Assembly (NCBI GenBank): GCA_013997645.1
Contig: PNKB01000006.1
Span: 1 to 64,000, forward strand
Source: Cyanobacteria bacterium PR.3.49
GTDB lineage: Bacteria > Cyanobacteriota > Vampirovibrionia > Obscuribacterales > Obscuribacteraceae
Length of the DNA stretch: 64,000 nucleotides
Direction of reading: 5' to 3'
How positions within the stretch are numbered: the first letter of the stretch is position 1; each line of letters starts with the position of its first letter. Both the position numbers and the translations under genes were made by a program. The notes below the pieces were generated by a model that saw only the letters and a program-made list of their open reading frames with translations, searched no databases and was not told the DNA's origin. This document shows positions 1 to 64,000 of this stretch, in pieces.

Positions 1-2
1 CA

Positions 3-293
3 TCACGGCGAAGAGCGCCCGCGGACGTAATCCCAAATTCTCTGTACCACATTTAACGACCTTTTCTCACTATTCAAGGGGTTCTCAGCTTCTCCTTCAT
101 GACAGGGCGAGCTGGAAGCACCAACGGCTTTCAAGCAGCTGAAGCAACTTGTGCCGCAATTGTCGACTTCGGGCAATTGTCCTGCGCAGCGGGTGCAAAA
201 ACGGCTCGCAAGACCACCGGGTGGGATTTCCACAACCAGGTTGCAATGAGGACAGGCGACCTCTTTTATCAGGCTGACTTTGATTTCAGACAT
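3..293 (-). CDS. small zinc-ribbon protein encoded after feoA
   Basis: Small soluble protein of 96 residues whose function I do not recognise. It carries a CPHC-x15-CTRC pair (C14, C17, C33, C36) that looks like a zinc ribbon, followed by more cysteines (CGTSCFSC, about residues 46-53) and a basic C-terminal tail. The ORF track starts 14 codons earlier, but the ATG at 293 overlaps the feoA stop by 8 bp, the usual picture of translational coupling, so I prefer it. It follows fur and feoA in the same direction, so it probably belongs to the ferrous-iron uptake operon. feoB would be expected next, beyond the left edge. Extra cysteines could bind iron or zinc. A FeoC-like accessory role is possible, but no FeoC winged-helix is visible. 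Confidence 0.65.
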   Translation of the reverse strand: MSEIKVSLIKEVACPHCNLVVEIPPGGLASRFCTRCAGQLPEVDNCGTSCFSCLKAVGASSSPCHEGEAENPLNSEKRSLNVVQRIWDYVRGRSSP

Positions 294-519
294 ATTCGAC
301 TTCGATTGCTTCGGCCAGCGCTCGTCCAATGGCAATTTCCAGGTGATTGCGCACGATGATCACCGGACCACCCTTGATGCTTTTTTCCACTGTCAATTCA
401 GCCCCTTCAGAGATGCCGAAGCGAAGTGCCTGCATGGTTATCTCCTCTCCTACGGTTTTCACAACCATAAGCCTCTGGCCTTGCTTGGCCTCAGAAAGAG
501 TCAATGTTTCCGTCGCCAA
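286..519 (-). CDS. feoA: FeoA ferrous iron transport accessory protein
   Basis: FeoA is a small cytoplasmic SH3-like protein that supports the FeoB ferrous-iron transporter. The 77-residue length and the pattern fit the family: an N-terminal LSEAKQGQRLMV strand, a central M-x-LRFGISEGAEL turn, a PVIIVRN strand and the final IAIGRALAEAIEVE segment. It lies 12 bp downstream of fur on the same strand and overlaps the start of the small zinc-ribbon gene, so the three probably form one transcript controlled by iron. feoB is not in the window. Confidence 0.9.
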   Translation of the reverse strand: MATETLTLSEAKQGQRLMVVKTVGEEITMQALRFGISEGAELTVEKSIKGGPVIIVRNHLEIAIGRALAEAIEVEYV

Positions 520-531
520 ATTGAAATCCGC

Positions 532-1083
532 CTATGCCTTGTCGCCCGAGCCATCCTTAAGACGCCGGCCGGCTCTTAGCCGCTCTCGTTCCGACTGCAT
601 TCTCGAAGGCATTTGCCCCGATTTTTTCTGAGTTTCCTTGCAAGCGGGACAGAGCCCAAAAATCTTGAATTGCGCATCGATAACTTCAAAATTGTGCCGA
701 GCACCAATCTTTTGACCGGCTTCCTCAAGGAAATGATCTTCGAACTCGATGGTCACATTGCAGCCGATGCAGATGATGTGCTGATGCGGAAGCGTGTCTT
801 GCTTAAGCTCGTAATGCTTGTGTCCCTCGGCAAAATCTAGTTCTCTCAAGAGCCCCAGAGACGACAACAGTTTGAGAGTGCGATAAGCAGTAGCCAGGCT
901 CACATTCGAGCCCTTCTCCAGAAGCAACATATGCAATTCTTCGGCGGATAAATGATGTCCGTGAGCCTGCTCGCGAAAGATTTGCAGGATAGTCTCGCGC
1001 TGCGTCGTGATGCGATGACCACGCTTGCGCAGGCTCTCAAAAACCGGATCTGCCGGACCTGATTGTTTGGCTTCTTCGCTCAA
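532..1083 (-). CDS. fur: Fur-family metalloregulator
   Basis: Transcriptional repressor of the Fur family, which binds DNA as a metal-loaded dimer. The 183 residues show the N-terminal winged helix (GHRITTQRETIL, then SLATAYRTLKLL as recognition helix), metal ligands H43/H44 and HQH (100-102), and two CxxC pairs (C105/C108 and C145/C148) that would hold the structural zinc. The C-terminal 35 residues form a basic tail longer than in typical Fur. The start is TTG with a weak Shine-Dalgarno. Its position before feoA makes iron the likely signal, although the Zur, PerR and Fur subtypes cannot be separated by eye. A 7-3-7 palindrome at 1126-1142 upstream is a candidate autoregulatory operator. 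Confidence 0.88.
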   Translation of the reverse strand: MSEEAKQSGPADPVFESLRKRGHRITTQRETILQIFREQAHGHHLSAEELHMLLLEKGSNVSLATAYRTLKLLSSLGLLRELDFAEGHKHYELKQDTLPHQHIICIGCNVTIEFEDHFLEEAGQKIGARHNFEVIDAQFKIFGLCPACKETQKKSGQMPSRMQSERERLRAGRRLKDGSGDKA

Positions 1084-1125
1084 GCTCTAAGACCGCTCAA
1101 AAGACCACTGATTGGACTCAATTGG

Positions 1126-1142
1126 CAAGAATAACATTCTTG
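1126..1142. promoter_or_regulatory. 7-3-7 palindrome upstream of fur (candidate operator)
   Basis: CAAGAAT-AAC-ATTCTTG is a perfect inverted repeat in the 86 bp between the uvrA stop and the fur start. It is A/T rich and has no T-tract on either side, so it is a poor terminator. It lies about 43 bp upstream of the fur start codon. Fur-family boxes are A/T-rich inverted repeats, but the match to the classic Fur box is only general. Confidence 0.4.
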
Positions 1143-1169
1143 AGGGAAGTTAAGAAGTGGGTGTTACGG

Positions 1170-4100
1170 CTATTTTTCAGCCATAGCTCGGTGTGCTTTC
1201 AACATCTGCTGCAAAAACTGCCCGGTATATGAGCCTTTCACTCCTGCAACAACCTCGGGAGTGCCCTCGGCAATTACCGTTCCACCGTACTCCCCTCCTT
1301 CCGGTCCTAAATCAATCAACCAGTCGGCCTGCTTTATGACGTCAAGGTTGTGCTCGATGATAAGTACTGTATTGCCGCCGTCCACCAGCCTGTTCAAGAC
1401 CTGCAATAGTTTGTCAACGTCGGCAAAGGAAAGACCGGTGGTCGGCTCGTCCAGGATATAGAGAGTTCGTCCGGTCGAACGCTTGGAGAGCTGCTCTGCA
1501 AGCTTGACTCGCTGCGCCTCACCGCCCGAAAGAGTTGTGGCCGGCTGGCCGAGTTTGATGTAGTCCAAGCCGACATCCATCATCGTCGTCAGCTTCGAGA
1601 CCGCCTTTGGAATATTGGAAAAGAACTCGAGGGCCTCCTCGACTGTCATTTCCAGAACATCGGCAATCGAGCGCGATTTGAATTTCACCTCGAGTGTTTC
1701 ACGATTGTAGCGAGCGCCTTTGCACACATCGCAACTGACGAATACGGACGGCAAGAAATTCATTTCGATTTCGTTCATCCCTTCTCCGCCGCAGGCTTCG
1801 CAACGTCCGCCTTTGACATTGAAAGAAAAGCGCCCAGGCAGATAGCCTCTGGCTTTCGCTTCATTGGTCATGGAGAAAACTTCGCGAATTACATCGAAGA
1901 GTCCGGTGTAAGTAGCAGGGTTGGAACGCGGAGTACGACCGATAGGGGATTGATCGATGTCGATCACTTTGTCGATCGGATCAAGCCCCTCGATTTTGGT
2001 GATGCCCGGCGGTTTGGCAACAGTGCCGTGCAAGAAGTGACGCATATATTCGAAGAGCAAATCATTGACAAGAGTCGATTTGCCGGAGCCGCTCACACCG
2101 GTTACGACCACGAATTTGCCCAGGGGCACATCCACGTTGATGCCTTTAAGATTGTTCAGACGGGCACCGACGATCTTCATCGAATGTCCGTTGCCATCGC
2201 GGCGTTTGCGCGGCACTTCAATCCGTTTGCGCCCGGACAAATAAGCTCCTGTCTTCGATGTTTCGGCATTGCAAATCTCATCCATGCCGCCTTCTGCCAC
2301 CAAATAACCACCATGCACTCCGGCGCCCGGACCAATGTCGATTATCCAGTCAGCCTGGCGGATCGTGTCTTCATCATGCTCGACCACGAGCAAAGTATTG
2401 CCCAGATCGCGCAGATGTTTGAGAGTGGCAATCAAACGATTGTTGTCTCTTTGATGCAAGCCGACCGACGGCTCATCCAGCACATAAAGAACGCCGGACA
2501 AGCCGGAGCCAATCTGCGTAGCCAGCCGAATGCGCTGAGCTTCGCCTCCGGATAGAGTATTCGCCTGCCTTTCCAGGGTCAGGTAATCGAGTCCGACATC
2601 CGAGAGAAATCTCAAACGCGAACCGATTTCAATCAAGACCTGATGCGCGATGGTGCGATTGCGGTCGGACATTTTTTCGGGCAATTCGCTGAAGAACTGG
2701 ATTGCCTTAGCAACGGACAGGCGGCATACAGTAGCAATCGATAGTCCGCCTACTTTCACCGACAAACTTTCCTTGCGCAAACGTGCACCATCACATCTGG
2801 TGCAGGGCAATTGCGTCATGTAATTCTCAATCTCCTGGCGAACCCTGTCGGATTGAGATTCTTCATGGCGGCGCTTGAGATTGTTGATGATGCCTTCAAA
2901 AGGCTTTTTGTACTCCCACATCTCGCGCGCATCATACGACTCGTGTTTCAGTTTGATCTTCTCTTCGCCCGTGCCGTAGAGAATTACCTCCTGGTGGGCT
3001 TTTGACAGTTCAGAAAATGGCACGGTCATGGAGAATTTGAAATGCTTCGCGACCGATTCCAAAATCTGCTCGTAATACGGATTGCTGGTCTTCGCCCAGG
3101 GATAGACGGCGCCTTCTTTCAATGACTTTTTGGGATCCGGAACCACCAGTCTGGGATTGACCTCAAAAGTCGAGCCCAGTCCGTGGCAGTCCGGGCACGC
3201 ACCGTAAGGGCTGTTGAATGAAAAAATGCGCGGCGAAATTTCCTGAAAGCTCACATTGCAATTGGCGCATGCCAGTTTTTCAGAAAAAAGCAATTGCTTC
3301 TCGCCCATATCCACAAGCGCTATCGACTTGCCCCATTTAAGAGCAAGAGACAGTGAATCAGCCAATCTCGATTGAATTGCGGCTTTGACGACCAGACGGT
3401 CGATCACCAATTCGATCGAATGTTTTTTGTTCTTGTCCAGTTTGATCTCGTCTTCCAATTGAAGAGTTTCGCCATCGATGCGAATGCGCACAAAACCTTC
3501 TTTGCGAAGATCCTCGAAAAGCGACTGATACTCTCCCTTTCTGCCGCTCACCAGAGGAGCCAAGATCTGAATTTTCGTGCCTTCGGGCAGAGCCAGGACC
3601 TGGTCGACGATTTGATCTATTGTTTGCGGATTGATCAAACTGTCGCATTCAGGACAATGAGGTATGCCGGTGCGGGCATACAAAAGACGCATATAATCGT
3701 AAATCTCAGTGACAGTGCCGACTGTAGAGCGCGGGTTATGGCTGGTCGATTTTTGATCGATGGAAATAGCCGGCGACAACCCTTCAATTGCATCTACGTC
3801 CGGCTTGTCCAGCTGACCGAGAAATTGACGCGCATAGGCCGACAAAGATTCGACATAGCGCCTCTGTCCTTCGGCAAAAATAGTGTCGAAAGCCAGGGAC
3901 GATTTGCCGGAGCCGCTTACTCCCGTCACCACAACGAGCTTGTTCTTCGGTATGTCAATCCCGATATTCTTGAGATTGTGCTGCCTGGCACCGCGAACCG
4001 TAATCTTGTCGCTCATATCGACTTTTCGTATTGCACCGAATCTGTTCTTTTGGTTTCTGTCTTCAGTGAATGTAACGTCTTCGCTGTATACACTGCAAGT

Positions 4101-4295
4101 AAGGTTTTTAACTTTCACCCCGGCAGTTTTGTCGCCCTTGCCGCCTTTGCCCAATTTGTCGGCGCCGGTGCCGTTTTCGCCTTTAGTATCCTTCTTGTTA
4201 GCCGGTATCGTCTTGCTTACGGTCTTGCCGGCTTTTGTTCTTGGCTTTTCCTTGAGCGCTGTGGCTCCTTTCGACTTCTTACCGTTTGTTGCCAT
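1170..4295 (-). CDS. uvrA: UvrA excinuclease ABC subunit A
   Basis: DNA damage sensor of nucleotide excision repair; a dimeric ABC ATPase that loads UvrB. Both ATPase halves are complete: Walker [10 protein letters not shown] near residue 125 and GVSGSGKST in the second half, two LSGGEAQR signatures, and DEPSVGLH and DEPTTGLS Walker B/D-loops. Zinc-finger CxxC pairs are present (CPEC, CANC/CPDC, CEAC/CDVC). At 1041 residues it is longer than usual because of a Lys/Gly/Thr-rich N-terminal extension of 93 residues ahead of [12 protein letters not shown], where canonical UvrA begins. The second D-loop reads TTGLSFAD where most UvrAs have TTGLHF. The ATG at 4295 keeps the extension; a start at 4016 would give a standard protein. 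Confidence 0.96.
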
Positions 4296-4429
4296 GATTC
4301 CTCGGAAATTTATTAGCGCGCGTCCAGGTCCGGCGCACGTCTACGATTTAGATAAGAATGATAGCCGGAATTTTCAGCGCTCGCCACGGAAAGACAGGGT
4401 GCGCGTTACAAGGCATTTCGGCACAGCTG

Positions 4430-6043
4430 CTAGCGCTTCGAGCCGTCGGCGCCTTTTTCGCCGGTTTGTTTCAAATCACCCTTGATGTCGGTTTTGAGGT
4501 CGGATTCGTCGACTTTGACCACAGGCAGATTGCCGTTGCCTCCATTTACAGTCGAGTAATACCGCAGTGCCATTGTGACAACACCGAATGAAAGTCCCAG
4601 AAACAGTGCGATCAAAAGCGACTTGACGACCAATCCGGTAAAGGTCGGCTTCTCTTCATAACGAATGCGTGAATAGCGAGAGCCGCTCACGCGCGGGTCG
4701 CCGGTGCCTGTACCGTAGGCGCGGGCGCGTGTGTGTGAAGTGCGCATCGAATCACGCGTGTATTCTCTGCTTATCTCTACCGATTCTTTGCGCCTGGAGG
4801 CCGGCATATCGTCTTGAGAGCGGCGCGCAGCGCGCATATCGGCCGGATCGAAACTTTGCCATTCGCCTGAAATCTGTGCAGCCGGCGGCGGCTGATTAGT
4901 AGCGGCGGGGTGGCCGGCCGACGGTGCATTTTGCGCGTAGGGCTGATTGGCCTGATAATCCTGCATCGTCACTTCAGCAAAGTCTTTCGCTTTCGGCATG
5001 GCACGAGGCTTGACAGGCAGTTCGCCAGTGGGCTGTTTGGGCGGCGCGGGTTGTGGCTTTTTCCTTTGCACTTCGACTGACTTGTGCAAATCGTCGAGCA
5101 TCTCTTCGACTCGCTGATAGCGCTTGTTCGGCTCTTTTTCAAGAGCGCGCATAATCACTCGCTCGAGCTTCTCGGGAATCTTCACATGGGGATTCATCTG
5201 CGAGGGTGGCTTGGGCGGCTCACCAATTTGCTTGGACATCGTCTCCACATAATTCTTTCCGAAGAAAGGCACTTCGCCCGTGAGCGCTTCGTACATGACG
5301 ATGCCCAAAGAGTAGATGTCAGCTCTCTGGTCTAATTGACCGCCCATACACTGTTCGGGGCTCATATAGATAGGGCTGCCCCAGACCTCGCCCATGCGCG
5401 TGAGCTTCTGTGCTTCTTCTTCGAATTTGGCAATACCGAAATCTACCACCTTCACGAAGTCGCTCTGCTGCCTGGTTTTTAGCAACATGATATTGCCCGG
5501 CTTGAGGTCTCTGTGCACGAGTCCTGTTTTATGCGCGTGGGCAACAGCCGCCAATACCTGCATGAATATTGTCTGCACGCGCTCGTAGCTGATCAGCTTT
5601 TCTCTTTTGAGAACGTCATTGAGGCTGTCGCCGGTCAGAAAGTCCATGATGAAAAACGGCTGTTTCTTCATGGTTTTGCCATAGTCGTGAATGCGGACAA
5701 TGTTTGGATGATTGAGATAAGTTAGTGTTTCCGCTTCGCGCTGAAAGCGTTTTACGGTCAGCTCGTCGCTGGCCGCCTGCATGCGCAAAGTCTTGACCGC
5801 GTATATTTTGTGACTCTCAAGATGCTTGGCGGCATAGACGACACTCATTCCGCCTGTGCCCAGGGTGCGCAATACATAATATTTGCCGATGCCGGTAAGC
5901 CATTGCCCGACCAGCATATCGCGAAAGTTGGAGGGAATCTTGATCTGGAAGAAACCAGGCCTTATCGGTGCGCGAACACCGGGTTTCACCCCTAGACCTC
6001 TGACATATCTGCGCGTTCTGCCTGGCATCATATGTGGTGGCAC
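4430..6043 (-). CDS. membrane-anchored PknB-like Ser/Thr protein kinase
   Basis: Eukaryote-type Ser/Thr kinase. The kinase domain (about residues 53-320) has the glycine loop [10 protein letters not shown], lysine AVKTL (K84), catalytic [11 protein letters not shown] (VVDFGIAKF) and a SPIYMSPEQ activation segment, so it should be active. A Pro-rich, low-complexity linker follows (about 320-465). One membrane helix ([19 protein letters not shown]) then leads to a short polar tail, which places the kinase in the cytoplasm and a small sensor end outside. No PASTA or other known sensor domain is seen. The start codon is GTG; ATGs four and five codons in are alternatives. It lies 19 bp downstream of the DUF445 gene. 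The palindrome CTGTTT-TC-AAACAG (6047-6060) sits in that gap. Confidence 0.92.
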
Positions 6044-6062
6044 CGACTGTTTTCAAACAGCA

Positions 6063-7358
6063 TCAAGGGGCAATAGCGTTGATCAAAATCTGCACAAATC
6101 CAAGTAAGACACCGATGGCTCCGCCGAAGTATTCGAGAGCGACCAGCTCTTTGGCGCAAATTCGTTTTACTAGAGTTTCCATCTGTTCGGATGTAAATCG
6201 CTCGATTTTATCGGCTATCAAATGTTTCATTCCCAGCTTTGGAATTAAATTCCCAAGCAAGACTCTCAGTTCGCGCTGCAAATATGAATAAGCAAATTTG
6301 GAGACGCTCTTCTTTGCCCGCTCCAGCCACTTATCGGGTATCGACTCGGGATTGAATCTGATGATCGCCGAGCGCACGGTGCTCATGGCTGCGCCCTCAC
6401 CTACCTTGACAGCCTCCATGATCGAATCGCGATTGTGCAGCAAGAAATTTTCCACAAAACTGACCACGTTTGCCTTGAGCCGAGCGATGTTCTGCAGCGG
6501 CATCGAGCGCAAATCGAAATTGGCTATCTGAATGGCCATCTGATCGCGAATGCCGAAGCGCTTGATCAAATCACCGATGACGCGGGTGCTCTCTTCCGGC
6601 TCCTTTTCCATGAAATTGCGCCATTCATAGCAAACGCGCTTGACGCTTATGATGCGCGCCAAAAGTTTGTAAGGTCCGCCAGCATGAGCCTGAATAGATT
6701 CATCCAGAGCATTGATATTCTGCGGCGATAGCAAAGTAATTAAGTGCGAGCGCACTTTTTCCGGTGTGATAAACGCTTCCATAATGCGCGATGAAATCTC
6801 TGTGGCCTGCTCCAGAGAGATGCGCATGGGCAAGATCATGTGGTCGAAAATCTTTTCGACAATAGTCTGGACATTTCTGTCTCGTCCTTTCTCCAGCCCT
6901 TCTATTGAAGAATCGACAAGATGCTGCAAAACAGCAGGGCTGAGCTCGGAAATTTCGGAAGCCAGCCTGTGCAATTTCGAAGTTTCGCGGAATTCTCTCA
7001 AAATCGAGTCGATGACGGCATCGGCAGCCAAAATGAGATTCTCTTCGGTGACCAGTGTTTCTACTCTTTGAGAAATATCAATCGGTGTGAGCAATGTATC
7101 GGTGACTGTACCTGCTACCGACTCGGCCAGTTTGTTTTTGCGCTTGGGAAATATGCCCGGAGTGAGCGGCATGGCAATTCTGGTGCCCGGCCAGTACCAG
7201 GTTTCGTAGGGATGGAAAAGTGCAGCCACAGCCATTCGTGTCGCAATCCAGCCATGCAGCCCGTAAAGCACGGGCGGCGCCAAGACTTTCCAGGCAAAAG
7301 CGGAAGGCGTGGCGGTAAGCCGCTCTAGATATGGTTGAAACGCGTGGAGCCAGTCCAT
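6063..7358 (-). CDS. DUF445 family membrane protein
   Basis: Conserved membrane protein of the DUF445 (YheB-like) family, function unknown. Visible family features are the N-terminal hydrophobic segment with WIATRMAVAALFHP, the PGIFPKRKNKLAESV motif, a long amphipathic helical middle, and a C-terminal hydrophobic hairpin (EYFGGAIGVLLGFVQILI). The length of 431 residues is normal for the family. It is probably cotranscribed with the downstream kinase, which starts 19 bp after it. A substrate relationship between the two is possible but is not shown by the sequence. Confidence 0.85.
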   Translation of the reverse strand: MDWLHAFQPYLERLTATPSAFAWKVLAPPVLYGLHGWIATRMAVAALFHPYETWYWPGTRIAMPLTPGIFPKRKNKLAESVAGTVTDTLLTPIDISQRVETLVTEENLILAADAVIDSILREFRETSKLHRLASEISELSPAVLQHLVDSSIEGLEKGRDRNVQTIVEKIFDHMILPMRISLEQATEISSRIMEAFITPEKVRSHLITLLSPQNINALDESIQAHAGGPYKLLARIISVKRVCYEWRNFMEKEPEESTRVIGDLIKRFGIRDQMAIQIANFDLRSMPLQNIARLKANVVSFVENFLLHNRDSIMEAVKVGEGAAMSTVRSAIIRFNPESIPDKWLERAKKSVSKFAYSYLQRELRVLLGNLIPKLGMKHLIADKIERFTSEQMETLVKRICAKELVALEYFGGAIGVLLGFVQILINAIAP

Positions 7359-7565
7359 AGAAATTCAGTTGGATGCCGGTTGGGATTCCATTGCGGACTC
7401 GAGATCAGGCTGCAAAGCGCCTTAATTCTGAGTACAAAAGCAAGTTTACTAGCATCGACAAGGTTATAGCGATTTATACCTGGCAAATCCGAATCTGGGT
7501 GGCTATTACACGAGCCGCAGGCGATTCCTTGCGCGCAAAACAGCTTTTGCCGCCGGGCGCGCACA

Positions 7566-7571
7566 TATAAT
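7566..7571 (+). promoter_or_regulatory. candidate -10 element for the TPR gene at 7644
   Basis: A perfect TATAAT lies 72 bp before the TTG start of the TPR gene, within the divergent gap 7359-7643. The -35 side is weak (CTTTTG at 16 bp spacing), so this is a partial match only. Nothing else convincing was seen in the gap. Confidence 0.4.
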
Positions 7572-7643
7572 GAGCACTTCACAAGACTTAAGCTGTCCGT
7601 ATCTTGCGAATCTTGCCGTTTCCAGACAGAGAAAAAAGAAACT

Positions 7644-8639
7644 TTGCATATACGAATAAAATCTTTTCGAGCCCTAAAAACCAAACATCTTATATACACT
7701 TTTGGTTCTCTCGGCATACTATCGGCGTTGTTAGGTTTCGGCAGCCAACCGGTCGGCGCCCTGCCATCTCTTGCCAAAACACAGCTTTTCGGCGGTAAAT
7801 CCAAACCCGTCGATACCGACAAATTGCTGGAAAAAGGCCGGCAGCTGTTCAATGCCGGACAGTTCAATCCGGCATCCGAGGAGTTTCGGCAGGTTGTGGA
7901 AAAAAATCCGCAATCCGGTATCAGCCATTTCGAATATGCACGTTCACTGGCAAGGCTGGGCAATGAAGACAAGGCAGTGACAGAGTTTCTCGAGGCTCTA
8001 AACAACGATGCCACTCTATTAGACGCTAGAAAGGAGATGGCCGTTATCTTCATGAAGCGCGGCAGCTACGACGAAGCAGGCGGTCAGTTGAAACAGGTTG
8101 TCGATGCTCATCCGGAAGACCTCGTGTCACGAGGCAATTTGGGTATTTGCATGCAAAACGTGGGCTTGCTAGATCAGGCTATTGAGCAGTTTCGTATCGT
8201 CAATTCCAAAAATCCGACCTCGGTAGAAGCGCTTTATAACTTGGGTATAGCTTTGCGACAAAAGGGCTTGCTTGACGAGGCCAAAGAGAAATTTGCACAA
8301 ATCTTGCTGCTCAAACCTAGACCTGATGAGACAAAACTCTCTTTTACATATCTCGAACTTGGCCGCTGCCTGCTGCAAAAAAACGACACAAACAACGCAA
8401 ACAATATAAAATCGGCAGTCGGACTCGAGAAACTAGCGATAAAGTACTTACCTTCAAACCACTGGGCATACTTGGCGCTTGGCGAGGCACTGGAGAAAGA
8501 AGGAAAAGAGACGGAAGCACTGGAAGCCTTCCGGCAAGCGATCCAAATCAACCCCAAGGCTCCGGAATCCAGAGCCGCACTGACAAGGCTCCTGAATGGG
8601 AAGGCAGCCGCAAAAAAACAAAAGCTGACTGTGAGGTAG
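7644..8639 (+). CDS. exported TPR-repeat protein
   Basis: Tetratricopeptide-repeat scaffold of 331 residues with no enzymatic motif. A hydrophobic segment near residues 15-40 (IYTFGSLGILSALLGFG) looks like a signal peptide or anchor, so it likely acts in the periplasm. About seven TPR units follow, with the usual alternation (LFNAGQFNPASEEFRQVVEKNP, ALYNLGIALRQKGLLDEA, AYLALGEALEKEGKETEALEAF). The start is TTG after a purine-rich stretch, with no better in-frame start nearby. A second TPR gene follows 9 bp later, so the two form an operon. The protein partner is unknown. Confidence 0.85.
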   Translation: MHIRIKSFRALKTKHLIYTFGSLGILSALLGFGSQPVGALPSLAKTQLFGGKSKPVDTDKLLEKGRQLFNAGQFNPASEEFRQVVEKNPQSGISHFEYARSLARLGNEDKAVTEFLEALNNDATLLDARKEMAVIFMKRGSYDEAGGQLKQVVDAHPEDLVSRGNLGICMQNVGLLDQAIEQFRIVNSKNPTSVEALYNLGIALRQKGLLDEAKEKFAQILLLKPRPDETKLSFTYLELGRCLLQKNDTNNANNIKSAVGLEKLAIKYLPSNHWAYLALGEALEKEGKETEALEAFRQAIQINPKAPESRAALTRLLNGKAAAKKQKLTVR

Positions 8640-8648
8640 TAGAACCAA

Positions 8649-9473
8649 ATGAGATACCGTCAATTGCTGACCATGCTGGCACTTTGCGCCTTTGCGAATC
8701 AAGGCGCCATTCCACAATCGGCTCAGGCTGCCAATCAGGATGATGAAGACATCAAGAATGCCGTATTTCGCTACGAAGCGGCAATCGAGCAGAATCCCAA
8801 GAATCAAAAGAACCGCATCAAGCTTGGCAAAGCATATTTACTGCAAGGTGAATTGAAGAAAGCTGAAGAACAATTCAAAGAAGCAATCAAGCTTTCGCCC
8901 AACGAATCGGAAGCCCACTTCGGCTTGGCCCGCGTATTGATGCGCGAAGGCAATATGCAGGAAGCGACAGAATCCATGAGAGACGCTGCCAAACACGATC
9001 CCAACAACCCTGATGTGCATCACAGACTGGGACAACTCCTGCTGCGCACGGACAAGGCTGATGAAGCAATTGCTTCTTTCAAGCAGGCAATCAAGCTGAA
9101 TGCCGATCATGCAGCCGCTCACAGAGATCTTGGTGCAGCCTTGGGAACGCGCGGCGACATTGACGCCCAGATAGAAGAAGAGAAAAAGGCTGTTTCACTG
9201 GCTCCAGATGATGCAGATGCCAATTTTTACCTGGGCAGTGCTTATGCGATGTCAGGCAATGCCAAGGATGCAACGAAGTATTTGCAACGATGTGTTGAGC
9301 TGGACAAAAAAAATTCAGAAGCGCACAGAATGCTGGCTGGTGTTCTCGCCTCCGACCATCGTTTCGCCGAAGCAGTGAAGTCTGCGCAAACCGCTCTGGA
9401 CCTGGCGCCCGACAACAAGGCTTGCAAGGACACATTGCAAAAGATAAAGACTGCAGAAGCTAAATCTAAGTAG
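8649..9473 (+). CDS. exported TPR-repeat protein
   Basis: Second TPR protein of the pair, 274 residues. The N-terminus MRYRQLLTMLALCAFANQG-(A) is a signal peptide with a likely cleavage near AQA (about residue 28). Six TPR units follow (KLGKAYLLQGELKKAEEQF, HFGLARVLMREGNMQEA, DLGAALGTRGDIDAQ and others), covering nearly the whole mature protein. GAGG lies about 12 bases before the ATG. It should be cotranscribed with the TPR gene just upstream. TPR arrays bind peptides or other proteins; no partner can be named. Confidence 0.85.
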   Translation: MRYRQLLTMLALCAFANQGAIPQSAQAANQDDEDIKNAVFRYEAAIEQNPKNQKNRIKLGKAYLLQGELKKAEEQFKEAIKLSPNESEAHFGLARVLMREGNMQEATESMRDAAKHDPNNPDVHHRLGQLLLRTDKADEAIASFKQAIKLNADHAAAHRDLGAALGTRGDIDAQIEEEKKAVSLAPDDADANFYLGSAYAMSGNAKDATKYLQRCVELDKKNSEAHRMLAGVLASDHRFAEAVKSAQTALDLAPDNKACKDTLQKIKTAEAKSK

Positions 9474-9787
9474 AACTTCTCTCTTTTATAAACATATAAG
9501 AACCGCCAAAATGCGAGTTTTGGGGGAGTAAAGCGCACCCACAGTCAAGGTACTGGCAACCGTTTTACTGACTACAGGCTGCGGCTATTGCCTTGGATAA
9601 GGTTAACTACATAAGCGCTGCACATTATTGCAAATAGCCAGAATACACCTTACGATAGCCTAGTCGAAAGCCTATCGACTGGGCCTCTGGAGCGCAGTTC
9701 CCTCGCGAACCGCACAACCTGTCCTGCTTCTAGTCCAGATTCTACTAAGGTATTTCAACTGTATATATTCCATGAGGGCTACGCGTC
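9474..9787. other. ftsZ upstream region with alternative hairpins
   Basis: Non-coding stretch of 314 bp. It holds a small hairpin just after the TPR operon (CCAAAA-TGCGAG-TTTTGG, 9506-9523) with no T-tract. Near 9653-9680 there are two overlapping, mutually exclusive inverted repeats: CGATAG/CTATCG and AGTCG/CGACT. A GTTC/GAAC pair follows near 9700. I see no convincing -35/-10 pair. The region probably carries the ftsZ promoter and a structured leader. Confidence 0.4.
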
Positions 9788-10909
9788 GTGCTTGAGCGTA
9801 ACGAGAAAAACGATAAGGCAAAGTTGGAAATCAAAGCCAACATCAAGGTTGTAGGTGTCGGCGGAGCCGGCTCCAACGCTGTCAACCGCATGATCCAAGC
9901 GGGTCTCAACGGGGTTGAATTCTGGGCTTGCAATACAGATGCCCAGGCGCTCGATCTGTCAGCAGCGAAAAATCGCTTGCAGATCGGTGCAAAATTGACA
10001 CGAGGACTGGGAGCCGGCGGCAATCCGACCATCGGCACCAAAGGCGCTGAAGAAAGCCGCGAAGATATCGCTGCTGCACTGCAAGGCGCAGACATGGTTT
10101 TCATCGCCGCCGGTATGGGCGGTGGCACCGGTACCGGTGCAGCACCGATCGTTGCCGAAGTGGCAAGAGAGATTGGTGCACTCACAGTAGGCGTAGTTTC
10201 CAGACCTTTCCTTTTCGAAGGCAAGCGCCGGATGAATCAAGCCGAGCTGGGCATTCAAGAAATCAAATCACGCGTAGACACGCTGATCGTCATTCCCAAC
10301 CAGAGACTGCTTGAAGTCGTCGATCACCGAGCCTCTATGCAAGAAGCATTCGTCGAAGCAGACAAAGTGCTGATGCAAGGTGTGCAAGGTATCTCCGATA
10401 TCATCACAGTGCCCGGTTTGATCAACGTCGACTTTGCAGACGTCAAAGCAATCATGGCAACAGCCGGTTCCGCCTTGATGGGCGTCGGTCGTGCCACAGG
10501 CGAAGGCAGAGCTGTAGAAGCAGCCCGCAATGCCATCAACAGCCCCTTGCTCGAGTGCACCATCGACGGTGCCTCGGGAGTGATCTTCTCGGTCACCGGC
10601 GGTCCCGACCTGACACTGCATGAAGTTCAAGAAGCAGCTAATGTCATCTACTCTGCAGTTTCCGATGATGCCAACATCATCTTCGGCGCAGTGCTCGACG
10701 ACAGACTGCACGGCGAAGTTCTGATCACCGTCATCGCCACCGGCTTTGACATGGTTCAGCAAAATCAGCCGCCACGCCAGCCGGCTATGTCAGCACCTCA
10801 ACCTCGCCAACAGCACCATGAGGTAAGACAACAGCCCAGCCAGCAAAAAATTGCCAGCGACATCCTTGACATACCCGAGTTCTTGAAGTCTCGCGGTGGA
10901 CCAAAGTAG
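9788..10909 (+). CDS. ftsZ: cell division GTPase FtsZ
   Basis: Tubulin-like GTPase that forms the division ring. The N-terminal nucleotide fold is complete ([13 protein letters not shown], the signature [10 protein letters not shown] near residue 110) and the T7 loop with NVDFADVK supplies the catalytic acids. A Gln/Pro-rich linker (about 315-355) leads to the conserved C-terminal peptide [10 protein letters not shown], the docking site for FtsA/ZipA/SepF-type partners. The length of 373 residues is standard. The start is GTG with GAGG about 11 bases upstream. No ftsA or ftsQ is adjacent, so it is a stand-alone unit here, closed by a strong terminator. Confidence 0.97.
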
Positions 10910-10931
10910 ATTGCGCTGAGAAAATAAATTC

Positions 10932-10960
10932 AAAGACCGGGCTCAGGTCCGGTCTTTTTC
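10932..10960 (+). terminator. Rho-independent terminator of ftsZ
   Basis: Perfect 9-bp stem AAAGACCGG / CCGGTCTTT with an 8-base loop, followed directly by TTCTTT. It starts 23 bp after the ftsZ stop codon. Confidence 0.88.
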
Positions 10961-11026
10961 TTTGCGAATAAATTCCATGCGATAATCACTGCCTGATAAC
11001 CGAGGCGGCCGGAGTTTTTCTCAAAC

Positions 11027-12115
11027 ATGGACACGCTCATGATCAAAGTAGACGAAGGAACCATGCCCGTGCACACGGACAAGGGAAAGATCATATTGAT
11101 CGACCAGCGCAAATTGCCGGATGCAATCGAATATTTCGATGCCACCGACATCGATCAAATGTGTTTTGCCATTTCTGACATGGTCGTTCGCGGAGCACCA
11201 TCAATTGGTGTTGCCGCCGCACTTTCCATGGCAGCTCATTTGCAAAACTTAGCCCGCAATCAAAGCTCGCCACTCACGATCGGTCAATTCGACGAGGCGA
11301 AATCAAAACTCGATGCGACCAGGCCGACTGCAGTCAATTTGAGATGGGCGACATCGCAAGTGCATAACTTCGCCTGTTGCCTGTTAAGTGAAAAACCAGA
11401 CAATATCGCATTCGGTGAGAGACTTTTCGAATTTGCAGAGAAAATGCTGCAAGATCATTTGGAAAGAAACCGAAGGCTCAGCGATTTCGGATTGAGCGTT
11501 GTGCCGCAATCAGCGCGCATTGTCACTCACTGCAATGCCGGATCATTGGCCGCCTGCGGCTGGGGAACTGCACTGGGAGTAATCAGATCGGCTCATGCCA
11601 AAGGGCTGAATCCGCAAGTCTTCGTCGACGAGACACGTCCGCGCAATCAAGGATCAAAACTGACCATGTGGGAGCTGACCCAGGACGGAGTTCCCGCCAC
11701 TCTTATCTGCGACAACATGTCCGGCTATTTGATGAAGAGGGGCGATGTCGACATGGTGATCACAGGCGCGGACAGAATCGCGGCCAATGGCGACTCAGCC
11801 AACAAAATCGGCACTTATTCATTGGCAGTCCTGGCGCATCATCACGGCATTCCTTTTTATATTGCCGCACCGCTTTCCACATTCGATCCGCAAATTGAAA
11901 GCGGAGAGGCAATCCCCATCGAATTTCGCAATCAGGATGAAGTGCTTAGTTTAGATGGGCGGTCCTTGACCGTAAGCGGAGCCGAAGCCCTCAATCCCGC
12001 TTTCGACGTCACACCAAACGAATTGATCAAAGGCATCATCACAGAAGAAGGCGTTTTGACACCGCCATACAAAGAGTCAATATCTGCAGCATTGAAACGC
12101 AACAGCGAAAAGTAG
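11027..12115 (+). CDS. mtnA: S-methyl-5-thioribose-1-phosphate isomerase MtnA
   Basis: Aldose-ketose isomerase of the methionine salvage pathway, converting 5-methylthioribose-1-phosphate to 5-methylthioribulose-1-phosphate. Family motifs are clear: MVVRGAPSIGVAAA near the N-terminus, the catalytic cysteine in THCNAGSLAACGWGTALG, DETRPRNQG, and the catalytic aspartate in ITGADRIAANGD followed by NKIGTY. The length of 362 is normal. The related eIF2B-like and ribose-1,5-bisphosphate isomerases lack this exact RNQG/GADR set. Starts at 11027 or 11039 are both possible. It stands alone after the ftsZ terminator; no mtnB, mtnC or mtnD is in the window. Confidence 0.94.
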   Translation: MDTLMIKVDEGTMPVHTDKGKIILIDQRKLPDAIEYFDATDIDQMCFAISDMVVRGAPSIGVAAALSMAAHLQNLARNQSSPLTIGQFDEAKSKLDATRPTAVNLRWATSQVHNFACCLLSEKPDNIAFGERLFEFAEKMLQDHLERNRRLSDFGLSVVPQSARIVTHCNAGSLAACGWGTALGVIRSAHAKGLNPQVFVDETRPRNQGSKLTMWELTQDGVPATLICDNMSGYLMKRGDVDMVITGADRIAANGDSANKIGTYSLAVLAHHHGIPFYIAAPLSTFDPQIESGEAIPIEFRNQDEVLSLDGRSLTVSGAEALNPAFDVTPNELIKGIITEEGVLTPPYKESISAALKRNSEK

Positions 12116-12123
12116 CCGGCAAG

Positions 12124-13776
12124 CTAAGCTTCGAAATAACGACCTTGCGGTTTGCTCTGGCGATTCGACTGAGCGAGCAAAATTGCTTTGGTCAAATCCG
12201 TCGAATCTTCCGGAACGGAAACTATTCCAAATGAGAATTTGAGCGGTGCTTCCGGTGCTTGGGGCTCTTGAGGCGACTCGCCTTCCTCTTCTTCCGCGGG
12301 TAACGCGGATAGGGCCTGGACTACTCTCTGGCACAAGGACATCGCTTTTTCTGCATTGCTGAAAGGAAGTATGAATCCGAATTCGAGAGTCTGGAAATGC
12401 CCGACCAGGTCCAGATCGCCTTTCACTTGATTGAATGCTTTTACGACCCTGCGCAGATGACGGCCCTGAGGCAGCAATCCGTTCTGTTTTACGTCAAAAA
12501 TTACTACCGAGTAACCGGTGCGGGTTCTGGAACTGCGTTTGTGCTCTCTTTGCGCAAAGAAAAGGAAAAGCGGATAACTGAGCATATCCGTTTCCGGGCG
12601 TAAAATCTCGTGATAGGCATTTTCTATAATCGAAAAATCGATTGCCCCTGTACTCTGAAAGGCTGGCTGGCTGCTGCGTCCCTGCGGCGCCACGATACCC
12701 AGCATAGTCATATTGAAAAGGGCCGGAAGCCAGACGCTCATGAGCATCGGCACACGCACGAGAAAATCGTGCATGCACTCGCCCGGCTTGAGCTGGCTGT
12801 AAATCATCTTTTGCGCTGATAGATCGGCAGGAATACCTCCTCCCTTTACCAATGCTTCGAATTCTTGCTCGCTCAAATTCGACTTTGCTTTGAAAAGCGG
12901 CGCATCTTCATCGAATCCGCGGTTTTCCAATTCTTGTTTTTGATCGCGCAAGGCAGCGGCCTCGACCAGCAATGCGTCCATGCGCTTGCTGACAGTGCGT
13001 TCCTTGGCGGAAATCTTGGAGGCAAAGGCAAATTTGCCCTTTTTCCACATCAAGGACTCGAGGACTACGTCATAACCTTTTTGAGCACTTGCTCCCTCGA
13101 CGAGCAAGGCATCTTCCTTTGTGGCGTGAACAGGAGTACCGTCTTCGAAAAAAACTTCAATCTGGCGCATGCCTTCGACAATTTCCAGGCGCCCGGTCAT
13201 TTTGCAGATGGAAACCGACTGCAAGACTCCGAACAAATCGATATCTTCCAGTTCGCCGGATAAATTGACGCCGAAAGTCGCGTAAGTGCCGCTGGCAGCA
13301 TTGCCAGTATCAGCCCCGCCGCCATTTCCGCCAGCGCCGGGTGGGGGAATAGGTTGCATGAAACCGCCCGGCGGCAATTCTTGGGTTGTCATCAATTGAG
13401 CACCGACCGGCATTTGAGCCGGCAAATTAGCCGAAGATGTGGCGTTCTTAGATGTCTCGAGATGAATCATGCTGAGAATTACCGCCAGGTCTGTAGTTCT
13501 GTGCGACCAGACAGGCGGCAGGTGAGAGTTTTCGACATCGATTAGGGTCCACTCGACGTAAGTGACCCGATTCAAACCGGAAGGATCCGGCGGGATAATG
13601 GCGGCCAAGAGATAACCCTTGCCGGTTCCGAACGGCAATTCCACAGGTCTGCCCAGATTTTGGCGAGCCAGAGCAAGAACCTTGTCCAGGTCCACTTCAG
13701 TCGGATTGACAACAGACGCGACCTTTAGAGGCGTCCAGGATGACTTGTTCAATATGTCAATACCAAACGGCGACAA
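12124..13776 (-). CDS. DUF4388 protein with a degenerate GGDEF-like C-terminus
   Basis: Cytoplasmic protein of 550 residues. The middle (about 168-255) matches the DUF4388/PATAN pattern: FGVNLSGELEDIDLFGVLQS, TGRLEIVEG, IEVFFEDGTPVHA, and a W-KKGKFAF end. Such domains occur in bacterial regulators. The last 150 residues resemble a GGDEF fold that has lost its active site: SVVIFDV near the first strand, LVGHFQTLEFGFILP where RYGGDEF would be, and an ILLAQSNRQSKPQG end like the AKxxGRNR tail. It should therefore not make c-di-GMP. A Gly/Pro-rich linker lies near residue 150. The TTG start has a poor Shine-Dalgarno. It is convergent with mtnA. Confidence 0.75.
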   Translation of the reverse strand: MSPFGIDILNKSSWTPLKVASVVNPTEVDLDKVLALARQNLGRPVELPFGTGKGYLLAAIIPPDPSGLNRVTYVEWTLIDVENSHLPPVWSHRTTDLAVILSMIHLETSKNATSSANLPAQMPVGAQLMTTQELPPGGFMQPIPPPGAGGNGGGADTGNAASGTYATFGVNLSGELEDIDLFGVLQSVSICKMTGRLEIVEGMRQIEVFFEDGTPVHATKEDALLVEGASAQKGYDVVLESLMWKKGKFAFASKISAKERTVSKRMDALLVEAAALRDQKQELENRGFDEDAPLFKAKSNLSEQEFEALVKGGGIPADLSAQKMIYSQLKPGECMHDFLVRVPMLMSVWLPALFNMTMLGIVAPQGRSSQPAFQSTGAIDFSIIENAYHEILRPETDMLSYPLFLFFAQREHKRSSRTRTGYSVVIFDVKQNGLLPQGRHLRRVVKAFNQVKGDLDLVGHFQTLEFGFILPFSNAEKAMSLCQRVVQALSALPAEEEEGESPQEPQAPEAPLKFSFGIVSVPEDSTDLTKAILLAQSNRQSKPQGRYFEA

Positions 13777-13859
13777 ACCTAGTACTTTGTACCACTGCCG
13801 TCTCAGCTTATGACCTTAAAAGAAAGAATTCCTCAAATTATTCCCTTCTTTTACATTGG

Positions 13860-15314
13860 CTACTTGGCCAGCACTTTTTCTCTTCGCCCTTCCAAAATTC
13901 GCAGAAATGAGCGAGTGGAAATCTCCTCGAGCGTCAAGCCGGTCGCTTTCACTTCCTCTTTCGAGACCGCACCACAATTGATGGCACGCAGAAAGTAATT
14001 GAGCAGGCCCTGTCCTGTCGCCGCATCGTCGAATACGTCACCGACAAGAGTGGCTTGAGCAGCCTTTTCTATGAAGGCACGCAAGCGAACCGAAGCCGGT
14101 TCCAGACCTTCCAGAAAGAACGAATAGCAAGCGGCATATCGCACCGGCAATTGTGCAGGATGCAGATCCCACCCCTGATAATAGGCGTGTTTCAGAGAAT
14201 GGCGCACATGGTCAAAACCGAGTTTCCATGCCCGATGTACGATATCGTTATTTTCTTGCTTCAAAGCCTTGCTAAGGTTGCCATCTTCATCCGGTCGATG
14301 CGGTCCCACAGGCATCACATTGGTGGCGCCGTCGGACAGCCAGATACCGGTGCCAGAGAGCGAAACGCGCATCATTTCACGGGCAAAATCGCAAGATGGA
14401 TGATCCATCGATTGATAAGCAGCCGTGATATTTGATGAGGCGGTGTAATCATAAACGCCGAAGTGACAGCCGACACAACGTCCTTCAGCCGCTCTTACGA
14501 ATTCCGGCAACGAACATTGCCCTTTGGAATTGACGATGGACTGCGGAGTCTCAACCATCAGTTCAATTTTGAGCGTATTTTCCGGCAGGTTGAGTTTTTT
14601 CTCAATCAAGGCAAGCAGATTGATCATAGCTGTAACTTGCTCGGTGATTGTCACCTTGGGCAGTGTGATGACGAAATTGTCCGGCAATTTGCCGCCGGTC
14701 TCGCCCAAAAGTGTGGTGACAAAAATATCCAGAGTGCGCGCGCTTCTGTCACGCAATTCTTCGGTAAAGGGCTTGATGCGGATACCGATGAAAGGAGAAA
14801 GGGTGCCGTCCTTCATTCCTTTTGCCACTTCTTTGGCCGCTAATTCAGCGTGCATGTCTTCTTCCGAATCCGGTCTGTTGCCATAACCGTCTTCGAAGTC
14901 GATGCGAAAATCTTCCACGGCTTCGCGCTCCAGCTTTTCACGCACTCGCTTGTACACCGTGTAAGCAAGCCAAACAGGATGTCTCTCTTTGCGAACACTG
15001 TCCGGATTTTCTTCCAGAAGCGGTTCCAATTTCGCTATTTTCGCGTTGTCCTCGGGCAGTTCTTGCCAGCCTGTGAGCTGCAACGCGCGAGCGAATGTCA
15101 CGAAGTCTGGCGCATATTCATCTAAAGAACGAAGCGCCAGTACTCCAAGCTTTTTTGCGGAGTCGGATTTGAAAAGATGCGCGCCACCATATACAGTGTG
15201 AACTGCTTGCCTGGCGCCGGAATCTCCGGGGTATTGAGTATTGAACTCTCTGTTTGCAATTGCCAGTTTGCTGAAGACTTCACCGAGATTTCCCGCATTA
15301 AGGGAAGTTTTCAT
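13860..15314 (-). CDS. CitE/HpcH-like aldolase family protein in the ureide operon
   Basis: Protein of 484 residues with TIM-barrel CitE/HpcH/malate-synthase character: FRIDFEDGYG near 150, GIRIKPF (about 190), KIELMVETPQSI near 262 (the glutamate/METPQ metal-site pattern) and CHFGVYDYTAS near 298. From memory it resembles the DUF6986 group of aldolase-like proteins. As the last gene of an allB-uraD-uraH operon it may process the C2 product of ureide breakdown (glyoxylate), for example by a malate-synthase-like condensation. This role is inferred from context. AAGGAG sits 8 bases before the ATG. Confidence 0.72.
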   Translation of the reverse strand: MKTSLNAGNLGEVFSKLAIANREFNTQYPGDSGARQAVHTVYGGAHLFKSDSAKKLGVLALRSLDEYAPDFVTFARALQLTGWQELPEDNAKIAKLEPLLEENPDSVRKERHPVWLAYTVYKRVREKLEREAVEDFRIDFEDGYGNRPDSEEDMHAELAAKEVAKGMKDGTLSPFIGIRIKPFTEELRDRSARTLDIFVTTLLGETGGKLPDNFVITLPKVTITEQVTAMINLLALIEKKLNLPENTLKIELMVETPQSIVNSKGQCSLPEFVRAAEGRCVGCHFGVYDYTASSNITAAYQSMDHPSCDFAREMMRVSLSGTGIWLSDGATNVMPVGPHRPDEDGNLSKALKQENNDIVHRAWKLGFDHVRHSLKHAYYQGWDLHPAQLPVRYAACYSFFLEGLEPASVRLRAFIEKAAQATLVGDVFDDAATGQGLLNYFLRAINCGAVSKEEVKATGLTLEEISTRSFLRILEGRREKVLAK

Positions 15315-15353
15315 GTCCTAACTCCTTTGCCTCAATTTGACTTGAATAAATTG

Positions 15354-15695
15354 CTAACTGCCTCTGTATGTCGAATAGCTGAATGGACTGAGTAAGAGCG
15401 GCACATGATAATGCTGTGCTGCATCGTGAATTTCGAAAATGATCGGCACTTGCGGGTAAAAAGCCTGCAGCCCGAGGCTTTGAAAGTACTTATGCGTTTC
15501 GAAGGTCAATTTATAGACACCAACCTCCAGGGTCATGCCCTCCTTCCACAAGTCAGGAGCACGCCCATCTGAATTTGTCTGTGCTCTGGAAAGCTCGACC
15601 CAATTCTCTTTGCTGTTGCGTTCCAGAATAACGGTCACATCCGCTGCCGGTTTGCCCCGCGATGCATCAAGAACATGGGAAGTGATTTTGCTCAT
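15354..15695 (-). CDS. uraH: 5-hydroxyisourate hydrolase (transthyretin-like)
   Basis: Hydrolyses 5-hydroxyisourate to OHCU in urate degradation. The 113 residues carry all catalytic markers of HIUase: H7 in SHVLD, R45 in DGRAPDL, H97 in YHVPLLLSP, and the C-terminal YRGS that separates the enzyme from transthyretin. There is no signal peptide, so it is cytoplasmic. The ATG overlaps the uraD stop by 4 bp (ATGA), which shows translational coupling. Confidence 0.95.
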   Translation of the reverse strand: MSKITSHVLDASRGKPAADVTVILERNSKENWVELSRAQTNSDGRAPDLWKEGMTLEVGVYKLTFETHKYFQSLGLQAFYPQVPIIFEIHDAAQHYHVPLLLSPFSYSTYRGS

Positions 15696-16213
15696 GACAG
15701 TAGTTTTTCCAATCTCAATTTAGTGATTTTCGCCTGTTCGCCTGCCGCCACTTTCAGCTCTTCCTGCTTATCGTTAGACATTCTCGATTTCAATATCTCC
15801 AGCATTTCCCCGGCGCTTTTGCCGGAGGCGCAGACAATGAAGATATAGCCGAACTTGTCGAAATAATCGTCATTCAGTGATGCCAGTTGGTGCAACATAT
15901 CTTCTGTTGCCTGCTGTACGCCTTTTTGCTCGTTTTCACACCAGTTGGCAGTGGATGCAAACTTGGCTCTGAGCAAGCTGACATCACCGATTCTCGGGTG
16001 ATGAGAAAAGGCTTCCAGCCAATCTTCAGGTGACAGTTTAAACCAAATGTCATCGGCTGCGCCAAACAATTCATCTTGCGAATGAAATGGGCGCCGCGCC
16101 ATCATCTTTTCTACCCAGACGGATGATCCGCAGCAGCGCTCGAGTTCTACTTTTGCCGTTTCACTGGAGACGGAATTGACTTGATCGAGATTCAAATTTC
16201 CATTTACCGGCAT
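15692..16213 (-). CDS. uraD: OHCU decarboxylase
   Basis: Decarboxylates 2-oxo-4-hydroxy-4-carboxy-5-ureidoimidazoline to S-allantoin, the step after uraH. The all-helical family pattern is present in 173 residues: catalytic HHPRIGD (residues 71-77), W-x-x-NEQKG near 91-98, FGYIFIVCASGKSA (121-134) and the C-terminal AAGEQAKITKLRL. AAGGTGAG precedes the ATG. It lies 11 bp after allB and overlaps uraH. Confidence 0.94.
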   Translation of the reverse strand: MPVNGNLNLDQVNSVSSETAKVELERCCGSSVWVEKMMARRPFHSQDELFGAADDIWFKLSPEDWLEAFSHHPRIGDVSLLRAKFASTANWCENEQKGVQQATEDMLHQLASLNDDYFDKFGYIFIVCASGKSAGEMLEILKSRMSNDKQEELKVAAGEQAKITKLRLEKLLS

Positions 16214-16224
16214 AATCGCTCACC

Positions 16225-17631
16225 TTAAGTCGAGGCTAAAGACTTCGAAGTCTCCAGGCGTCCACTGAGAATTTTCTGACCGTGACCTTCTTTGACAAAG
16301 GTGCCGTTGTCGTAAACTTTCGTGCCGCGCACGTAAGTGCGTTTTACGACTCCCTTGAATTGCCGCCCTTCATGTGGTGTTTCCTTGTGCTTATGATGGA
16401 CGTTTTTCTTTTCCACTGTAAATGTAGCTTCCGGATCGAGCATGACGATATCGGCATCGAATCCCGGCGCAATCTTCCCTTTGGTGCCGTAAAGACCGGC
16501 GAATTTAGCGGTTTTCTCAGCCATCCAGGTAACGACGTCCTCCAGACTGTGCCCTTTCTTTTGGGCAAAAGTCCAGACGGCCGGCAGTCCGAACTGCAGT
16601 GAAGCGATGCCTCCCCAGGCTTTGTCGAAATCGCCTTCCTTCATCAATTTCAATTCTGGCGTACAGGGTGAATGATCGGAGACGACAAAATCAATGGTCC
16701 CTTCTTTTAGTGCTTGCCAGAGCAAATCGGCATTTTCTCTTTCTCTTATCGGCGGAGCGCATTTAAAACGGGTGTCGCCGTCAGGAATTTCCTCGGCAGC
16801 AAAAGTCAAATAATGAGGGCAGGTCTCAGCCGAGAACGGTAAATTTCTCGCTTTTGCATCTTTGACTATCGAGAGCGCATCGGACGAAGAGAGATGAACG
16901 ATATGGACGCGGCAATTAAATTCTTCGCAAAGCAAGGACACTAATTTCACCGCATCGTTTTCCCACTGGCGGGGACGAGACTTGAGAAATGCGGAATAAG
17001 AACGCGGTTCTTTCTTCAGATATTCAGCAGGGTCAGGGTGAATTTCTCCGCAGTCCATCTCGGCATGGACAAGAAGCGGGACATCCAGGCGTGATAGAAC
17101 GGGCATCGCTTTGCGCAAATCGAATTCAGTGGCATTGGGAAAATCATCGATGCCGGAGTGAATGAGAAAGCATTTGAATCCCACCACACCATGTGCCACC
17201 ATTTTTTCCAGCTCAGAATGATTGCCGGGAACGACACCGCCCCAGAAGGCGCAGTCTACGTTGAGCAAGCCTTCGATCGCCTCAAGCTTGGTCTTTAGGG
17301 CATCAAGCGTAGTTGTCACCGGAATGCAGTTGAGAGGCATGTCGACAATGGTGGTCACACCGCCTGCCGCGGCCGCTTTCGTGGCGGTTGCAAATCCCTC
17401 CCATTCGGTGCGACCGGGCTCATTGACATGGACATGGCAGTCGACCAACCCTGGAATTACGACCAGGTCGCCGGCGTCTTCAACCGGAACACCGTGAGGG
17501 ACATCAAGCATGGGAGCTATCTCTTTGATGATGCCGTCCTTTATAAGTATGGCGGCTTCTTTGATGCCCTCGTGCGTCAAGACCTTGCGTCCCACGATTG
17601 CCGAGTCGAATTGTCCAGCGCCACTGCCCAT
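16225..17631 (-). CDS. allB: allantoinase
   Basis: Zinc amidohydrolase opening allantoin to allantoate. Family motifs are in order: GLVDCHVHVNEPGRTEWEGF near residue 60 (metal-binding HVH), GFKCFLIHSG (the carboxylated lysine), LLVHAEM, RVHIVHLSSSDAL and FVVSDHSPC with the catalytic aspartate. The NEPG-x-TEWEGF form is typical of allantoinase rather than dihydropyrimidinase or dihydroorotase. I start it at the ATG at 17631, which follows GAGGTG by 7 bases. The ORF track begins at a TTG six codons earlier that overlaps this Shine-Dalgarno. First gene of the operon allB-uraD-uraH-aldolase. No urate oxidase or allantoate hydrolase is present in the window. Confidence 0.93.
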   Translation of the reverse strand: MGSGAGQFDSAIVGRKVLTHEGIKEAAILIKDGIIKEIAPMLDVPHGVPVEDAGDLVVIPGLVDCHVHVNEPGRTEWEGFATATKAAAAGGVTTIVDMPLNCIPVTTTLDALKTKLEAIEGLLNVDCAFWGGVVPGNHSELEKMVAHGVVGFKCFLIHSGIDDFPNATEFDLRKAMPVLSRLDVPLLVHAEMDCGEIHPDPAEYLKKEPRSYSAFLKSRPRQWENDAVKLVSLLCEEFNCRVHIVHLSSSDALSIVKDAKARNLPFSAETCPHYLTFAAEEIPDGDTRFKCAPPIRERENADLLWQALKEGTIDFVVSDHSPCTPELKLMKEGDFDKAWGGIASLQFGLPAVWTFAQKKGHSLEDVVTWMAEKTAKFAGLYGTKGKIAPGFDADIVMLDPEATFTVEKKNVHHKHKETPHEGRQFKGVVKRTYVRGTKVYDNGTFVKEGHGQKILSGRLETSKSLAST

Positions 17632-17851
17632 GGGCAACACCTCTTTCAAAGCCGATATGCACAGAGGATATACTCAAGGAGCAGCTCTTACTGCTTCCTT
17701 AACGAAAATAAAGGAGGCAAAACTGAATGTCCGCTGACCCAATTTCCAATTCGCCACTACATGCAGTGCAGATGGGCAGGCGGGCGATGAGATAAACTGG
17801 AAACGCGAGGGTATTTATACTGGATGCAGGACGCTTTGAGGAGGTCGAAAC

Positions 17852-18346
17852 GTGTCATTGAGACAACGCGCTGAAAAACCCGCACTGGCAGCTCTAGTTT
17901 GTACGGGACTTCTGGCGGTTTCTTTGCTCGCTCAGTCTGCAGCAGCAGAGACAACGACAAGTCAGACCAAACCCGGCAAACCTTCGATGATCCCGACTGC
18001 CGAACCTGATAAGCCGGTTGTTTTCAATCCCAAAAACCTGCGCCGCCTGGACTTCAAAGTGCAGGGAAAAAGCTGCGCGGTATGCCTCATGGGCATTCAG
18101 AAAAAGGTCAAAGCGATGCCCGGCATAATTAAAGTCGCCGTCATGCTCAAGCGACCTTATGGGGCGGTGGTTATCTATGATTTTACAAAGGTCTCAGCAA
18201 AAGACATTTTGGAAAAAGCAAAAAAGGAAGACAAGGAAGTAAAAATCGTCGAGCCTACAGACTTCTCGATTCAGAAAGTGCCGACAATCCTCATTCCTTT
18301 ATATGGCATTCCAAAATCGCCGGAGATTCGCATCGCTTCTCCGTAA
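17852..18346 (+). CDS. secreted heavy-metal-associated (HMA-like) domain protein
   Basis: Exported protein of 164 residues. A signal peptide (ALAALVCTGLLAVSLLAQSAAAE) ends near residue 33. The mature part has one ferredoxin-like HMA domain (about 64-125): LDFKVQGKSCAVC with C75 and C78, then GIQKKVKAMPGIIKVAVML and a KVSAKDILEKAKK helix. The CxxC would bind a soft metal such as copper or mercury. GGAGG is well placed before the GTG start. It is divergent from the ureide operon and convergent with the TadE-like genes. It has no transporter neighbour. Confidence 0.72.
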   Translation: MSLRQRAEKPALAALVCTGLLAVSLLAQSAAAETTTSQTKPGKPSMIPTAEPDKPVVFNPKNLRRLDFKVQGKSCAVCLMGIQKKVKAMPGIIKVAVMLKRPYGAVVIYDFTKVSAKDILEKAKKEDKEVKIVEPTDFSIQKVPTILIPLYGIPKSPEIRIASP

Positions 18347-18386
18347 AATACAAAACGGCATATTCAAAGTCGCATGAATACGAGCT

Positions 18387-18794
18387 TTAGAGCTGACCAA
18401 CAACGGGCTCGGTCATGTCGGTGACGAAATTCATTCTGTCCGGTCCGCCAAAGGGAATCGGAACAGGGAATCGGCAGACGATCTCGGTAACCACGGTCAC
18501 TGATGTGCCGGCATTGTATTGAACAGGGCGGAACAGTCTTTTGGAGGTGATGTATCCTGCTGCCGGAAATCTGTCGACAGCGGTCTGGGCAGCTGCTTGC
18601 GCTTTGCCGGCCGTATCCGTTTCGGCAGCGGCTCTGGCGGCGCTCTTGCACATCGAGTCGTTAGCGGTCTGGGCTAATACTGCGGCTGCAACGTCAAAAA
18701 GAAAAAGCACAATCGGGATGATAATGAAAAGACCAGCTGCGGTCTCGACAATACTCGTCCCTCGTTTTCTTCTCGAAATCCTAGATTTCATCAT
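18387..18794 (-). CDS. TadE-like pseudopilin
   Basis: Small membrane protein of 135 residues with the arrangement of TadE-type minor pilins: a basic N-terminus (MMKSRISRRKRG), then TSIVETAAGLFIIIPIVLFLFDVA with a glutamate five residues into the hydrophobic helix, as in type IV-like pilins. The rest is extracytoplasmic and Ala-rich. It follows the second TadE-like gene by 33 bp in the same direction. No prepilin peptidase, TadA, TadB or TadC is nearby. Confidence 0.72.
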   Translation of the reverse strand: MMKSRISRRKRGTSIVETAAGLFIIIPIVLFLFDVAAAVLAQTANDSMCKSAARAAAETDTAGKAQAAAQTAVDRFPAAGYITSKRLFRPVQYNAGTSVTVVTEIVCRFPVPIPFGGPDRMNFVTDMTEPVVGQL

Positions 18795-18827
18795 GGACTG
18801 CCACCCCTCCTTGGGTGAGGAATTGTG

Positions 18828-19289
18828 TTAGTTGATACCGTACTCTTCTTGCGGTCGCTCGGATCTATAGGCAAACTCGATAGGAGCGCCGATTCCGGGC
18901 ACGCTGCCCAAAAATGGGATTTGCAAGAAGGGCTGGATTTGAATACGGGTCGAGACAATAGCCGTGTCGATCGGATAATTGTCTGTCGGATTGCGATCCT
19001 CGAACTGCGCATCAGAGAAAGTCTCTCTGCCTTTAACGAATTTGGCCAGTGTGCTGGCTTCCCAGGCGACACGAGCACGAGCTAGAGAATCAGCCTTTCT
19101 TGCCGGTGGGACACAAGCAACTTCGCGGCACTGCAAGTGATTCAGATACCAGCCGGCAGCATAAGCGATTCCCAGGTACAAGAGGTCAAGCATGGGCGGG
19201 ACGATGCAGACAAGCAGAATGAACAGCGCCGGAGCAAATTCTACAAACTCATGTCCGCTGGACTTCCGTCCTCTTGCACGGTATTTCAT
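18828..19289 (-). CDS. TadE-like pseudopilin
   Basis: Protein of 153 residues from the ATG at 19289, which has GGAG seven bases upstream; the ORF-track start 33 codons earlier has no such support. The N-terminus MKYRARGRKSSGHEFVEFAPALFILLVCIVPPMLDLLYL shows the basic leader, a glutamate and the single membrane helix of TadE-like proteins. The remaining domain is outside the membrane. Two cysteines (CREVAC) could form a disulphide. It is cotranscribed with the smaller TadE-like gene and divergent from the TadG-like gene. Confidence 0.7.
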   Translation of the reverse strand: MKYRARGRKSSGHEFVEFAPALFILLVCIVPPMLDLLYLGIAYAAGWYLNHLQCREVACVPPARKADSLARARVAWEASTLAKFVKGRETFSDAQFEDRNPTDNYPIDTAIVSTRIQIQPFLQIPFLGSVPGIGAPIEFAYRSERPQEEYGIN

Positions 19290-19593
19290 CGCGCTACTCC
19301 GTTCGGCAGAAAGGGGCGTCTGGGGAGATCTCGTTATTAAAATAACGCCTCTTTCTCGTATGTACCCACACAGCCGGTTTTGAGGCAAAGGATTAGTAAA
19401 ATATAATTGACATGATGAACGATCGCTAATCCTTGCTCGTTCATTTAGCTCATATTAGTAAGCGCCCTGTCATCTGGTCGGATGGTGCAGCAATTGCACG
19501 ACGATATGCGTCGCATATAGGTCACATTCGATACCGCTGGAGCCCGACTCTCCGCCATTACCGTGTTTTCCCCACCGGGGCCCGCGTCCTGGC
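19290..19593. promoter_or_regulatory. divergent regulatory region of the TadE-like/TadG-like genes
   Basis: Non-coding region unusually rich in inverted repeats. CGTTATT-AA-AATAACG (19332-19347) is a perfect palindrome in the TadE-side leader. GGATTAG/CTAATCC (19390-96/19426-32) and ATGAACGA/TCGTTCAT (19415-22/19437-44) are interleaved, so they could form a pseudoknot. CGACG/CGTCG and ATATGC/GCATAT around 19499-19518 exclude each other. No minus-strand promoter could be fixed. Confidence 0.5.
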
Positions 19594-19622
19594 TTGACTT
19601 CCAATTATTAAAAGCGCATAAT
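19594..19622 (+). promoter_or_regulatory. sigma70-type promoter of the TadG-like gene
   Basis: TTGACT, 17-bp spacer, CATAAT: the best -35/-10 pair seen in the window. The start site would be near 19629, leaving a leader of about 200 nt. An imperfect inverted repeat GAGACATCC/GGATGTTTC (19623-19650) straddles the predicted start site, like a repressor operator. Confidence 0.65.
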
Positions 19623-19628
19623 GAGACA

Positions 19629-19832
19629 TCCTTAATCTTAGGGATGTTTCTAGTTTACCTTCCGCAATTGAAGGCGGTTTGCAACAAGCGTTGGCATAAA
19701 CACATGGTTTGATATCTTCTGATATCTATCAACCTCAATGCCTGAGCCGTTTACGGCTGCAGATATAGTCGCTAAGTAACAGGGTAAAACCCTCCGCGCA
19801 ATCAACAAAAAACTGATCGGGGATTAGTAGCA
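19629..19832 (+). other. structured 5' leader of the TadG-like gene
   Basis: About 204 nt of untranslated leader. Hairpins visible by eye: GGTT.GATATC/GATATC..AACC (19706-19734), AGCCG/CGGCT with loop TTTA (19745-19758) and AGGGT/ACCCT (19781-19793). I could not match it to a known riboswitch class. The last hairpin lies about 40 bases before the start codon. Confidence 0.4.
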
Positions 19833-21953
19833 ATGACCATGAAACGTCGCAAGGGAGCCACTCTCGCTTTAGTAGCAGCGTTGACGCTGTTCATAATCGT
19901 GATCGGAGTCGGTTTCTTTTTCCTAGTCAAAATGCTCGGTGGCGGCCGAGAACTGCAACATGCAGTCGACGCCGGCAACCTGAACGTCGCCAAGCAAAGT
20001 ATGCGGCGTCCTTTTCTGAGAATTTTCGGCAACGGCACTCCCGATCTCAATGAGCCGTTCCATACAATCGCAAAAAACAATTTCATGCAGGCGAAAGATC
20101 CTGCAGTCGGTGAACTTGACCTGCTCACATACAACCGTGCAGTCGGGCAGGCTCTTTTGGTCTCGGTCAACGCCATTTCTGACGGCTATGGGTTCGAGCC
20201 TGCCAATCCAATCGGTATAGCCAATGCAAAGACACTGATCAACTGCCTTTCCGACCCAGACAATGGTCTTGGTGTCACTCTGGCTGAAAAGCTCAAAAAC
20301 GATATTCAGCAGGACCTCAACTTCAGCCAGGTAGCATCAGTTACCCCGATGAAGATGCTTAATCCTGGCGGCAACAATGCGGCCGCTGAGAGCGGTCAAA
20401 AAGACATCGCTTATATGGCGCGCAACTTCGGCACCAATTTGACCATCGGTCAGATGGTCTTGCCGACCGAGTACACGAATTTCATCGATCCAGGCTTCCT
20501 GGGCGGCAACACTGTCAACAAAAAAGGCAGCGTATACGTTAAGGGTTATTCGCTGATTAACATACCCGGTATCACCAATAGTGGCTCGCATCCGCTTATG
20601 GGCGTCCCCTTGCGCCCGCAAGAAAAGCCGCACCTGGTCGCCAATCCTGATTTTAAGGACAATATGACTTCGCCCTTGCCTGGCGGTTCTCAAGTCGATA
20701 CTCGCGTTCCACCTAATGCTTTCCACTCGGCCGGCAGTTCGCAAGAATTGAAAACGACGCAGAGAACATTGGCCAGATCATGTGCCATCGTCGGTAGTGT
20801 CGATATCAAAGGAGAATTCTCCGCTTCCATTCCCTGTGGCTACATCGTTGTCGCCAACGGTTACGGACCGATTCCATCCGGACCTGTGGCTTTTGACGGA
20901 CCGGCAGCTGGAATGACCGACCAAGCGTACGGTGGTGGGCCGACTGATATTTTCAGCGATTTGCTGATGTCGCCGGTGTATGTGACTCCAGGCGGCAATG
21001 CCATGGACACCAATCTCCAGGACATCCTGGCTATCCAGCAACACAAGCAGCAGCATCCGGGCGAACCTGTCCCGCAAAATCTGGTCAACAATCTGGACGG
21101 GCCTTCACCAAAACAGGCCGCAGCAGACAGCATCAGTGCCGATGGGGGTGTTTCGACTTGCACCAATCTCAACAGCACGCCAACGGCACCTCGTCCGGAT
21201 CGCAATTGCTACGAAAATTTGCAGAAGATGGCGACCACATATGGCTTCAACTTGCCTGACGGCTCCAGCGGTTCAACCTTGACCGGCTTGATGGCGGTTG
21301 AGAAGTACAAAGCTCAAGTTATCAATCCCAGACCGGGTGGCGGACCGGCCATAGTCACCGGACTGTACAACAACACTCCTTATGGTGTCTGCACCGGCAT
21401 GAAGCAGTTCACCTTGGGCGGAATCAGCCACACCGAGCCGATTACGTTTGGAAAGACTCCGACAATTGCCAATTTGATTGGCAGCTTCACGCAATACTCA
21501 CCGACGCAACCGCTCGGCAACATAGTCAAAAGTCAGATCTACCTCAAGATCCGTCAGATTCGTCCGGAGACGAGTAACAACGAAATTGATGAACTCCTGG
21601 CAAGTTCACCGATGCCTATGGGACAAGTCAGATATATCTGGATGGACGATAGCCGCACCTTGAGAGTATCAGCCAAGAATTCGCTTCCCAGCTGGATCAA
21701 GGGTGATGCAGTATTTCCTGATGGTACCGGGCATGAAGTTGTAGCCGGTCCGATCACTGGCAATCGCAATTTCGTAAACATCGAACAAGAGCAAGGCTAC
21801 CCGAGCCCATGGGATTGTTTTGGCTCCGATCCGGACGAAGTCAGGTCGATTATGAACTGGCGTCGATCTTCCGGATTCAACTGCTTGCAAGGCGTATTGC
21901 GCTTCAGCAATTGCGTCAAAGCCAACACCAACCCTTGGGATTGCCCATGCTAA
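19833..21953 (+). CDS. large TadG-like pilus-associated protein
   Basis: Protein of 706 residues. The start MTMKRRKGATLALVAALTLFIIVIGVGFFFLVKM is a basic leader plus one membrane helix. It is followed by GGGRELQHAVDAGNLNVAK, which matches the Tad_N/TadG pattern (RELQHAVDAAALA in typical TadG). The remaining ~640 residues are extracytoplasmic, rich in Gly, Pro, Asn and Thr, with scattered cysteines and a CPC end. No VWA domain motif is clear. It is divergent from the two TadE-like genes across a structured promoter region, which supports a joint surface-fibre function. Much longer than a pilin; it could be a tip or surface protein. Confidence 0.65.
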   Translation: MTMKRRKGATLALVAALTLFIIVIGVGFFFLVKMLGGGRELQHAVDAGNLNVAKQSMRRPFLRIFGNGTPDLNEPFHTIAKNNFMQAKDPAVGELDLLTYNRAVGQALLVSVNAISDGYGFEPANPIGIANAKTLINCLSDPDNGLGVTLAEKLKNDIQQDLNFSQVASVTPMKMLNPGGNNAAAESGQKDIAYMARNFGTNLTIGQMVLPTEYTNFIDPGFLGGNTVNKKGSVYVKGYSLINIPGITNSGSHPLMGVPLRPQEKPHLVANPDFKDNMTSPLPGGSQVDTRVPPNAFHSAGSSQELKTTQRTLARSCAIVGSVDIKGEFSASIPCGYIVVANGYGPIPSGPVAFDGPAAGMTDQAYGGGPTDIFSDLLMSPVYVTPGGNAMDTNLQDILAIQQHKQQHPGEPVPQNLVNNLDGPSPKQAAADSISADGGVSTCTNLNSTPTAPRPDRNCYENLQKMATTYGFNLPDGSSGSTLTGLMAVEKYKAQVINPRPGGGPAIVTGLYNNTPYGVCTGMKQFTLGGISHTEPITFGKTPTIANLIGSFTQYSPTQPLGNIVKSQIYLKIRQIRPETSNNEIDELLASSPMPMGQVRYIWMDDSRTLRVSAKNSLPSWIKGDAVFPDGTGHEVVAGPITGNRNFVNIEQEQGYPSPWDCFGSDPDEVRSIMNWRRSSGFNCLQGVLRFSNCVKANTNPWDCPC

Positions 21954-21955
21954 GC

Positions 21956-21973
21956 GGCGTGGATGCCCACGTG
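21956..21973 (+). other. hairpin after the TadG-like stop codon
   Basis: CGTGG/CCACG with a 4-base loop lies 4 bp after the stop codon and has no T-tract. It may mark an mRNA 3' end or protect it. Read-through into the next leader is likely. Confidence 0.3.
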
Positions 21974-21989
21974 CGCCCCTAAGCAAAAA

Positions 21990-22066
21990 GAGGTAACCTA
22001 TAGCTTGTAGTTAGGTCCGCATTACCTCCTGGATAGTGGCGGACCGATTACCAGCCGGCGAGGTCC
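21990..22066 (+). promoter_or_regulatory. putative pseudoknot leader with Shine-Dalgarno switch
   Basis: Two perfect 7-bp helices interleave: GAGGTAA (21990-21996) with TTACCTC (22022-22028), and GGTCCGC (22014-22020) with GCGGACC (22039-22045). The junction is one base and the loops are 17 and 10 bases, which fits an H-type pseudoknot. GGACC (22041-22045) can instead pair with GGTCC (22062-22066). That pairing covers part of the Shine-Dalgarno GAGG (22060-22063) of the gene at 22074. The layout is that of a translational switch. No known riboswitch family was recognised. Confidence 0.5.
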
Positions 22067-22073
22067 TTTTAAA

Positions 22074-22580
22074 ATGACAGAAAACAATCTGCCGGTCCGC
22101 GCCAGTTTTTTGGTTGTTGCCGCTTCATTGTGCGGAGCTTGGCATGCCCACAGCGCTTTGGCTCAGGGGCAGACACAGGCTCAGCAGCAGAGTCCTTTCA
22201 AGAACAGACCCGTCCTGGGCCGATCTTCCTCACACCTGCCTGATGAATTCAAGACCGAAAAACTGAGTGGTATCGTCGACTTGCCTGAGGTGCCTCAATA
22301 CACCGGCAAGACTGTTTTTATATCCGGTCTCAAATATCCCAGAGATCGCTCTGGCGCCCGCATCGTTTTGACGCTCGGAGTTCAAGAACTCGAATCCGAC
22401 ATTCTCCAGTGGTATAAATCAGCATTGAAGTCCTATCGCTGGGTGTTAGCCCCCAGCGGCCCCAACGACACCTATGTCTCGGCAGCAAAAAACAACAACA
22501 CATTCACGGTTCAAATTTCTCCGTCCAGAACACCCGGCTTCAGGACAATGATGGTTCTCTCCTACAAATTCGGGATTTGA
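22074..22580 (+). CDS. secreted protein of unknown function
   Basis: Exported protein of 168 residues; family not recognised. The N-terminus (LPVRASFLVVAASLCGAWHAHSALAQ) is a signal peptide with cleavage near residue 31. A Gln-rich spacer follows, then a compact domain of about 110 residues with the pattern VFISGLKYPRDRSGARIVLTLGV, a helix with DILQWYKSALKSYRW, and two final strands (NTFTVQIS, RTMMVLSYKFG). GAGG lies 10 bases before the ATG and is part of the switch-like leader. First gene of a packed operon; the next start is 4 bp after its stop. Confidence 0.6.
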   Translation: MTENNLPVRASFLVVAASLCGAWHAHSALAQGQTQAQQQSPFKNRPVLGRSSSHLPDEFKTEKLSGIVDLPEVPQYTGKTVFISGLKYPRDRSGARIVLTLGVQELESDILQWYKSALKSYRWVLAPSGPNDTYVSAAKNNNTFTVQISPSRTPGFRTMMVLSYKFGI

Positions 22581-22584
22581 TTGA

Positions 22585-23880
22585 GTGATAAAACGATCGA
22601 TATTTTGTGCCTTGGCACTGCCCCTTGTATCCTCTCTGATTGCCTTTTCGTCCGCCGTCACCTTCGCGGCTCCACCGCCTTCGACAAGCTCTCGGCTGGA
22701 TGCGATAGAAAAGCGAATTGAAGCCGATGAGCTATCGGATGATGTATACGCTCAATTGGAAGCCATAATTGCCAAAGAGCCGACCAATCCAAAAGCTCAC
22801 CTTTATTTGGGCAATTGTTATGCGAAATTGGGATTGCCGGATCAAGCCATCGAAGAATTCAAACTTGCCACCAAATATGGACCCAACGAACCGAAAGCAT
22901 TTGTAGAACTGGTCAAACAACAAATCAAGTTCGGTCAAATTCCTGCGGCCATGACACTTTTGAATGAGGCCGGACGAAAGTTTCCTAAAGATCCTGAAGT
23001 ACAGTTTTTGATCGCCTCGTCACTAATAGCCAAGGGTAAATGGGATGAGGGCGAGTACGGATTGAAGATGGCCATCGCCAAGAAGAAAAAAATTCTCGGC
23101 TTGACCTCCGCACTAGCTGAAATCAGGCTTATGCAGGGAAATTTCGACGAAGCCATGAAGCTGGCCAAGGCAGATCTGGAAATCAATCCTAAATTTCCGA
23201 TGGCCAACAGAATTTACGGTCTGGCTCTGGCAAGCACAGGCAAGTTCGAAGAGTCAATCGGACCGCTGGACATAGCCTATCAGGCTACGCCTTTCAAACA
23301 AGGACTGGCGGAAAACCTGTCAGCATGCGCCGTCTGGGCCGGCAAATGGAAGATTGCTCTGGAGCCTTCCATCATCGCTTTGGGTGCAACAGCCAGTCTT
23401 GATTCTAACAACCCCAAGCAAAAGGCCAGACTTTATGAAGTCATGCGCCACTGCACTGTCAATGAGATAGAGCTGGCTATCAAAGCTGCCACAATCAAGA
23501 GCGGGCAGCATCCTCCGGCTGCTTTCTTCTTTGCTCTGGGAGACGTACTCGACAGCATCAACATGCGCAAATTTGCCATGGAGCAATACACGCGCGGTCT
23601 TCAAGAAGCGCCCACTTACGGACGCGCCTGGTATCGGCTGGGCAAGGACCTGGAAATTTATTCCAAAGATTATGAGGCGGCCCTGCAGTGTTATCAAAAA
23701 GCGCATGCATTCAAATTGCAAGATGCGGAAATTGCCATGGCCATGTACAGCCTGTCGGATAAACTGGCTAAGCGAAATAAAGACTGGGCCTGGAGATTGA
23801 AGGATGTGCTGAAGCCGCCGAAACCAGCGCCGGCAATACCGGACCCGGGAGCAACAGCTGCAGCCGGCGCAACGAGGTGA
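22585..23880 (+). CDS. exported TPR-repeat protein
   Basis: TPR protein of 431 residues with a signal peptide (FCALALPLVSSLIAFSSAVTFA-A). Eight or more TPR-like units follow, e.g. AHLYLGNCYAKLGLPDQAIEEF and MANRIYGLALASTGKFEESIGPL. A Pro/Ala-rich tail closes it. The GTG start lies 4 bp after the preceding stop and lacks a strong Shine-Dalgarno, so translation is probably coupled. Its own stop overlaps the next start (GTGA). In this operon it may organise the secreted and Cys-rich partners at the membrane; that is inference from position only. Confidence 0.78.
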   Translation: MIKRSIFCALALPLVSSLIAFSSAVTFAAPPPSTSSRLDAIEKRIEADELSDDVYAQLEAIIAKEPTNPKAHLYLGNCYAKLGLPDQAIEEFKLATKYGPNEPKAFVELVKQQIKFGQIPAAMTLLNEAGRKFPKDPEVQFLIASSLIAKGKWDEGEYGLKMAIAKKKKILGLTSALAEIRLMQGNFDEAMKLAKADLEINPKFPMANRIYGLALASTGKFEESIGPLDIAYQATPFKQGLAENLSACAVWAGKWKIALEPSIIALGATASLDSNNPKQKARLYEVMRHCTVNEIELAIKAATIKSGQHPPAAFFFALGDVLDSINMRKFAMEQYTRGLQEAPTYGRAWYRLGKDLEIYSKDYEAALQCYQKAHAFKLQDAEIAMAMYSLSDKLAKRNKDWAWRLKDVLKPPKPAPAIPDPGATAAAGATR

Positions 23881-24362
23881 CACCGTATATGGTGAGAGGC
23901 TTCAAGCAGAGATATCTCAGTGTCATACTGCTGGGCATATTCATCTTCTCAGCCACGGCTCCCAAACCGGCGTACAGTGAGCGCCCGCGACCGCAATCTG
24001 AAATACCGGTTGAAAAACAGCGCTTGCTTCCGGCAACAAAGAAAGTAGAAATGACCGGCGAGGTTGTGGATGCATGGTGTTTTGCATCGCAAGTTATGGG
24101 ACCAGGACGCGGAGAAAAACACAAAGCCTGCGCTCTTGCTTGCATTCATGGCGGCGTATCGGCAGGCATTCTCGACGAAAAAACAGGAGAGTTATTCATC
24201 GCGGCCAAACACAAAGGTTATACGGGCTGCAAGGATCTGCTCCTGCCGTTTGTCGCCAAACGCGTCACTGTCAAAGGTTGGATCGCCAGAAAAGGCGGCT
24301 GCAATCTGATTAAAATTCAGGAAGTGAAACTGGCCAAGCCTGGAGAAAAAACAACAAAATGA
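23877..24362 (+). CDS. Cys-rich exported protein of unknown function
   Basis: Protein of 161 residues with an N-terminal export signal (YLSVILLGIFIFSATAPKPAYS). The mature domain has five cysteines: C68 in GEVVDAWCFA, C85 and C89 in KACALACIHGG, C118 in YTGCKD and C142 in GGCNLI. The order, a strand with VVDAWC, a CAxxC helix with a GILDEKTGELF hairpin and a RVTVKGWIARKGG strand, suggests a small OB-like beta fold with a metal, disulphide or cofactor site. Its GTG overlaps the TPR stop, and its TGA overlaps the oxygenase ATG, so the genes are translationally coupled. Function is not known to me. Confidence 0.6.
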   Translation: MTPYMVRGFKQRYLSVILLGIFIFSATAPKPAYSERPRPQSEIPVEKQRLLPATKKVEMTGEVVDAWCFASQVMGPGRGEKHKACALACIHGGVSAGILDEKTGELFIAAKHKGYTGCKDLLLPFVAKRVTVKGWIARKGGCNLIKIQEVKLAKPGEKTTK

Positions 24363-25453
24363 AAGCCGGCAATGGCAACATAGGCAACATTCGCACGTTG
24401 CCGTCAATGTTTTACAAGGATCCCAGCCTTCTTGAAGAGATGAAGGAAATGATTTTTGCCCGCAGCTGGCAGCTGGTCACGGATGTTGATCGCCTGAAAG
24501 CGCCTGGGCAAGTAGTACCGCATTCGGTGATGGAAGGTTTTTTGAACGAACCAATCATCATGACTCGCGACACAGACGATCAGCTGCATTGTCTTTCCAA
24601 TGTTTGCACGCACAGAGGCAACCTGCTTGTCGAAGGTGAGTGCCACGCGCAATCGCTGCGCTGCCGGTATCACGGTCGCCGATTTGCATTGGACGGTCAG
24701 ATGGTAACCGCTCCCGGCTTTGAAGATGTGCCGGATTTTCCCAATGACACAGATCATTTGCAATCAGTTCCTTTTGCCGCCTGGCGCAAATTTCTCTTTG
24801 CTGCACCGACGACCGATTCACCGCTTTTTGCGCTCAGCGATCTCACTCAGCCGATGAGCGAACGGCTGGATTTCCTGCCCATCGAAGAATATGTTTTCAA
24901 CCCGGCCCGCTCTCGAGATTACATTGTTCGTGCCAACTGGGCATTGTATGTGGACAATTATCTGGAAGGTTTTCACATCCCATATGTTCACCCGGATCTG
25001 GCTCAGGCGCTGGACACAAAGGAATATTCCAATGAGATATTCGATTACGCCAGCCTTCAAATCGGCGTATCTTCGACAGCTGGAGAAGGTTTTGACGACA
25101 TACCGAAAGATTCTCCCGACGCCGGGCGCGATATAGCTGCCTATTACTACTTTCTTTTCCCCAACATGATGTTCAATTTTTATCCCTGGGGACTATCAAT
25201 CAACGTGGTGACGCCGCTTGCAGTCGACAGATCCAAAGTTTCATTCCTGAGCTATGTCTATGATGAATCGAAAATCGGCACCGGAGCAGGCGCCGCTCTT
25301 GATAAAGTGGAAAGGGAGGACGAGGACATAGTGGAAAGAGTGCAGCGTGGAATGAATTCCCGCTTTTACGACAGCGGGCGCTATTCTCCCAAACACGAAG
25401 CAGGCGTGCATCACTTTCACGGACTAATAAGAGAATTTCTGGGCATTGATTAA
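24359..25453 (+). CDS. Rieske non-haem iron oxygenase, alpha-subunit type
   Basis: Ring-hydroxylating-type oxygenase of 364 residues, nearest in style to the choline monooxygenase/phenylpropionate dioxygenase large subunits. The Rieske [2Fe-2S] ligands are C83 and H85 (CTHRG) and C102 and H105 (CRYHGRRF). The mononuclear iron site is NYLEGFHIPYVH with H206 and H211; a third carboxylate lies in the C-terminal EDEDIVERVQRG region. It has no signal peptide. No reductase, ferredoxin or beta-subunit gene is adjacent, so the electron donor must be elsewhere. It ends the coupled set 22074-25453; the substrate is unknown. Confidence 0.85.
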   Translation: MKAGNGNIGNIRTLPSMFYKDPSLLEEMKEMIFARSWQLVTDVDRLKAPGQVVPHSVMEGFLNEPIIMTRDTDDQLHCLSNVCTHRGNLLVEGECHAQSLRCRYHGRRFALDGQMVTAPGFEDVPDFPNDTDHLQSVPFAAWRKFLFAAPTTDSPLFALSDLTQPMSERLDFLPIEEYVFNPARSRDYIVRANWALYVDNYLEGFHIPYVHPDLAQALDTKEYSNEIFDYASLQIGVSSTAGEGFDDIPKDSPDAGRDIAAYYYFLFPNMMFNFYPWGLSINVVTPLAVDRSKVSFLSYVYDESKIGTGAGAALDKVEREDEDIVERVQRGMNSRFYDSGRYSPKHEAGVHHFHGLIREFLGID

Positions 25454-25503
25454 AGAAGATAAGAGACACTAGGAAGAGCAGACAGCACCATAAGGAGAAG
25501 GCG

Positions 25504-26187
25504 ATGTTTGACCGGCTCAAAAACGTAATGAAAGGGATGCTGGACAAAGGCGTATCGAAGCTCGAGACCCCGGAAATACTTGCTCAGATGGGTGAAACGG
25601 AGTTAGAGAATCTGCTCAAGCAAATAAAAGAGGCGACCACAGAAGGGATCACGCGCGAAAAAATGATCCAAAAACAGCATGAGAAAAACCAGCAAGAGCT
25701 GGAGCAATGGATGAAGCGCGCTGCAGTTGCCGTATCGCAGGACAACGACGAAATAGCAAAACAATGCCTGACGAAGAAAGTGGAGCTGGAGGCAAACGGA
25801 AAAGCATTGCAAGCGCAATTGGACGAGGCGAGAACTTCAAAAGAGGCACTCAAAGCAAGGTACGCAGAGATTGAGGAAAAACTGAGAGATTATAGAGTCA
25901 AGCAAAAAGGACTGGTGGCGCGTGCCAAAGCCGGCGATGCCGTTGTCAACGCGCAAGATCTGATGTCCAATGCCTCCGGAAAAAGCATGGATGCCATCGA
26001 AGAAAAAATTCGCATGAAAGAAGCACGCGGCGAAGCGCTTACCGAGATGGCGCAGGAAGGCAAGTTTTTAGATTCAGAAAAGAAGATGGATGTGGATTTC
26101 GAGCTGGCTGCGCTGAAAGCGCAAATGGAAGCCTCCACGCCCAAGCTAATCGTGGAAGAAGTCGACCCCGATAAGAAAAAAGACTAG
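25504..26187 (+). CDS. pspA: PspA/IM30 family membrane-stress protein
   Basis: ESCRT-III-like coiled-coil protein of the PspA/Vipp1 family, 227 residues, which coats and repairs the inner membrane. The N-terminal amphipathic helix (MFDRLKNVMKGMLDKGVSKLE) is followed by long coiled coils with heptad-like Lys/Glu patterns (EQWMKRAAVAVSQDNDEIAK, ALKARYAEIEEKLRDY). AAGGAGAAGG is well placed before the ATG. It lies 50 bp after the Rieske gene and may be read from the same transcript. The symbol is by family only; whether it is PspA- or Vipp1-like needs alignment. Confidence 0.82.
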   Translation: MFDRLKNVMKGMLDKGVSKLETPEILAQMGETELENLLKQIKEATTEGITREKMIQKQHEKNQQELEQWMKRAAVAVSQDNDEIAKQCLTKKVELEANGKALQAQLDEARTSKEALKARYAEIEEKLRDYRVKQKGLVARAKAGDAVVNAQDLMSNASGKSMDAIEEKIRMKEARGEALTEMAQEGKFLDSEKKMDVDFELAALKAQMEASTPKLIVEEVDPDKKKD

Positions 26188-26196
26188 AGCAGACGC

Positions 26197-27363
26197 TTAT
26201 TGAGAATCCGGACCTTTAGCCGGTTCCATCGCTTTCATGCTGCCCGAACTTCTCGGATTGACCGGAGCATCAGCTTTGAGCAGATCGAAACGCGGCATTT
26301 CAATTGAGCGAGTAAATTTGCGATCGTCTCTGACTTTGAGAATCTGACTGATGGTGTCTTTGATACCGGCGCAAATATTATCAAGCGGCAGATCATCGCC
26401 GTCGTAACCGAACGGATCTTCAATGTCCTCGGCAATCAGTTCAATGCCTACCAGAAAGTAAGTGCTGATCATTACCAACGGCATCAGCCACCAGATGGAA
26501 AATTCCTGAGATAGATACCAGGGCATGGCCAGCAAGTTAAGCGCAATACCTTGCCGCATGAAGGCGCGGTAAGAGATGGCAATTGGACTATTTTTGATGC
26601 GCTCGCAAGATCCTTGAATATTCATCAATTGCAAGGCATGTCCATCCAACTGCAAAGCCATTATCGTATCCACGTGACCATCCCTGCGCCATTGCAGGAG
26701 CAAATCATAGATCTTTCCTGCCACATGCAATGGAATATTGCGCACTTCCGAATCGCTCAAGGGACCGACTCCAGGCAGAGGGCGGCTGGGGACGGTGTCA
26801 CGAAGGTGATGTTTGAGCGCGTAGGAAAAAGAGATGATCAATTCGCCGAAGCGGACCTTTTCGGAATTGCGAATAGTGTCGAGCGCCCGGATTTTCAGGC
26901 AGATGTTGCGCGAATCATTGACCAGCTGTCCCCAGAGCTTTCGACCTTCCCACCATCTTTCATAAGCAGAGTTCGTCCGAAAAACCAAAAGCAAACCGAG
27001 AATAATTCCCATCGAGGAGACCGAGCCGAACTCCTTGAACATATGGGTAGTGATCATTTTGTCGGCTATCCAATCGACAAGAAACGCATAGCAAGCCATG
27101 CCCGCGACATACAACCAGACGCGTTTGAAAACAGGAATTCTGTGAGCCAGGGTAAACGGTCTCGACCACATCTGCAGTGTGTACGCAAGACCGCTCTTCT
27201 TTTCCGGCGGCAAAGCCGTTGTGGCATAGCGAAATGCCATCTCCAGAGATTCTATGTCTGTGGAGTGCGTTTCTGTACTTTCGCCGTCAAATGCGTCAGG
27301 CACTATTACCCCCCGGTACGAGCCGTACCTGGACCTCTTTACGTTTTTCCCTGAAAGCCGCAT
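26197..27363 (-). CDS. bestrophin-family anion channel
   Basis: Membrane protein of 388 residues in the bestrophin (RFP-TM) family of pentameric anion channels. Clear marks: hydrophobic helix VWLYVAGMACYAFLVDWIAD, the family motif VFRTNSAYERWWEGRKLWGQLVNDSRN (about 128-155), paired C-terminal helices (IALNLLAMPWYLSQE, WLMPLVMISTYFLVGIELIAE) and FGYDGDDLPLDNICAGI near 322. The N-terminal 55 and C-terminal 40 residues are extra tails. It is convergent with pspA and follows the MDR gene on the same strand, with a terminator between. Confidence 0.88.
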   Translation of the reverse strand: MRLSGKNVKRSRYGSYRGVIVPDAFDGESTETHSTDIESLEMAFRYATTALPPEKKSGLAYTLQMWSRPFTLAHRIPVFKRVWLYVAGMACYAFLVDWIADKMITTHMFKEFGSVSSMGIILGLLLVFRTNSAYERWWEGRKLWGQLVNDSRNICLKIRALDTIRNSEKVRFGELIISFSYALKHHLRDTVPSRPLPGVGPLSDSEVRNIPLHVAGKIYDLLLQWRRDGHVDTIMALQLDGHALQLMNIQGSCERIKNSPIAISYRAFMRQGIALNLLAMPWYLSQEFSIWWLMPLVMISTYFLVGIELIAEDIEDPFGYDGDDLPLDNICAGIKDTISQILKVRDDRKFTRSIEMPRFDLLKADAPVNPRSSGSMKAMEPAKGPDSQ

Positions 27364-27514
27364 TTTCCCTTATGTGCGCGCGCTTGCCAAGGAAATGCGC
27401 TTAAAAAAATGCGTCAGCGACCTGATTTCTCGCGACTGCAACCGAGAACCCGCCACCCGGTTGGTTTTCGGAATCAAAAGAATGGGGAAAGTTTGTTAAC
27501 TTTTGCCCAAAGAG

Positions 27515-27544
27515 CAAACCCCGGCACTTCAGTACCGGGGTTGC
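27515..27544 (-). terminator. Rho-independent-type hairpin after the MDR oxidoreductase gene
   Basis: Stem CAACCCCGG/CCGGGGTTTG with a 10-base loop, about 40 bp after the stop of the gene at 27585 on the minus strand, followed on that strand by CTCTTTGGG. The stem is strong and the T-tract short. Confidence 0.65.
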
Positions 27545-27584
27545 GAACTGTTCAATTTGTTCAGCCCAAGTTGAGCAAACTGCC

Positions 27585-28607
27585 TTACTTGACTGTTTCT
27601 CTTGCTGTCTGAGGCACGGTGGCGACGATTTTGCCGCGCACGTGACGCATGGAGAGGCGAATCAGCGCATCGGGAATTTCTTCCAGAGTGACTGTTTCTT
27701 CTACCATTGGCTTGATCTGTCCTTTCGAAGCCAGCGCACCAAATTCGATACCAATGCGAGCCAGCTCATCCAGAGCGCTTTCATCTTCAGACTGATAGGC
27801 AGAGGCGAGAGCCACTTCGTGGATGGAGATTGCTTTTTTGAATTGTTCGAATTGTGTGAGGTCGGGCAAGCCGGCGATGCAAGCGATAGAGCCGTTCAGG
27901 GCCAGCATTTCGAGAGAGGCGGTGGCGTTCTCGGGCGAAACTGTATCGATAATGTAATCGACACCTTTGCCTTCAGTGATCAGTTTGACCTTGTCGCCGA
28001 CATTTTCAGCCTGGTAGTCGATAACGTACTCGGCGCCCAGGTCTTTGACGAATTTGGCGTTGTGACGAGAACAGGTAGCGATGATTTTGAGACCGGCCAG
28101 TCTGGCGAGCTGAACGGAAAAACCGCCCACACCGCCTGCTCCGCCATGAATCAAAATGGTTTTGCCGGATTGCACTTTGAGCTTTCTGTGCAGGGCCTGA
28201 TAGGCGGTGAAACCTGCGCAGGGAAGAGCGGCTGCTTCTATGAAGGAGAGACCTTCAGGCATCCAGGCAAGGGCTCTCGATTTGGCGATGGCGTACTGGC
28301 CAAAACCGCCGCGGCGAGAAAAATCGCCATGGAAATAAACTTGGTCGCCGTCCAGCCATTCGTCTACGTCCGGACCGAGGGCGTCAACGACGCCGGCGAC
28401 GTCCAGACCCAGAATTTGCGGATATTTCCAATCCGGCATTCCGGTGGCGGCTAATTTGTAATCGATCGGATTGAGACCGGCGGCATGGACGCGGACGCGC
28501 ACTTCGCCTGGTCCCGGCTTGGGCAGATCGACTTCGGTGGCGTACAGGCTATCCGGAGTGCCCGGTCTGTCAAGGACGAGTGCTTTCATTACCAGTTGAG
28601 ACCCCAT
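27585..28607 (-). CDS. MDR-family NAD(P)H:quinone oxidoreductase-like protein
   Basis: Medium-chain dehydrogenase/reductase of 340 residues, quinone-reductase class without catalytic zinc ligands. It shows the GroES-like N-terminal half (VRVHAAGLNPIDYKLAATG, GLDVAGVV), then the Rossmann fold with HGGAGGVGGFSVQLARLAG for NADPH. The specific substrate is unknown. The start could be the ATG at 28607 or MKALVL at 28589; neither has a strong Shine-Dalgarno. Divergent from the gene at 28868. Confidence 0.85.
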   Translation of the reverse strand: MGSQLVMKALVLDRPGTPDSLYATEVDLPKPGPGEVRVRVHAAGLNPIDYKLAATGMPDWKYPQILGLDVAGVVDALGPDVDEWLDGDQVYFHGDFSRRGGFGQYAIAKSRALAWMPEGLSFIEAAALPCAGFTAYQALHRKLKVQSGKTILIHGGAGGVGGFSVQLARLAGLKIIATCSRHNAKFVKDLGAEYVIDYQAENVGDKVKLITEGKGVDYIIDTVSPENATASLEMLALNGSIACIAGLPDLTQFEQFKKAISIHEVALASAYQSEDESALDELARIGIEFGALASKGQIKPMVEETVTLEEIPDALIRLSMRHVRGKIVATVPQTARETVK

Positions 28608-28740
28608 GTGTAGTAACGGCGGGAGAGTGGAAGTAGATACGGTGTGTCGAGTATTCTAAAGGGCTGTCAGGCGAAGGCAAAGGAAAAGTGCCCTGAAACT
28701 TAGATTTCTCAACATTTTTACTTCTTAAGGCAGATGCGTT

Positions 28741-28770
28741 TTGATAAGAAAACCGCATGCAAGCTATGTT
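28741..28770 (+). promoter_or_regulatory. candidate promoter of the DUF47-PiT operon
   Basis: TTGATA, 18-bp spacer, TATGTT, about 98 bp before the gene at 28868. The match is modest. An ACAATTGT palindrome lies downstream at about 28821. Confidence 0.3.
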
Positions 28771-28867
28771 TGAGCACATATGCGTGGACAGCGGTGCGAA
28801 AGATTCTCGATTACAAAACGACAATTGTTATTACAAATCAAAAGGGCCCAGCCACTAAGATAGGCGC

Positions 28868-29854
28868 ATGCAAGGTCTGCAGTTTGTCCCCTATAAGCGC
28901 CTGGGCTTCACTCCCAACATCATTGTCGACTCCCAACCACTCGAGTCGACGCTGCTCACTCTCAGCCACTGGCCGGGCAGTGGCAGCCCGCCGGAGCTGA
29001 AAGCGGACCTATCCGCTGAAATTGTTTTCAACTTTCTAGAAACCGACTTTCCGCGCCCTGAGGCTGAGGCGATTTCCAACAATCATTTTGATGAAGACGG
29101 TCTGGTCGGGCTGTTTGCTTTGCTGAATCCTCAGATCGCCCAGGAAGAGAAAGACTTTCTTCTCGATGTGGCGACGGCCGGAGACTTCGGCACGTTCAAG
29201 AATCGTGAAGCTGCTCACGTCACCTTCGTGCTTCAAGCCTGGGCTGAGCCTGCTCGGTCTCCGCTCAACAGGACAGTTTTTCAGCGTCCTTACGATGAAA
29301 TTACGAGCATCCTCTATGAAGAGCTGCTGCCTCGTTTCTCAAATTTATTTCAGCGTGTGCATTTTTTGGAACAGTACTGGAAGGACGAAGACACTCTTTT
29401 GGAGTGGAGCGAAGCAGCAATTGAAAGTGGCGAGATCAAAATAGAGGAATATCGCGACCTTGATTTTGCAGTGGTGCAAACTCCAGGCAGCAAAGAGTGG
29501 GCGGCAGCGCGCCCACAACTTGATGGCGCCCGCTGGACGCATCAAATCTGCCACCAATACGCCGTTCACAATGTCACCGGTTGTTCGCGCATTTTGGTCT
29601 CGGACGGCAACCGCCATGATTTTTATTATCGTTATGAGACATGGGTGGAGCTTGTAGAGCGCAAACCGCTGCCCAGATTGGATTTAAAACCACTGGCGGC
29701 GCGGCTGAATGCCCTGGAAAACAAAAAAATCTGGCGAGCCGAGGGAGTCGAAGACATCGTTCCGCACCTGAGCGCGGAAGTAAAAGCCGATTCGAAACTG
29801 AGCACTGCGGCTGTCAAAGAAGCCTTTATAGAGTTCTTCACCTCCTTCACTTAA
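28868..29854 (+). CDS. conserved protein of unknown function (DUF6687-like)
   Basis: Soluble protein of 328 residues. It begins with QGLQFVPYKRLGFTPNIIVD and has TLSHWPGSG and NHFDEDGLVGLFAL near residue 76, which resembles the DHH-like metal motif of some phosphoesterases. From memory this pattern fits family DUF6687; treat the number as tentative. No signal peptide or membrane helix. It lies 37 bp ahead of the DUF47 gene in the same direction and so may belong to the phosphate operon. Confidence 0.6.
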   Translation: MQGLQFVPYKRLGFTPNIIVDSQPLESTLLTLSHWPGSGSPPELKADLSAEIVFNFLETDFPRPEAEAISNNHFDEDGLVGLFALLNPQIAQEEKDFLLDVATAGDFGTFKNREAAHVTFVLQAWAEPARSPLNRTVFQRPYDEITSILYEELLPRFSNLFQRVHFLEQYWKDEDTLLEWSEAAIESGEIKIEEYRDLDFAVVQTPGSKEWAAARPQLDGARWTHQICHQYAVHNVTGCSRILVSDGNRHDFYYRYETWVELVERKPLPRLDLKPLAARLNALENKKIWRAEGVEDIVPHLSAEVKADSKLSTAAVKEAFIEFFTSFT

Positions 29855-29891
29855 CCCCTCAATGGGTAGAATAATGGGGGAGCATTCATGC

Positions 29892-30527
29892 ATGGCTGAT
29901 AAGAATCCGAACTGGCTCAGCAAGGTTTTCGAGCCGAAAACCGATTTCTACAAAATACTGATTGATCAAGCAACGATGACGCTGCATGGTCTCGAGGCGC
30001 TCGAATGCTGGCTTCTGGAAGGTGCAGACGAACGCTGCCAGACTGTAAGAGATTTCGAGAATCAAGCCGACCAGATCAAACAAGACTTGCAACGGCGCCT
30101 GGTCGAGTCTTTCGTCACTCCTTTCGACCGGGAAGACATCTACGATCTCTCCACTCGTCTGGACGAAATCATCAATTCAGCCAAGGCGACGGCGCGTGAA
30201 ATTGAAGCTTTCACAGTGTCGCCCGAAGATGCTTACATGAATCAAATGGCTCGCACACTCGTGGAAGGCGCACGCTGCCTGGTCAATGCCTTCACGACAT
30301 TGAAAGACAAGAATTTTTCCGAAGCGGAAGTTCAGGCCGCCCTGGCACGCAAATCCGAGAATCGACTCTCCAAACTCTATCGTCAAGCAATGAGAGAATT
30401 GTTTTCCATAAACGATCTCAAACGCATTATGCGCACGGTGGAAGTCTATCGCAGCTTCGTTTCAGCCGCAGAGCACATCGACAGAGTGGGCGCAAAACTG
30501 CAACACGTAATCATCAAAATCAGCTAG
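29892..30527 (+). CDS. DUF47/PhoU-like phosphate transport accessory protein
   Basis: All-helical protein of 211 residues, DUF47 (PhoU-like). Typical parts are FYKILIDQATMTLHGLEAL near the start, FENQADQIKQDLQRRL, and FVTPFDREDIYDLSTRLDEIINSAK, where ExxxD and DxxxD motifs bind metal in PhoU-like proteins. I place the start at ATG 29892, which has GGGGGAG 9 bases upstream, rather than 10 codons earlier. It lies 40 bp before the PiT gene. Such DUF47-PiT pairs are common, with DUF47 thought to control the transporter. Confidence 0.9.
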   Translation: MADKNPNWLSKVFEPKTDFYKILIDQATMTLHGLEALECWLLEGADERCQTVRDFENQADQIKQDLQRRLVESFVTPFDREDIYDLSTRLDEIINSAKATAREIEAFTVSPEDAYMNQMARTLVEGARCLVNAFTTLKDKNFSEAEVQAALARKSENRLSKLYRQAMRELFSINDLKRIMRTVEVYRSFVSAAEHIDRVGAKLQHVIIKIS

Positions 30528-30567
30528 ACGCAAAAACAGGTTAATCGAAAAGAATTAGGAAAATCCT

Positions 30568-31605
30568 TTGAATCAAGAATCCACCTATATTCTTTTATTT
30601 GTGATCTTACTTTCTTCCGTGTTTGCGTATTCCAATGGCTTTCAGGACGGCAGCACAGTGGCCGCGTCGATCATCGGAGCCCGCACACTCACTCCTAAGC
30701 AAGCTGTGATCCTGGTTTCAATATTCGAATTTTCCGGAGCGCTCTTGGGCGGCTCGGCGGTCGCCAGCACAGTCAAATCAATTGCCCGATTTCCTAACAG
30801 TCCGGATGTACTCGCCTGGCTCGCCTGCGGAATGTCAGCTGCAATCGGGTGGAATTTTCTCACCAAGCAATTGGGTTTTCCATCCAGCTCAACCCATGCC
30901 ATGGTGGGTGGCTTGCTGGGCGCCATCGTCGCGGCCGGTGCCGGCACCGATTTGATCGTTTGGGGTGAATATCGTCATCTCGTTGATGCCACCGGACTGG
31001 CAAAAGTAATTGTCAGCCTCTTTCTTTCTCCTTTGGTAGGTTTCACGGCAGGATACCTGCTTTTCAAAACTACAATGTTGCTCTTGCTCAAAGCTTCAAC
31101 GCGCGTAAACAAATGGTTGAAAATGGCGCAACTGCCCGCTCTGGCACTCGTCTCTTTCGGACACGGCGCCAATGACACCCAAAAGGTCATGGGTGTGGCT
31201 GTGCTCGCTCTCAATTCAGTAGGAATGCACTCGCAGGAAATTCCGCTTTGGGTGCGCGTTCTGACCGCTATGTCCATGATCCTCGGGATTATTTCGCTGG
31301 CACCGCGCATAGTGCGCAAGGTAGGCAGCGACATCTTTCGCCTTCGACCCGTTCACAGTTTTGTTACCCAGGCAGCTGCGGCTGCCGTCCTTATCTATGC
31401 TTCCATTACCGGCGGTCCGGTTTCCGCATCACAAGTGATATCTTCTGCCGTCATGGGGGTGGGAACAGCAGAGAGGCACAAAGGAGTACATTGGTTGGTT
31501 GCACAAGAGATGCTGATTGCCTGGTTCGTTACTATTCCAGGAGCAGCACTGGCTTCAGCAGTAATGTACTTACTGCTATTCTCCACTTTCACCAAATCAC
31601 ATTGA
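30568..31605 (+). CDS. PiT-family inorganic phosphate transporter
   Basis: Proton- or sodium-coupled phosphate permease of the inner membrane, 345 residues with about ten helices. The family repeats twice: NGFQDGSTVAASIIGARTLTP near residue 25 and FGHGANDTQKVMGV near 193, where GANDxxx is the PiT signature. SSSTHAMVGGLLGA also fits. In the first repeat the usual GxND reads NGFQDG, a variation. TTG start, with AGGA about 10 bases upstream. Operon with DUF47. Its stop codon abuts the stop of the convergent repeat-protein gene. Confidence 0.93.
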   Translation: MNQESTYILLFVILLSSVFAYSNGFQDGSTVAASIIGARTLTPKQAVILVSIFEFSGALLGGSAVASTVKSIARFPNSPDVLAWLACGMSAAIGWNFLTKQLGFPSSSTHAMVGGLLGAIVAAGAGTDLIVWGEYRHLVDATGLAKVIVSLFLSPLVGFTAGYLLFKTTMLLLLKASTRVNKWLKMAQLPALALVSFGHGANDTQKVMGVAVLALNSVGMHSQEIPLWVRVLTAMSMILGIISLAPRIVRKVGSDIFRLRPVHSFVTQAAAAAVLIYASITGGPVSASQVISSAVMGVGTAERHKGVHWLVAQEMLIAWFVTIPGAALASAVMYLLLFSTFTKSH

Positions 31606-32550
31606 CTAGTCTTCTTTGGGGCGCCAGGTTTTTACTGTCTTTCTGTTCTGCGATGGTGCTTCCGTGACATAAGTGCGCTTGCGATAGGCGGCGCGCTCCA
31701 TCGAGTTGACAGCAACTTCAAAAAGCTTGGGTAGAAAGTCGGTAAGACTCATTTCATTGTCGGCAGCCAATTCTTTTGCGCGTTGAACCAGGTCTTTGCT
31801 GATATTCAGCTTTAAGAAAACCATGTTGGGGTCCTGATTCTCGAAACCCTCGCGATCTCCACGACCTCTGGGCGCTCTGTCGTCAGGACGAGAATACCTG
31901 CCGCCTTCACTGCGAGCCGGTCTTCCTTCGTATGATCCTTCCCGTGATTTTCTTTCTTCAAAACCGGAGCGCGGCTTGCGATCTCCATAACCGCCTTCAG
32001 AAGAGCTTGTTCTCGGACGGCGATCGCCATAGCTGCTGCCTTCGGAAGATCCTGTTCGGGGTTTGCGATCTCCGTAACCGCCGCCTGAAGAACTTGATCT
32101 CGGTCTGCGTTCTGCATAACCGCCTTCAGATGAACCGGTTCTGGGTTTGCGATCTCCGTAACTACCTTCAGAAGATCCGGTTCTCGGTCTGCGTTCTGCA
32201 TAACCGCCTTCAGACGATCCGGCTCTCGGCTTACGATCGCCATAACCGCCTTCGGAAGATCGTCCGTAAGACTTACCGGAGCCACTTCCATAACTTCTTT
32301 TCTCGCCTGTGCCTTCGCCTTCAGAGCGGCGCTTATAGCCGCCTTCCTGAGACCCGGACTCGGAGCGAAACTTGGGCTTGCCGGCCGCTCCGGCTCTGGG
32401 TTTGCCGCCAAATTTACCGCCCGTTTTTGCGCCGAATTTGCCACCCGGCTTGCTGCCGCCGGCGCTTGGTTTACCAAACCGCCCTTGTGGCTTGCCGCCT
32501 GCACCCGTGCGTTTCCCACCGGCTGAGCTTCTCGGCTTCTTATTGTCCAT
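31606..32550 (-). CDS. Gly/Arg/Ser repeat protein with RHH-like C-terminal domain
   Basis: Unusual protein of 314 residues. Residues 1-97 are Gly/Lys-rich (GGKFGGKPRAG). Residues 98-196 are seven near-perfect 14-residue repeats of the type SSEGGYGDRKPRTG. Residues 197-238 are Arg/Asp/Gly-rich (PRGRGDREG). Residues 241-285 form a folded unit, MVFLKLNISKDLVQRAKE then MSLTDFLPKLFEVAVN, which looks like a ribbon-helix-helix (strand-helix-helix). The whole is highly basic with a short basic tail. This suggests a disordered nucleic-acid-binding or condensate-forming protein. No function can be assigned. Its stop touches the PiT stop. Confidence 0.75.
   Translation of the reverse strand: MDNKKPRSSAGGKRTGAGGKPQGRFGKPSAGGSKPGGKFGAKTGGKFGGKPRAGAAGKPKFRSESGSQEGGYKRRSEGEGTGEKRSYGSGSGKSYGRSSEGGYGDRKPRAGSSEGGYAERRPRTGSSEGSYGDRKPRTGSSEGGYAERRPRSSSSGGGYGDRKPRTGSSEGSSYGDRRPRTSSSEGGYGDRKPRSGFEERKSREGSYEGRPARSEGGRYSRPDDRAPRGRGDREGFENQDPNMVFLKLNISKDLVQRAKELAADNEMSLTDFLPKLFEVAVNSMERAAYRKRTYVTEAPSQNRKTVKTWRPKED
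31963..32259 (-). repeat. tandem 42-bp coding repeat (seven units)
   Basis: Seven consecutive 14-codon units in the gene above. Units alternate between YGDRKPR (1, 3, 5, 7) and YAERRPR (2, 4), with unit 6 YGDRRPR and one inserted Ser. The true period is therefore partly 84 bp, which suggests growth by duplication of a two-unit block. The repeat keeps frame in all three frames, so overlapping ORFs on both strands are by-products. Confidence 0.85.
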
Positions 32551-32650
32551 TGCTTTCGATAGTCCTTATATATGCAATTGCAGCTTATATGACAATACGC
32601 TTTATTGCCAGACTCAAAAGTTCAGGTCAAGGGAAAAACTTCACGCTTTT

Positions 32651-34999
32651 CTATCGCCACTGGAAATCTCTGACATTTCGCTCGGACCGCACGACGGATC
32701 CGCCGGCAGGATGGTAGACGGGATGATAAGCCTTCCTAGAGCCCGGGTAACCGGTTTGATAAGCGCGTCGCTTGTCCGCGGCTTTGCGTCTGGTCGAGGC
32801 TGCTTTCGGCTTAGCCACCGCAGGCAATACCAGCGCTTTGGCTGTTGCCCGCAAACCGCCTTTGCCGTCAGTCAGCACCGGCTCTGGTGCAGTTTGAGAA
32901 ACTTGCGCAGGCTCAGCAATGGGAGAAGATTCGGGTTTCACAGGCGAGCCTGAATTATCTTCTTTCGGCTTCAAAGGCTGCAATGCCCAGGATTGAGGCT
33001 TAACCGGCTCGGGAATCGGGCGCGGCACTCTGGGTGCATATTTCGGTGTCAGCTTTCGCTCCAGGCTTTGCTGCGCTTTCAAATCTTCTTCTGCTTTCAT
33101 TTTGCTCGGATAGGACTTGGCCATCATCTCGCCGGCCGGCATCTTGTGCACTTTGTAATAAGAAGAATTGAAATCGCGGAAGATTGCGGCGGCAACTGTT
33201 CCACCCGTAACTTTCTTGCCGATTGCCGCGCTGTGATCCTTGTTGCCGGCCCAGACAGCAGTCACCATATCGGGAGTAAAACCGACAAACCAGAGGTCGG
33301 TCGAATTGTCCGATGTGCCGGTCTTGCCTGCCACTGTGCGGTCTTTCAACTTAGCGGCGGTGCCTGTACCCTTGGTCACCACATCTTCGAGAATGGAATT
33401 GAGCTCGAGCACGCACCTTGGATCGAAGACTCGATGAAGGTAAGGTTCATATTTATGCAGCACGTTTCTGCCGTCCAATGAAGTAATCATGCGAACGGTC
33501 CACGGCTCCACCGCCACCCCGGCTCGGGCAAAGGTTCCGTAGGCTCCGGCCATTTCGATGGGGGAAACAGCCGCACTGCCTAAAGCCAGAGACAGGTTGG
33601 CTTGCAGTGGTGATTTTATTCCGGCATCTTGAGCCGCCATGATTATCGGCTGCATACCGATTTGACGGGCGACTTTCACTGCACATACGTTGCGAGATTG
33701 ATATAGCGCCTGTCGGACTGTTATCTTGCCCAAGAACTTGCCGTCATAGTTTTTAGGAATGTAAGTTGCCGCGCCGATTTGCGGAACCTCCAACTTGGTG
33801 TCTTCAAGAAAACTTTCGCTGTCTAAGGCACCATTCGTAAAAGCGGCCAGGTATACAAAAGGTTTGAATGACGAACCGGCAGTATGCGGATTGGTAGCGC
33901 AATTCCACTGATTTTTCCAGAAATCTCCGGCACCGCCGACGAGGGCGCGCACAGCCCCGTTCGACACCGCGCATGCCACTATTGCTCCTTCATCGATGCC
34001 CCTGGGCGCGCGATCGATTCCTTTCTGGATGGTCTCCTCCGCCAGCCGCTGCGCATCTTGATCGAGGGTTGTGTAGACGCGAACTCCGCGTCCGATGCGA
34101 GTCGTATCGCCCTCATCCGGCAAGAGAACTTTTACCATCTCGAGCACATAGGAAATAAAGTAAGGAAATTTATCAAAAGGCGTGGTATCGATGGTGGTGC
34201 GGCGGCCGCCGAATATCAGCGGTGTCATCATCGCAGTTTCATATTGAGCAGGCGAGATATAGCCGTTGTCCGCCATCATCCCCAGCACTTGTTTCTGTCT
34301 TTTCAGCGCATCTATTCTATTTTTCTGATCTCCCAAAATTGAGGGGCTCTTGATCAGTCCAGCAATGAAAGCCGCCTCCGGCAACGTCAACGCATTGGCA
34401 TGCTTGCCGAAATAGGTCGTGGCCGCCTGTTCTACACCCCAGGCTCCATTGCCGAAATATATTTCGTTGAGATAAGCCTGCAAGATTTGCCACTTGCTGT
34501 AGCGGCATTCGATCATGAATGCAAGCGCGGTCTCGGAGAGCTTGCGGATCAAAGTCCGCTGTTCGCCTTCATGGAAAAGATTTTTCACAAGCTGCTGTGT
34601 AATAGTAGAGCCGCCTTCGACCATTCTTCCGGCTTTGATATTGGCGAGCATGGCGCGCGTCACGCCGATAAAACTAACTCCTGCATGTTCGAAAAACTGC
34701 CGGTCTTCCACAGCCACAACAGCCTGAGTCATCTGGCTCGATACCTGGCTGAGAGGAACGATGCGATGTTTGACGCCGGGATTGACGGTCAAAACAAGCT
34801 TGTCGTTGCGATCGTAAATTTCAATCGGCGAGCCGTGATGGTAATGTTCCAGATACGCAAGGTCTGGAATATCGCGCAAATCCCAATACACAAGCGCACC
34901 GAAAATAGTCACTGCCAGAATTAGTGCAGTGAAGGCAACTAATGTCGTGTATTTGACGACATTGCCTATCTTGTAGACTATTGGCGGAAACATGATCAT
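32651..34999 (-). CDS. class A penicillin-binding protein (PBP1A-like)
   Basis: Bifunctional peptidoglycan glycosyltransferase/transpeptidase. One N-terminal membrane helix (LVAFTALILAVTIFGALVYW) is followed by the GT51 domain: VAVEDRQFFEHAGVS with the catalytic glutamate, GGSTITQQLVKNLF, and LNEIYFGNGAWGVEQAA. The transpeptidase has SSFK (AGSSFKPFVY), SRN (SRNVCAVK) and KTG (VAGKTGTSDNSTD). A Pro/Lys-rich tail of about 150 residues follows. The ORF-track start (TTG at 35092) would leave only 15 bp to the divergent GNAT gene, so I prefer ATG at 34999 (or 34993). Acts with MreBCD/PBP2 or the divisome. Confidence 0.93.
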   Translation of the reverse strand: MIMFPPIVYKIGNVVKYTTLVAFTALILAVTIFGALVYWDLRDIPDLAYLEHYHHGSPIEIYDRNDKLVLTVNPGVKHRIVPLSQVSSQMTQAVVAVEDRQFFEHAGVSFIGVTRAMLANIKAGRMVEGGSTITQQLVKNLFHEGEQRTLIRKLSETALAFMIECRYSKWQILQAYLNEIYFGNGAWGVEQAATTYFGKHANALTLPEAAFIAGLIKSPSILGDQKNRIDALKRQKQVLGMMADNGYISPAQYETAMMTPLIFGGRRTTIDTTPFDKFPYFISYVLEMVKVLLPDEGDTTRIGRGVRVYTTLDQDAQRLAEETIQKGIDRAPRGIDEGAIVACAVSNGAVRALVGGAGDFWKNQWNCATNPHTAGSSFKPFVYLAAFTNGALDSESFLEDTKLEVPQIGAATYIPKNYDGKFLGKITVRQALYQSRNVCAVKVARQIGMQPIIMAAQDAGIKSPLQANLSLALGSAAVSPIEMAGAYGTFARAGVAVEPWTVRMITSLDGRNVLHKYEPYLHRVFDPRCVLELNSILEDVVTKGTGTAAKLKDRTVAGKTGTSDNSTDLWFVGFTPDMVTAVWAGNKDHSAAIGKKVTGGTVAAAIFRDFNSSYYKVHKMPAGEMMAKSYPSKMKAEEDLKAQQSLERKLTPKYAPRVPRPIPEPVKPQSWALQPLKPKEDNSGSPVKPESSPIAEPAQVSQTAPEPVLTDGKGGLRATAKALVLPAVAKPKAASTRRKAADKRRAYQTGYPGSRKAYHPVYHPAGGSVVRSERNVRDFQWR

Positions 35000-35107
35000 T
35001 GTTGGGGGATTCTTTCTGGTCCTGATCGCTGATTTACTGCCTGATTCGAATCGTGGCACAGGTGGGGTAAAAGCGTCAACAAAAAGGTGCAACGAGGAAT
35101 ATCACCA

Positions 35108-35698
35108 ATGCAGAATGGCACGCCTTCGATTAGATTAGCCACCAATAATGATGCCGCCGCGGTGCTGGATATTTACGGTCCCTACTGCTCGAAATCGCCT
35201 GCCACATTTGAATTGCAGCCTCCGGAACTGGATGATATACGCAATCGCATCGAGAAAACCCTGACTCGATTTCCCTATTTGATTTATGAAGAAAATTCTG
35301 AGCCTGTTGCTTTTGCCTATGCCGGTCAGCATATGGAAAGAGCAGCATACAGATTTTCTGCCAACGTCTCGGTATACGTCAAAGAGGGTTTTCACGGGAC
35401 GGGAAAAGGCAAAGCACTCTACGGCATTCTCATTCCGCTCTTGCGCAAACAGGGATTTTGCAACGCCTTTGCCGGTATCACCATGCCGAATGCCGCCAGT
35501 GAAGCCCTGCATAAATCGCTGGGCTTTTATCAAACCGGACTATATAAAAATGTAGGCTACAAATTCCAGAAGTGGCACGACGTATCATGGTGGCAGCTGC
35601 CCTTGCGTCCCGATATCGATATTCCTGACGAACCAATTCCTATAAAACAAATGCTTGAGGATGCCGAATACAGCTTCCTCAAGCAAAAAATCCGATGA
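35108..35698 (+). CDS. GNAT acetyltransferase, phosphinothricin/PAT-like
   Basis: N-acetyltransferase of 196 residues resembling the phosphinothricin N-acetyltransferase group. It has IRLATNNDAAAVLDIYGPY at the start, FELQPPELDDIRNRIEK, AYAGQHMERAAYRFSANVSVYV, the acetyl-CoA loop HGTGKGKALYG and ALHKSLGFYQTGLYKNVGYKF. The GAGGA 10 bases before ATG 35108 decides this start over the GTG seven codons earlier. The natural substrate is unknown; members act on amino acids and related amines. Confidence 0.88.
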   Translation: MQNGTPSIRLATNNDAAAVLDIYGPYCSKSPATFELQPPELDDIRNRIEKTLTRFPYLIYEENSEPVAFAYAGQHMERAAYRFSANVSVYVKEGFHGTGKGKALYGILIPLLRKQGFCNAFAGITMPNAASEALHKSLGFYQTGLYKNVGYKFQKWHDVSWWQLPLRPDIDIPDEPIPIKQMLEDAEYSFLKQKIR

Positions 35699-35707
35699 TT
35701 GTTCCGT

Positions 35708-35854
35708 TTAGTGGTGAACGCAGCCGGGATAAATCCAGGGCGCATCGTAATTTGATGTCTGATGTTTGGGATCGAACATCCAATTAGGTGCAGTGGCAAC
35801 CAATACGCCCAACATTACGGCCATCCAAATGGTTCTAAGAGAAATCTTCTCCAT
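35708..35854 (-). CDS. small membrane or secreted protein, 48 aa (not in ORF track)
   Basis: I read a 48-residue ORF from ATG 35854 to TAA 35708: MEKISLRTIWMAVMLGVLVA starts it, DAPWIYPGCVHH ends it. A basic start and a hydrophobic core of about 12-15 residues look like a signal peptide or small membrane helix, leaving a 24-residue tail with one Cys and a His pair. GGGAG lies 6 bases before the ATG, and a 6-bp hairpin (GCTTCG-ATTG-CGAAGC, 35866-35881) sits just upstream of it. Function unknown. Confidence 0.6.
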   Translation of the reverse strand: MEKISLRTIWMAVMLGVLVATAPNWMFDPKHQTSNYDAPWIYPGCVHH

Positions 35855-36131
35855 AAGTCGCTCCCGCTTCGATTGCGAAGCTTCAGGACAACTGCCTACT
35901 CTTGGTTCATTCCACAGCCCGCAAAAGCTTAAACGACGCTAAGGAAAGTTGCAGTTGTCAGGAAAAGACCTGGCGCCACTCTCAAAGTTCCTGCCTCAAA
36001 ACGCACAAATATCTACCCTCTTGCGACAGGGGTAGGGTATTTTCAGCGAACCGGTTCAATGATGAAACACAAACCGGTTGGCAAATTTCGATCTGAAAAA
36101 TCTTCCCGAATGGAAATGAGAGAGAGGCTTG
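35855..36131. other. intergenic region with palindromes downstream of the hppA-GNAT unit
   Basis: Contains GAACCGGTTC (36048-36057) and AACCGGTT (36072-36079), two copies of the same palindrome 23 bp apart that can also pair with each other. It also holds a CTACCC/GGGTAG hairpin (36013-36035). On the minus strand these follow the GNAT gene and could act as its 3' end structure. Otherwise nothing coding is seen. Confidence 0.35.
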
Positions 36132-36572
36132 TCAAGCACCCCAAAGATTGGCAACAAGCTTTCCCTCTTTTGGCTTGAAGCCTCTTTTCTCAAGCGCTCC
36201 GGGCTGAGCGAATTGGGCTGCGCTTTGAGCGCATTCTATTAAGCGATAGTCCATCTTGCGCGCAAAATCCAAAACCATGTCGAGCAACTGGAGAAGACTC
36301 TCTTTCCGATTCTCATCCGGCTTCACATAGAGGCGTTTTATCTCGGCTGCATCGTCAGAAAGTTTTGTCACTCCGCCGAATCCGGCTACAGCACCATCAA
36401 CTTCCAGCACGAAAAAGCCACCGTCGCGGCCAAAATATGACCACTCTATGTTCTTCAAATCCGCATCGTCTCCATCCAGGTCGATTTCCTTGCCGATACT
36501 GGCTAAAGCATCTTTGGCAAGCGCACGAATGTGCGATTCGTCCTGTTTGTTGGCGATGCGGATCTGGCTCAT
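36132..36572 (-). CDS. GNAT-family acetyltransferase
   Basis: N-acetyltransferase fold of 146 residues: IRIANKQDESHIRALAKDAL at the start, GGFFVLEVDGAVAGFGGVTKLS, then AEIKRLYVKPDENRKESLLQLLD, where the acetyl-CoA loop lacks the usual Gly-x-Gly (it reads DENRKES). It ends ALEKRGFKPKEGK. It begins 7 bp after the hppA stop, so it should share its mRNA. Substrate unknown. Confidence 0.8.
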   Translation of the reverse strand: MSQIRIANKQDESHIRALAKDALASIGKEIDLDGDDADLKNIEWSYFGRDGGFFVLEVDGAVAGFGGVTKLSDDAAEIKRLYVKPDENRKESLLQLLDMVLDFARKMDYRLIECAQSAAQFAQPGALEKRGFKPKEGKLVANLWGA

Positions 36573-36579
36573 TTAGCCA

Positions 36580-38679
36580 CTATTGGACCAGGAATGAAAC
36601 CATAAGAAGAGCAACGATGTTCAAGATTTTGATCATCGGGTTGATAGCCGGACCGGCAGTGTCCTTGTAAGGATCGCCGACGGTATCGCCAGTGACTGCA
36701 GCTTTGTGAGCTTCAGAACCTTTGCCGCCGTGGTTGCCTTCTTCGATGTATTTCTTGGCGTTATCCCAGGCGCCACCGCCGGAAGTCATCGAGATAGCGA
36801 CGAAAAGACCGGTGACGATGCTGCCTACAAGCACTCCGCCCAGCAATTTTGCTGCAGCGTATTCACCGGGCATTGCGTCATTCAAAAAGCAAGCGCCCAG
36901 AACAGCGATAACTACGGGAGTGAGAACGGGCAAAAGAGAAGGCACAATCATTTGACGAATGGCTTCTTTGGTGACGATGTCTACGCAAGCGGCATAATCA
37001 GGCTTGGCAGTGCCATCCATGATGCCCGGACGCTCTTTGAATTGGCGACGGACTTCAGTAACGACCATTCCACCAGCTTGTCCAACTGCTTCCATAGCCA
37101 TTGCAGCAAACAAGAATGGAATTAAGCCGCCGAGGAACAAACCCGCCACGACGTACGGGTTGGACAGGTCAAAGGCGATAACTGGCGCTTCAGCTGCGGT
37201 TTTGCCTGCAGCGACTGCAGCATTTTGCAATGCCATGTTCAATTCTTCTGTATAAGAGCTGAAAAGAACCAGCGCTGCAAGACCGGCAGAACCGATAGCG
37301 TAACCCTTGGTGACGGCTTTAGTGGTATTACCAACGGCATCAAGCGGATCGGTAATTTCGCGAACTTCTTTAGGCAGCTCGGCCATTTCTGCAATACCGC
37401 CGGCGTTATCAGTGATCGGTCCATAAGAGTCGATCGCCACGATGATTCCGGCCATGGAGAGCATGGACATAGCCGCAAGAGCGACACCGAACACGCCGCA
37501 AAGTGCGAAGGAAACAACGATACCGATTACAATCGCGATTACCGGGAAAGCAGTTGCTTTGAGTGAAACTGCCAGTCCGGCAATGATGTTGGTTGCACTT
37601 CCTGTTTCAGAGGCTTTGGCAATGTACTTAACAGGAGCAAAAGATGTGGAAGTGTAGTATTCGGTGATAACAACAATCGCTCCGGTCACGACCAATCCGA
37701 CCATTGCTGCAGACCAGAGGCTGAGCGTGGTGTATTGCAGACCGGCCATGTACTTGTCGGTGACGAACCAGAAGGCAGCACCGGCAAGAATTGCCGACCA
37801 GACAAGACCGTTATAGAGAGCACCCATGATGTTGTTGTTCTTGCCCAGACGGACGAAGAAGCAACCGACAATAGAGGTGATGATCGAAGCACCGCCCAGG
37901 ATCAATGGGTAGTAGAGAATTTCTGCTCTGCCTGCGGCGATCTGTTCTTTGAATTGTTGTGAAGCCAGAAGCATGGTCGCAACGGCAGTCACTGCATATG
38001 TTTCGAAAAGGTCAGCGGCCATACCGGCGCAGTCGCCAACGTTGTCGCCGACGTTATCAGCGATAACCGCCGGGTTGCGCGGATCATCTTCCGGAATTCC
38101 GGCTTCGACTTTTCCTACCAGGTCGGCGCCTACGTCGGCAGCTTTAGTGTAGATGCCACCACCCAGTCTGGCGAATACTGAAACCAAGCTGGCTCCAAAT
38201 CCGAGTCCAACCAGAGCGTTTACATTTTTTGTCGCCATGTAGAAGCCGGCAACGCCGATAAGGCCGAGACCGACTACGAGAAGACCGGTCACCGAGCCGC
38301 CTTTGAAAGCGACATCCAGTGCTTTTGCCAGTCCGCCGCGGGCCGCCTCAGCGGTTCTGACGTTAGCCTTGACTGACACTTTCATGCCGAAGATACCGGC
38401 AAGAGAGCTCAGAGTCGCACCAACCGCAAAACCGGCAGCGGTCACCCAGCCATCTTTGGGGAGCAGCGAACCGATGATGATAAAGAGTCCGACGCCGACC
38501 AATGCAACCGACGTGTATTGGCGCTTCATAAATGCATTTGCACCCTGCTCGATTGCAAGAGCGATTTCTTGCATCCTTTCGTTTCCAGGGCTGAGACCGA
38601 GCACGTAACTTCCAACGACAATCACATAAAGAATTGCCGCTGCGCCACATCCTAGGACCGCGAGCAGGTTGACATCCAT
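36580..38679 (-). CDS. hppA: membrane-bound proton-translocating pyrophosphatase
   Basis: Hydrolyses pyrophosphate to pump ions across the inner membrane; about 16 helices, 699 residues. It has the pyrophosphate-binding sequence [23 protein letters not shown] followed by [14 protein letters not shown], and the C-terminal [31 protein letters not shown] carries K and T where K+-dependent enzymes have A and G, so it belongs to the K+-independent type (normally H+-pumping). The ORF track start is 56 codons upstream; I choose ATG 38679 with GGGAG about 11 bases before it, because the upstream part is not membrane-like. It is followed by a GNAT. Confidence 0.95.
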
Positions 38680-39040
38680 TTTGGAAAACTCCCTTCGAAG
38701 TTGATTTGTTTGTAAAAAACGCGCTGAACTAGCAGACCGAGCTTCAACGGCAGGTTCGAAACGGTGGAATCTTGGCAACGAGTTTTGCTGGTAAGATTCG
38801 CATCCTGACTGGCAAGTCGCTGGGGGGGTAAGAGTCAGCGATTGCACTCGAAACTACGGAATTTAGATTAACAGGTAATGGGCAAACGTCGTCCCACATG
38901 AGGAAAGCTCAATTTTATTTGTGCCTCACATGTGGTGGCAGCCACATATCAAGCGAATATAAGATGCTGTTTTTTGCAACCTCTTTTACTGCTTGATGAC
39001 GTGTTATCATATCCACGCGGTTAATAGTTAAGGTGGTCTC
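38680..39040. other. divergent hppA/amidase intergenic region with long inverted repeat
   Basis: 361 bp without a gene. CCACATG-AGG (38894-38903) pairs with CCT-CA-CATGTGG (38924-38935), a 10-bp stem with a two-base bulge. A further CCACA at 38942 could compete for TGTGG. The repeat lies between the two start codons. No complete -35/-10 set was found for either gene. AAGGTGG precedes the amidase ATG. Confidence 0.4.
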
Positions 39041-40858
39041 ATGTCCTGGAAAACTGGTAATCATGCCTGTTTCCTGCTGTTATCCGCCCTTTTGACGCTC
39101 GCCCCTCCGAATGCTTTCGGCGAAAATCTGCAGACTCTCACAACCGTCGAACGCGTCGTTTCCGTGGTGCCTGATCTGGCAAGCGGATCCATAACTATCG
39201 CTACCAATTCCAAGCAACCTCTGCCCGCGCCGCTCATTCAATATCTGCCGGGTCCGGAGGGAAAAACCCTCATGGTTGCGGATTTCGAAGGCGTTTCTTA
39301 TCAGCTGGCTACGCATCTTTTGAAGCCTGAAAACGCTGCTCTTGATGCCTGGCGCCAAAACGGCATTCAAGAAATCCGCATCGGACAGTTCAGCTCGAAT
39401 CCTCCGACAATGCGCATCTCCATTGCATCCTTCAATGCAAAAGCGTTCCGGACATTGGCATTTCACGCGCGCCCCGGTGCATTGATAATGAAGTGGACGC
39501 CCGGTTATCCGACCAAGACGGCGGCCCTGCCGGCACCGGCAGACATGCAGGGTATGAGAGCAAAACCAGCTGAAGCAATGCCTATTGCCGCACCATTGGG
39601 AGTGGCACCATTGGCACCTGACTATAGAAACGCCAGCCAGTCCGTGGCCGCTTATGGCACCGCTCATGGTGCAAAGCCAAGCAAAGACATTGCCGTAAGA
39701 AGTTTGAAAAAGCCGGCAACAGCGCCGGAAATTCAAGTTCAGAAATTACCGGAGATTTTGCCGCATAAACTGGCAGAAAAAACGGCGGATATAAGCAAGT
39801 GGATCGCCAAAGAGTCAGGGCCTTCGGTTTCTCTAAAAAATAGAGACGACGCGTCCGTCTTATACAAATCCAGCCAGGAAGCTGCCGACGTGCAGCCGCC
39901 TTTTGAGACGAACGTATCGGTTGTGCTCAAGGATGCCGATCAATCGAGAGGCAGCGGGGCCGCCGATTTGTTTGTCAAAGCAGAGCAAAAACTGAACTAT
40001 AAAGTCTTCAGGCTGCACGAACCGGAAAGATATGTGATCGACTTCGACGGTCTGCCGGCGCTTGCCAACGCTTCTCTACCCTCGGTGCTGGATGCGGTGC
40101 TGATCAAAGGCTTACGCACGGGAACACCGGATGATACCGGGATGACCCACAGGCTTGTCCTGGATTTGAAAGACAGTACAGTCGATGTAGTCGATGAATT
40201 GAGCGACGACGGAAGCACGCTCAGCCTCAAGATTAGACCATCTTCGAGCGCTCCTCTGGCGGCGAGTTTAAAACCGGGTCTGGTGAAAGACAAACTGATT
40301 GTCCTTGATGCCGGGCACGGCGGCAGCGATCCCGGAGCGCAAAGAGCAGGAGTTTCTGAAAAAGATCTGACCCTGCAAATTACCAATCAGCTGAAAAAAC
40401 GGCTGATACAGATGGGAGCACGCGTTGTTATGACCCGCTCTGACGATACGTTTATCTCACTGGAAGAGCGTGTAAAAATCACCAACGAGAATCAGCCCGA
40501 CCTCTTTGTCAGCATTCATATAAATGCGCTGGAAAGCACCTCCAGCATCTATGGCATCGAAACTTACTATCAGACCGAGCAAAGCCGTCCTCTGGCAATG
40601 GCCATTCACCAGCAGCTCGTGCAAGGGCTGGGCGTGCCTGACCGCTCTGTCAGAAAAGCCCGTTTTTACGTGATTAATCACACGCCGGTGCCGGCCATAC
40701 TGGCTGAAGTCGGTTTCATATCCAATCCCCAGGAAAGAGACAATCTGGGTGCAGCCGATTACCAGGGCAAGATTGCCGATTCTGTATCGGCAGGTATCGT
40801 TCAATTTTTGACCGAAAAACAAGAACTGGCTGGCAAAACAGCCAAACCATCCATCTAG
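39041..40858 (+). CDS. amiC: AMIN-domain N-acetylmuramoyl-L-alanine amidase
   Basis: Periplasmic zinc amidase that cleaves the stem peptide from peptidoglycan, e.g. to split daughter cells. Signal peptide (CFLLLSALLTLAPPNAFG) to about residue 28; a first AMIN-like beta region (about 40-150); a Pro/Ala-rich linker; a second AMIN-like region (about 315-405, YKVFRLHEPERYVIDFDGL). Amidase_3 fills about 425-595 with LDAGHGGSDPGA (zinc His), LEERVKITN, SIHINA (zinc His) and ILAEVGFISN (catalytic Glu). The symbol is by family. Followed by murI. Confidence 0.9.
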   Translation: MSWKTGNHACFLLLSALLTLAPPNAFGENLQTLTTVERVVSVVPDLASGSITIATNSKQPLPAPLIQYLPGPEGKTLMVADFEGVSYQLATHLLKPENAALDAWRQNGIQEIRIGQFSSNPPTMRISIASFNAKAFRTLAFHARPGALIMKWTPGYPTKTAALPAPADMQGMRAKPAEAMPIAAPLGVAPLAPDYRNASQSVAAYGTAHGAKPSKDIAVRSLKKPATAPEIQVQKLPEILPHKLAEKTADISKWIAKESGPSVSLKNRDDASVLYKSSQEAADVQPPFETNVSVVLKDADQSRGSGAADLFVKAEQKLNYKVFRLHEPERYVIDFDGLPALANASLPSVLDAVLIKGLRTGTPDDTGMTHRLVLDLKDSTVDVVDELSDDGSTLSLKIRPSSSAPLAASLKPGLVKDKLIVLDAGHGGSDPGAQRAGVSEKDLTLQITNQLKKRLIQMGARVVMTRSDDTFISLEERVKITNENQPDLFVSIHINALESTSSIYGIETYYQTEQSRPLAMAIHQQLVQGLGVPDRSVRKARFYVINHTPVPAILAEVGFISNPQERDNLGAADYQGKIADSVSAGIVQFLTEKQELAGKTAKPSI

Positions 40859-41063
40859 AGGACAGGTAGTCAGGCGGAACTTTGCCCCCCGGACTCGGTC
40901 ACTTGGAAAGTTAAAGTGAATAAAACAAAAACATAAACTTGTGCCAACCATAGCTTCCAGGCTTTCGTTGAGAATCATAATGTTGGGTCGAAACTTGCCG
41001 CCTGGAAGTTTCAAAGGGATTCAGGGACTGGATTTGTCAGTTAACAAAAGCAACCAGCAAGAT

Positions 41064-41984
41064 ATGTCCGGGGACGCGATCACGAAAGGCGCCCGGATTG
41101 GTCTTTTTGATTCCGGCCTGGGTGGGTTATCAGTCCTGCGCCAACTGTCCACCCGATTGGGAGACAGCGCCCATTCCTTCGTCTACGTAGGAGACACGGC
41201 ACGCTGCCCTTATGGAGACCGCTCAGCCGGCGAGATTTCACATTTTGTAGCGCAAATAGTCGATTGGATATCCAATCAGACAGTCGATTCCATCGTCATC
41301 GCCTGCAATACCAGTGCGGCTGTGGCCGGCGACGAAGTGCGCAAGAACGTTAACGTCCCGGTTATCGATTTGATTGCGGTGACTGCCGACTATGTAGCGC
41401 GAAATTTCCAGCGCATCGGTGTGATTGCCACATCGACAACGGTCAAACGCAAAGCATTTTCCAAAGCCATCCACGAGAGAGATTCGCACAAGCATGTCAC
41501 TGAAATTGCCTGTCCCGATCTTGTCCCTCTCATCGAACGTGGCATGGGCGACACAAAAGAGATGGATGCAGCGCTGAAAAAATATTGCGACAAACTTTTG
41601 AAAGAGGAGGCCCAGGCCGTTATCCTGGGATGCACTCATTTTCCCTTTGTTGAAGCTGCTTTAAAACGATTGCTGCAGGATCGCATCCAACTGATTGATC
41701 CGGCCGTTCTTCTGGCCGATTCAATCGCGCAATCTATCGCATCGACATCCGGTACATACACAACAGCAAGCACACCAACAAGAATTGCCCGATCGCACAT
41801 ATATACAACCGGCGATCCATCACGCTTTCGCCAGACAGCTAAAATCTGCCTAGGTTATCCGCTCGACACCGTAAACGGTATTACAGTAGACGAGTTGACC
41901 ATGACTCAACCAGCCATTTCTCTGGTCGAACATGCAGTCAATTCAGGTACTGTGACTCCGAATATGGTGCCGGCCACTACATGA
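41064..41984 (+). CDS. murI: glutamate racemase
   Basis: Makes D-glutamate for peptidoglycan. It shows IGLFDSGLGGLSVLRQL, the first catalytic cysteine in VIACNTSAA, the second in ILGCTHFPF, and YVGDTARCPYGDRS. The conserved domain starts at ARIGLFDSG, so the ATG at 41064 gives a standard 306-residue protein. The ORF-track start at 40941 (GTG) and ATG at 40980 would add 41 or 28 residues and cannot be excluded. The stop overlaps the UDG start (ATGA), so the two are coupled. Confidence 0.93.
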   Translation: MSGDAITKGARIGLFDSGLGGLSVLRQLSTRLGDSAHSFVYVGDTARCPYGDRSAGEISHFVAQIVDWISNQTVDSIVIACNTSAAVAGDEVRKNVNVPVIDLIAVTADYVARNFQRIGVIATSTTVKRKAFSKAIHERDSHKHVTEIACPDLVPLIERGMGDTKEMDAALKKYCDKLLKEEAQAVILGCTHFPFVEAALKRLLQDRIQLIDPAVLLADSIAQSIASTSGTYTTASTPTRIARSHIYTTGDPSRFRQTAKICLGYPLDTVNGITVDELTMTQPAISLVEHAVNSGTVTPNMVPATT

Positions 41985-42601
41985 CCCAACAGCTTTCGCT
42001 CGACTCGTCCGCTCTTACAGTCATAACGTCACTGGAAGAAGCCGCTGCTGCAGCATCGGTCTGCCAGGCATGCTCACTTTGCAAAACGCGGCAGCAAGTT
42101 GTTTTTGCCGACGGTAATCCCAATGCCCGATTGATGATCGTAGGCGAAGGACCAGGTCAAAGAGAAGACGAATTGGGTCTGCCATTTGTTGGACGCGCGG
42201 GTCAACTATTAGACAAAATTCTTGCTTCCGTAAATATTGATCGACAAAAAGATACTTATATATGCAACATGGTGAAGTGCCGCCCCCCAGGCAACAGAGT
42301 TCCATCCAAAGATGAGATGGAGGCCTGCCGATCATTTCTTGAAGCTCAGATTGAATTTGTTAAACCAAAATTGATCGTATTGGCTGGATCGACCGCGGTG
42401 CAGGGCGTTTTGCAGGTTAAGGATCCAATCAGCCGTATTCGAGGCAAATGGTTTGACATCGCAAACGGTGCTAAAGTAATGCCCGTGTTTCACCCCTCCT
42501 ATCTCCTGAGAAACGAATCACGAGAGGTGGGAAGCCCCAAATGGCTGATGTGGCAAGACATCAAAGAAATACGCAGAGCGTTGGATGCCCTCGATAATTG
42601 A
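41981..42601 (+). CDS. family 4 uracil-DNA glycosylase (Fe-S type)
   Basis: Removes uracil from DNA. The 206 residues hold the four iron-sulphur cysteines (CQACSLC at the start gives C-x2-C; CRPPGNR and C-x14-C after it), motif 1 GEGPGQREDELGLPFVGRAGQLLD and motif 3 FHPSYLLRN. These are family 4 features, not Ung-type. It overlaps murI by 4 bp. Works in base excision repair. Confidence 0.92.
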   Translation: MTQQLSLDSSALTVITSLEEAAAAASVCQACSLCKTRQQVVFADGNPNARLMIVGEGPGQREDELGLPFVGRAGQLLDKILASVNIDRQKDTYICNMVKCRPPGNRVPSKDEMEACRSFLEAQIEFVKPKLIVLAGSTAVQGVLQVKDPISRIRGKWFDIANGAKVMPVFHPSYLLRNESREVGSPKWLMWQDIKEIRRALDALDN

Positions 42602-42747
42602 TCAAAATCGCCATCTTTCGAGCAAACTCGAAGTGAATAGTAAAAGCGATTATTTAAGAGCGTTCATATTTGTCGCCTCCTAAGCCGGTCGATTATCCCC
42701 AGTTTCTAAACACGTCAGGGCAAAGACCTCTAAGCAAAAGAGGAATC

Positions 42748-43050
42748 ATGGGAAAGAAAGCGGAAACATTTTACGGCGATTCACTGACGCACGAGTTGGT
42801 GGAAGCCGTCAATAACGATTTCGGACGAGCTGTCCTGCGCTTGCCAAATCAGGGGCGTGGAGAGGTGCGTGATGAGGTCTTCGTTTACTTTTCAGCCGTA
42901 GCCATGCAGCAGGTCAATGCAATGTCCACAAAACATGGCATTGAAGACACCGACGCATTGCACGAAATCTATCAACTGACCAGAGCCAATCTAATTCATG
43001 GCTTTCGCCTCGGCAAGGACATGAAGAACGGCACCTGGGAGCCCAGCTAA
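42748..43050 (+). CDS. small conserved-looking protein of unknown function
   Basis: Cytoplasmic protein of 100 residues, not recognised. It is mixed alpha/beta: HELVEAVNNDFGRAVLRLPNQGRG, then DEVFVYFSAVAMQQVNAM and an LHEIYQLTRANLIHGFRLGKDM helix. I start it at ATG 42748, which has AGAGGA four bases upstream; the ORF-track TTG at 42670 has none. The CCTCT at 42727 can pair with AGAGG (42739-42743) and cover that Shine-Dalgarno. It stands between the UDG and kinase genes. Confidence 0.55.
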   Translation: MGKKAETFYGDSLTHELVEAVNNDFGRAVLRLPNQGRGEVRDEVFVYFSAVAMQQVNAMSTKHGIEDTDALHEIYQLTRANLIHGFRLGKDMKNGTWEPS

Positions 43051-43090
43051 TTTCGATTATCGCTACTTAACCTCCAGCAACTGAGCGGTT

Positions 43091-43116
43091 TATAATCTTT
43101 TTGCACATTTGCAAAA
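43091..43116 (+). promoter_or_regulatory. candidate -10 element and hairpin before the zinc-ribbon kinase
   Basis: A perfect TATAAT (43091-43096) with a weak -35 is followed by a 7-bp hairpin TTTTGCA-CATT-TGCAAAA (43099-43116) at the predicted start site. It may be a promoter-operator for the kinase at 43163. Confidence 0.4.
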
Positions 43117-43162
43117 GAGGTTATGATCCAGGCAAGAAAGTGGCTATCTGCGAGGCATTGGG

Positions 43163-45025
43163 GTGGAATCAGAAAACCTAGCGCAGGGTGGAATCACCCT
43201 TGTTTGCTTAAAGTGCCAGTCGACCTATCCTGCCGGCACAGCGCAATGTCCTGTAGACGGCGGATTGCTCACGCCTGTTTTGCCCGATCCGCTTTTAGGC
43301 ACGACTTTTGCCGAGAAGTATGAAATTCTGGCTGTGATTGGCCGCGGTGGCATGAGCACTGTGTACAAAGCCCGTCATTCACTGATGGGCAATTTTGTTG
43401 CCATTAAAATTCTCAATTCTCAGCTGGTCACCGACCCGCTGCACATGGAGCGTTTCATCAAGGAAGCAAAAACGCTCAGCGGTTTAAAACATCAAAATAT
43501 CGTTCAAGTTTACGATTTCGGCATTTGGGAAAATGCAAAACCGTATTTGATTACGGAATGCCTGGAAGGCGAAAGTCTTGCCGATATTCTGCAAACGACT
43601 TCTCATTTAACGCCTGAAAGAGGGATTAACATATTCCTGCAAATCTGCGATGGATTGAGCGTCTTGCACAAGAAAGGCATTGTGCATCGTGACTTGAAGG
43701 CAGGCAATATTTTCATCGTTCAGGAAAACGATGCAAGAGACGTAGTAAAAATTCTCGACTTCGGCATTGCCAAAATGCTCGGCGAAGATAATCAAGATCA
43801 GCGTCTTACAAAAGAAGGCGAAGTATTCGGCAGCCCGCTCTACATGAGCCCTGAGCAATGCACCGGCGGCAGTGTAGATGCACGCTCAGACATTTATTCA
43901 TTTGGTTGCGTCATGTACGAATGCCTGACAGGAGCGCCACCGCATGTCGGTGCCACCAGTTTGGAAACTCTCAACAAACAAGTCAACGAGCCGACCTTGT
44001 CACTAAGAGGCATCGCACCGGATCTGACCATACCCGAGCTGATTGATGCGCAAGTAATTAAGGCACTGAGTAAAAATGCATACGAACGACAGCAAAATGT
44101 GGAAGAACTCAAGAAAGGACTTTTGGAAGCGGCAAAGCGTTCGCGACTCTATATAGAATCGCAGCAAAAAGCGGTGTCATATGAGCCCAATCCTTTTGAT
44201 ACCGTAGCCAAAGGCGGTGAAGTCGTCCCGGAAGTGGATGAAGAATTGGTCAAACAAGAAAAGCAGGCAGAGGAAAAGAAAAATCTTCAGTCGCTGGTCC
44301 TCGATGCCATCAGCTTGACCGAAAAACAAGATCGCGAACGCAAGCGGCTCAAACAATATATCTATGGACTTTATGCATTGCTGGCTGGAGGATTGCTGAC
44401 CTGCGCGCTGCTTCTGGCTTGGCCGGGACCGGACGAAGATAAAGGCCCTGTGTATCAAAAGCTGATGTGGCAATTTGAATTGGCTCAAGGTGACGGAGCG
44501 GCCAAGAGTAAAAACTGGCAAGACGCCGAAGAGCACTACAAAAATGCGGCTGCGCAAGCCAAAGGTTTTGGTGATCAGGGCGATCGCTACATCAAATCGG
44601 AATTGGCCTTGCTCAAAGTCTATGAAGAAACAGGGCGATCAAGCCACGCTGCCAAAATCAAAATGAATATTGCCGAGGCTGATACCAAGCGCATCGCGGA
44701 TGCTGCCGCATACGAAGGGACAGAGAGCAAAGCAAAGTCATCTTTCCACACATCACTGGACATTGATGATCTGGATGGTGCTTCTGCAAAAAAATACTCA
44801 GAACACTTCATCAGCGCAGCAAAAGCATATCTGGCAAAAGGAAAGATCGAAGAAGCGCATCGAGCCCTGGAAAGAGCAGTTTTAATCGAAGAAACTCACA
44901 AGGGCATAAACGGCAATCAGGTAGTTGACTGTGCCAAGAAAATATTGGCAGGTTGCAATCAAGAACAGCATAAGCGAGAAGCAACAACGCTGGTCGAGCG
45001 CGCTGAATTAGCCAATAAGAAATAG
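43163..45025 (+). CDS. zinc-ribbon Ser/Thr kinase with membrane helix and TPR-like C-terminus
   Basis: Kinase of 620 residues. An N-terminal zinc ribbon CLKC-x10-CPVD (C15, C18, C29, D32) precedes a PknB-like kinase domain (about 53-320): IGRGGMSTVYKA, AIKIL, HRDLKAGN, LDFGIAKM, GSPLYMSPEQ. HRDLKAGN has A for the usual P. An acidic/coiled segment (about 340-395) and one membrane helix (YIYGLYALLAGGLLTCALLL) follow. The outer C-terminal 190 residues look like TPR or helical repeats. The GTG start has GAGG 7 bases upstream. Its stop abuts that of the next kinase on the opposite strand. Confidence 0.9.
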   Translation: MESENLAQGGITLVCLKCQSTYPAGTAQCPVDGGLLTPVLPDPLLGTTFAEKYEILAVIGRGGMSTVYKARHSLMGNFVAIKILNSQLVTDPLHMERFIKEAKTLSGLKHQNIVQVYDFGIWENAKPYLITECLEGESLADILQTTSHLTPERGINIFLQICDGLSVLHKKGIVHRDLKAGNIFIVQENDARDVVKILDFGIAKMLGEDNQDQRLTKEGEVFGSPLYMSPEQCTGGSVDARSDIYSFGCVMYECLTGAPPHVGATSLETLNKQVNEPTLSLRGIAPDLTIPELIDAQVIKALSKNAYERQQNVEELKKGLLEAAKRSRLYIESQQKAVSYEPNPFDTVAKGGEVVPEVDEELVKQEKQAEEKKNLQSLVLDAISLTEKQDRERKRLKQYIYGLYALLAGGLLTCALLLAWPGPDEDKGPVYQKLMWQFELAQGDGAAKSKNWQDAEEHYKNAAAQAKGFGDQGDRYIKSELALLKVYEETGRSSHAAKIKMNIAEADTKRIADAAAYEGTESKAKSSFHTSLDIDDLDGASAKKYSEHFISAAKAYLAKGKIEEAHRALERAVLIEETHKGINGNQVVDCAKKILAGCNQEQHKREATTLVERAELANKK

Positions 45026-46645
45026 TTATTGCTTTTTGGCTGGAGGCTTGGTGCCGGCAGGAGGCTTTGCCGGTGGCACCGTGGGCGGTGCGGTTTCACT
45101 TTCCGGCTTATTCTGCATAGAAGACATGACGCGATTAATTGACTTTATTACTTCATCGTTGGCCAACACTGCATAACAGCCATAAACAATGACGATTACC
45201 AAGAGCATGCTGAGGGCCTTCTGCAAAGCAGTCAGGCCACCCATGGAATTGCCCATTTGTTCTTTGGCTCGCGAGGAAAAACCGACACTGTGTTCGGTAG
45301 TTTTGTGCAGTGGTCTGTGTGCACCAGGTCTGGTACGGGACTGCTGCAAACCTTTTGGTTCGGAGCCGAGGAGCTGGCGCTGGCAGTTGGCACAGAATTT
45401 AAGCGCTGTCGTCACGGCCGCCCCGCAATAAGGACATTCGCCTTCCAGATCCTCCAGCGCACCTTCAACAGCTTGAGCCAAGGCGTCTCGATCGGGAGCA
45501 CCGCCTTCTGCAGCGGCCGCAATCGTTTCAGCCGCCAGGCGTTCCATTTCATCCGATGTGCGTTTGTGCTCACTGTCGCGAATCGCTTTTGCCTCTTCCA
45601 TCAATCCATGGAATTGCGCTACTTCTTCGCGATGCTTCATAGCTCTGTGCTTAACGCCGTCGCGTTTTACAGCTTCCTGGAATTTCTCGAGAAACTCGGC
45701 GGCGTTTTGATAGCGCTTCTCGGGATCTTTCTCCAGAGCAACATTCAAGACACGTGTCATTTCCGAACACACTTTCATTTCCGGAATGGAAAAATTAAAG
45801 GGAATCGGTGTTGCATATAAGTGACAGTCAAGCATCTCGATTGCCGACTTCGCATTGAACGGCAATTTGAGCGAAAGCGATTCATAAATAACAATGCCTA
45901 AAGAATACAAATCGCTTCTGGGATCGACGACTGTGGATGAAAGGCATTGTTCAGGACACATATACGGTGGGCTTCCGCACACATCACCAACTTTGGTGAT
46001 ATTCAAATGATCCATCCCGCCATCGCCTGACTCGATGATTTTCGACAGACCGAAATCAACAAGTGTGACCCAATCTTCCTGATTATTTTGCTTGCTGAGC
46101 ATGATGTTTTCGGGCTTCAGATCGCGGTGCACCACGCCTGACTCATGCGCGGAGGCGAGTGCATCGAGGACTTGCTCAAAAACGCGACCGGCACGTTCGA
46201 ATGAGAGTGCACCCTCGTCTTTGAGAATATCCTTGAGGCTCTTTCCTTCCAAATAGTCCATAACCAGATAGGGCTGGTTCTGGTACATGCCGAAGTCATA
46301 AAGATTGATGATGTGATGGTGCCTAACGGCGGTGACTGTTTTGGCCTCGCGGTGAAATCGTTTAATCGCTTCCGGCTCGGACACTTTATGCGAATAAAGC
46401 ATCTTTATCGCCATGTCCTTGTCCATATTTTGCTGGCGTGCGCGGTAAACCACACCCATGCCACCACGCCCGATAACACCTTCGATCAAATAGCGATCGT
46501 CCAGAGTAGTGCCGACCAGAGGGTCTTTGGACACCGTTTGCAGCTTTGTTGAATCCGTAGGACAAACGTCTACGGAGTCTTCAAACTCGGTAAAACACTC
46601 AGGGCAGCTCTTCAACGCGCTTTTTGCGCTCCTAGTAAAAGTCAT
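45026..46645 (-). CDS. zinc-ribbon Ser/Thr kinase with second zinc ribbon and membrane helix
   Basis: Paralogue of the kinase at 43163. It has the same start layout: CPEC-x10-CPTD (C14, C17, C28, D31), then VIGRGGMGVVYRAR, AIKML, HRDLKPEN, LVDFGLSKI and a CGSPPYMCPEQ activation segment. After the kinase and a helical linker rich in Glu/Ala (about 320-390) there is a second zinc ribbon CPYCGAAV ... FCANCQ, a polar stretch, and a membrane helix (ALSMLLVIVIVYGCYAVLA). A Pro/Lys-rich tail (PPAKPPAGTKPPAK) ends it. The start (ATG 46645) has a poor Shine-Dalgarno. Confidence 0.9.
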   Translation of the reverse strand: MTFTRSAKSALKSCPECFTEFEDSVDVCPTDSTKLQTVSKDPLVGTTLDDRYLIEGVIGRGGMGVVYRARQQNMDKDMAIKMLYSHKVSEPEAIKRFHREAKTVTAVRHHHIINLYDFGMYQNQPYLVMDYLEGKSLKDILKDEGALSFERAGRVFEQVLDALASAHESGVVHRDLKPENIMLSKQNNQEDWVTLVDFGLSKIIESGDGGMDHLNITKVGDVCGSPPYMCPEQCLSSTVVDPRSDLYSLGIVIYESLSLKLPFNAKSAIEMLDCHLYATPIPFNFSIPEMKVCSEMTRVLNVALEKDPEKRYQNAAEFLEKFQEAVKRDGVKHRAMKHREEVAQFHGLMEEAKAIRDSEHKRTSDEMERLAAETIAAAAEGGAPDRDALAQAVEGALEDLEGECPYCGAAVTTALKFCANCQRQLLGSEPKGLQQSRTRPGAHRPLHKTTEHSVGFSSRAKEQMGNSMGGLTALQKALSMLLVIVIVYGCYAVLANDEVIKSINRVMSSMQNKPESETAPPTVPPAKPPAGTKPPAKKQ

Positions 46646-46776
46646 AGCAATGAAACCGAGAACTCCATACCCCTATATATATGCCGTTAATCTCTTCGCC
46701 TATAGCTGAAATTCGCAAGCCGAAAGGGCGACCGGCGCACAAATTACCAAAAGTTAAGCTAAGAGCCAGTGCCTGC

Positions 46777-47931
46777 TCAGAAGAAGGCGGCGATAACGCT
46801 ATTGCTTACGGGTACGCCTTTGCGAGTCAAGAACAGGCGCCCTTCTGCTCTATCCATCAATCCGGCGGCGCAAAACTGCTCTATTTCGGCGCAAAATCTT
46901 TCGGTCAGGTCAAAGCCGTGCTCCGCTGCAAAAGCAGAAAGGTCGATTCCGCGTCTCAATCTCAAACCGAGCATAATCGCCTCACGGCAGCGCGTTTGTT
47001 CGTCTATGACTTCCACGGTCTCGTCGCCCAACGGATCTCGCATATAGCGCTTCAATGAGCGCCAGTTGGAGCTGCGCACCCCATCCAGGTAGCGGTGAGC
47101 ACTAACACCAAACGCCAAATATTCCGCATTCATCCAGTAAGCCAGATTGTGCCTCGATTGCTTGCCCGGGCGAGAAAAATTCGAGACCTCATAATGCTCA
47201 AACCCGGCATCCTCAAGCGTTTCGACCAAAACTTCGAACATCTGGACATAAGTATTATCGGGCGGATACGCTTCAGCGCCCCGGGGAAAACGAGAATATA
47301 GCGGCGAATTATCAGCTAAATGCAGTCCATAGGCAGAAACATGCAGAAGATTCTTGTAACCGCCGGCGAAGTCTGTGGCACAGGCCAGGCTTTCAGCAAA
47401 ACTGGCCACCGTTTGCGTCGGCAGACCGTACATAAGGTCCAGAGCGACTACTTCAACTCCCGACTCACAAGCAAGCTCCAGTCCATGGAAAGCCTCCTTG
47501 CGTGTATGGTCGCGCCCCATCGCTTTCAGCTCTTCATCTAAGAAGGACTCGACGCCGATTGAAATTCTGTTGATTCCGAGCTCTTGCCAGCGCACGAGTT
47601 TGTCACGCGTGATGGCGTGCGGAGTAGTCTCGATTGTGATTTCCACATCCTGGGCCGGTTGTATATGCGAACGCAATTTTTCCAGCATCGCGCCCAGAAC
47701 GTCAGGTTCAACCAGTCCAGGTGTGCCTCCGCCGAAGAAAATCGAGCGCAATCTGTTTTCTTCCAGGTCGCCGCGCTTATCCTTCAGTGCAATCAGCCTG
47801 TCTTCCATTTCTTTGAGGACTGCCTGTTCATATTCACCGGTCAAATGATCCAGACCAGCAAAGGCCGCAAAATCACAGAAATCGCACTTGTGACTGCAAA
47901 ATGGTATGTGAATGTATGCGTGTGAGACCAT
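46777..47931 (-). CDS. hemW: HemW-type radical SAM protein
   Basis: Radical SAM protein of the HemN/HemW group, 384 residues. HIPFCSHKCDFCDF gives the CxxxCxxC cluster site, GGGTPGLVEPD the next family motif, and the C-terminal HemN-like domain follows. HemW members bind haem and are thought to insert it, and lack the extra HemN cysteine; many are misnamed coproporphyrinogen oxidase. The SAM site is at the very N-terminus, as in HemW. It lies alone, upstream on the same strand as the kinase. Confidence 0.9.
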   Translation of the reverse strand: MVSHAYIHIPFCSHKCDFCDFAAFAGLDHLTGEYEQAVLKEMEDRLIALKDKRGDLEENRLRSIFFGGGTPGLVEPDVLGAMLEKLRSHIQPAQDVEITIETTPHAITRDKLVRWQELGINRISIGVESFLDEELKAMGRDHTRKEAFHGLELACESGVEVVALDLMYGLPTQTVASFAESLACATDFAGGYKNLLHVSAYGLHLADNSPLYSRFPRGAEAYPPDNTYVQMFEVLVETLEDAGFEHYEVSNFSRPGKQSRHNLAYWMNAEYLAFGVSAHRYLDGVRSSNWRSLKRYMRDPLGDETVEVIDEQTRCREAIMLGLRLRRGIDLSAFAAEHGFDLTERFCAEIEQFCAAGLMDRAEGRLFLTRKGVPVSNSVIAAFF

Positions 47932-48093
47932 TGAGTTTATGAATTAATGTCCTGCAAACATTGGCAGCAACAGGGATTTAGATAGGGCTGGCCGAGACGG
48001 CATCCTGGTAGTATGTTAGCTTGAGTAGCCCGACAAGCCCGATCCTTTCAATTTTTCTCTCTAATTCTCTCTCAATTTTTTCGCAATCACGCT

Positions 48094-49251
48094 GTGGCTA
48101 ACTACAAATATGCGCTTTTATTGACTGTGGTGGGACTGATTTCAGCCCCGTACAGCCAGGCTTTTCCGCTCAAAATAATGAAGCCAAGGCCGGAGGCGAC
48201 ACCACAATCTGAAGCGCCACCTCCCTTAACAACCGGCATTCCTGAGGGAAAAATCGAACAAGAGCAACCTAAGCCAGTTCGTGAGCTTTCCAAAACAGCA
48301 TTGCGCAGCCTCTATGATCCGCTCGAATTCGGCGAGAACGATCGCCTGGAGTCGACTAAGGATTTGCACAGAGCACTTGATCTGATCCGCATGCCGCCAC
48401 AGAATTTCGAGCTGAAATCCATAGGCGATCTGATCGTATCGCTGCGCAGAAAAATAACGGACTCGCCACGCAGTGCCGCTCTTCGCATTAGGCTCGGAAC
48501 ATTTCTCTATATCGCCGGCGACTCACAAGGTGCCGGGCAAGAAATTCGACATGCCATCAGTTTCGACCCGAGCAATTATGTCGCCCATGCATTGATGGCC
48601 AAAATTTTGAGTGAGATCGGCGACACCCAGGCCTCGGAATTGGAGTTTAAACAAGCTCTAAAAATAGCTCCCGACCAGGCTTTAGTGCACGTCATGCAGG
48701 CTGAGTGCATGAACTCGCGCGGAGATATGTCGGAGGCGATCAACGAATATCGAAGAGCAATAGGAATACAACCATCGGCGGAGGCACTTTCAGGACTGGC
48801 CGATTGCTTGTTGCAAGCCAGTGATACCATCGGCGCCGTCAAGGCAGCTCGACAGGCCGTATCACTCGATCCCAGTTCGGGACGTGCGCACGTTTCACTG
48901 ACGAAAGCTTTGCTTAAATATGGCGAAAAGGAAACACCGATGAGAACAGCGCGCCAGGCTACCCTGCTCAATCCCACATCCGCCGACAGTCATGTAGTTT
49001 TGGGACAATCGCTTTTTACCCGTGGCGATGTGCGCGGGGCCGTAGAAGAGTTTCGCCAGGCCGTCAGTCTTGATCCGCTCAATGCTCAGGCGCACAACGA
49101 TCTTGGCTATGCCCTCTACAGCAAAGGCGATATGCTTTCTGCCATCAACGAATTTCGATTGGCACTACGAATCAATCCAAGATTAGGTGAGGCAAGAAAC
49201 AATTTGGAAGTGGCCATTTACGGACTGTCCAGCGGAAAACGCAGACAATAA
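48094..49251 (+). CDS. exported TPR-repeat protein
   Basis: Protein of 385 residues with a signal peptide (YALLLTVVGLISAPYSQAFPL). A low-complexity Pro/Glu part (about 28-75) leads to at least seven TPR units, such as HALMAKILSEIGDTQASELEF, GRAHVSLTKALLKYGEKE and AHNDLGYALYSKGDMLSAINEF. GTG start with no strong Shine-Dalgarno. It precedes the secretin gene by about 190 bp, which is like the lipoprotein TPR pilotins (PilF/PilW type) seen with secretins; no lipobox is present, so this is only a suggestion. Confidence 0.78.
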   Translation: MANYKYALLLTVVGLISAPYSQAFPLKIMKPRPEATPQSEAPPPLTTGIPEGKIEQEQPKPVRELSKTALRSLYDPLEFGENDRLESTKDLHRALDLIRMPPQNFELKSIGDLIVSLRRKITDSPRSAALRIRLGTFLYIAGDSQGAGQEIRHAISFDPSNYVAHALMAKILSEIGDTQASELEFKQALKIAPDQALVHVMQAECMNSRGDMSEAINEYRRAIGIQPSAEALSGLADCLLQASDTIGAVKAARQAVSLDPSSGRAHVSLTKALLKYGEKETPMRTARQATLLNPTSADSHVVLGQSLFTRGDVRGAVEEFRQAVSLDPLNAQAHNDLGYALYSKGDMLSAINEFRLALRINPRLGEARNNLEVAIYGLSSGKRRQ

Positions 49252-49443
49252 CGGCACTTCAACTTACTAATTGATTGCAAAATCTACTATGCCAGGTACA
49301 ATTATTGAGGCGAATTCTCAGTGATTTTCGTTTCCGATTTTAAATCTATGCACCGCCGGCGACGCCATAGATTGCTTCCAGAGAAATAACACTTGCACCG
49401 TATCTGGCACCAGGAAAAATCAAGAGGCATTGCCGGGTCAACC

Positions 49444-51609
49444 ATGACCGGACGCAAATTTGCCTTCAGCCTTCTTCTGGCACCGCTGATTTGCGGAATG
49501 GTTTTTCCTATTGCTGTATTGCCAGCGCGTTCGGCTGATGAAGGCAGTCCCGCCGATGCGGCCGCAGACGGCAAAACTCTCAAATTCACACCTGATCCGG
49601 CAAGCAATTCCTCTGCAAATGCCAACGATAGAGATGAGAAGGCAGAAAAAGAAACCAAATCATCGAACCGAGCTATAGCGCAAAATAGCTCTAATTCGGC
49701 GAAAGACACTTCTCTTTCCAATTTCTCCTCTGATCCAAATCCTGAAGAAGCAGCCAGAAAGTTAGCTCAGTCACTGGCTAGAAAGCCGAATGTGACGAGT
49801 GTCTCGGGCACCGTGCAAGTTAGGCGGCCATTTAAGCTATTTGCCTCGCAAGAACTTCTGCACAATATGAGCTTTCGCGACATGCCCGCTCGCGAAGTAA
49901 TCGCAGAGCTGGCGCGCCGCGGCAATCTCAATATCATCATCGATAAGTCGGTGGTTGGAAAGATCACCGGCGACCTGAAAGATTTGACTCTCGATGAAGC
50001 AATGGACACGGTGCTTGCTGCTGCCGGATTGCAAAGCCGCAAAGTAGACAACACTGTCATTGTCGGCTCGCCGCAGGCAATGGTGCAACTGGGTTTGAAC
50101 CGACCGGTAGCGCGCGTTTTCAAACTCAGTTATGCGCATCCATATGATGTGGCGATGCTTCTCAATGCATCCGTTTTCAACCGCGGTTATTTCCCCGACT
50201 TCAATATGGAACTGGATCGCAGCGGCGATCTTGGTGTCGATCCTAATGCAGCCGAGCACGGACTGAAAGAAGAATCAAAAAATAGACAGGTCACCAAGCT
50301 GGACACTGAGCGCAAACTCTTGCGCGGGATCAGCAGAAGCCAGACACAAGAAGGAGTCGGCTTCAACAACGCGGCTGTCGATCCAGGCACCCAGCAAATT
50401 CGCACCTTTCAGGAAGTGCCGGTAGACTACAACGTCGATCCTAATGGCGGCTCTACTATCGTTGTTCCAGATGTGAAAAACAGGCAAGTGCTTGTTGTGG
50501 GAACAGTAGAGGATTGCAACGTTGCAGAAGAAGCAATACGAATTCTCGATCGCCGCCCTCGTCAGGTCCATGTGCAGACGTCACTTGTGGAGCTGACCAA
50601 CCAGGGCATCAGGCAGCTAGCCGCTAACGTGAGCACTCAGGGAAGCGGTGTATCGGCTTCTATTTTGGGCAATTCTGCTGCGCCGCTGGTGCGCTACTTG
50701 CCTGGATTGGGGGGGCAGTCGAACAACATGGCCGGCTCCGGATATCAAGTCACCAACAACATCCAATCCGGACTTCAGCTGCCCTTCACCCAATCGGATA
50801 CGCAGGTAGTGCAGACTGCAAACAGCATCGCACCAGCCTCTAACAGTGTTACAAACTTCGCTCCGGCCAATCCATTTACCGGCTTGATCGGAGCAGTCCT
50901 GCCTGTAGCCGCACAGCAGATAGCCGGTGTTTCATCGGTGCCGGCGGCGCAAACTGGAATCAATTTGCTCACCCTGGGCGGGGGCGCTGGCGGCAGGGCC
51001 AATATCGCCACCCTTCCCACAGCGCTGAACATAAGCCTCAACATGCTTTTGCAAACCAACAAAGCCAAGTTGATCGCCAACCCGTCGGTTGTAGTCGTAG
51101 ACAACACAGAATCACTAATTACACTGGCGCAAGAAGTCGTTCACAAAGTCACATCGACAGTTTCACTGGGCGTCGTCACCACCAACGTCGAGTTGACGAA
51201 AGCCGGAATATTCTTGAACGTTCTGCCAAAAACAACGGAAGACGGCTTCATAACGATGCGCCTGAGACCACAAGTATCGACGCCACTGGGAGCGCCACTG
51301 GTTTTCGGCAACCCCAACTTGAACCCGACCATCGTTACTCTGTTGAATATCCGCGACATCATGTCTCAAGAAGTGCGCGTCAAAGATGGCCAGACGCTCG
51401 TCATCGGTGGTTTGTTCACTGAAAATGAAGCGGCAATTCTGGCAAAGGTACCTTACCTGGCAGAAACACCGGTATTGGGTGCACTTTTCAGAAACAGTCT
51501 CAAGGGACGAAACCGCACGGAATTGATGTTGCTCATCACGCCGAAAATCGTGGAAGACGATCCGAATCCTACACAAGTAACGGACAAGCCCGGCTCGCCA
51601 CTGATGTAG
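49444..51609 (+). CDS. secretin of the GspD/PilQ/CpaC type
   Basis: Outer-membrane ring protein of type II secretion, type IV pili or Tad pili. Signal peptide (FAFSLLLAPLICGMVFPIAVLPARSA), a Ser/Asn-rich spacer, an STN-like domain (FRDMPAREVIAELARRGNLNIIID), N-domain repeats (LSYAHPYDVAMLLNASVFN; VPDVKNRQVLVVGTVEDCNVAEEAIRIL), and the secretin channel near the C-terminus (about 540-725 of the ORF) with VRVKDGQTLVIGGLF and KVPYLAETPVLGALFRN. The spacer loop is rich in Asn/Gly/Pro. I begin it at ATG 49444; the ORF-track start is 17 codons earlier. No pilB, pilM or gspE is nearby. Confidence 0.9.
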   Translation: MTGRKFAFSLLLAPLICGMVFPIAVLPARSADEGSPADAAADGKTLKFTPDPASNSSANANDRDEKAEKETKSSNRAIAQNSSNSAKDTSLSNFSSDPNPEEAARKLAQSLARKPNVTSVSGTVQVRRPFKLFASQELLHNMSFRDMPAREVIAELARRGNLNIIIDKSVVGKITGDLKDLTLDEAMDTVLAAAGLQSRKVDNTVIVGSPQAMVQLGLNRPVARVFKLSYAHPYDVAMLLNASVFNRGYFPDFNMELDRSGDLGVDPNAAEHGLKEESKNRQVTKLDTERKLLRGISRSQTQEGVGFNNAAVDPGTQQIRTFQEVPVDYNVDPNGGSTIVVPDVKNRQVLVVGTVEDCNVAEEAIRILDRRPRQVHVQTSLVELTNQGIRQLAANVSTQGSGVSASILGNSAAPLVRYLPGLGGQSNNMAGSGYQVTNNIQSGLQLPFTQSDTQVVQTANSIAPASNSVTNFAPANPFTGLIGAVLPVAAQQIAGVSSVPAAQTGINLLTLGGGAGGRANIATLPTALNISLNMLLQTNKAKLIANPSVVVVDNTESLITLAQEVVHKVTSTVSLGVVTTNVELTKAGIFLNVLPKTTEDGFITMRLRPQVSTPLGAPLVFGNPNLNPTIVTLLNIRDIMSQEVRVKDGQTLVIGGLFTENEAAILAKVPYLAETPVLGALFRNSLKGRNRTELMLLITPKIVEDDPNPTQVTDKPGSPLM

Positions 51610-51611
51610 CG

Positions 51612-51953
51612 TTATTTCGCCTGACTGTGAAGGTCGAGCGCACTGTATGTGACGATATCGCCTTTCTTGATGTCGATTTTGGCCGACAGCCCTTTGATTT
51701 TATCAATCGATTCCACCGCATTCAGTGGCAGCTTATCGTGCGCGATGCGATCTAGTTTGACGAGTTCGGGGGCAATCTTGTCGCCTGGCTTGATGTCGGA
51801 GGCGGCCAGCACCACAGGTGAAGAATTGCGCCTGTCGATTTCGGCTTGCTCTGCCTGCTTTTGCGGTGCCGTAACAATAATTCCGCCGATAAGCAAAGTC
51901 ATGCCGAGGACATTGCCTAAAATAAAGCCTGTATTGCGGTTCAAAAACGCCAT
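51612..51953 (-). CDS. SAF-domain protein (CpaB/FlgA-like)
   Basis: Small protein of 113 residues: one N-terminal membrane helix (ILGNVLGMTLLIGGIIVTA) and a SAF domain (about 46-105) with VVLAASDIKPGDKIAPELVKL and KIKGLSAKIDIKKGDIV. This matches the first part of CpaB/RcpC of Tad pili, but it lacks the long C-terminal domain of full CpaB. Convergent with the secretin: their stop codons are 2 bp apart. Context with a secretin supports a pilus role; it could also be a standalone SAF protein. Confidence 0.72.
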   Translation of the reverse strand: MAFLNRNTGFILGNVLGMTLLIGGIIVTAPQKQAEQAEIDRRNSSPVVLAASDIKPGDKIAPELVKLDRIAHDKLPLNAVESIDKIKGLSAKIDIKKGDIVTYSALDLHSQAK

Positions 51954-51962
51954 TTCAATCGC

Positions 51963-52949
51963 TCATGAAGTTACAAGCTGACAGCCAGGCAGTGCCTGAC
52001 GCAAGTCATTCAATGCGGACTCCGATACAGTCAGTCCTTTTAGTCCGACACTCTTCAGATTAACAAGGCCGTAAAAAAGATGCAGTCCGGCATCGCTGAT
52101 TTTTGTGTAGGAAACATCCAATTCCGTAAGCTGTGTCATACCACTCAAATGAATGAGTCCAAAGTCAGTAATATTGTTGTCGTCCAGTTCCAATTCCGTA
52201 AGCCCTGTCATGCCGGCCAAATGCTGCATGCCGTCGTCTGTAATCATTGTGCTTTTCAGACGCAGCCACTTTAGTTGATTCATCTGGCTCAGAAATTGCG
52301 AAGCGTTGTCGTCCACTTTCGTATCTTGTAAATCAAGGCTCTGCAATTTTTTCAAACGCGCGAGCGCTTTCAAACCTTGAGAGCCTACATTGATACCCTG
52401 CAGATCGAGGACCTTAAGTTCGGACAATTCAGCCAGACACGCAAGCCCGGTGTCGGAAATTTTGGTTTCTTCCAAATCCAAAACTTCGAGCTTTTTCAAT
52501 CCGGCTAAGTGATGCATTCCTTGATCGGTAAGAGGAATGTGTCCCAATTTCAAAATGCGCAAATTAGTGAGTTTGCGGATGTACCAGAGCAGGCTGTCGA
52601 TATTCTCCGAGCTGGGAATTCCAGCTTCCAGCTTCTTAATTACTCTTGTGTAGCCGAGGTCCAGCTCGATGAGTCCGGTCATGCGCGAAAGATGCGACAT
52701 CGATGCAGAGCTGATGTAAGCGCTGTAGAGGGAAACAGCAGCAAGGTCGTCTGCTCTCAAGGCGTCCAAAGGCGACAGATAAGCGTTGAGCGGGTCATTA
52801 ATAGAAAGCTTGACAAGCGAACCTTCATCAACGGTGACGCGCCCTCGCGCCTGTCCGATGTATTTAACGCCGGTCTCGTCGTTGAGAACGTACAAATCAC
52901 CCAGGGAGCGATCCATGGGGAAAGGCAGCACTCTTTGCTGAGTTGTCAT
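51963..52949 (-). CDS. leucine-rich-repeat protein
   Basis: Protein of 328 residues. About 95 residues of unknown N-terminus are followed by eight to nine LRRs of 24 residues (LTNLRILKLGHIPLTDQGMHHL, LKVLDLQGINVGSQGLKAL, LTELDVSYTKISDAGLHLF), of the cysteine-free GLxxL subtype common in Planctomycetes-like bacteria. No signal peptide. It lies 71 bp after the coiled-coil gene and 9 bp before the SAF gene on one strand. Likely a protein-binding scaffold. Confidence 0.82.
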   Translation of the reverse strand: MTTQQRVLPFPMDRSLGDLYVLNDETGVKYIGQARGRVTVDEGSLVKLSINDPLNAYLSPLDALRADDLAAVSLYSAYISSASMSHLSRMTGLIELDLGYTRVIKKLEAGIPSSENIDSLLWYIRKLTNLRILKLGHIPLTDQGMHHLAGLKKLEVLDLEETKISDTGLACLAELSELKVLDLQGINVGSQGLKALARLKKLQSLDLQDTKVDDNASQFLSQMNQLKWLRLKSTMITDDGMQHLAGMTGLTELELDDNNITDFGLIHLSGMTQLTELDVSYTKISDAGLHLFYGLVNLKSVGLKGLTVSESALNDLRQALPGCQLVTS

Positions 52950-53020
52950 AGAAGTGCTATCGGTGCCTTTGCTGAATTACAGCGCATTACAACTTGCAAT
53001 TGCACCCGAGCTCGGCCGAA

Positions 53021-53767
53021 CTAAGTGCCTTTGTTGAAAAACCAGCCCCGCACACCGGTCCAGAAACCGCGCTTATTGCCGACTTCCTCTCTGACCTTCG
53101 CCAGTCTGAGCTTTTCTAATTCAAATTTTACCTTAGTCAGGTCGCTTCTGAAATCGTCAGTATTGATGGCAACAGCAATAGCTCTGTCGGCTTGATTCTG
53201 CAAATCAGGCAGCAAGCGCAACTCAGCTTCCAGGCGAGCCATATTGGCTCGGTCGTCCACTCGATCGTTGAGTAAGCGAATAATTGTCTCTTGCGCCTCC
53301 AGCAACAATCCGCGCAATTCTTCAATGGCTGCAGTCTTGTCGTCGATAGAAACGGCGGTGACTTTCTCAGGTGCTACATGGCCCACCGAAAAGTCCATAT
53401 TGTTGGATGTTGCCACAGGCATCATGTCGGCTTTTATGAGCCCGACAAAACTTTCCAGAACATTGACGAGCTCGGCTTTGGAGACTGAATCGGTTTGGCT
53501 TAAGCGCTGGAGTGCATTGGCAGGAGATTGGGCAGGAAGAGCACCGGTTACTTCACTTTTGGAGCCCGTGCTTTCCTCGCTGACCAAATTTTTCTCGCCG
53601 TCTATAACAATCACTTCTTCCGAATCAGTCGGAGTGCCGTTATTGCCTTCCACTTCGTCCGATGAAAACAATGACTTGAGGGCTTCTTCGCATGGAGCCG
53701 CATCGCTTTCGGAAGACTGGGACGATGGTACTGGATTTGGTGTGTTGGTTACTTGCATTTTGGTCAT
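53021..53767 (-). CDS. coiled-coil protein of unknown function
   Basis: Cytoplasmic protein of 248 residues from ATG 53767, which follows GAGGAAGAC by few bases; the ORF track starts 23 codons earlier. The first half is Ser/Glu/Pro-rich and probably disordered (PSSQSSESDAAP). The second half is helical: SKAELVNVLESFVGLIK, then a long coiled coil with EELRGLLLEAQETIIRLLND, MARLEAELRLLPDLQNQ and VKFELEKLRLAKVREEV, ending in a Trp-rich tail FWTGVRGWFFNK that could touch the membrane. It follows mrdA on the same strand. Confidence 0.6.
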   Translation of the reverse strand: MTKMQVTNTPNPVPSSQSSESDAAPCEEALKSLFSSDEVEGNNGTPTDSEEVIVIDGEKNLVSEESTGSKSEVTGALPAQSPANALQRLSQTDSVSKAELVNVLESFVGLIKADMMPVATSNNMDFSVGHVAPEKVTAVSIDDKTAAIEELRGLLLEAQETIIRLLNDRVDDRANMARLEAELRLLPDLQNQADRAIAVAINTDDFRSDLTKVKFELEKLRLAKVREEVGNKRGFWTGVRGWFFNKGT

Positions 53768-53943
53768 GTCTTCCTCGGTCGTCTTCCGGTTGTCCAATGC
53801 TAAAGCACGCTGGCTGCCATTATCCTGGGTTTCCAATCGCTTGTCCAGACGACCTCTTTATATGCACTAAATATAAGGCGACGCTCAGACACACAGGCCT
53901 GGCAAGTGAAAAATTAAAAAGGCAACAGCAAAGGCAGTTAAAA

Positions 53944-55758
53944 CTAGTGACGTTTTGGTTTTGCCGCCGGCGGTTTTTGAACCAATTGCGTCGGGTTCTT
54001 TAAACCGAAATAGAATTCGAGAATTTGTTTTGCAATCGGTGCGCAAATAGATCCGCCGTGACCGCCGTGCTCTACAAAACAGCACATGGCGATGCGCGGC
54101 TTATCTGCCGGAGCATAGCAGGCGAACCAGGCGTGTGTCTTGCTGCCGGCCGGAGGCGCTTCGGCAGAACCGGTTTTGCCAGCCACTTCGATGCTGCCAA
54201 GCTTGGTGGCGCCGGCGGTACCACTGGCGACTACCGCTTTCAATCCTTCAAGCACGACATTCAAATATTTGGGGTTCATTTTGATTTTTTCTTTAGCCGG
54301 CGGTGGAATCTGCCTGTCTGCAATCTTCATAACAAGATGAAGCCCAGGCACCTGCCCGCGCATACCAAACGCCCCGAAAATACGAGCGCCTTGAGCCGGA
54401 GTTACCTGTGTAAATGTCTGACCGATCGACATGTGCAGCGTATTGCCGGGATACCACTTCTCTTTCAAAACACGCAATTTCCAGGCCGAATCCGGAACCA
54501 GTCCGGAATTTTCGTGACGCAACTCTACGCCGGTCGGACGGCCGGCGCCGAATTTGACACCCCAGTCTTTGATCATCTCAGGCGTCATTTTCAGACCCAT
54601 CTGATAGAAAGCTGAGTCTCTAGACCAGGCAAGGCATTTGACTAGATCGAAAAGCCCGGTGCTGTGCGTCCAGTCACCGAAGAAGAAGCCACCAAGACTG
54701 ATACCACCAGAGACGTGCAATTTGGTGTCCGGTTTGACCACTTTATTTTCAAGTGCAGCAATAAGGGTGATAGCCTTCCAGATAGAGCCCGGTGGAAAGC
54801 CTGACAGAGCACGGTTGTGCATGGGGTGAGTCGGTGCGTTGATCTTCTTCCATACGGCAGGCGTTATACGGCGCGTGAAGACATTTGGATCGAAACTTGG
54901 TCTTGATACCATGGCCAGAACCTCACCGGTTTGCGGATCAATTGCCACCACTGCTCCGGACTTGTCGCCCAGAGCATTCCAGGCGGCTCTTTGCAGATCG
55001 AGATCAAGAGACAGAACAATCGGCTCTCCGGCTTGCGATTCTTTTGTAATGACCGGTTTGGCCGTTTCTTTGGAGAGCGACGTGCCCATGGCATTTACTG
55101 CTACGCGTTGCTCTCCATCCACTCCGCGCAACTGCACATCATACAATCGCTCGATTCCGTCTTGACCGACTACGTCGCCCATGCGCCTTTCCGGACGCGT
55201 TTCCAGCTGCTTCGATGTGATTTCCCCGCAGTATCCAAGCACATGAGCGCATAATTCCCCGTGTGGATAACTGCGCGAGACGTCCGCCAAAATGTCGATG
55301 CCGGGCAGGAAGAGTCGATTCTCATAGAAATTAGACACCACCTTCATGTCCACGTCATGCTCGATTACATAAGGCAGAACTGCATGAGAAGCTTTGGCCT
55401 TCATCAGCTGCGCGTGCACCTTTTGAACTGGCAAGTCGAGAACTTTCGAGAGACGAATGGAAAGATCGGACAGGTGTTCGATCTGATTGGGAATTGCCAC
55501 CATAGACAGTGACTGCTTGTTGGTGGCAAGCAGATTGCCATGCCGGTCATAAATAATTCCGCGTGGCGCGCGCAGAAAAGTAACTCGCGTGGAATTGTCG
55601 ACCGCGCGTGCTTTGTAATATTTGTTCTGCAGGATTTGCAGCCAGAAAAGGCGAGCTACCAGAGCTGTCATGCACAAACTGATGACGACGAGAAGCACGA
55701 CCATTTTGCCGGTCGTCTCGAAAGGTGGTGTCTTAAGTGGTGATGACGAAGTTATCAC
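53944..55758 (-). CDS. mrdA: penicillin-binding protein 2
   Basis: Transpeptidase of the rod complex (class B PBP), 604 residues. An N-terminal membrane helix (MVVLLVVISLCMTALVARLFW) precedes the pedestal (APRGIIYDRHGNLLATN). The penicillin-binding domain has SIWK in FPPGSIWKAITL as the active-site SxxK, SRDSAFYQ as an SxN-like site with D in the second position, and KTGSAEAPP for KTG. The domain order and its place after mreBCD identify PBP2 rather than FtsI. Starts 5 bp after mreD. Confidence 0.93.
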   Translation of the reverse strand: MITSSSPLKTPPFETTGKMVVLLVVISLCMTALVARLFWLQILQNKYYKARAVDNSTRVTFLRAPRGIIYDRHGNLLATNKQSLSMVAIPNQIEHLSDLSIRLSKVLDLPVQKVHAQLMKAKASHAVLPYVIEHDVDMKVVSNFYENRLFLPGIDILADVSRSYPHGELCAHVLGYCGEITSKQLETRPERRMGDVVGQDGIERLYDVQLRGVDGEQRVAVNAMGTSLSKETAKPVITKESQAGEPIVLSLDLDLQRAAWNALGDKSGAVVAIDPQTGEVLAMVSRPSFDPNVFTRRITPAVWKKINAPTHPMHNRALSGFPPGSIWKAITLIAALENKVVKPDTKLHVSGGISLGGFFFGDWTHSTGLFDLVKCLAWSRDSAFYQMGLKMTPEMIKDWGVKFGAGRPTGVELRHENSGLVPDSAWKLRVLKEKWYPGNTLHMSIGQTFTQVTPAQGARIFGAFGMRGQVPGLHLVMKIADRQIPPPAKEKIKMNPKYLNVVLEGLKAVVASGTAGATKLGSIEVAGKTGSAEAPPAGSKTHAWFACYAPADKPRIAMCCFVEHGGHGGSICAPIAKQILEFYFGLKNPTQLVQKPPAAKPKRH

Positions 55759-55763
55759 TGCTG

Positions 55764-56369
55764 TTATTCTCTGACGTCACGGCTGGTAAAAAACTCGAAC
55801 CAGGCGCGCATTGGAAAGTAGATAAATGGCGCGATGAGCGAATTGAGAATGGCCTCGGGAAAAGCAATTTCGGCCAGGCGAGGCAATACTTCCGGACGCC
55901 CAATCATATGCAATTGCAGGGCTGTTATCGACTCGGCAAAGACTGTTCCACCCAGAACCAGGGGAATACAAAGCAAAGTCGCTTTGTTGAAACTCTTGAG
56001 CGAGAAATAGCCGGCCAGCCAACCTACAAGCGGATACGAAACAGGGTAAATCGGCAACATCGTCAAATAGAAAGATGCGAATATGGCACCGATAATAAGA
56101 CCGCTTACGGATCCGGAAGCGATTTGCATCATGATCGCCTGATCCACCGGTTGCATTCGTAATTCCTCAGGCGTCGGCTTTCGCAAAGGTGAGCCGAAAA
56201 CAGCTCCCCAGGTAATCGTTATCGCCAGAGGCAAACTGCACAGAACCGTGTCCAGCGACAGTTTTGTCAACACAGTCACTTGAAGCAACCAGGCAAAGAC
56301 GACTATCAGCCCGGCGAATCCGATTTCGCCAAGGCGCTTTCTAGCTCTGATCGACATGAGCTGAATCAC
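55764..56369 (-). CDS. mreD: rod-shape protein MreD
   Basis: Integral membrane partner of MreC, 201 residues with about five or six helices (IGFAGLIVVFAWLLQVTVL, VSGLIIGAIFASFYLTMLP, KATLLCIPLVLGGTVFAES). The sequence is weakly conserved, and the call rests on hydrophobicity and position between mreC and mrdA. It begins 2 bp after the mreC stop. Confidence 0.82.
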   Translation of the reverse strand: MIQLMSIRARKRLGEIGFAGLIVVFAWLLQVTVLTKLSLDTVLCSLPLAITITWGAVFGSPLRKPTPEELRMQPVDQAIMMQIASGSVSGLIIGAIFASFYLTMLPIYPVSYPLVGWLAGYFSLKSFNKATLLCIPLVLGGTVFAESITALQLHMIGRPEVLPRLAEIAFPEAILNSLIAPFIYFPMRAWFEFFTSRDVRE

Positions 56370-56371
56370 GA

Positions 56372-57172
56372 CTACATCCCCAGTGGCGGAAGAATCAGCA
56401 CCTGACTCAAATCGTAACAGTTTTCGCTGAGCTTAACTTCGATCTGCATGGAGGCGCCGTTCGTATCGCGCCTGACGCCGACAACCGTCCCTACCGGGTG
56501 ATTTTCAGGGAAGGTGCCGCCTTTACCCAGGCAGCTGACTTTCTCTCCGACATCCACGTTGGTGCCGACCGGTACCCAGTCTATTTTGGCCTGTTTCTGG
56601 AAATTTCCCGAAAGAATGCCGGTGACGCCTGTTTTTTTTAAAACAACACCGAGTTTCATATCAGGGTCGGTGAGCAATTTCACAACCGACGCATGTTCGC
56701 TGACTTTCACGACTTGCCCGACCACACCGTCCGAGGTAATCACGGCAGAGCCTTCGGTAATGCCCTCATGCGTGCCTTTGTCGACAGTTATTTGCTCGAA
56801 CCAGTTGTCCGGGTTGCGGGCGATTACATCGGCGGCAATCGTCTTTCTGTCTGCTTTCTCGCGCAAGCCCAAAAGCAAGCGCAGCTTATTAGTGTCGCGC
56901 GATTGCTGTTTGTATTTGGTCAGCTCAAGCTCTGACTTGGCCAGCTTTTCTTCCAGAGTCTTGATTCTCTCGGACGATTCGATAAGCTTCTCGGCCAAAT
57001 TCTTCGTCGATTCGACCTGGGTGGCGCCTTTTGTAAAAACAGAGCTGATCCAGGTTTGCGTGGATAAAACCGTGCCGCGAACCGGTCCGGCAATCATCCA
57101 GACGAGTATCAGAAAAAAGACAACCTCAGCGATCGCCTCAGAATCAAGGTTTCCCTGGTTCTGGGATGCCAC
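56372..57172 (-). CDS. mreC: rod-shape protein MreC
   Basis: Periplasmic scaffold of the rod complex, 266 residues: one N-terminal membrane helix (EAIAEVVFFLILVWMIAGPVRG), a coiled coil (about 60-100, IESSERIKTLEEKLAKSELELTKYK) and two beta domains with VITSDGVVGQVVKVSEHASVVKLLTDPD. Starts 12 bp after mreB. Length normal. Confidence 0.9.
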   Translation of the reverse strand: MASQNQGNLDSEAIAEVVFFLILVWMIAGPVRGTVLSTQTWISSVFTKGATQVESTKNLAEKLIESSERIKTLEEKLAKSELELTKYKQQSRDTNKLRLLLGLREKADRKTIAADVIARNPDNWFEQITVDKGTHEGITEGSAVITSDGVVGQVVKVSEHASVVKLLTDPDMKLGVVLKKTGVTGILSGNFQKQAKIDWVPVGTNVDVGEKVSCLGKGGTFPENHPVGTVVGVRRDTNGASMQIEVKLSENCYDLSQVLILPPLGM

Positions 57173-57184
57173 CAGTCAAGTCTC

Positions 57185-58219
57185 CTAACTTTCGCAAAGT
57201 GCGCTTGCCAGCACGCGGCGGTACGCCGGATCAGTAAGCATTTTGCCGGTACCAATTGCCACGCCGGAGAGCGGATCTTCGGCAATCAAAACCGGCACTT
57301 CAGTCTCATTGGATATGAGCTCGTCGAGCCCCTGCAAAAGAGCTCCGCCGCCAGTGAGCATGATGCCGCGATCATAGATATCGGCGGCTAATTCCGGCGG
57401 GCAACGTTCGAGCGTGCGACGCACAGCCTCAACCACCCGCGTCAAAGTTTCCGTCATCGCCTCGCGAACTTCCCCACGACTGATTGTGACGGTACGCGGC
57501 AATCCGTTTATCAAGTTCAAGCCGCGTACTTCATAACGATCGTTCTCGACAGTTTTGTATGCAGAGCCCAAACGGAATTTTATTTCTTCAGCCGTGCGCT
57601 CCCCAATGGCCAGCGAGTGCACCTTCTTCAAATAGCGAATGATCGCTTCATTCAATTCATCGCCGGCAACACGCAGCGATTCGTTCACGACAATCCCGGA
57701 AAGAGAAATTACAGCCACTTCGGTGGTACCACCGCCGATATCAACGATCATTGAACCGGTCGCCTCGGCAACAGGCAATCCGGATCCGATTGCAGCCGCC
57801 ATCGGCTCTTCGGGCAAATATGTTTGTCCGGCGCCGGCACTGCGAGCGGCTTGCCTGACGGCATTGCGCTCTACATCGGTAATTCCGCATGGCACGCCGA
57901 TAGCCAGATCGGGAGCCATCCAACCGCGGTTGCCGTTGAGCACGCGGCTGAGGAATTCTTTGAGCATGTATTCGGCGTATTTGAATTCGGCAATGACGCC
58001 GTCTCTCAGCGGTCTTGTCGCCCGCACGCCCTGAGGTGTACGGCCCAGCATCGCTCTGGCTTCCTCACCAACAGCCCGGACTGAATTGGTCAGATCGTCA
58101 ACAGCGACGACTGAAGGCTCACGCAGGACAATGCCCTGCTTGTCGACATAGATCAGAGTGTTGGCGGTGCCGAGATCGACACCGATGCCTCTGCGAATAT
58201 AGTTCTTGAACAAGCCCAC
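57185..58219 (-). CDS. mreB: rod-shape actin-like protein MreB
   Basis: Actin homologue that guides lateral wall synthesis. The 344 residues contain GIGVDLGTANTLIYV (phosphate 1), DIGGGTTEVAVISL (phosphate 2) and MLTGGGALLQGL (adenosine region). First of mreB-mreC-mreD-mrdA, with gaps of 12, 2 and 5 bp. hfq is 118 bp upstream on the same strand and may share its promoter. Confidence 0.97.
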   Translation of the reverse strand: MGLFKNYIRRGIGVDLGTANTLIYVDKQGIVLREPSVVAVDDLTNSVRAVGEEARAMLGRTPQGVRATRPLRDGVIAEFKYAEYMLKEFLSRVLNGNRGWMAPDLAIGVPCGITDVERNAVRQAARSAGAGQTYLPEEPMAAAIGSGLPVAEATGSMIVDIGGGTTEVAVISLSGIVVNESLRVAGDELNEAIIRYLKKVHSLAIGERTAEEIKFRLGSAYKTVENDRYEVRGLNLINGLPRTVTISRGEVREAMTETLTRVVEAVRRTLERCPPELAADIYDRGIMLTGGGALLQGLDELISNETEVPVLIAEDPLSGVAIGTGKMLTDPAYRRVLASALCES

Positions 58220-58337
58220 AAAACCCCTGTTGATTGCGATAGAAAGACAGGTAAATCAGGCGCTACCAGCGCTAAGTCTAGCACGAATACAGCCTTGCTT
58301 ACACGATAAACGGCATAGTAACAGGGCTTCAGGCTTG

Positions 58338-58559
58338 CTAAGTGGTGACGGGTCTATATCCGATCACACCACTTTTCAGCAAAGTCAGAGGCTTTTCGTC
58401 ATCCATTGTGAGGGCGAAAGCATGCTCGTCGAACCAACGCAAACTGCCGGAAAAGCGCTCACCACCAACTGCCAGGAATTCAAGGCGCACCTTGTCGCGG
58501 ACGTATTGTTCCAACTGAGCAACACTGGGACCTTTGCCTCCGTGCTCTCTTGCGCTCAT
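58338..58559 (-). CDS. hfq: Hfq, cyanobacterial type
   Basis: Small Sm-like protein of 73 residues. GPSVAQLEQYVRDK gives the N-terminal helix; VRLEFLAVGGERFSGSLRWFDEHAFAL gives the Sm1 strands, and GVIGYRP ends the Sm2 part. The pattern PSVxQ ... GxxxxGxxRW/D ... IxYxxP matches Hfq of cyanobacteria more than the proteobacterial YKHA type. I start it at ATG 58559, preceded by AGGAGG five bases away; the ORF-track start is 25 codons earlier. The cyanobacterial protein acts with the type IV pilus ATPase and binds RNA poorly; the function here is inferred. Confidence 0.8.
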   Translation of the reverse strand: MSAREHGGKGPSVAQLEQYVRDKVRLEFLAVGGERFSGSLRWFDEHAFALTMDDEKPLTLLKSGVIGYRPVTT

Positions 58560-58594
58560 CTTTGCCTCCTGCCGACTGCCTTTCAGAGAGGACG

Positions 58595-58625
58595 ATATTA
58601 GCAGGATTGGCAGCCATGGTTGCCA
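58595..58625 (-). promoter_or_regulatory. candidate hfq promoter with near-palindromic site
   Basis: On the minus strand TAATAT (58595-58600) is a possible -10, about 40 bp before the hfq start. Just upstream, TGGCA-A-CCATGG-C-TGCCA (58608-58625) is an 18-bp near-perfect palindrome in the usual place for an operator. The -35 is not clear. Confidence 0.35.
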
Positions 58626-58755
58626 GGAAGACAAAACAACTTCCGTAATAACCCTGAGCTTTCTTCAGTGCCTGCATAATTCCGGCGCTCGCCCAACTTG
58701 AGGAGAATCTAATTTATCCGGTCATCAAGACCTCGAGGTTACGGGAGAGAATCGC

Positions 58756-59235
58756 TTGCAAGAAAAGGCACCGGGAAAAAGAACGCCATTGATGGCATTC
58801 AAGGCTTTTGCCTTTGTTTTGCTTTTGATCGTCCTCACCTCTTTCGTCAATGCGCAGTACGCACGCGCTGTCGGCACATACAAACTACTGGCGCCCTATT
58901 CAAGAGAGATCGGGCATCCTGTCAAAAAACTGGTGAAGGCAAGGTTCTACCGGGGCGATATGGTCAATTCATATCAGCCTTCGCAATTCGCCATAACCGT
59001 CCTTTGTCCAAAAGAACTCGCTCTTTTGATCAAGCAAGTGGCACGGGGAATACACCTGTGCGGACTTATAGCCGGCACATTTCGCATGCTCTCAGGTGCA
59101 GCCGGCATAAAGGTTTCACCGCGGTCGTCCTTTCAATCGATACTGCTCGGTGCCACTGCATTTGGTTGCGCGCTGGCAGCGCCGACTTATATACGCGGAC
59201 TGGCAATATGGTCATTAGGATACGCGCCTTTTTAA
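58756..59235 (+). CDS. small membrane protein of unknown function
   Basis: Protein of 159 residues, family not recognised. A first helix (FKAFAFVLLLIVLTSFVNA) is followed by a basic stretch (GHPVKKLVKARFY) and two more hydrophobic segments (ALLIKQVARGIHLCGLIAGT; ILLGATAFGCALAA). TTG start with GGGAGAG about 9 bases upstream. Divergent from hfq. The stop codon lies inside a strong hairpin. Confidence 0.5.
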   Translation: MQEKAPGKRTPLMAFKAFAFVLLLIVLTSFVNAQYARAVGTYKLLAPYSREIGHPVKKLVKARFYRGDMVNSYQPSQFAITVLCPKELALLIKQVARGIHLCGLIAGTFRMLSGAAGIKVSPRSSFQSILLGATAFGCALAAPTYIRGLAIWSLGYAPF

Positions 59236-59241
59236 GGCGCG
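59223..59241. terminator. hairpin between the convergent genes at 59235 and 59268
   Basis: CGCGCCTT-TTT-AAGGCGCG is a perfect 8-bp stem that includes the stop codon TAA (59233-59235) of the membrane-protein gene. It has no T-tract on either side, so the terminator role is uncertain. It could serve both convergent genes. Confidence 0.45.
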
Positions 59242-59267
59242 CAAGACGCTAATGGACCGTCGTTAAG

Positions 59268-60644
59268 CTAAACCGATTGTCCGGCGTCGGTGAGCTGAGT
59301 CTGATGATCGGCGCTGCCGAAGTGTTGAGTGGGTTTCCAGGCCGATGCCTTGCTGCGAAACATGATTTGCCAGATGGAAACAACCACGCAGGGAGACCAG
59401 AGCGCAAATATATAGGAATTGACAATGAATGCATTGACGAAAGCAGCCCAGGGCGACAGGTCTTTGCGATAAAAACGCAAACTGGCGAAGAGTGGTACGA
59501 ATATTGTGATCAGAGCAAAAATCGTCACACCGGCGAGCAATGGAGCATCACTGGGAACGCCATGCATAGTGTCGTTGACGGCTTGCGTGACGGCCAGGAA
59601 GGTAAGTGCAGGCCATGCGAATTCGACAAGGAATGAAAGAATGTCAAAACGCTCGACCAGAGAAGCGTGGGACGGAAACTGCAAGGGAATGATGTAATCC
59701 AGATAGCGGCGAATGCTGCCTTCCGCCCAGCGTCGGCGCTGCCGGAAAAGGGCTCGGTAGTTGACGACGCCTTCTTCGAAAACTGCCGTATCCGGGCAAA
59801 ACTTGATGTCGTAACGGTGAATGAGCAGGCGCATGCTCAAATCCAGGTCGTCAGTGATGGAATTGTTGTTCCAGCCGCCTACATCAACAAGCGCCGCGCG
59901 TTTGACCAACTGCCCATTGCCACGCAGCTCGACCGCACCGCCCACCAAGGTGCGACCCATCTGCAAGCATGTATCGAAAGCATATTCGGAAGCCTGGCAA
60001 TCGACCAGAAATCCTTCTTGATGCTCGTAAATTTTCTTCTGAGCCTGAACAGCACCCACTTCATCATCTTTGAGAAGCGGCACGACTATACGGAAGAAAT
60101 CAGGTTTGACGAAAGAGTCGGCATCGAAAACAGCAACAATTTCGCCTTTGCACAAGGGCAGGCATTCATTCAAAGCAGCCGATTTACCGGGAACAGAGCC
60201 GGGCGTGCGGGAAAGAATATTGAGACGCGGAAACTCGCCTTGCAAACGCTGAAGAATCTCCAGCATATTGTCTGTGGACTGGTCGTCGATCACCCAGACG
60301 TCGTAGTTGGGATAGTCGATTTTGAATAGATTGCGAACGCAAGTTTCGATAACGCGTGATTCATTTTTGGCAGAGACAAAGATATTAATGTAGGGTGCCC
60401 AATCTAATTCCGGCACCTGAAACGGGTGCTCCTTGCGCTCTCTGTGCCATTTCACCTGTACGGCCAAAAGCCATACGATATGGGTAGCAGAAATAGCCAC
60501 AATCATCGCCAGAAGGAGATTGAGAGCCGAACCACCCAGTACCCAGCGGTCCAGGGCCCAGGCTCCCACGCAAATTCCCAGAAACAGCGAGATAAGAAGA
60601 GCGCGATTGGTCATAGAGTCGGTATAACGCCTGTTTGAGGTCAC
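59268..60644 (-). CDS. membrane GT2 glycosyltransferase, BcsA/NodC-like
   Basis: Processive-type family 2 glycosyltransferase of 458 residues. Two N-terminal helices, then the GT-A domain with NIFVSAKNESRVIE, VIDDQSTD, a DAD motif (VAVFDADSF), the acceptor TDD (SITDDLDLSMRL) and RQRRRW, the last a mark of cellulose/hyaluronan-type synthases. Four C-terminal helices follow. The polymer is unknown; no accessory genes (bcsB, pgaB) are nearby. The start is GTG at 60644 or ATG at 60614. Confidence 0.88.
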   Translation of the reverse strand: MTSNRRYTDSMTNRALLISLFLGICVGAWALDRWVLGGSALNLLLAMIVAISATHIVWLLAVQVKWHRERKEHPFQVPELDWAPYINIFVSAKNESRVIETCVRNLFKIDYPNYDVWVIDDQSTDNMLEILQRLQGEFPRLNILSRTPGSVPGKSAALNECLPLCKGEIVAVFDADSFVKPDFFRIVVPLLKDDEVGAVQAQKKIYEHQEGFLVDCQASEYAFDTCLQMGRTLVGGAVELRGNGQLVKRAALVDVGGWNNNSITDDLDLSMRLLIHRYDIKFCPDTAVFEEGVVNYRALFRQRRRWAEGSIRRYLDYIIPLQFPSHASLVERFDILSFLVEFAWPALTFLAVTQAVNDTMHGVPSDAPLLAGVTIFALITIFVPLFASLRFYRKDLSPWAAFVNAFIVNSYIFALWSPCVVVSIWQIMFRSKASAWKPTQHFGSADHQTQLTDAGQSV

Positions 60645-60896
60645 CTAATCACTACTTAGGATAACCGGAGACTTCTTATATCGCCTTATTCTTCCATTAG
60701 TCTAAACAACTGACAACCCCACAAAGGCGCGCCGGATTCAGGTCCAGCTCTATTAAATTCGATTTACCAAACGCAAAACAGTTCAGTACAAAAGAATTTC
60801 AGGCTTCACTGGCAGCCCCTTTCCAATGGTAATATCTCAGCTTGAACATGCCGAATTTACCCATTTTGAATAGAAGTCCGCGCGGATAAGAAAGCC

Positions 60897-62174
60897 ATGA
60901 GTACCTTCACCATAGTCTTTCTGACCACGATGCTGATTGTGTGCCTGACTGGGCTTACACATGTTTTCCTGGCACGCTTCCGGCGCGTTGGCACGCCCAT
61001 CATTCCTGCCGAGCAATTGCCTTTTGTCTCGGTGATTATCCCGGCCCGCAACGAAGAAACAAAAATTGCCCGATGCCTGGAATCCCTTGCGCAGCAAGAC
61101 TATCCAAATTACGAGATCGTCATCATCGACGACCGCTCGACGGACAGAACGGGCGAGATTATTCAAGAAATTGCCGACCGCTTCCCGCACATCAAATTTG
61201 TTAAAGGGCGCGAAACGCCCACCGGCTGGATTGGTAAGTGCAACGCCCTGGTTCAAGCTTATCCTCACGCCACAGGCAATTGGCTTGTCTTTGCCGACGC
61301 CGACACCTGCCATCAACCGCATTCCCTGCGTCGAGCGGTCGACTACGCGATCATCAACAAAGTGGACATGGTCAGCTTCATGCCTCTTCAGGAATTGAAG
61401 ACTTTCTGGGAACAAGTCGTATCGCCGGTTTTGCTCGGTTCATTTCTCGCCGGCGACCCGCTCAACAGCGTCAATGATCCCGATCATGTGCGCGCTTACG
61501 CTTACGGTCAGTACATTTTGATTTCCAGGAATGCCTACGAGACAGTCGGCACCCACAGAGCCGTGCACGATCAAATCCTCGATGACATCATGCTTGCCCA
61601 GCGCGTCAAAGGAAGCGGGTTTCACATCAACGCAGCGGACGGCTGCACGCTCTACAGCGTGCGCATGTATCAGGACCTCGAATCGCTCTGGTACGGCTGG
61701 ACCAAGAACGCTTACGCTTTAATAGAATGCAGGCTTGTCTATCTGGCTATGATCCTGCTTCTGATTAACGGAGCAATCATCTCGCCCTTCATTCACCTGT
61801 CCATCCTCTGCCAGGGAGTCGCCGCCGGCAATCCGCCGCACATCTTCCTTTATATAGCACCGCTTGTAGCCGTCGAATTCATCTTTATGGGTGCCTGGTA
61901 TGGGCGCACAAAACAGTACTACGAGGGCGCCCGCTGGTATCACTTCTTTTTGCTGCCGCTCGGCTGCGTGATGGTAACGGCAATTTATTTGCGTTCGGCG
62001 TATCTAGTTTTGTCCAAGAACAATGTTTCATGGAAAGGCCGACACTACGTGGTCAACACTCACAAAACTATCGAGCCCCAGCCGAGCGTTACATCAAACC
62101 CAGCCGAAGCCATGCCGATTGACGGGCTTTCCGTTTTTGAAACAACATCAGCTCCGGAGCTGATGAGAAAGTAA
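60897..62174 (+). CDS. membrane GT2 glycosyltransferase, HpnB/CrtQ-like
   Basis: Family 2 glycosyltransferase of 425 residues with an N-terminal helix (FLTTMLIVCLTGLTHVFLA), PFVSVIIPARNEETKIARCLES, VIIDDRSTDRT, VFADADTCH, LDDIMLAQRVK (acceptor aspartates), and three C-terminal helices. The GWIGKCNALVQAY part resembles HpnB (hopanoid) and carotenoid glycosyltransferases. It lacks the RQRRW motif of the neighbour, so it is likely non-processive. No hopanoid or carotenoid genes are in the window, so the acceptor is open. ATG at 60897; no clear Shine-Dalgarno. Confidence 0.85.
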   Translation: MSTFTIVFLTTMLIVCLTGLTHVFLARFRRVGTPIIPAEQLPFVSVIIPARNEETKIARCLESLAQQDYPNYEIVIIDDRSTDRTGEIIQEIADRFPHIKFVKGRETPTGWIGKCNALVQAYPHATGNWLVFADADTCHQPHSLRRAVDYAIINKVDMVSFMPLQELKTFWEQVVSPVLLGSFLAGDPLNSVNDPDHVRAYAYGQYILISRNAYETVGTHRAVHDQILDDIMLAQRVKGSGFHINAADGCTLYSVRMYQDLESLWYGWTKNAYALIECRLVYLAMILLLINGAIISPFIHLSILCQGVAAGNPPHIFLYIAPLVAVEFIFMGAWYGRTKQYYEGARWYHFFLLPLGCVMVTAIYLRSAYLVLSKNNVSWKGRHYVVNTHKTIEPQPSVTSNPAEAMPIDGLSVFETTSAPELMRK

Positions 62175-62190
62175 CCGTATTTGGTGCCCG

Positions 62191-63402
62191 CTAGTCGAGA
62201 CTGCGCTCAGAAGGCTTCGGCTTTACTTTCGCTCGTCCCGCCTTCGCATCCTTCTCGGACTGGGATTTAAGTGACTTCCAGCGAGTTTCCAATTCTTTTG
62301 CCTGTTTCTCTTTTTCCGGTCCGAGTTTTTTCAAAAGGTCTGCGTAGTCTTTCATGGCCATGAGAGTTTGCGGGTGCGATGCGCCTAACAATCTTTCGCG
62401 CACTCCCAATGTTCTGCGAAACAATGGCTCCGCTTTCTTCAATTTCCCCTCGTCACGATAAAGGCAACCGAGGTTGAACATGCACATAGCCGCATCGAGA
62501 TTATTGATGCCCAGCTTCTTTTCATAGAGCGTCATTGCTTTTTCCATGAGCGGCTCGGCTTGCTCGTACTTTCTTTCAACTCGATAAAGTTCAGCCAAAT
62601 GAGACATTTCCGCTGCCACAAGCGGATGCGTTGCACCTAGAGTGCTCTGTCGAATACTCAGTGCACGCTTGTAATAAGATTCGGCTTTGTCGTATTCCTT
62701 CTTATGAAGATACAAAAGCCCGAGATTGCTCACGCATGATGCAGTGTCGCGATGCGCGGGTCCCAGCAAACGTTCTTTAATCGAAAGCGAGCGTTTGTAC
62801 ATGGCCTCCGCTTCGGCGTAACGTCCTTGCTGATCATAGAAGGCAGCAAGGTTGTTCAAACTGCTGGCGATCGGTGCGTTTTCTTGCGACGACACTTTCT
62901 CTTCAATTGCCAGAGCCTTCTTGTATAGTTTTTCCGCCTCGCTGTAATTAGCAATATTCTGATAGAGCATCGCTAAATTATTGATGGTGTTTGCCACCGA
63001 CATATTTTCTTCGCCGAGAGCCTTTTCCTTCAAAGCAAGCGCTTCTTTGAATAGCGACTCGGCTTCTTTATACTCGCCCAGCAATCTGTGCGATTCGGCC
63101 AGATTATTGGTGGCGGCGGCAATACGAAGTGTAGGATCGTTAGTGCCGGAGCCGTTTTTGCCATCGTCAGAATTCTTCTTCGCTTCAATTAGCGCCAGAT
63201 CGAACATCAATTTCGCTCGATCGTAATCGCCCACATCAAGAGCTTTCTTGCCGGACTTGTTGTATCTTTCCCATAAACTTTCGCGCGAGTCACTCGCCAA
63301 GCCGACCATTTTTACTGCCACTGGCTCGGCAGCAGCAGCCAAGACAAAAACACCCTGCGCGCACAGGCAAATAGCAGCAGCAAATAGTATGGGGCGGCTC
63401 AA
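62191..63402 (-). CDS. exported TPR protein of kinesin-light-chain type
   Basis: Protein of 403 residues with a signal peptide (LFAAAICLCAQGVFVLAAAAEP). It has about seven TPR units of 42 residues (AATNNLAESHRLLGEYKEAESLFKEAL, TINNLAMLYQNIANYSEAEKLY, CVSNLGLLYLHKKEYDKAESYY), a spacing typical of kinesin-light-chain-like bacterial TPRs. A Lys-rich tail ends it. Convergent with the GT2 gene, 16 bp apart. Confidence 0.85.
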   Translation of the reverse strand: MSRPILFAAAICLCAQGVFVLAAAAEPVAVKMVGLASDSRESLWERYNKSGKKALDVGDYDRAKLMFDLALIEAKKNSDDGKNGSGTNDPTLRIAAATNNLAESHRLLGEYKEAESLFKEALALKEKALGEENMSVANTINNLAMLYQNIANYSEAEKLYKKALAIEEKVSSQENAPIASSLNNLAAFYDQQGRYAEAEAMYKRSLSIKERLLGPAHRDTASCVSNLGLLYLHKKEYDKAESYYKRALSIRQSTLGATHPLVAAEMSHLAELYRVERKYEQAEPLMEKAMTLYEKKLGINNLDAAMCMFNLGCLYRDEGKLKKAEPLFRRTLGVRERLLGASHPQTLMAMKDYADLLKKLGPEKEKQAKELETRWKSLKSQSEKDAKAGRAKVKPKPSERSLD

Positions 63403-63536
63403 AGTCTAAGTTGACTCGTGGTTGGGGTCGGACAAAACCCCTGCCTTGAAATTCCAGACGCCTGAGCGTTGCGACAACGCTCCAAAACAAACAATAGCAC
63501 TAATGCCCGGTAACTCGCCAGAACGGGTCGTCAGAC

Positions 63537-64000
63537 CTATTTCTTAGCTTCTTTGGGCGCGTAGACATAAAAGCCTCGCCCGGTTTTGCGTCCCAAGTGA
63601 CCGGCATTGACGAGTTGTTTAATGACAGGGCACGGGCGATATTTCGGATCGCCGAATCCTTCCTGCAATACTTCCATAACGTGCAGAACAATATCCAGCC
63701 CGACAAAATCGCCCAATTCGAGCGGTCCCATCGGGTGGTTGTATCCGAGCTTCATGCCCTGGTCGATATCTTCGGGAGTGGAAAGTCCCTCCATCAGCGC
63801 GAAAGCAGCTTCATTTATCAAGCACAAACCCAGACGCGTCGTGATAAAACCGGGCATATCCTTCGAGCGGATCAGTGTTTTGCCCAATTCTTCGCCGAAT
63901 TTCGTTATCGTCGACATTGTAGTATCTGAAGTGTCGAACCCGGGAATCAGCTCCACAAGCTTCATAACGTGTGCAGGGGAAAAGAAATGCATGCCCAAAA
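63537..64000 (-). CDS. hbd: 3-hydroxyacyl-CoA dehydrogenase, C-terminal part (cut by window edge)
   Basis: Partial gene: only the 3' end is in the window; the M at 63998 is internal. Visible are GMHFFSPAHVMKLVELIPG (the interdomain helix), PGFITTRLGLCLINEAAFAL, the C-terminal helical domain with DIDQGMKLGYNHPMGPLELGDFVGLD, and GRKTGRGFYVY. These fit 3-hydroxybutyryl-CoA dehydrogenase of the PaaH/Hbd type, about half of its 285 residues. The NAD-binding Rossmann half lies beyond 64000. Role in beta-oxidation or polyhydroxybutyrate/butyrate metabolism. Confidence 0.92.
   Translation of the reverse strand, partial: LGMHFFSPAHVMKLVELIPGFDTSDTTMSTITKFGEELGKTLIRSKDMPGFITTRLGLCLINEAAFALMEGLSTPEDIDQGMKLGYNHPMGPLELGDFVGLDIVLHVMEVLQEGFGDPKYRPCPVIKQLVNAGHLGRKTGRGFYVYAPKEAKK

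Follow-up and report, generated by a model that had tools for sequence, protein, structure and literature searches.

The leader of a four-gene operon in a Candidatus Obscuribacterales/Melainabacteria MAG (assembly of 5.7 Mb in 322 contigs) has homologues in four congeners of its host, where it is a real, selected and functional non-coding element; this is the firmest result of the analysis. In the window, by which is meant the whole 64-kb stretch of DNA that was analysed, the leader contains a hairpin whose loop is complementary to the Shine-Dalgarno (SD) sequence of the operon's first gene, and the congener hairpin, although of different sequence, offers the SD a complementary loop as well. 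The reading that we favour, and to which we give an even chance, is that 21990-22073 is a selected cis-acting RNA that limits translation, its hairpin loop forming an H-type pseudoknot with the SD and so sequestering it. The leader probably controls translation of the operon. It is probably a new and narrowly distributed leader RNA, and its status as a riboswitch is unsupported.

Genomic position and features of the leader

The leader is located between a gene of 706 codons, which ends at 21953, and the tightly packed operon (Table 1). The order of the upstream gene, the first gene, the TPR gene and the third gene is kept in five congeners.

Table 1. Features of the leader and its flanking genes, in window positions
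Feature	Position	Strand	Remarks
Upstream gene, 706 aa	19833..21953	+	36 nt from its end to the motif; syntenic in relatives
Conserved 5′ motif GAGGTAACCTAT	21990..22001	+	SD-like, partly palindromic; includes helix 1 5′ strand 21990-21996
Hairpin stem 5′ strand GGTCCGC (helix 2)	22014..22020	+	In the MFE fold; extended outward by GTAGTT 22007-22012
TTACCTC, helix 1 3′ strand	22022..22028	+	Sits in the hairpin loop; 7 bp with 21990-21996; not in congeners
Loop anti-SD ACCTCCTGG	22024..22032	+	9 bp and one bulge with 22055-22064, -13.3 kcal/mol
Hairpin stem 3′ strand GCGGACC	22039..22045	+	GATTAC 22046-22051 pairs with 22007-22012
SD region CCGGCGAGGT, partner of the loop	22055..22064	+	GGCGAGG common to all five leaders
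Shine-Dalgarno GAGG	22060..22063	+	ATG at 22074 after a 10-nt gap; GGCGAGG and ATG similarly spaced in congeners
GGTCC, alternative partner of 22041-22045	22062..22066	+	5 bp, not conserved
CCTTTT	22065..22070	+	In the nested fold pairs with AAGAGG 21988-21993, beside ACCT 21996-21999 with AGGT 22061-22064
Operon gene 1, 168 aa	22074..22580	+	Signal-peptide-like start; no Pfam/NCBIfam family
Operon gene 2, TPR protein	22585..23880	+	
Operon gene 3, 161 aa	23877..24362	+	Without known family
Operon gene 4, Rieske ring-hydroxylating oxygenase alpha-subunit-like	24359..25453	+	

Conservation and selection in congeners

Homologous leaders are found at the same syntenic place in four congeners (G006/L038, G003/L039, G004/L040 and G002/L041). 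Their layout consists of GAGGTAACCTAT, followed by TTTGTGCGCCG-NN-GCTGG-GTTCTTGCCG-CCAGC-CGGCGCAYAAA, an A-rich stretch, GGCGAGG and the ATG. The motif GAGGTAACCTAT is identical in the window and the four congeners, and occurs exactly once in each of the five genomes; when it was searched with up to three mismatches, no excess over a reversed control was seen. What the window has in common with the congeners is the 5′ motif (AGGTAACCTATA..TTGT) together with CCAGCCGGCGAGG, whereas the hairpins of window and congeners have unrelated sequences, and the congener covariance model missed that of the window. Homology of the window copy is suggested by its 5′ motif and its SD side. In G003 (L039, ~4270-4310) an extra repeat-like insertion, GTCGCATTGCATGCGACCACATTGCATGCGC, follows the stop codon of the upstream gene and precedes the conserved motif.

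All four congeners agree at 60 of the 69 leader columns (7-75), but at only 28 of 160 fourfold-degenerate positions in the upstream gene (Fisher p = 8e-24), the pairwise identity at fourfold sites being 0.41-0.47. Invariance of this extent marks the leader as a real, selected non-coding element. The changes that did occur in the congeners fall in a two-base bulge, in the flanks, or turn a stem G-C into G-U; from their positions, and from differences in the length between hairpin and SD, it follows that no reading frame runs through the leader. An upstream ORF or leader peptide was considered and rejected, as the TTG frame meets a stop immediately in the window (TTG TAG) and at various points in the congeners, and third positions in the hairpin are as invariant as the others. 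The comparison with homologues that the original prediction had proposed as a check returned strong conservation in four congeners and no base-pair covariation: compensatory changes are absent among the four leaders, and the loop-SD helix never varies there. The window loop differs from the congener loop yet is still complementary to the SD, and the two do not allow a column-by-column alignment.

A single locus in a single genus yielded the leader. It is not present in more distant genera (L043, L044 and L045), and in a search of 194 genomes of the class with the congener covariance model only the four congeners score convincingly, four other matches (E 0.06-0.23) looking like chance. A repeat element search of the host genome matched the leader only to itself, and the operon's second gene had no close match in two incomplete congeners. 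In the nearest relative (L037), whose upstream protein is 88% identical, the contig stops 19 nt beyond the final sense codon for that protein, so that the most informative leader is missing from the comparison.

Interleaved helices in the window and the riboswitch reading

The original prediction had described two perfect 7-bp helices that interleave with a 1-base junction, and direct reading places them exactly there: GAGGTAA (21990-21996) pairs with TTACCTC (22022-22028) as helix 1, GGTCCGC (22014-22020) pairs with GCGGACC (22039-22045) as helix 2, and the single base 22021 separates them. When 21985-22075 was dinucleotide-shuffled, 5 of 2000 sequences held any interleaved pair of Watson-Crick helices of at least 7 bp, and none of the 2000 held one whose helices are separated by one base or less. 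On both strands of the window such a pair occurs in 22 of 4262 scanned 91-nt segments, which overlap one another, and its junction is as short as this in only 2. The interleaved helices of the window sequence therefore exceed chance. Also present as described is the complementarity of the 3′ strand of helix 2 to the SD: its GGACC (22041-22045) could form a helix with GGTCC (22062-22066), a stretch that shares bases with the GAGG.

From these elements a metabolite riboswitch can be drawn, wherein a ligand would stabilise the pseudoknot of helices 1 and 2 and free the SD, and the ligand-free RNA would mask it by pairing GGACC with GGTCC. The perfection of both helices, together with the ability of the loop to choose either the upstream SD-like motif or the real SD, is consistent with such a device, but neither helix 1 nor the alternative helix is found in the homologues. 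Helix 1 is not conserved because TTACCTC is absent from the congeners, where motif and loop pair at best as GGUAA/UUGCC (-5.2 kcal/mol), which does not exceed chance (p 0.18-0.45); in the window, comparison with pairing of the motif to shuffled loops gives helix 1 a p of ~0.08. The GGACC/GGTCC mask is specific to the window's species and has no equivalent in the congeners that would leave their 16-bp hairpin intact. In the window it would also have to melt a stable hairpin, as the best fold with this helix forced reaches -20.8 kcal/mol against -35.1 kcal/mol for the optimum, a cost of ~14 kcal/mol. There is no metabolic theme, and occurrence at one locus in one genus, ahead of genes for secreted proteins, gives no hint of a metabolite. 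The metabolite riboswitch is accordingly regarded as very unlikely, and the claim of ligand sensing is left unsupported. What stands of the translational switch in the original prediction is a structured and selected leader, probably with an SD-masking state; its helix 1 and the associated motif-loop pairing do not extend to the four homologues.

Two proposed ways of masking the Shine-Dalgarno sequence

The nearest-neighbour fold of 21980-22085 is unusually stable (-35.1 kcal/mol, z = -4.0). This MFE structure is nested, contains helix 2, which is extended outward by GUAGUU/GAUUAC and also inward, and lacks helix 1. It is closed by a clamp, AAGAGG..ACCU with AGGUCCUUUU, that takes in part of the SD, the bases AGG being paired with a probability of ~0.99. 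An ordinary nested fold may thus mask the SD with no pseudoknot at all, the 5′ motif reaching over the hairpin to pair with the SD and with the pyrimidines after it. This fold accounts for the conservation of the motif, and two congener MFE folds likewise pair the motif with bases past the SD. Against it, the complementarity between motif and SD flank reaches only p ~0.05 in the window and 0.15-0.5 in the congeners, and the invariant loop GUUCUUGCCG is left without explanation. We consider the nested mask rather unlikely as the general account, yet in the window, where it is predicted clearly better than the pseudoknot and also pairs the SD, it is the main rival.

The loop is where the favoured reading draws part of its evidence, as both versions of the hairpin present a loop complementary to the SD. 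The congener loop pairs as UCUUGCC/GGCGAGG over 7 bp with two G-U (shuffled-loop p 0.014-0.053), and the window loop as ACCUCCUGG/CCGGCGAGGU over 9 bp with one bulge and one G-U at -13.3 kcal/mol (p 0.009-0.024), these probabilities applying to a hypothesis formed after inspection of the data. Because the four congeners share one hairpin, the complementarity counts as two independent instances. When 126 SD-bearing ORF starts drawn from the window and the retrieved loci were scored identically, the window leader took rank 1 and the four congeners ranks 3-6; one unrelated start scored -11.5, and otherwise no start reached -10. Loop-SD pairing is better supported than either helix 1 or the GGACC/GGTCC helix.

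In the proposed mechanism the hairpin (22014-22045 in the window, 16 bp in the congeners) would present its SD-complementary loop, which would fold forward onto the SD region to give an H-type pseudoknot and block the ribosome; opening of the pseudoknot, for which a protein, an sRNA, temperature or a ligand may be the trigger, would then permit initiation on the first gene. The predicted geometry in the congeners is that of a standard H-type pseudoknot, with a stem 1 of 16 bp, a 2-nt loop, a stem 2 of 7 bp, 1 nt, and an A-rich third loop of ~20 nt. Crude energy sums, for which a pseudoknot cost of 3-6 kcal/mol was assumed, place the congener pseudoknot at -30 to -35, near the nested optimum of -35 to -38, and the window pseudoknot at -20 to -23 against -35.1 for the nested fold. 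In the window the outer helix 22007-22012/22046-22051 must open before the loop can reach the SD. In the pseudoknot and in the nested fold alike, the SD would be paired.

The invariant SD-like upstream sequence GAGGUAACCUAU could serve the loop as an alternative partner (helix 1, corresponding to an open state) or be a factor-binding site, and the 5′ motif may further act as a clamp strand. An extended version of the first of these possibilities is a new Obscuribacterales leader class, in which an anti-SD loop would choose between the upstream GAGGUAA look-alike (ON) and the real SD (OFF) by exclusive pseudoknots set by a signal, the hairpin sequence turning over and the two targets being kept. 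We hold this version to be decidedly doubtful.

A possible transcriptional or processing element

The next-nearest congener (G001/L042) bears no such leader; at ~4288-4375 it is replaced by a strong, terminator-like hairpin followed by T7. This hairpin is preceded by AAGGTAATCTGTA, which is related to the conserved motif, and a GGTAATC in L042 is complementary to GATTACC in the loop and 3′ arm of the hairpin (p ~0.04 by shuffling). The L042 element thus shares with the other leaders its intergenic position, a related upstream motif and a GC-rich hairpin, and differs from them in the T7 that follows its stem, where they have A-rich sequence and the SD.

The leader could accordingly act in transcription or RNA processing: GAGGTAACCTATA would be a promoter or an operator, or else the hairpin would serve as a partial terminator or as a stem for processing that separates the upstream gene from the operon, and the SD complementarity would be incidental. 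The seven T of L042, which make it a plausible intrinsic terminator, and the adjacency of the AGGTAACCT palindrome to TATA-like bases both point this way. The hairpin lacks a T run in the other five leaders, however, and a scan of 21600-22300 for a GC-rich hairpin with an immediate T run found no intrinsic terminator on the plus strand. No -35/-10 pair turned up near the motif in the scans, the motif occurs once per genome, and a terminator would leave the invariant loop without explanation. Such a role is considered improbable.

Relation to known RNA families

In line with the original prediction, the leader falls outside the Rfam classes. A search with 4227 Rfam families, including preQ1, SAM-II and SAM/SAH, gave no match at the gathering threshold in the window, a relaxed search of 21950-22100 gave none up to E = 5, and the sole match on the congener loci was a sub-threshold SgrS that is put down to chance. 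The sequence is new to Rfam as a structured leader, and a literature search found no paper combining 'Obscuribacter' and 'riboswitch'.

In translational preQ1-I riboswitches, bases of the hairpin loop form an anti-SD whose pairing partner, the SD, lies downstream beyond an A-rich loop (PMC11625349), as in the Tte and E. coli type III representatives of class I (PMC11625349, PMC10622847). The pseudoknot predicted here would resemble them as a small H-type pseudoknot with a loop anti-SD, a downstream SD and an A-rich loop. It differs in its 16-bp stem in the congeners and its unrelated sequence, without an Rfam preQ1 match even at relaxed thresholds; the genes downstream are not queuosine genes, and a role for a ligand is unsupported. 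The E. coli rpsO (S15) leader also controls initiation by a pseudoknot at the ribosome-binding site (PMC3858243), the position predicted for the present one. However, the pairing partner in rpsO is coding sequence and the regulator is its own product S15, whereas the present operon is without a ribosomal protein and the partner is the SD itself.

If the favoured reading is true, the leader is a small SD-sequestering RNA in which loop complementarity was retained while the hairpin was replaced, and hence a test case for the turnover of translational leaders. An operon of unknown function would likewise be marked as regulated.

The operon and its neighbourhood

Four weaker paralogues of the 168-aa first-gene protein are encoded at other loci of the genome, and relatives of it occur across the family; being without a Pfam or NCBIfam match, it represents a lineage-specific expanded family. 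Upstream, on the minus strand at 18387-19388, a TadE-like minor pilin (weak NCBIfam match) and a second small, N-terminally hydrophobic protein are divergent from the 706-aa gene at 19833-21953. The neighbourhood is possibly a Tad-like pilus or surface locus.

Follow-up and report, generated by a model that had tools for sequence, protein, structure and literature searches.

The gene studied here encodes an Sm-fold Hfq of the cyanobacterial type. It lies in a stretch of 64,000 nucleotides (the window) of contig PNKB01000006.1 from Cyanobacteria bacterium PR.3.49 (genome G000), which belongs to an Obscuribacterales family (f1, with f2 as sister family) in the class Vampirovibrionia, non-photosynthetic sisters of Cyanobacteria. 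Across the genomes compared, the presence of hfq follows that of the pilus ATPase PilB and of a type IV pilus (T4P) secretin, and not that of the mre genes. By analogy with cyanobacteria, this Hfq is probably of the PilB-binding type: it would dock on the PilB tail and be needed for pilus assembly, instead of serving chiefly as an sRNA chaperone. Its position beside mreB would be inherited.

Start, family and fold of the hfq gene

The mechanical open reading frame at this locus (98 aa) begins at a TTG and encloses the 73-aa hfq frame (Table 1). We place the start of the gene at the ATG (58559) and not at the TTG (58634), because an AGGAGG motif lies 5 nt upstream of the ATG, the same ATG and motif were found in six further hfq copies of the genus (L002-L006 and L027, with a shorter motif match in L007), and the 25-codon extension was different in relatives or, in several of them, absent. 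An earlier, sequence-only reading had already set these 25 codons apart from the protein, and this was borne out. Consensus scans for promoters and terminators around hfq yielded no more than expected by chance, and no signal separating hfq from mreB.

Table 1. Features of the hfq locus in the window, and the PilB gene of the same genome
Feature	Position	Strand	Basis or remark
hfq, cyanobacterial-type, 73 aa, ATG start	58338..58559	-	PF21979, 40 bits; best structure match 3hfo
Shine-Dalgarno AGGAGG of hfq	58565..58570	-	sequence; conserved across genus
25-codon upstream extension of mechanical ORF (TTG), outside the protein	58560..58634	-	TTG without Shine-Dalgarno; not conserved
mreB	57185..58219	-	NF010539, 482 bits; PF06723, 457 bits
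mreC	56372..57172	-	PF04085, TIGR00219
mreD	55764..56369	-	TIGR03426, 35.5 bits
pbp2/mrdA	53944..55758	-	TIGR03423, 554 bits
GT2 glycosyltransferase, HpnB/CruG-like	60897..62174	+	in many other genera, orthologue precedes hfq by 21-161 bp, same strand
T4P-type secretin, PilQ-like	49393..51609	+	PF00263; TIGR02515 subthreshold
159-aa ORF, divergent from hfq	58756-59235	+	no Pfam/NCBIfam match
PilB (L092), outside the window	G000:C91:11574-13334		

The window protein matched the Pfam family Hfq_1 (PF21979) over residues 11-69, above the gathering cut-off of 27 bits, and scored below the cut-offs of the classical Hfq models PF17209 (15.3 bits) and TIGR02383 (13.3 bits). On the NCBIfam model Hfq_rel_Cyano (NF047718) it reached 37.5 bits, under the curated cut-off of 52. 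A phmmer search against the PDB returned 3hfo_A (Synechocystis Ssr3341) as the best hit (E 2e-4), along with 3hfn (Anabaena Asl2047). An AlphaFold2 model based on seven homologues (pLDDT 83) consisted of one helix and five strands, and Foldseek ranked 3hfo_A first against it (TM 0.78/0.87; rmsd 1.1). The cyanobacterial style that had been read from the letters was thus recovered by both profile and structure. As a marker of lineage, for which the gene had also been put forward, it is weak: the genome does belong to Obscuribacterales, but Hfq_1 occurs in true Cyanobacteria and, as a control search indicated, also matches the Hfq of Caulobacter. The closest named records carrying hfq were Candidatus Melainabacteria, Candidatus Obscuribacter and Candidatus Obscuribacterales MAGs.

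The f1 Hfq is related to the cyanobacterial type but has diverged from it, and is not a copy. With the cyanobacterial proteins (Ssr3341, Asl2047; PF21979) it shares the Sm fold, with 3HFO as best match, a PS-x-x-x-(L/V/I)Q helix, a conserved W-x-D, the loss of the proximal RNA residues and the presence of a tetra-Cys-tailed PilB in the same genome. It differs from them by having RWFD where they have WQD, L in place of W at the position of E. coli Y55, an identity of only about 18-28% (tblastn), a score below the NCBIfam cut-off, and mreB instead of dapF beside the gene. In comparison with canonical Hfq (E. coli, PF17209), the Sm fold, F39-D40 and R17 are common to both, whereas the window protein has no YKHA motif, reaches only 15 bits on the family model and is encoded in another gene neighbourhood.

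Within the genus, Hfq was about 63-96% identical, against 95-99% for MreB, an unusually rapid divergence for a protein of the Sm type next to a slow gene. Faster divergence than in the neighbouring mreB might point to a relic without present function, but the reading frame was intact and free of stops in 40/40 Hfq-bearing genomes, the P-S, G, W and D residues were conserved, and so were the start and Shine-Dalgarno sequence in the genus; we therefore regard a relic as extremely unlikely.

Two further records deserve mention. The G003 MAG carried two hfq loci (L029 and L030) on separate contigs, with 78% and 75% identity and the same upstream flanking genes, which probably represent two strains in one bin. 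A MAG contig labelled Chloroflexi (L031, SBAT01000302.1) carried an Obscuribacterales-type hfq-mreBCD locus with an MreB 78% identical, and this label is likely wrong.

Linkage to mreB and distribution across genomes

In the window, hfq runs in the same direction as mreB-mreC-mreD-pbp2, with a gap of 118 nt before mreB. The predicted linkage was found in relatives: of the 40 f1 genomes with Hfq, 39 had hfq in front of mreB and in the same orientation, at a distance of 92-557 bp, a recurrence that argues against chance. In the exception, G012, hfq was on contig 13 and mreB on contig 1, with GT2 still 54 bp from hfq. Many f1 genera exhibited the order GT2-hfq-mreB-mreC-mreD-pbp2. In the genus to which the window belongs, GT2 and hfq were separated by a second GT2 gene and the 159-aa ORF. 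This ORF was observed in that genus only, 60-70% identical in most members and 35% in G001. In cyanobacteria, all six loci that were read completely had dapF (recognised from sequence) next to hfq, and none of 30 loci showed an mreB within 1.5 kb of hfq; linkage to mreB thus characterises f1 and not this Hfq type.

All 50 genomes of f1 were searched, and Hfq_1 was found in 40 of them. In a sample of 194 genomes, it was detected in no other family of the class. Among 60 relatives no classical Hfq was found, the only PF17209 matches being the same Hfq_1 genes, and the window's genome contained no second Hfq. Seven genomes possessed GT2-mreB-mreC-mreD without hfq, namely five from f1 (G009, G011, G027, G031 and G032, representing three genera) and two from f2 (G036 and G037), and no hfq was found elsewhere in any of them. 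All seven were devoid of full-length PilB, and the orthologue of the window's T4P secretin was absent from the six that were tested (6/6).

Conversely, full-length PilB was present in 38 of the 40 Hfq-bearing f1 genomes; the two others, G086 (83% complete) and G121 (77% complete), have genus mates with PilB. Four genomes had PilB and no hfq. One of these, G025, has a contig that begins within mreB, and in the other three (G015, G024 and G035), whose PilB was tailed, the entire GT2-hfq-mre-pbp2 block was missing. These four are thus uninformative or cases of block loss, with true hfq loss possible in G015, G024 and G035. G015, which is 98% complete and has two tailed PilBs, lacked GT2-hfq-mreBCD-pbp2 through either an assembly gap or a loss of the rod-shape machinery.

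The association of hfq with PilB was significant by Fisher's test when relatedness was ignored (p 3e-4 for all 50 f1 genomes; p 1.7e-5 for those with the locus visible). On the MreB tree, at least three independent hfq losses were identified and 3/3 coincided with PilB loss, a number that leaves the sign test underpowered (p 0.25).

The sequence-only reading had supposed that Hfq might link pili or other surface structures to cell-shape genes. A partnership of Hfq with MreB or cell-wall elongation, by which pili or the envelope would be tied to shape, would accord with the close, co-directional placement described above and with the joint absence of hfq and the mre block from G015, G024 and G035. 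However, the mreBCD order was kept without hfq in seven genomes, hfq lay apart from mreB in G012, mreB was not near hfq in any of the 30 cyanobacteria, and the two genes differed widely in conservation within the genus. The supposition is not supported: the linkage is confined to f1, and hfq is missing from the GT2-mreBCD locus in pilus-less genomes. We consider such a partnership very unlikely, and find no support for a specific role in cell shape. A functional hfq-mreB unit was consequently rejected on the basis of the seven genomes, the cyanobacterial loci and G012. Because these seven genomes keep GT2-mreBCD and lack both hfq and full-length PilB, linkage to mreB is not indicative of function, and we propose that the place of hfq before mreB is an inherited neighbourhood and not a partnership.

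The PilQ-like secretin and mreB were likewise rejected as a conserved unit, being about 7 kb apart in G000 and G006, and elsewhere 35 kb to several hundred kb apart or on different contigs.

The tetra-cysteine tail of PilB

In Synechocystis, Hfq binds the C-terminal tetra-cysteine, zinc-finger-like domain of PilB1, which is found in cyanobacterial PilB1 and absent from PilB2 and other bacterial PilBs (PMC4390875), and pili require Hfq (PMC4390875; PMC12288463). A partner of the kind expected from these cyanobacteria was present in the window's own genome: its PilB ends in the tail ICTGCCAEIQGEWSRCPYCQEPR, with the spacing and residues of the cyanobacterial LTCRTCAAELQPDWMDCPYCLTPRF. The terminal tetra-Cys ribbon with cyanobacterial spacing was observed in 45/45 f1 PilBs and 18/18 cyanobacterial PilB1s, and in none of 19 PilBs from the Hfq-less families of the class (f3, f4, f5, f7 and f8) or of four PilB2-like proteins. 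With an HMM built from the 18 cyanobacterial tails, the genome's own PilB scored 20.6 bits (E 1.3e-6), against at most 3.2 bits for the PilBs of Hfq-less families and the PilB2-like proteins; a few f1 PilB copies scored as low as 3.7 bits and were assigned by the spacing pattern.

In a midpoint-rooted tree of the PilB core, from which the tail had been removed, f1 PilB and cyanobacterial PilB1 formed one group (support 100/99), separate from the remaining Vampirovibrionia PilBs. From the sequences, this grouping may reflect either vertical descent or ancient exchange.

The f1 PilB tail was longer, with a double zinc ribbon (DZR; PF12773, 41.6 bits) preceding the terminal ribbon. The C-terminus of the genome's own PilB consisted of three consecutive zinc ribbons, i.e., the DZR and the cyanobacterial-type terminal one, the two extra ribbons being family-specific. 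Moreover, tandem PilB pairs were observed at G015:C21 and G029:C13 (also in G136 and G142), both members being cysteine-tailed and the second having a less conserved terminal ribbon.

EbsA is the third partner of the PilB-Hfq complex in cyanobacteria. Compared on Hfq and PilB, the f1 proteins resemble this pilus-base complex in the co-occurrence of Hfq with a tetra-Cys, PilB1-type ATPase, and differ from it in the two additional zinc ribbons of PilB.

RNA-binding residues, proposed function and significance

Residues were numbered after E. coli Hfq, whose sequence was checked by its PDB match. Among the proximal RNA residues, the window protein exhibited the replacements Q8>A, Q41>E, Y55>L and H57>S, and it retained F39, D40 and R17, together with a Lys at rim position 19. 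The residue before F39/Q, which is S38 in E. coli, was W in 30/30 cyanobacteria and in 24 of 25 f1 proteins.

An ordinary RNA chaperone, pairing sRNAs with mRNAs and perhaps regulating mre or pilus transcripts, would fit with the Sm fold that all Hfqs have, the retention of Arg17, the rim Lys and F39-D40 as in E. coli, the status of this protein as the sole Hfq of the genome and the match of Hfq_1 to Caulobacter Hfq. In contrast, four proximal-face residues are replaced, RNA binding is poor in cyanobacterial Hfqs that have lost comparable residues (PMC10989914), the presence of Hfq is not general but tracks PilB, and Hfq_1 is absent from the other sampled families of the class. We infer that this Hfq has lost RNA chaperone function; an sRNA-chaperone role for the window protein is possible but less likely, and we rate the ordinary chaperone as unlikely.

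In the preferred reading, that of a PilB-binding Hfq, the docking site of the hexameric Sm ring would be the tetra-cysteine zinc ribbon at the C-terminus of PilB, the pilus extension ATPase, where the pilus is anchored in the inner membrane. On the analogy of Synechocystis, S. elongatus and Nostoc, Hfq at this site would be needed for pilus assembly or extension, and would not serve mainly as an sRNA chaperone. Both the physical binding of PilB and the need for Hfq in pilus extension are drawn from this analogy.

Descriptions to date treat pilus-base Hfq as peculiar to cyanobacteria, and pilus-base proteins are tied to phototaxis in reviews. A literature search outside the subscription literature found no papers on Hfq in Melainabacteria or Vampirovibrio. 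What is new is that, in a non-photosynthetic family, Hfq is paired and jointly lost with a tetra-Cys PilB, as a variant of a known module. More tentatively, the Hfq-PilB zinc-ribbon module may be older than photosynthesis in the phylum, a possibility that we hold to be real but rather doubtful. It would then have been present in the ancestor of Cyanobacteria and Vampirovibrionia and have survived in a single non-photosynthetic family, where PilB gained two further ribbons that may bind more partners or more Hfq.

The conserved neighbourhood of mreB calls for caution in inferring function from it. If the proposed function is correct, the tetra-Cys ribbon would be the part of interest in the Hfq-PilB pairing, and the relatives without hfq and PilB would be natural knock-outs for comparative work. 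The pair in non-photosynthetic relatives would moreover mean that its function is separable from light-directed motility.
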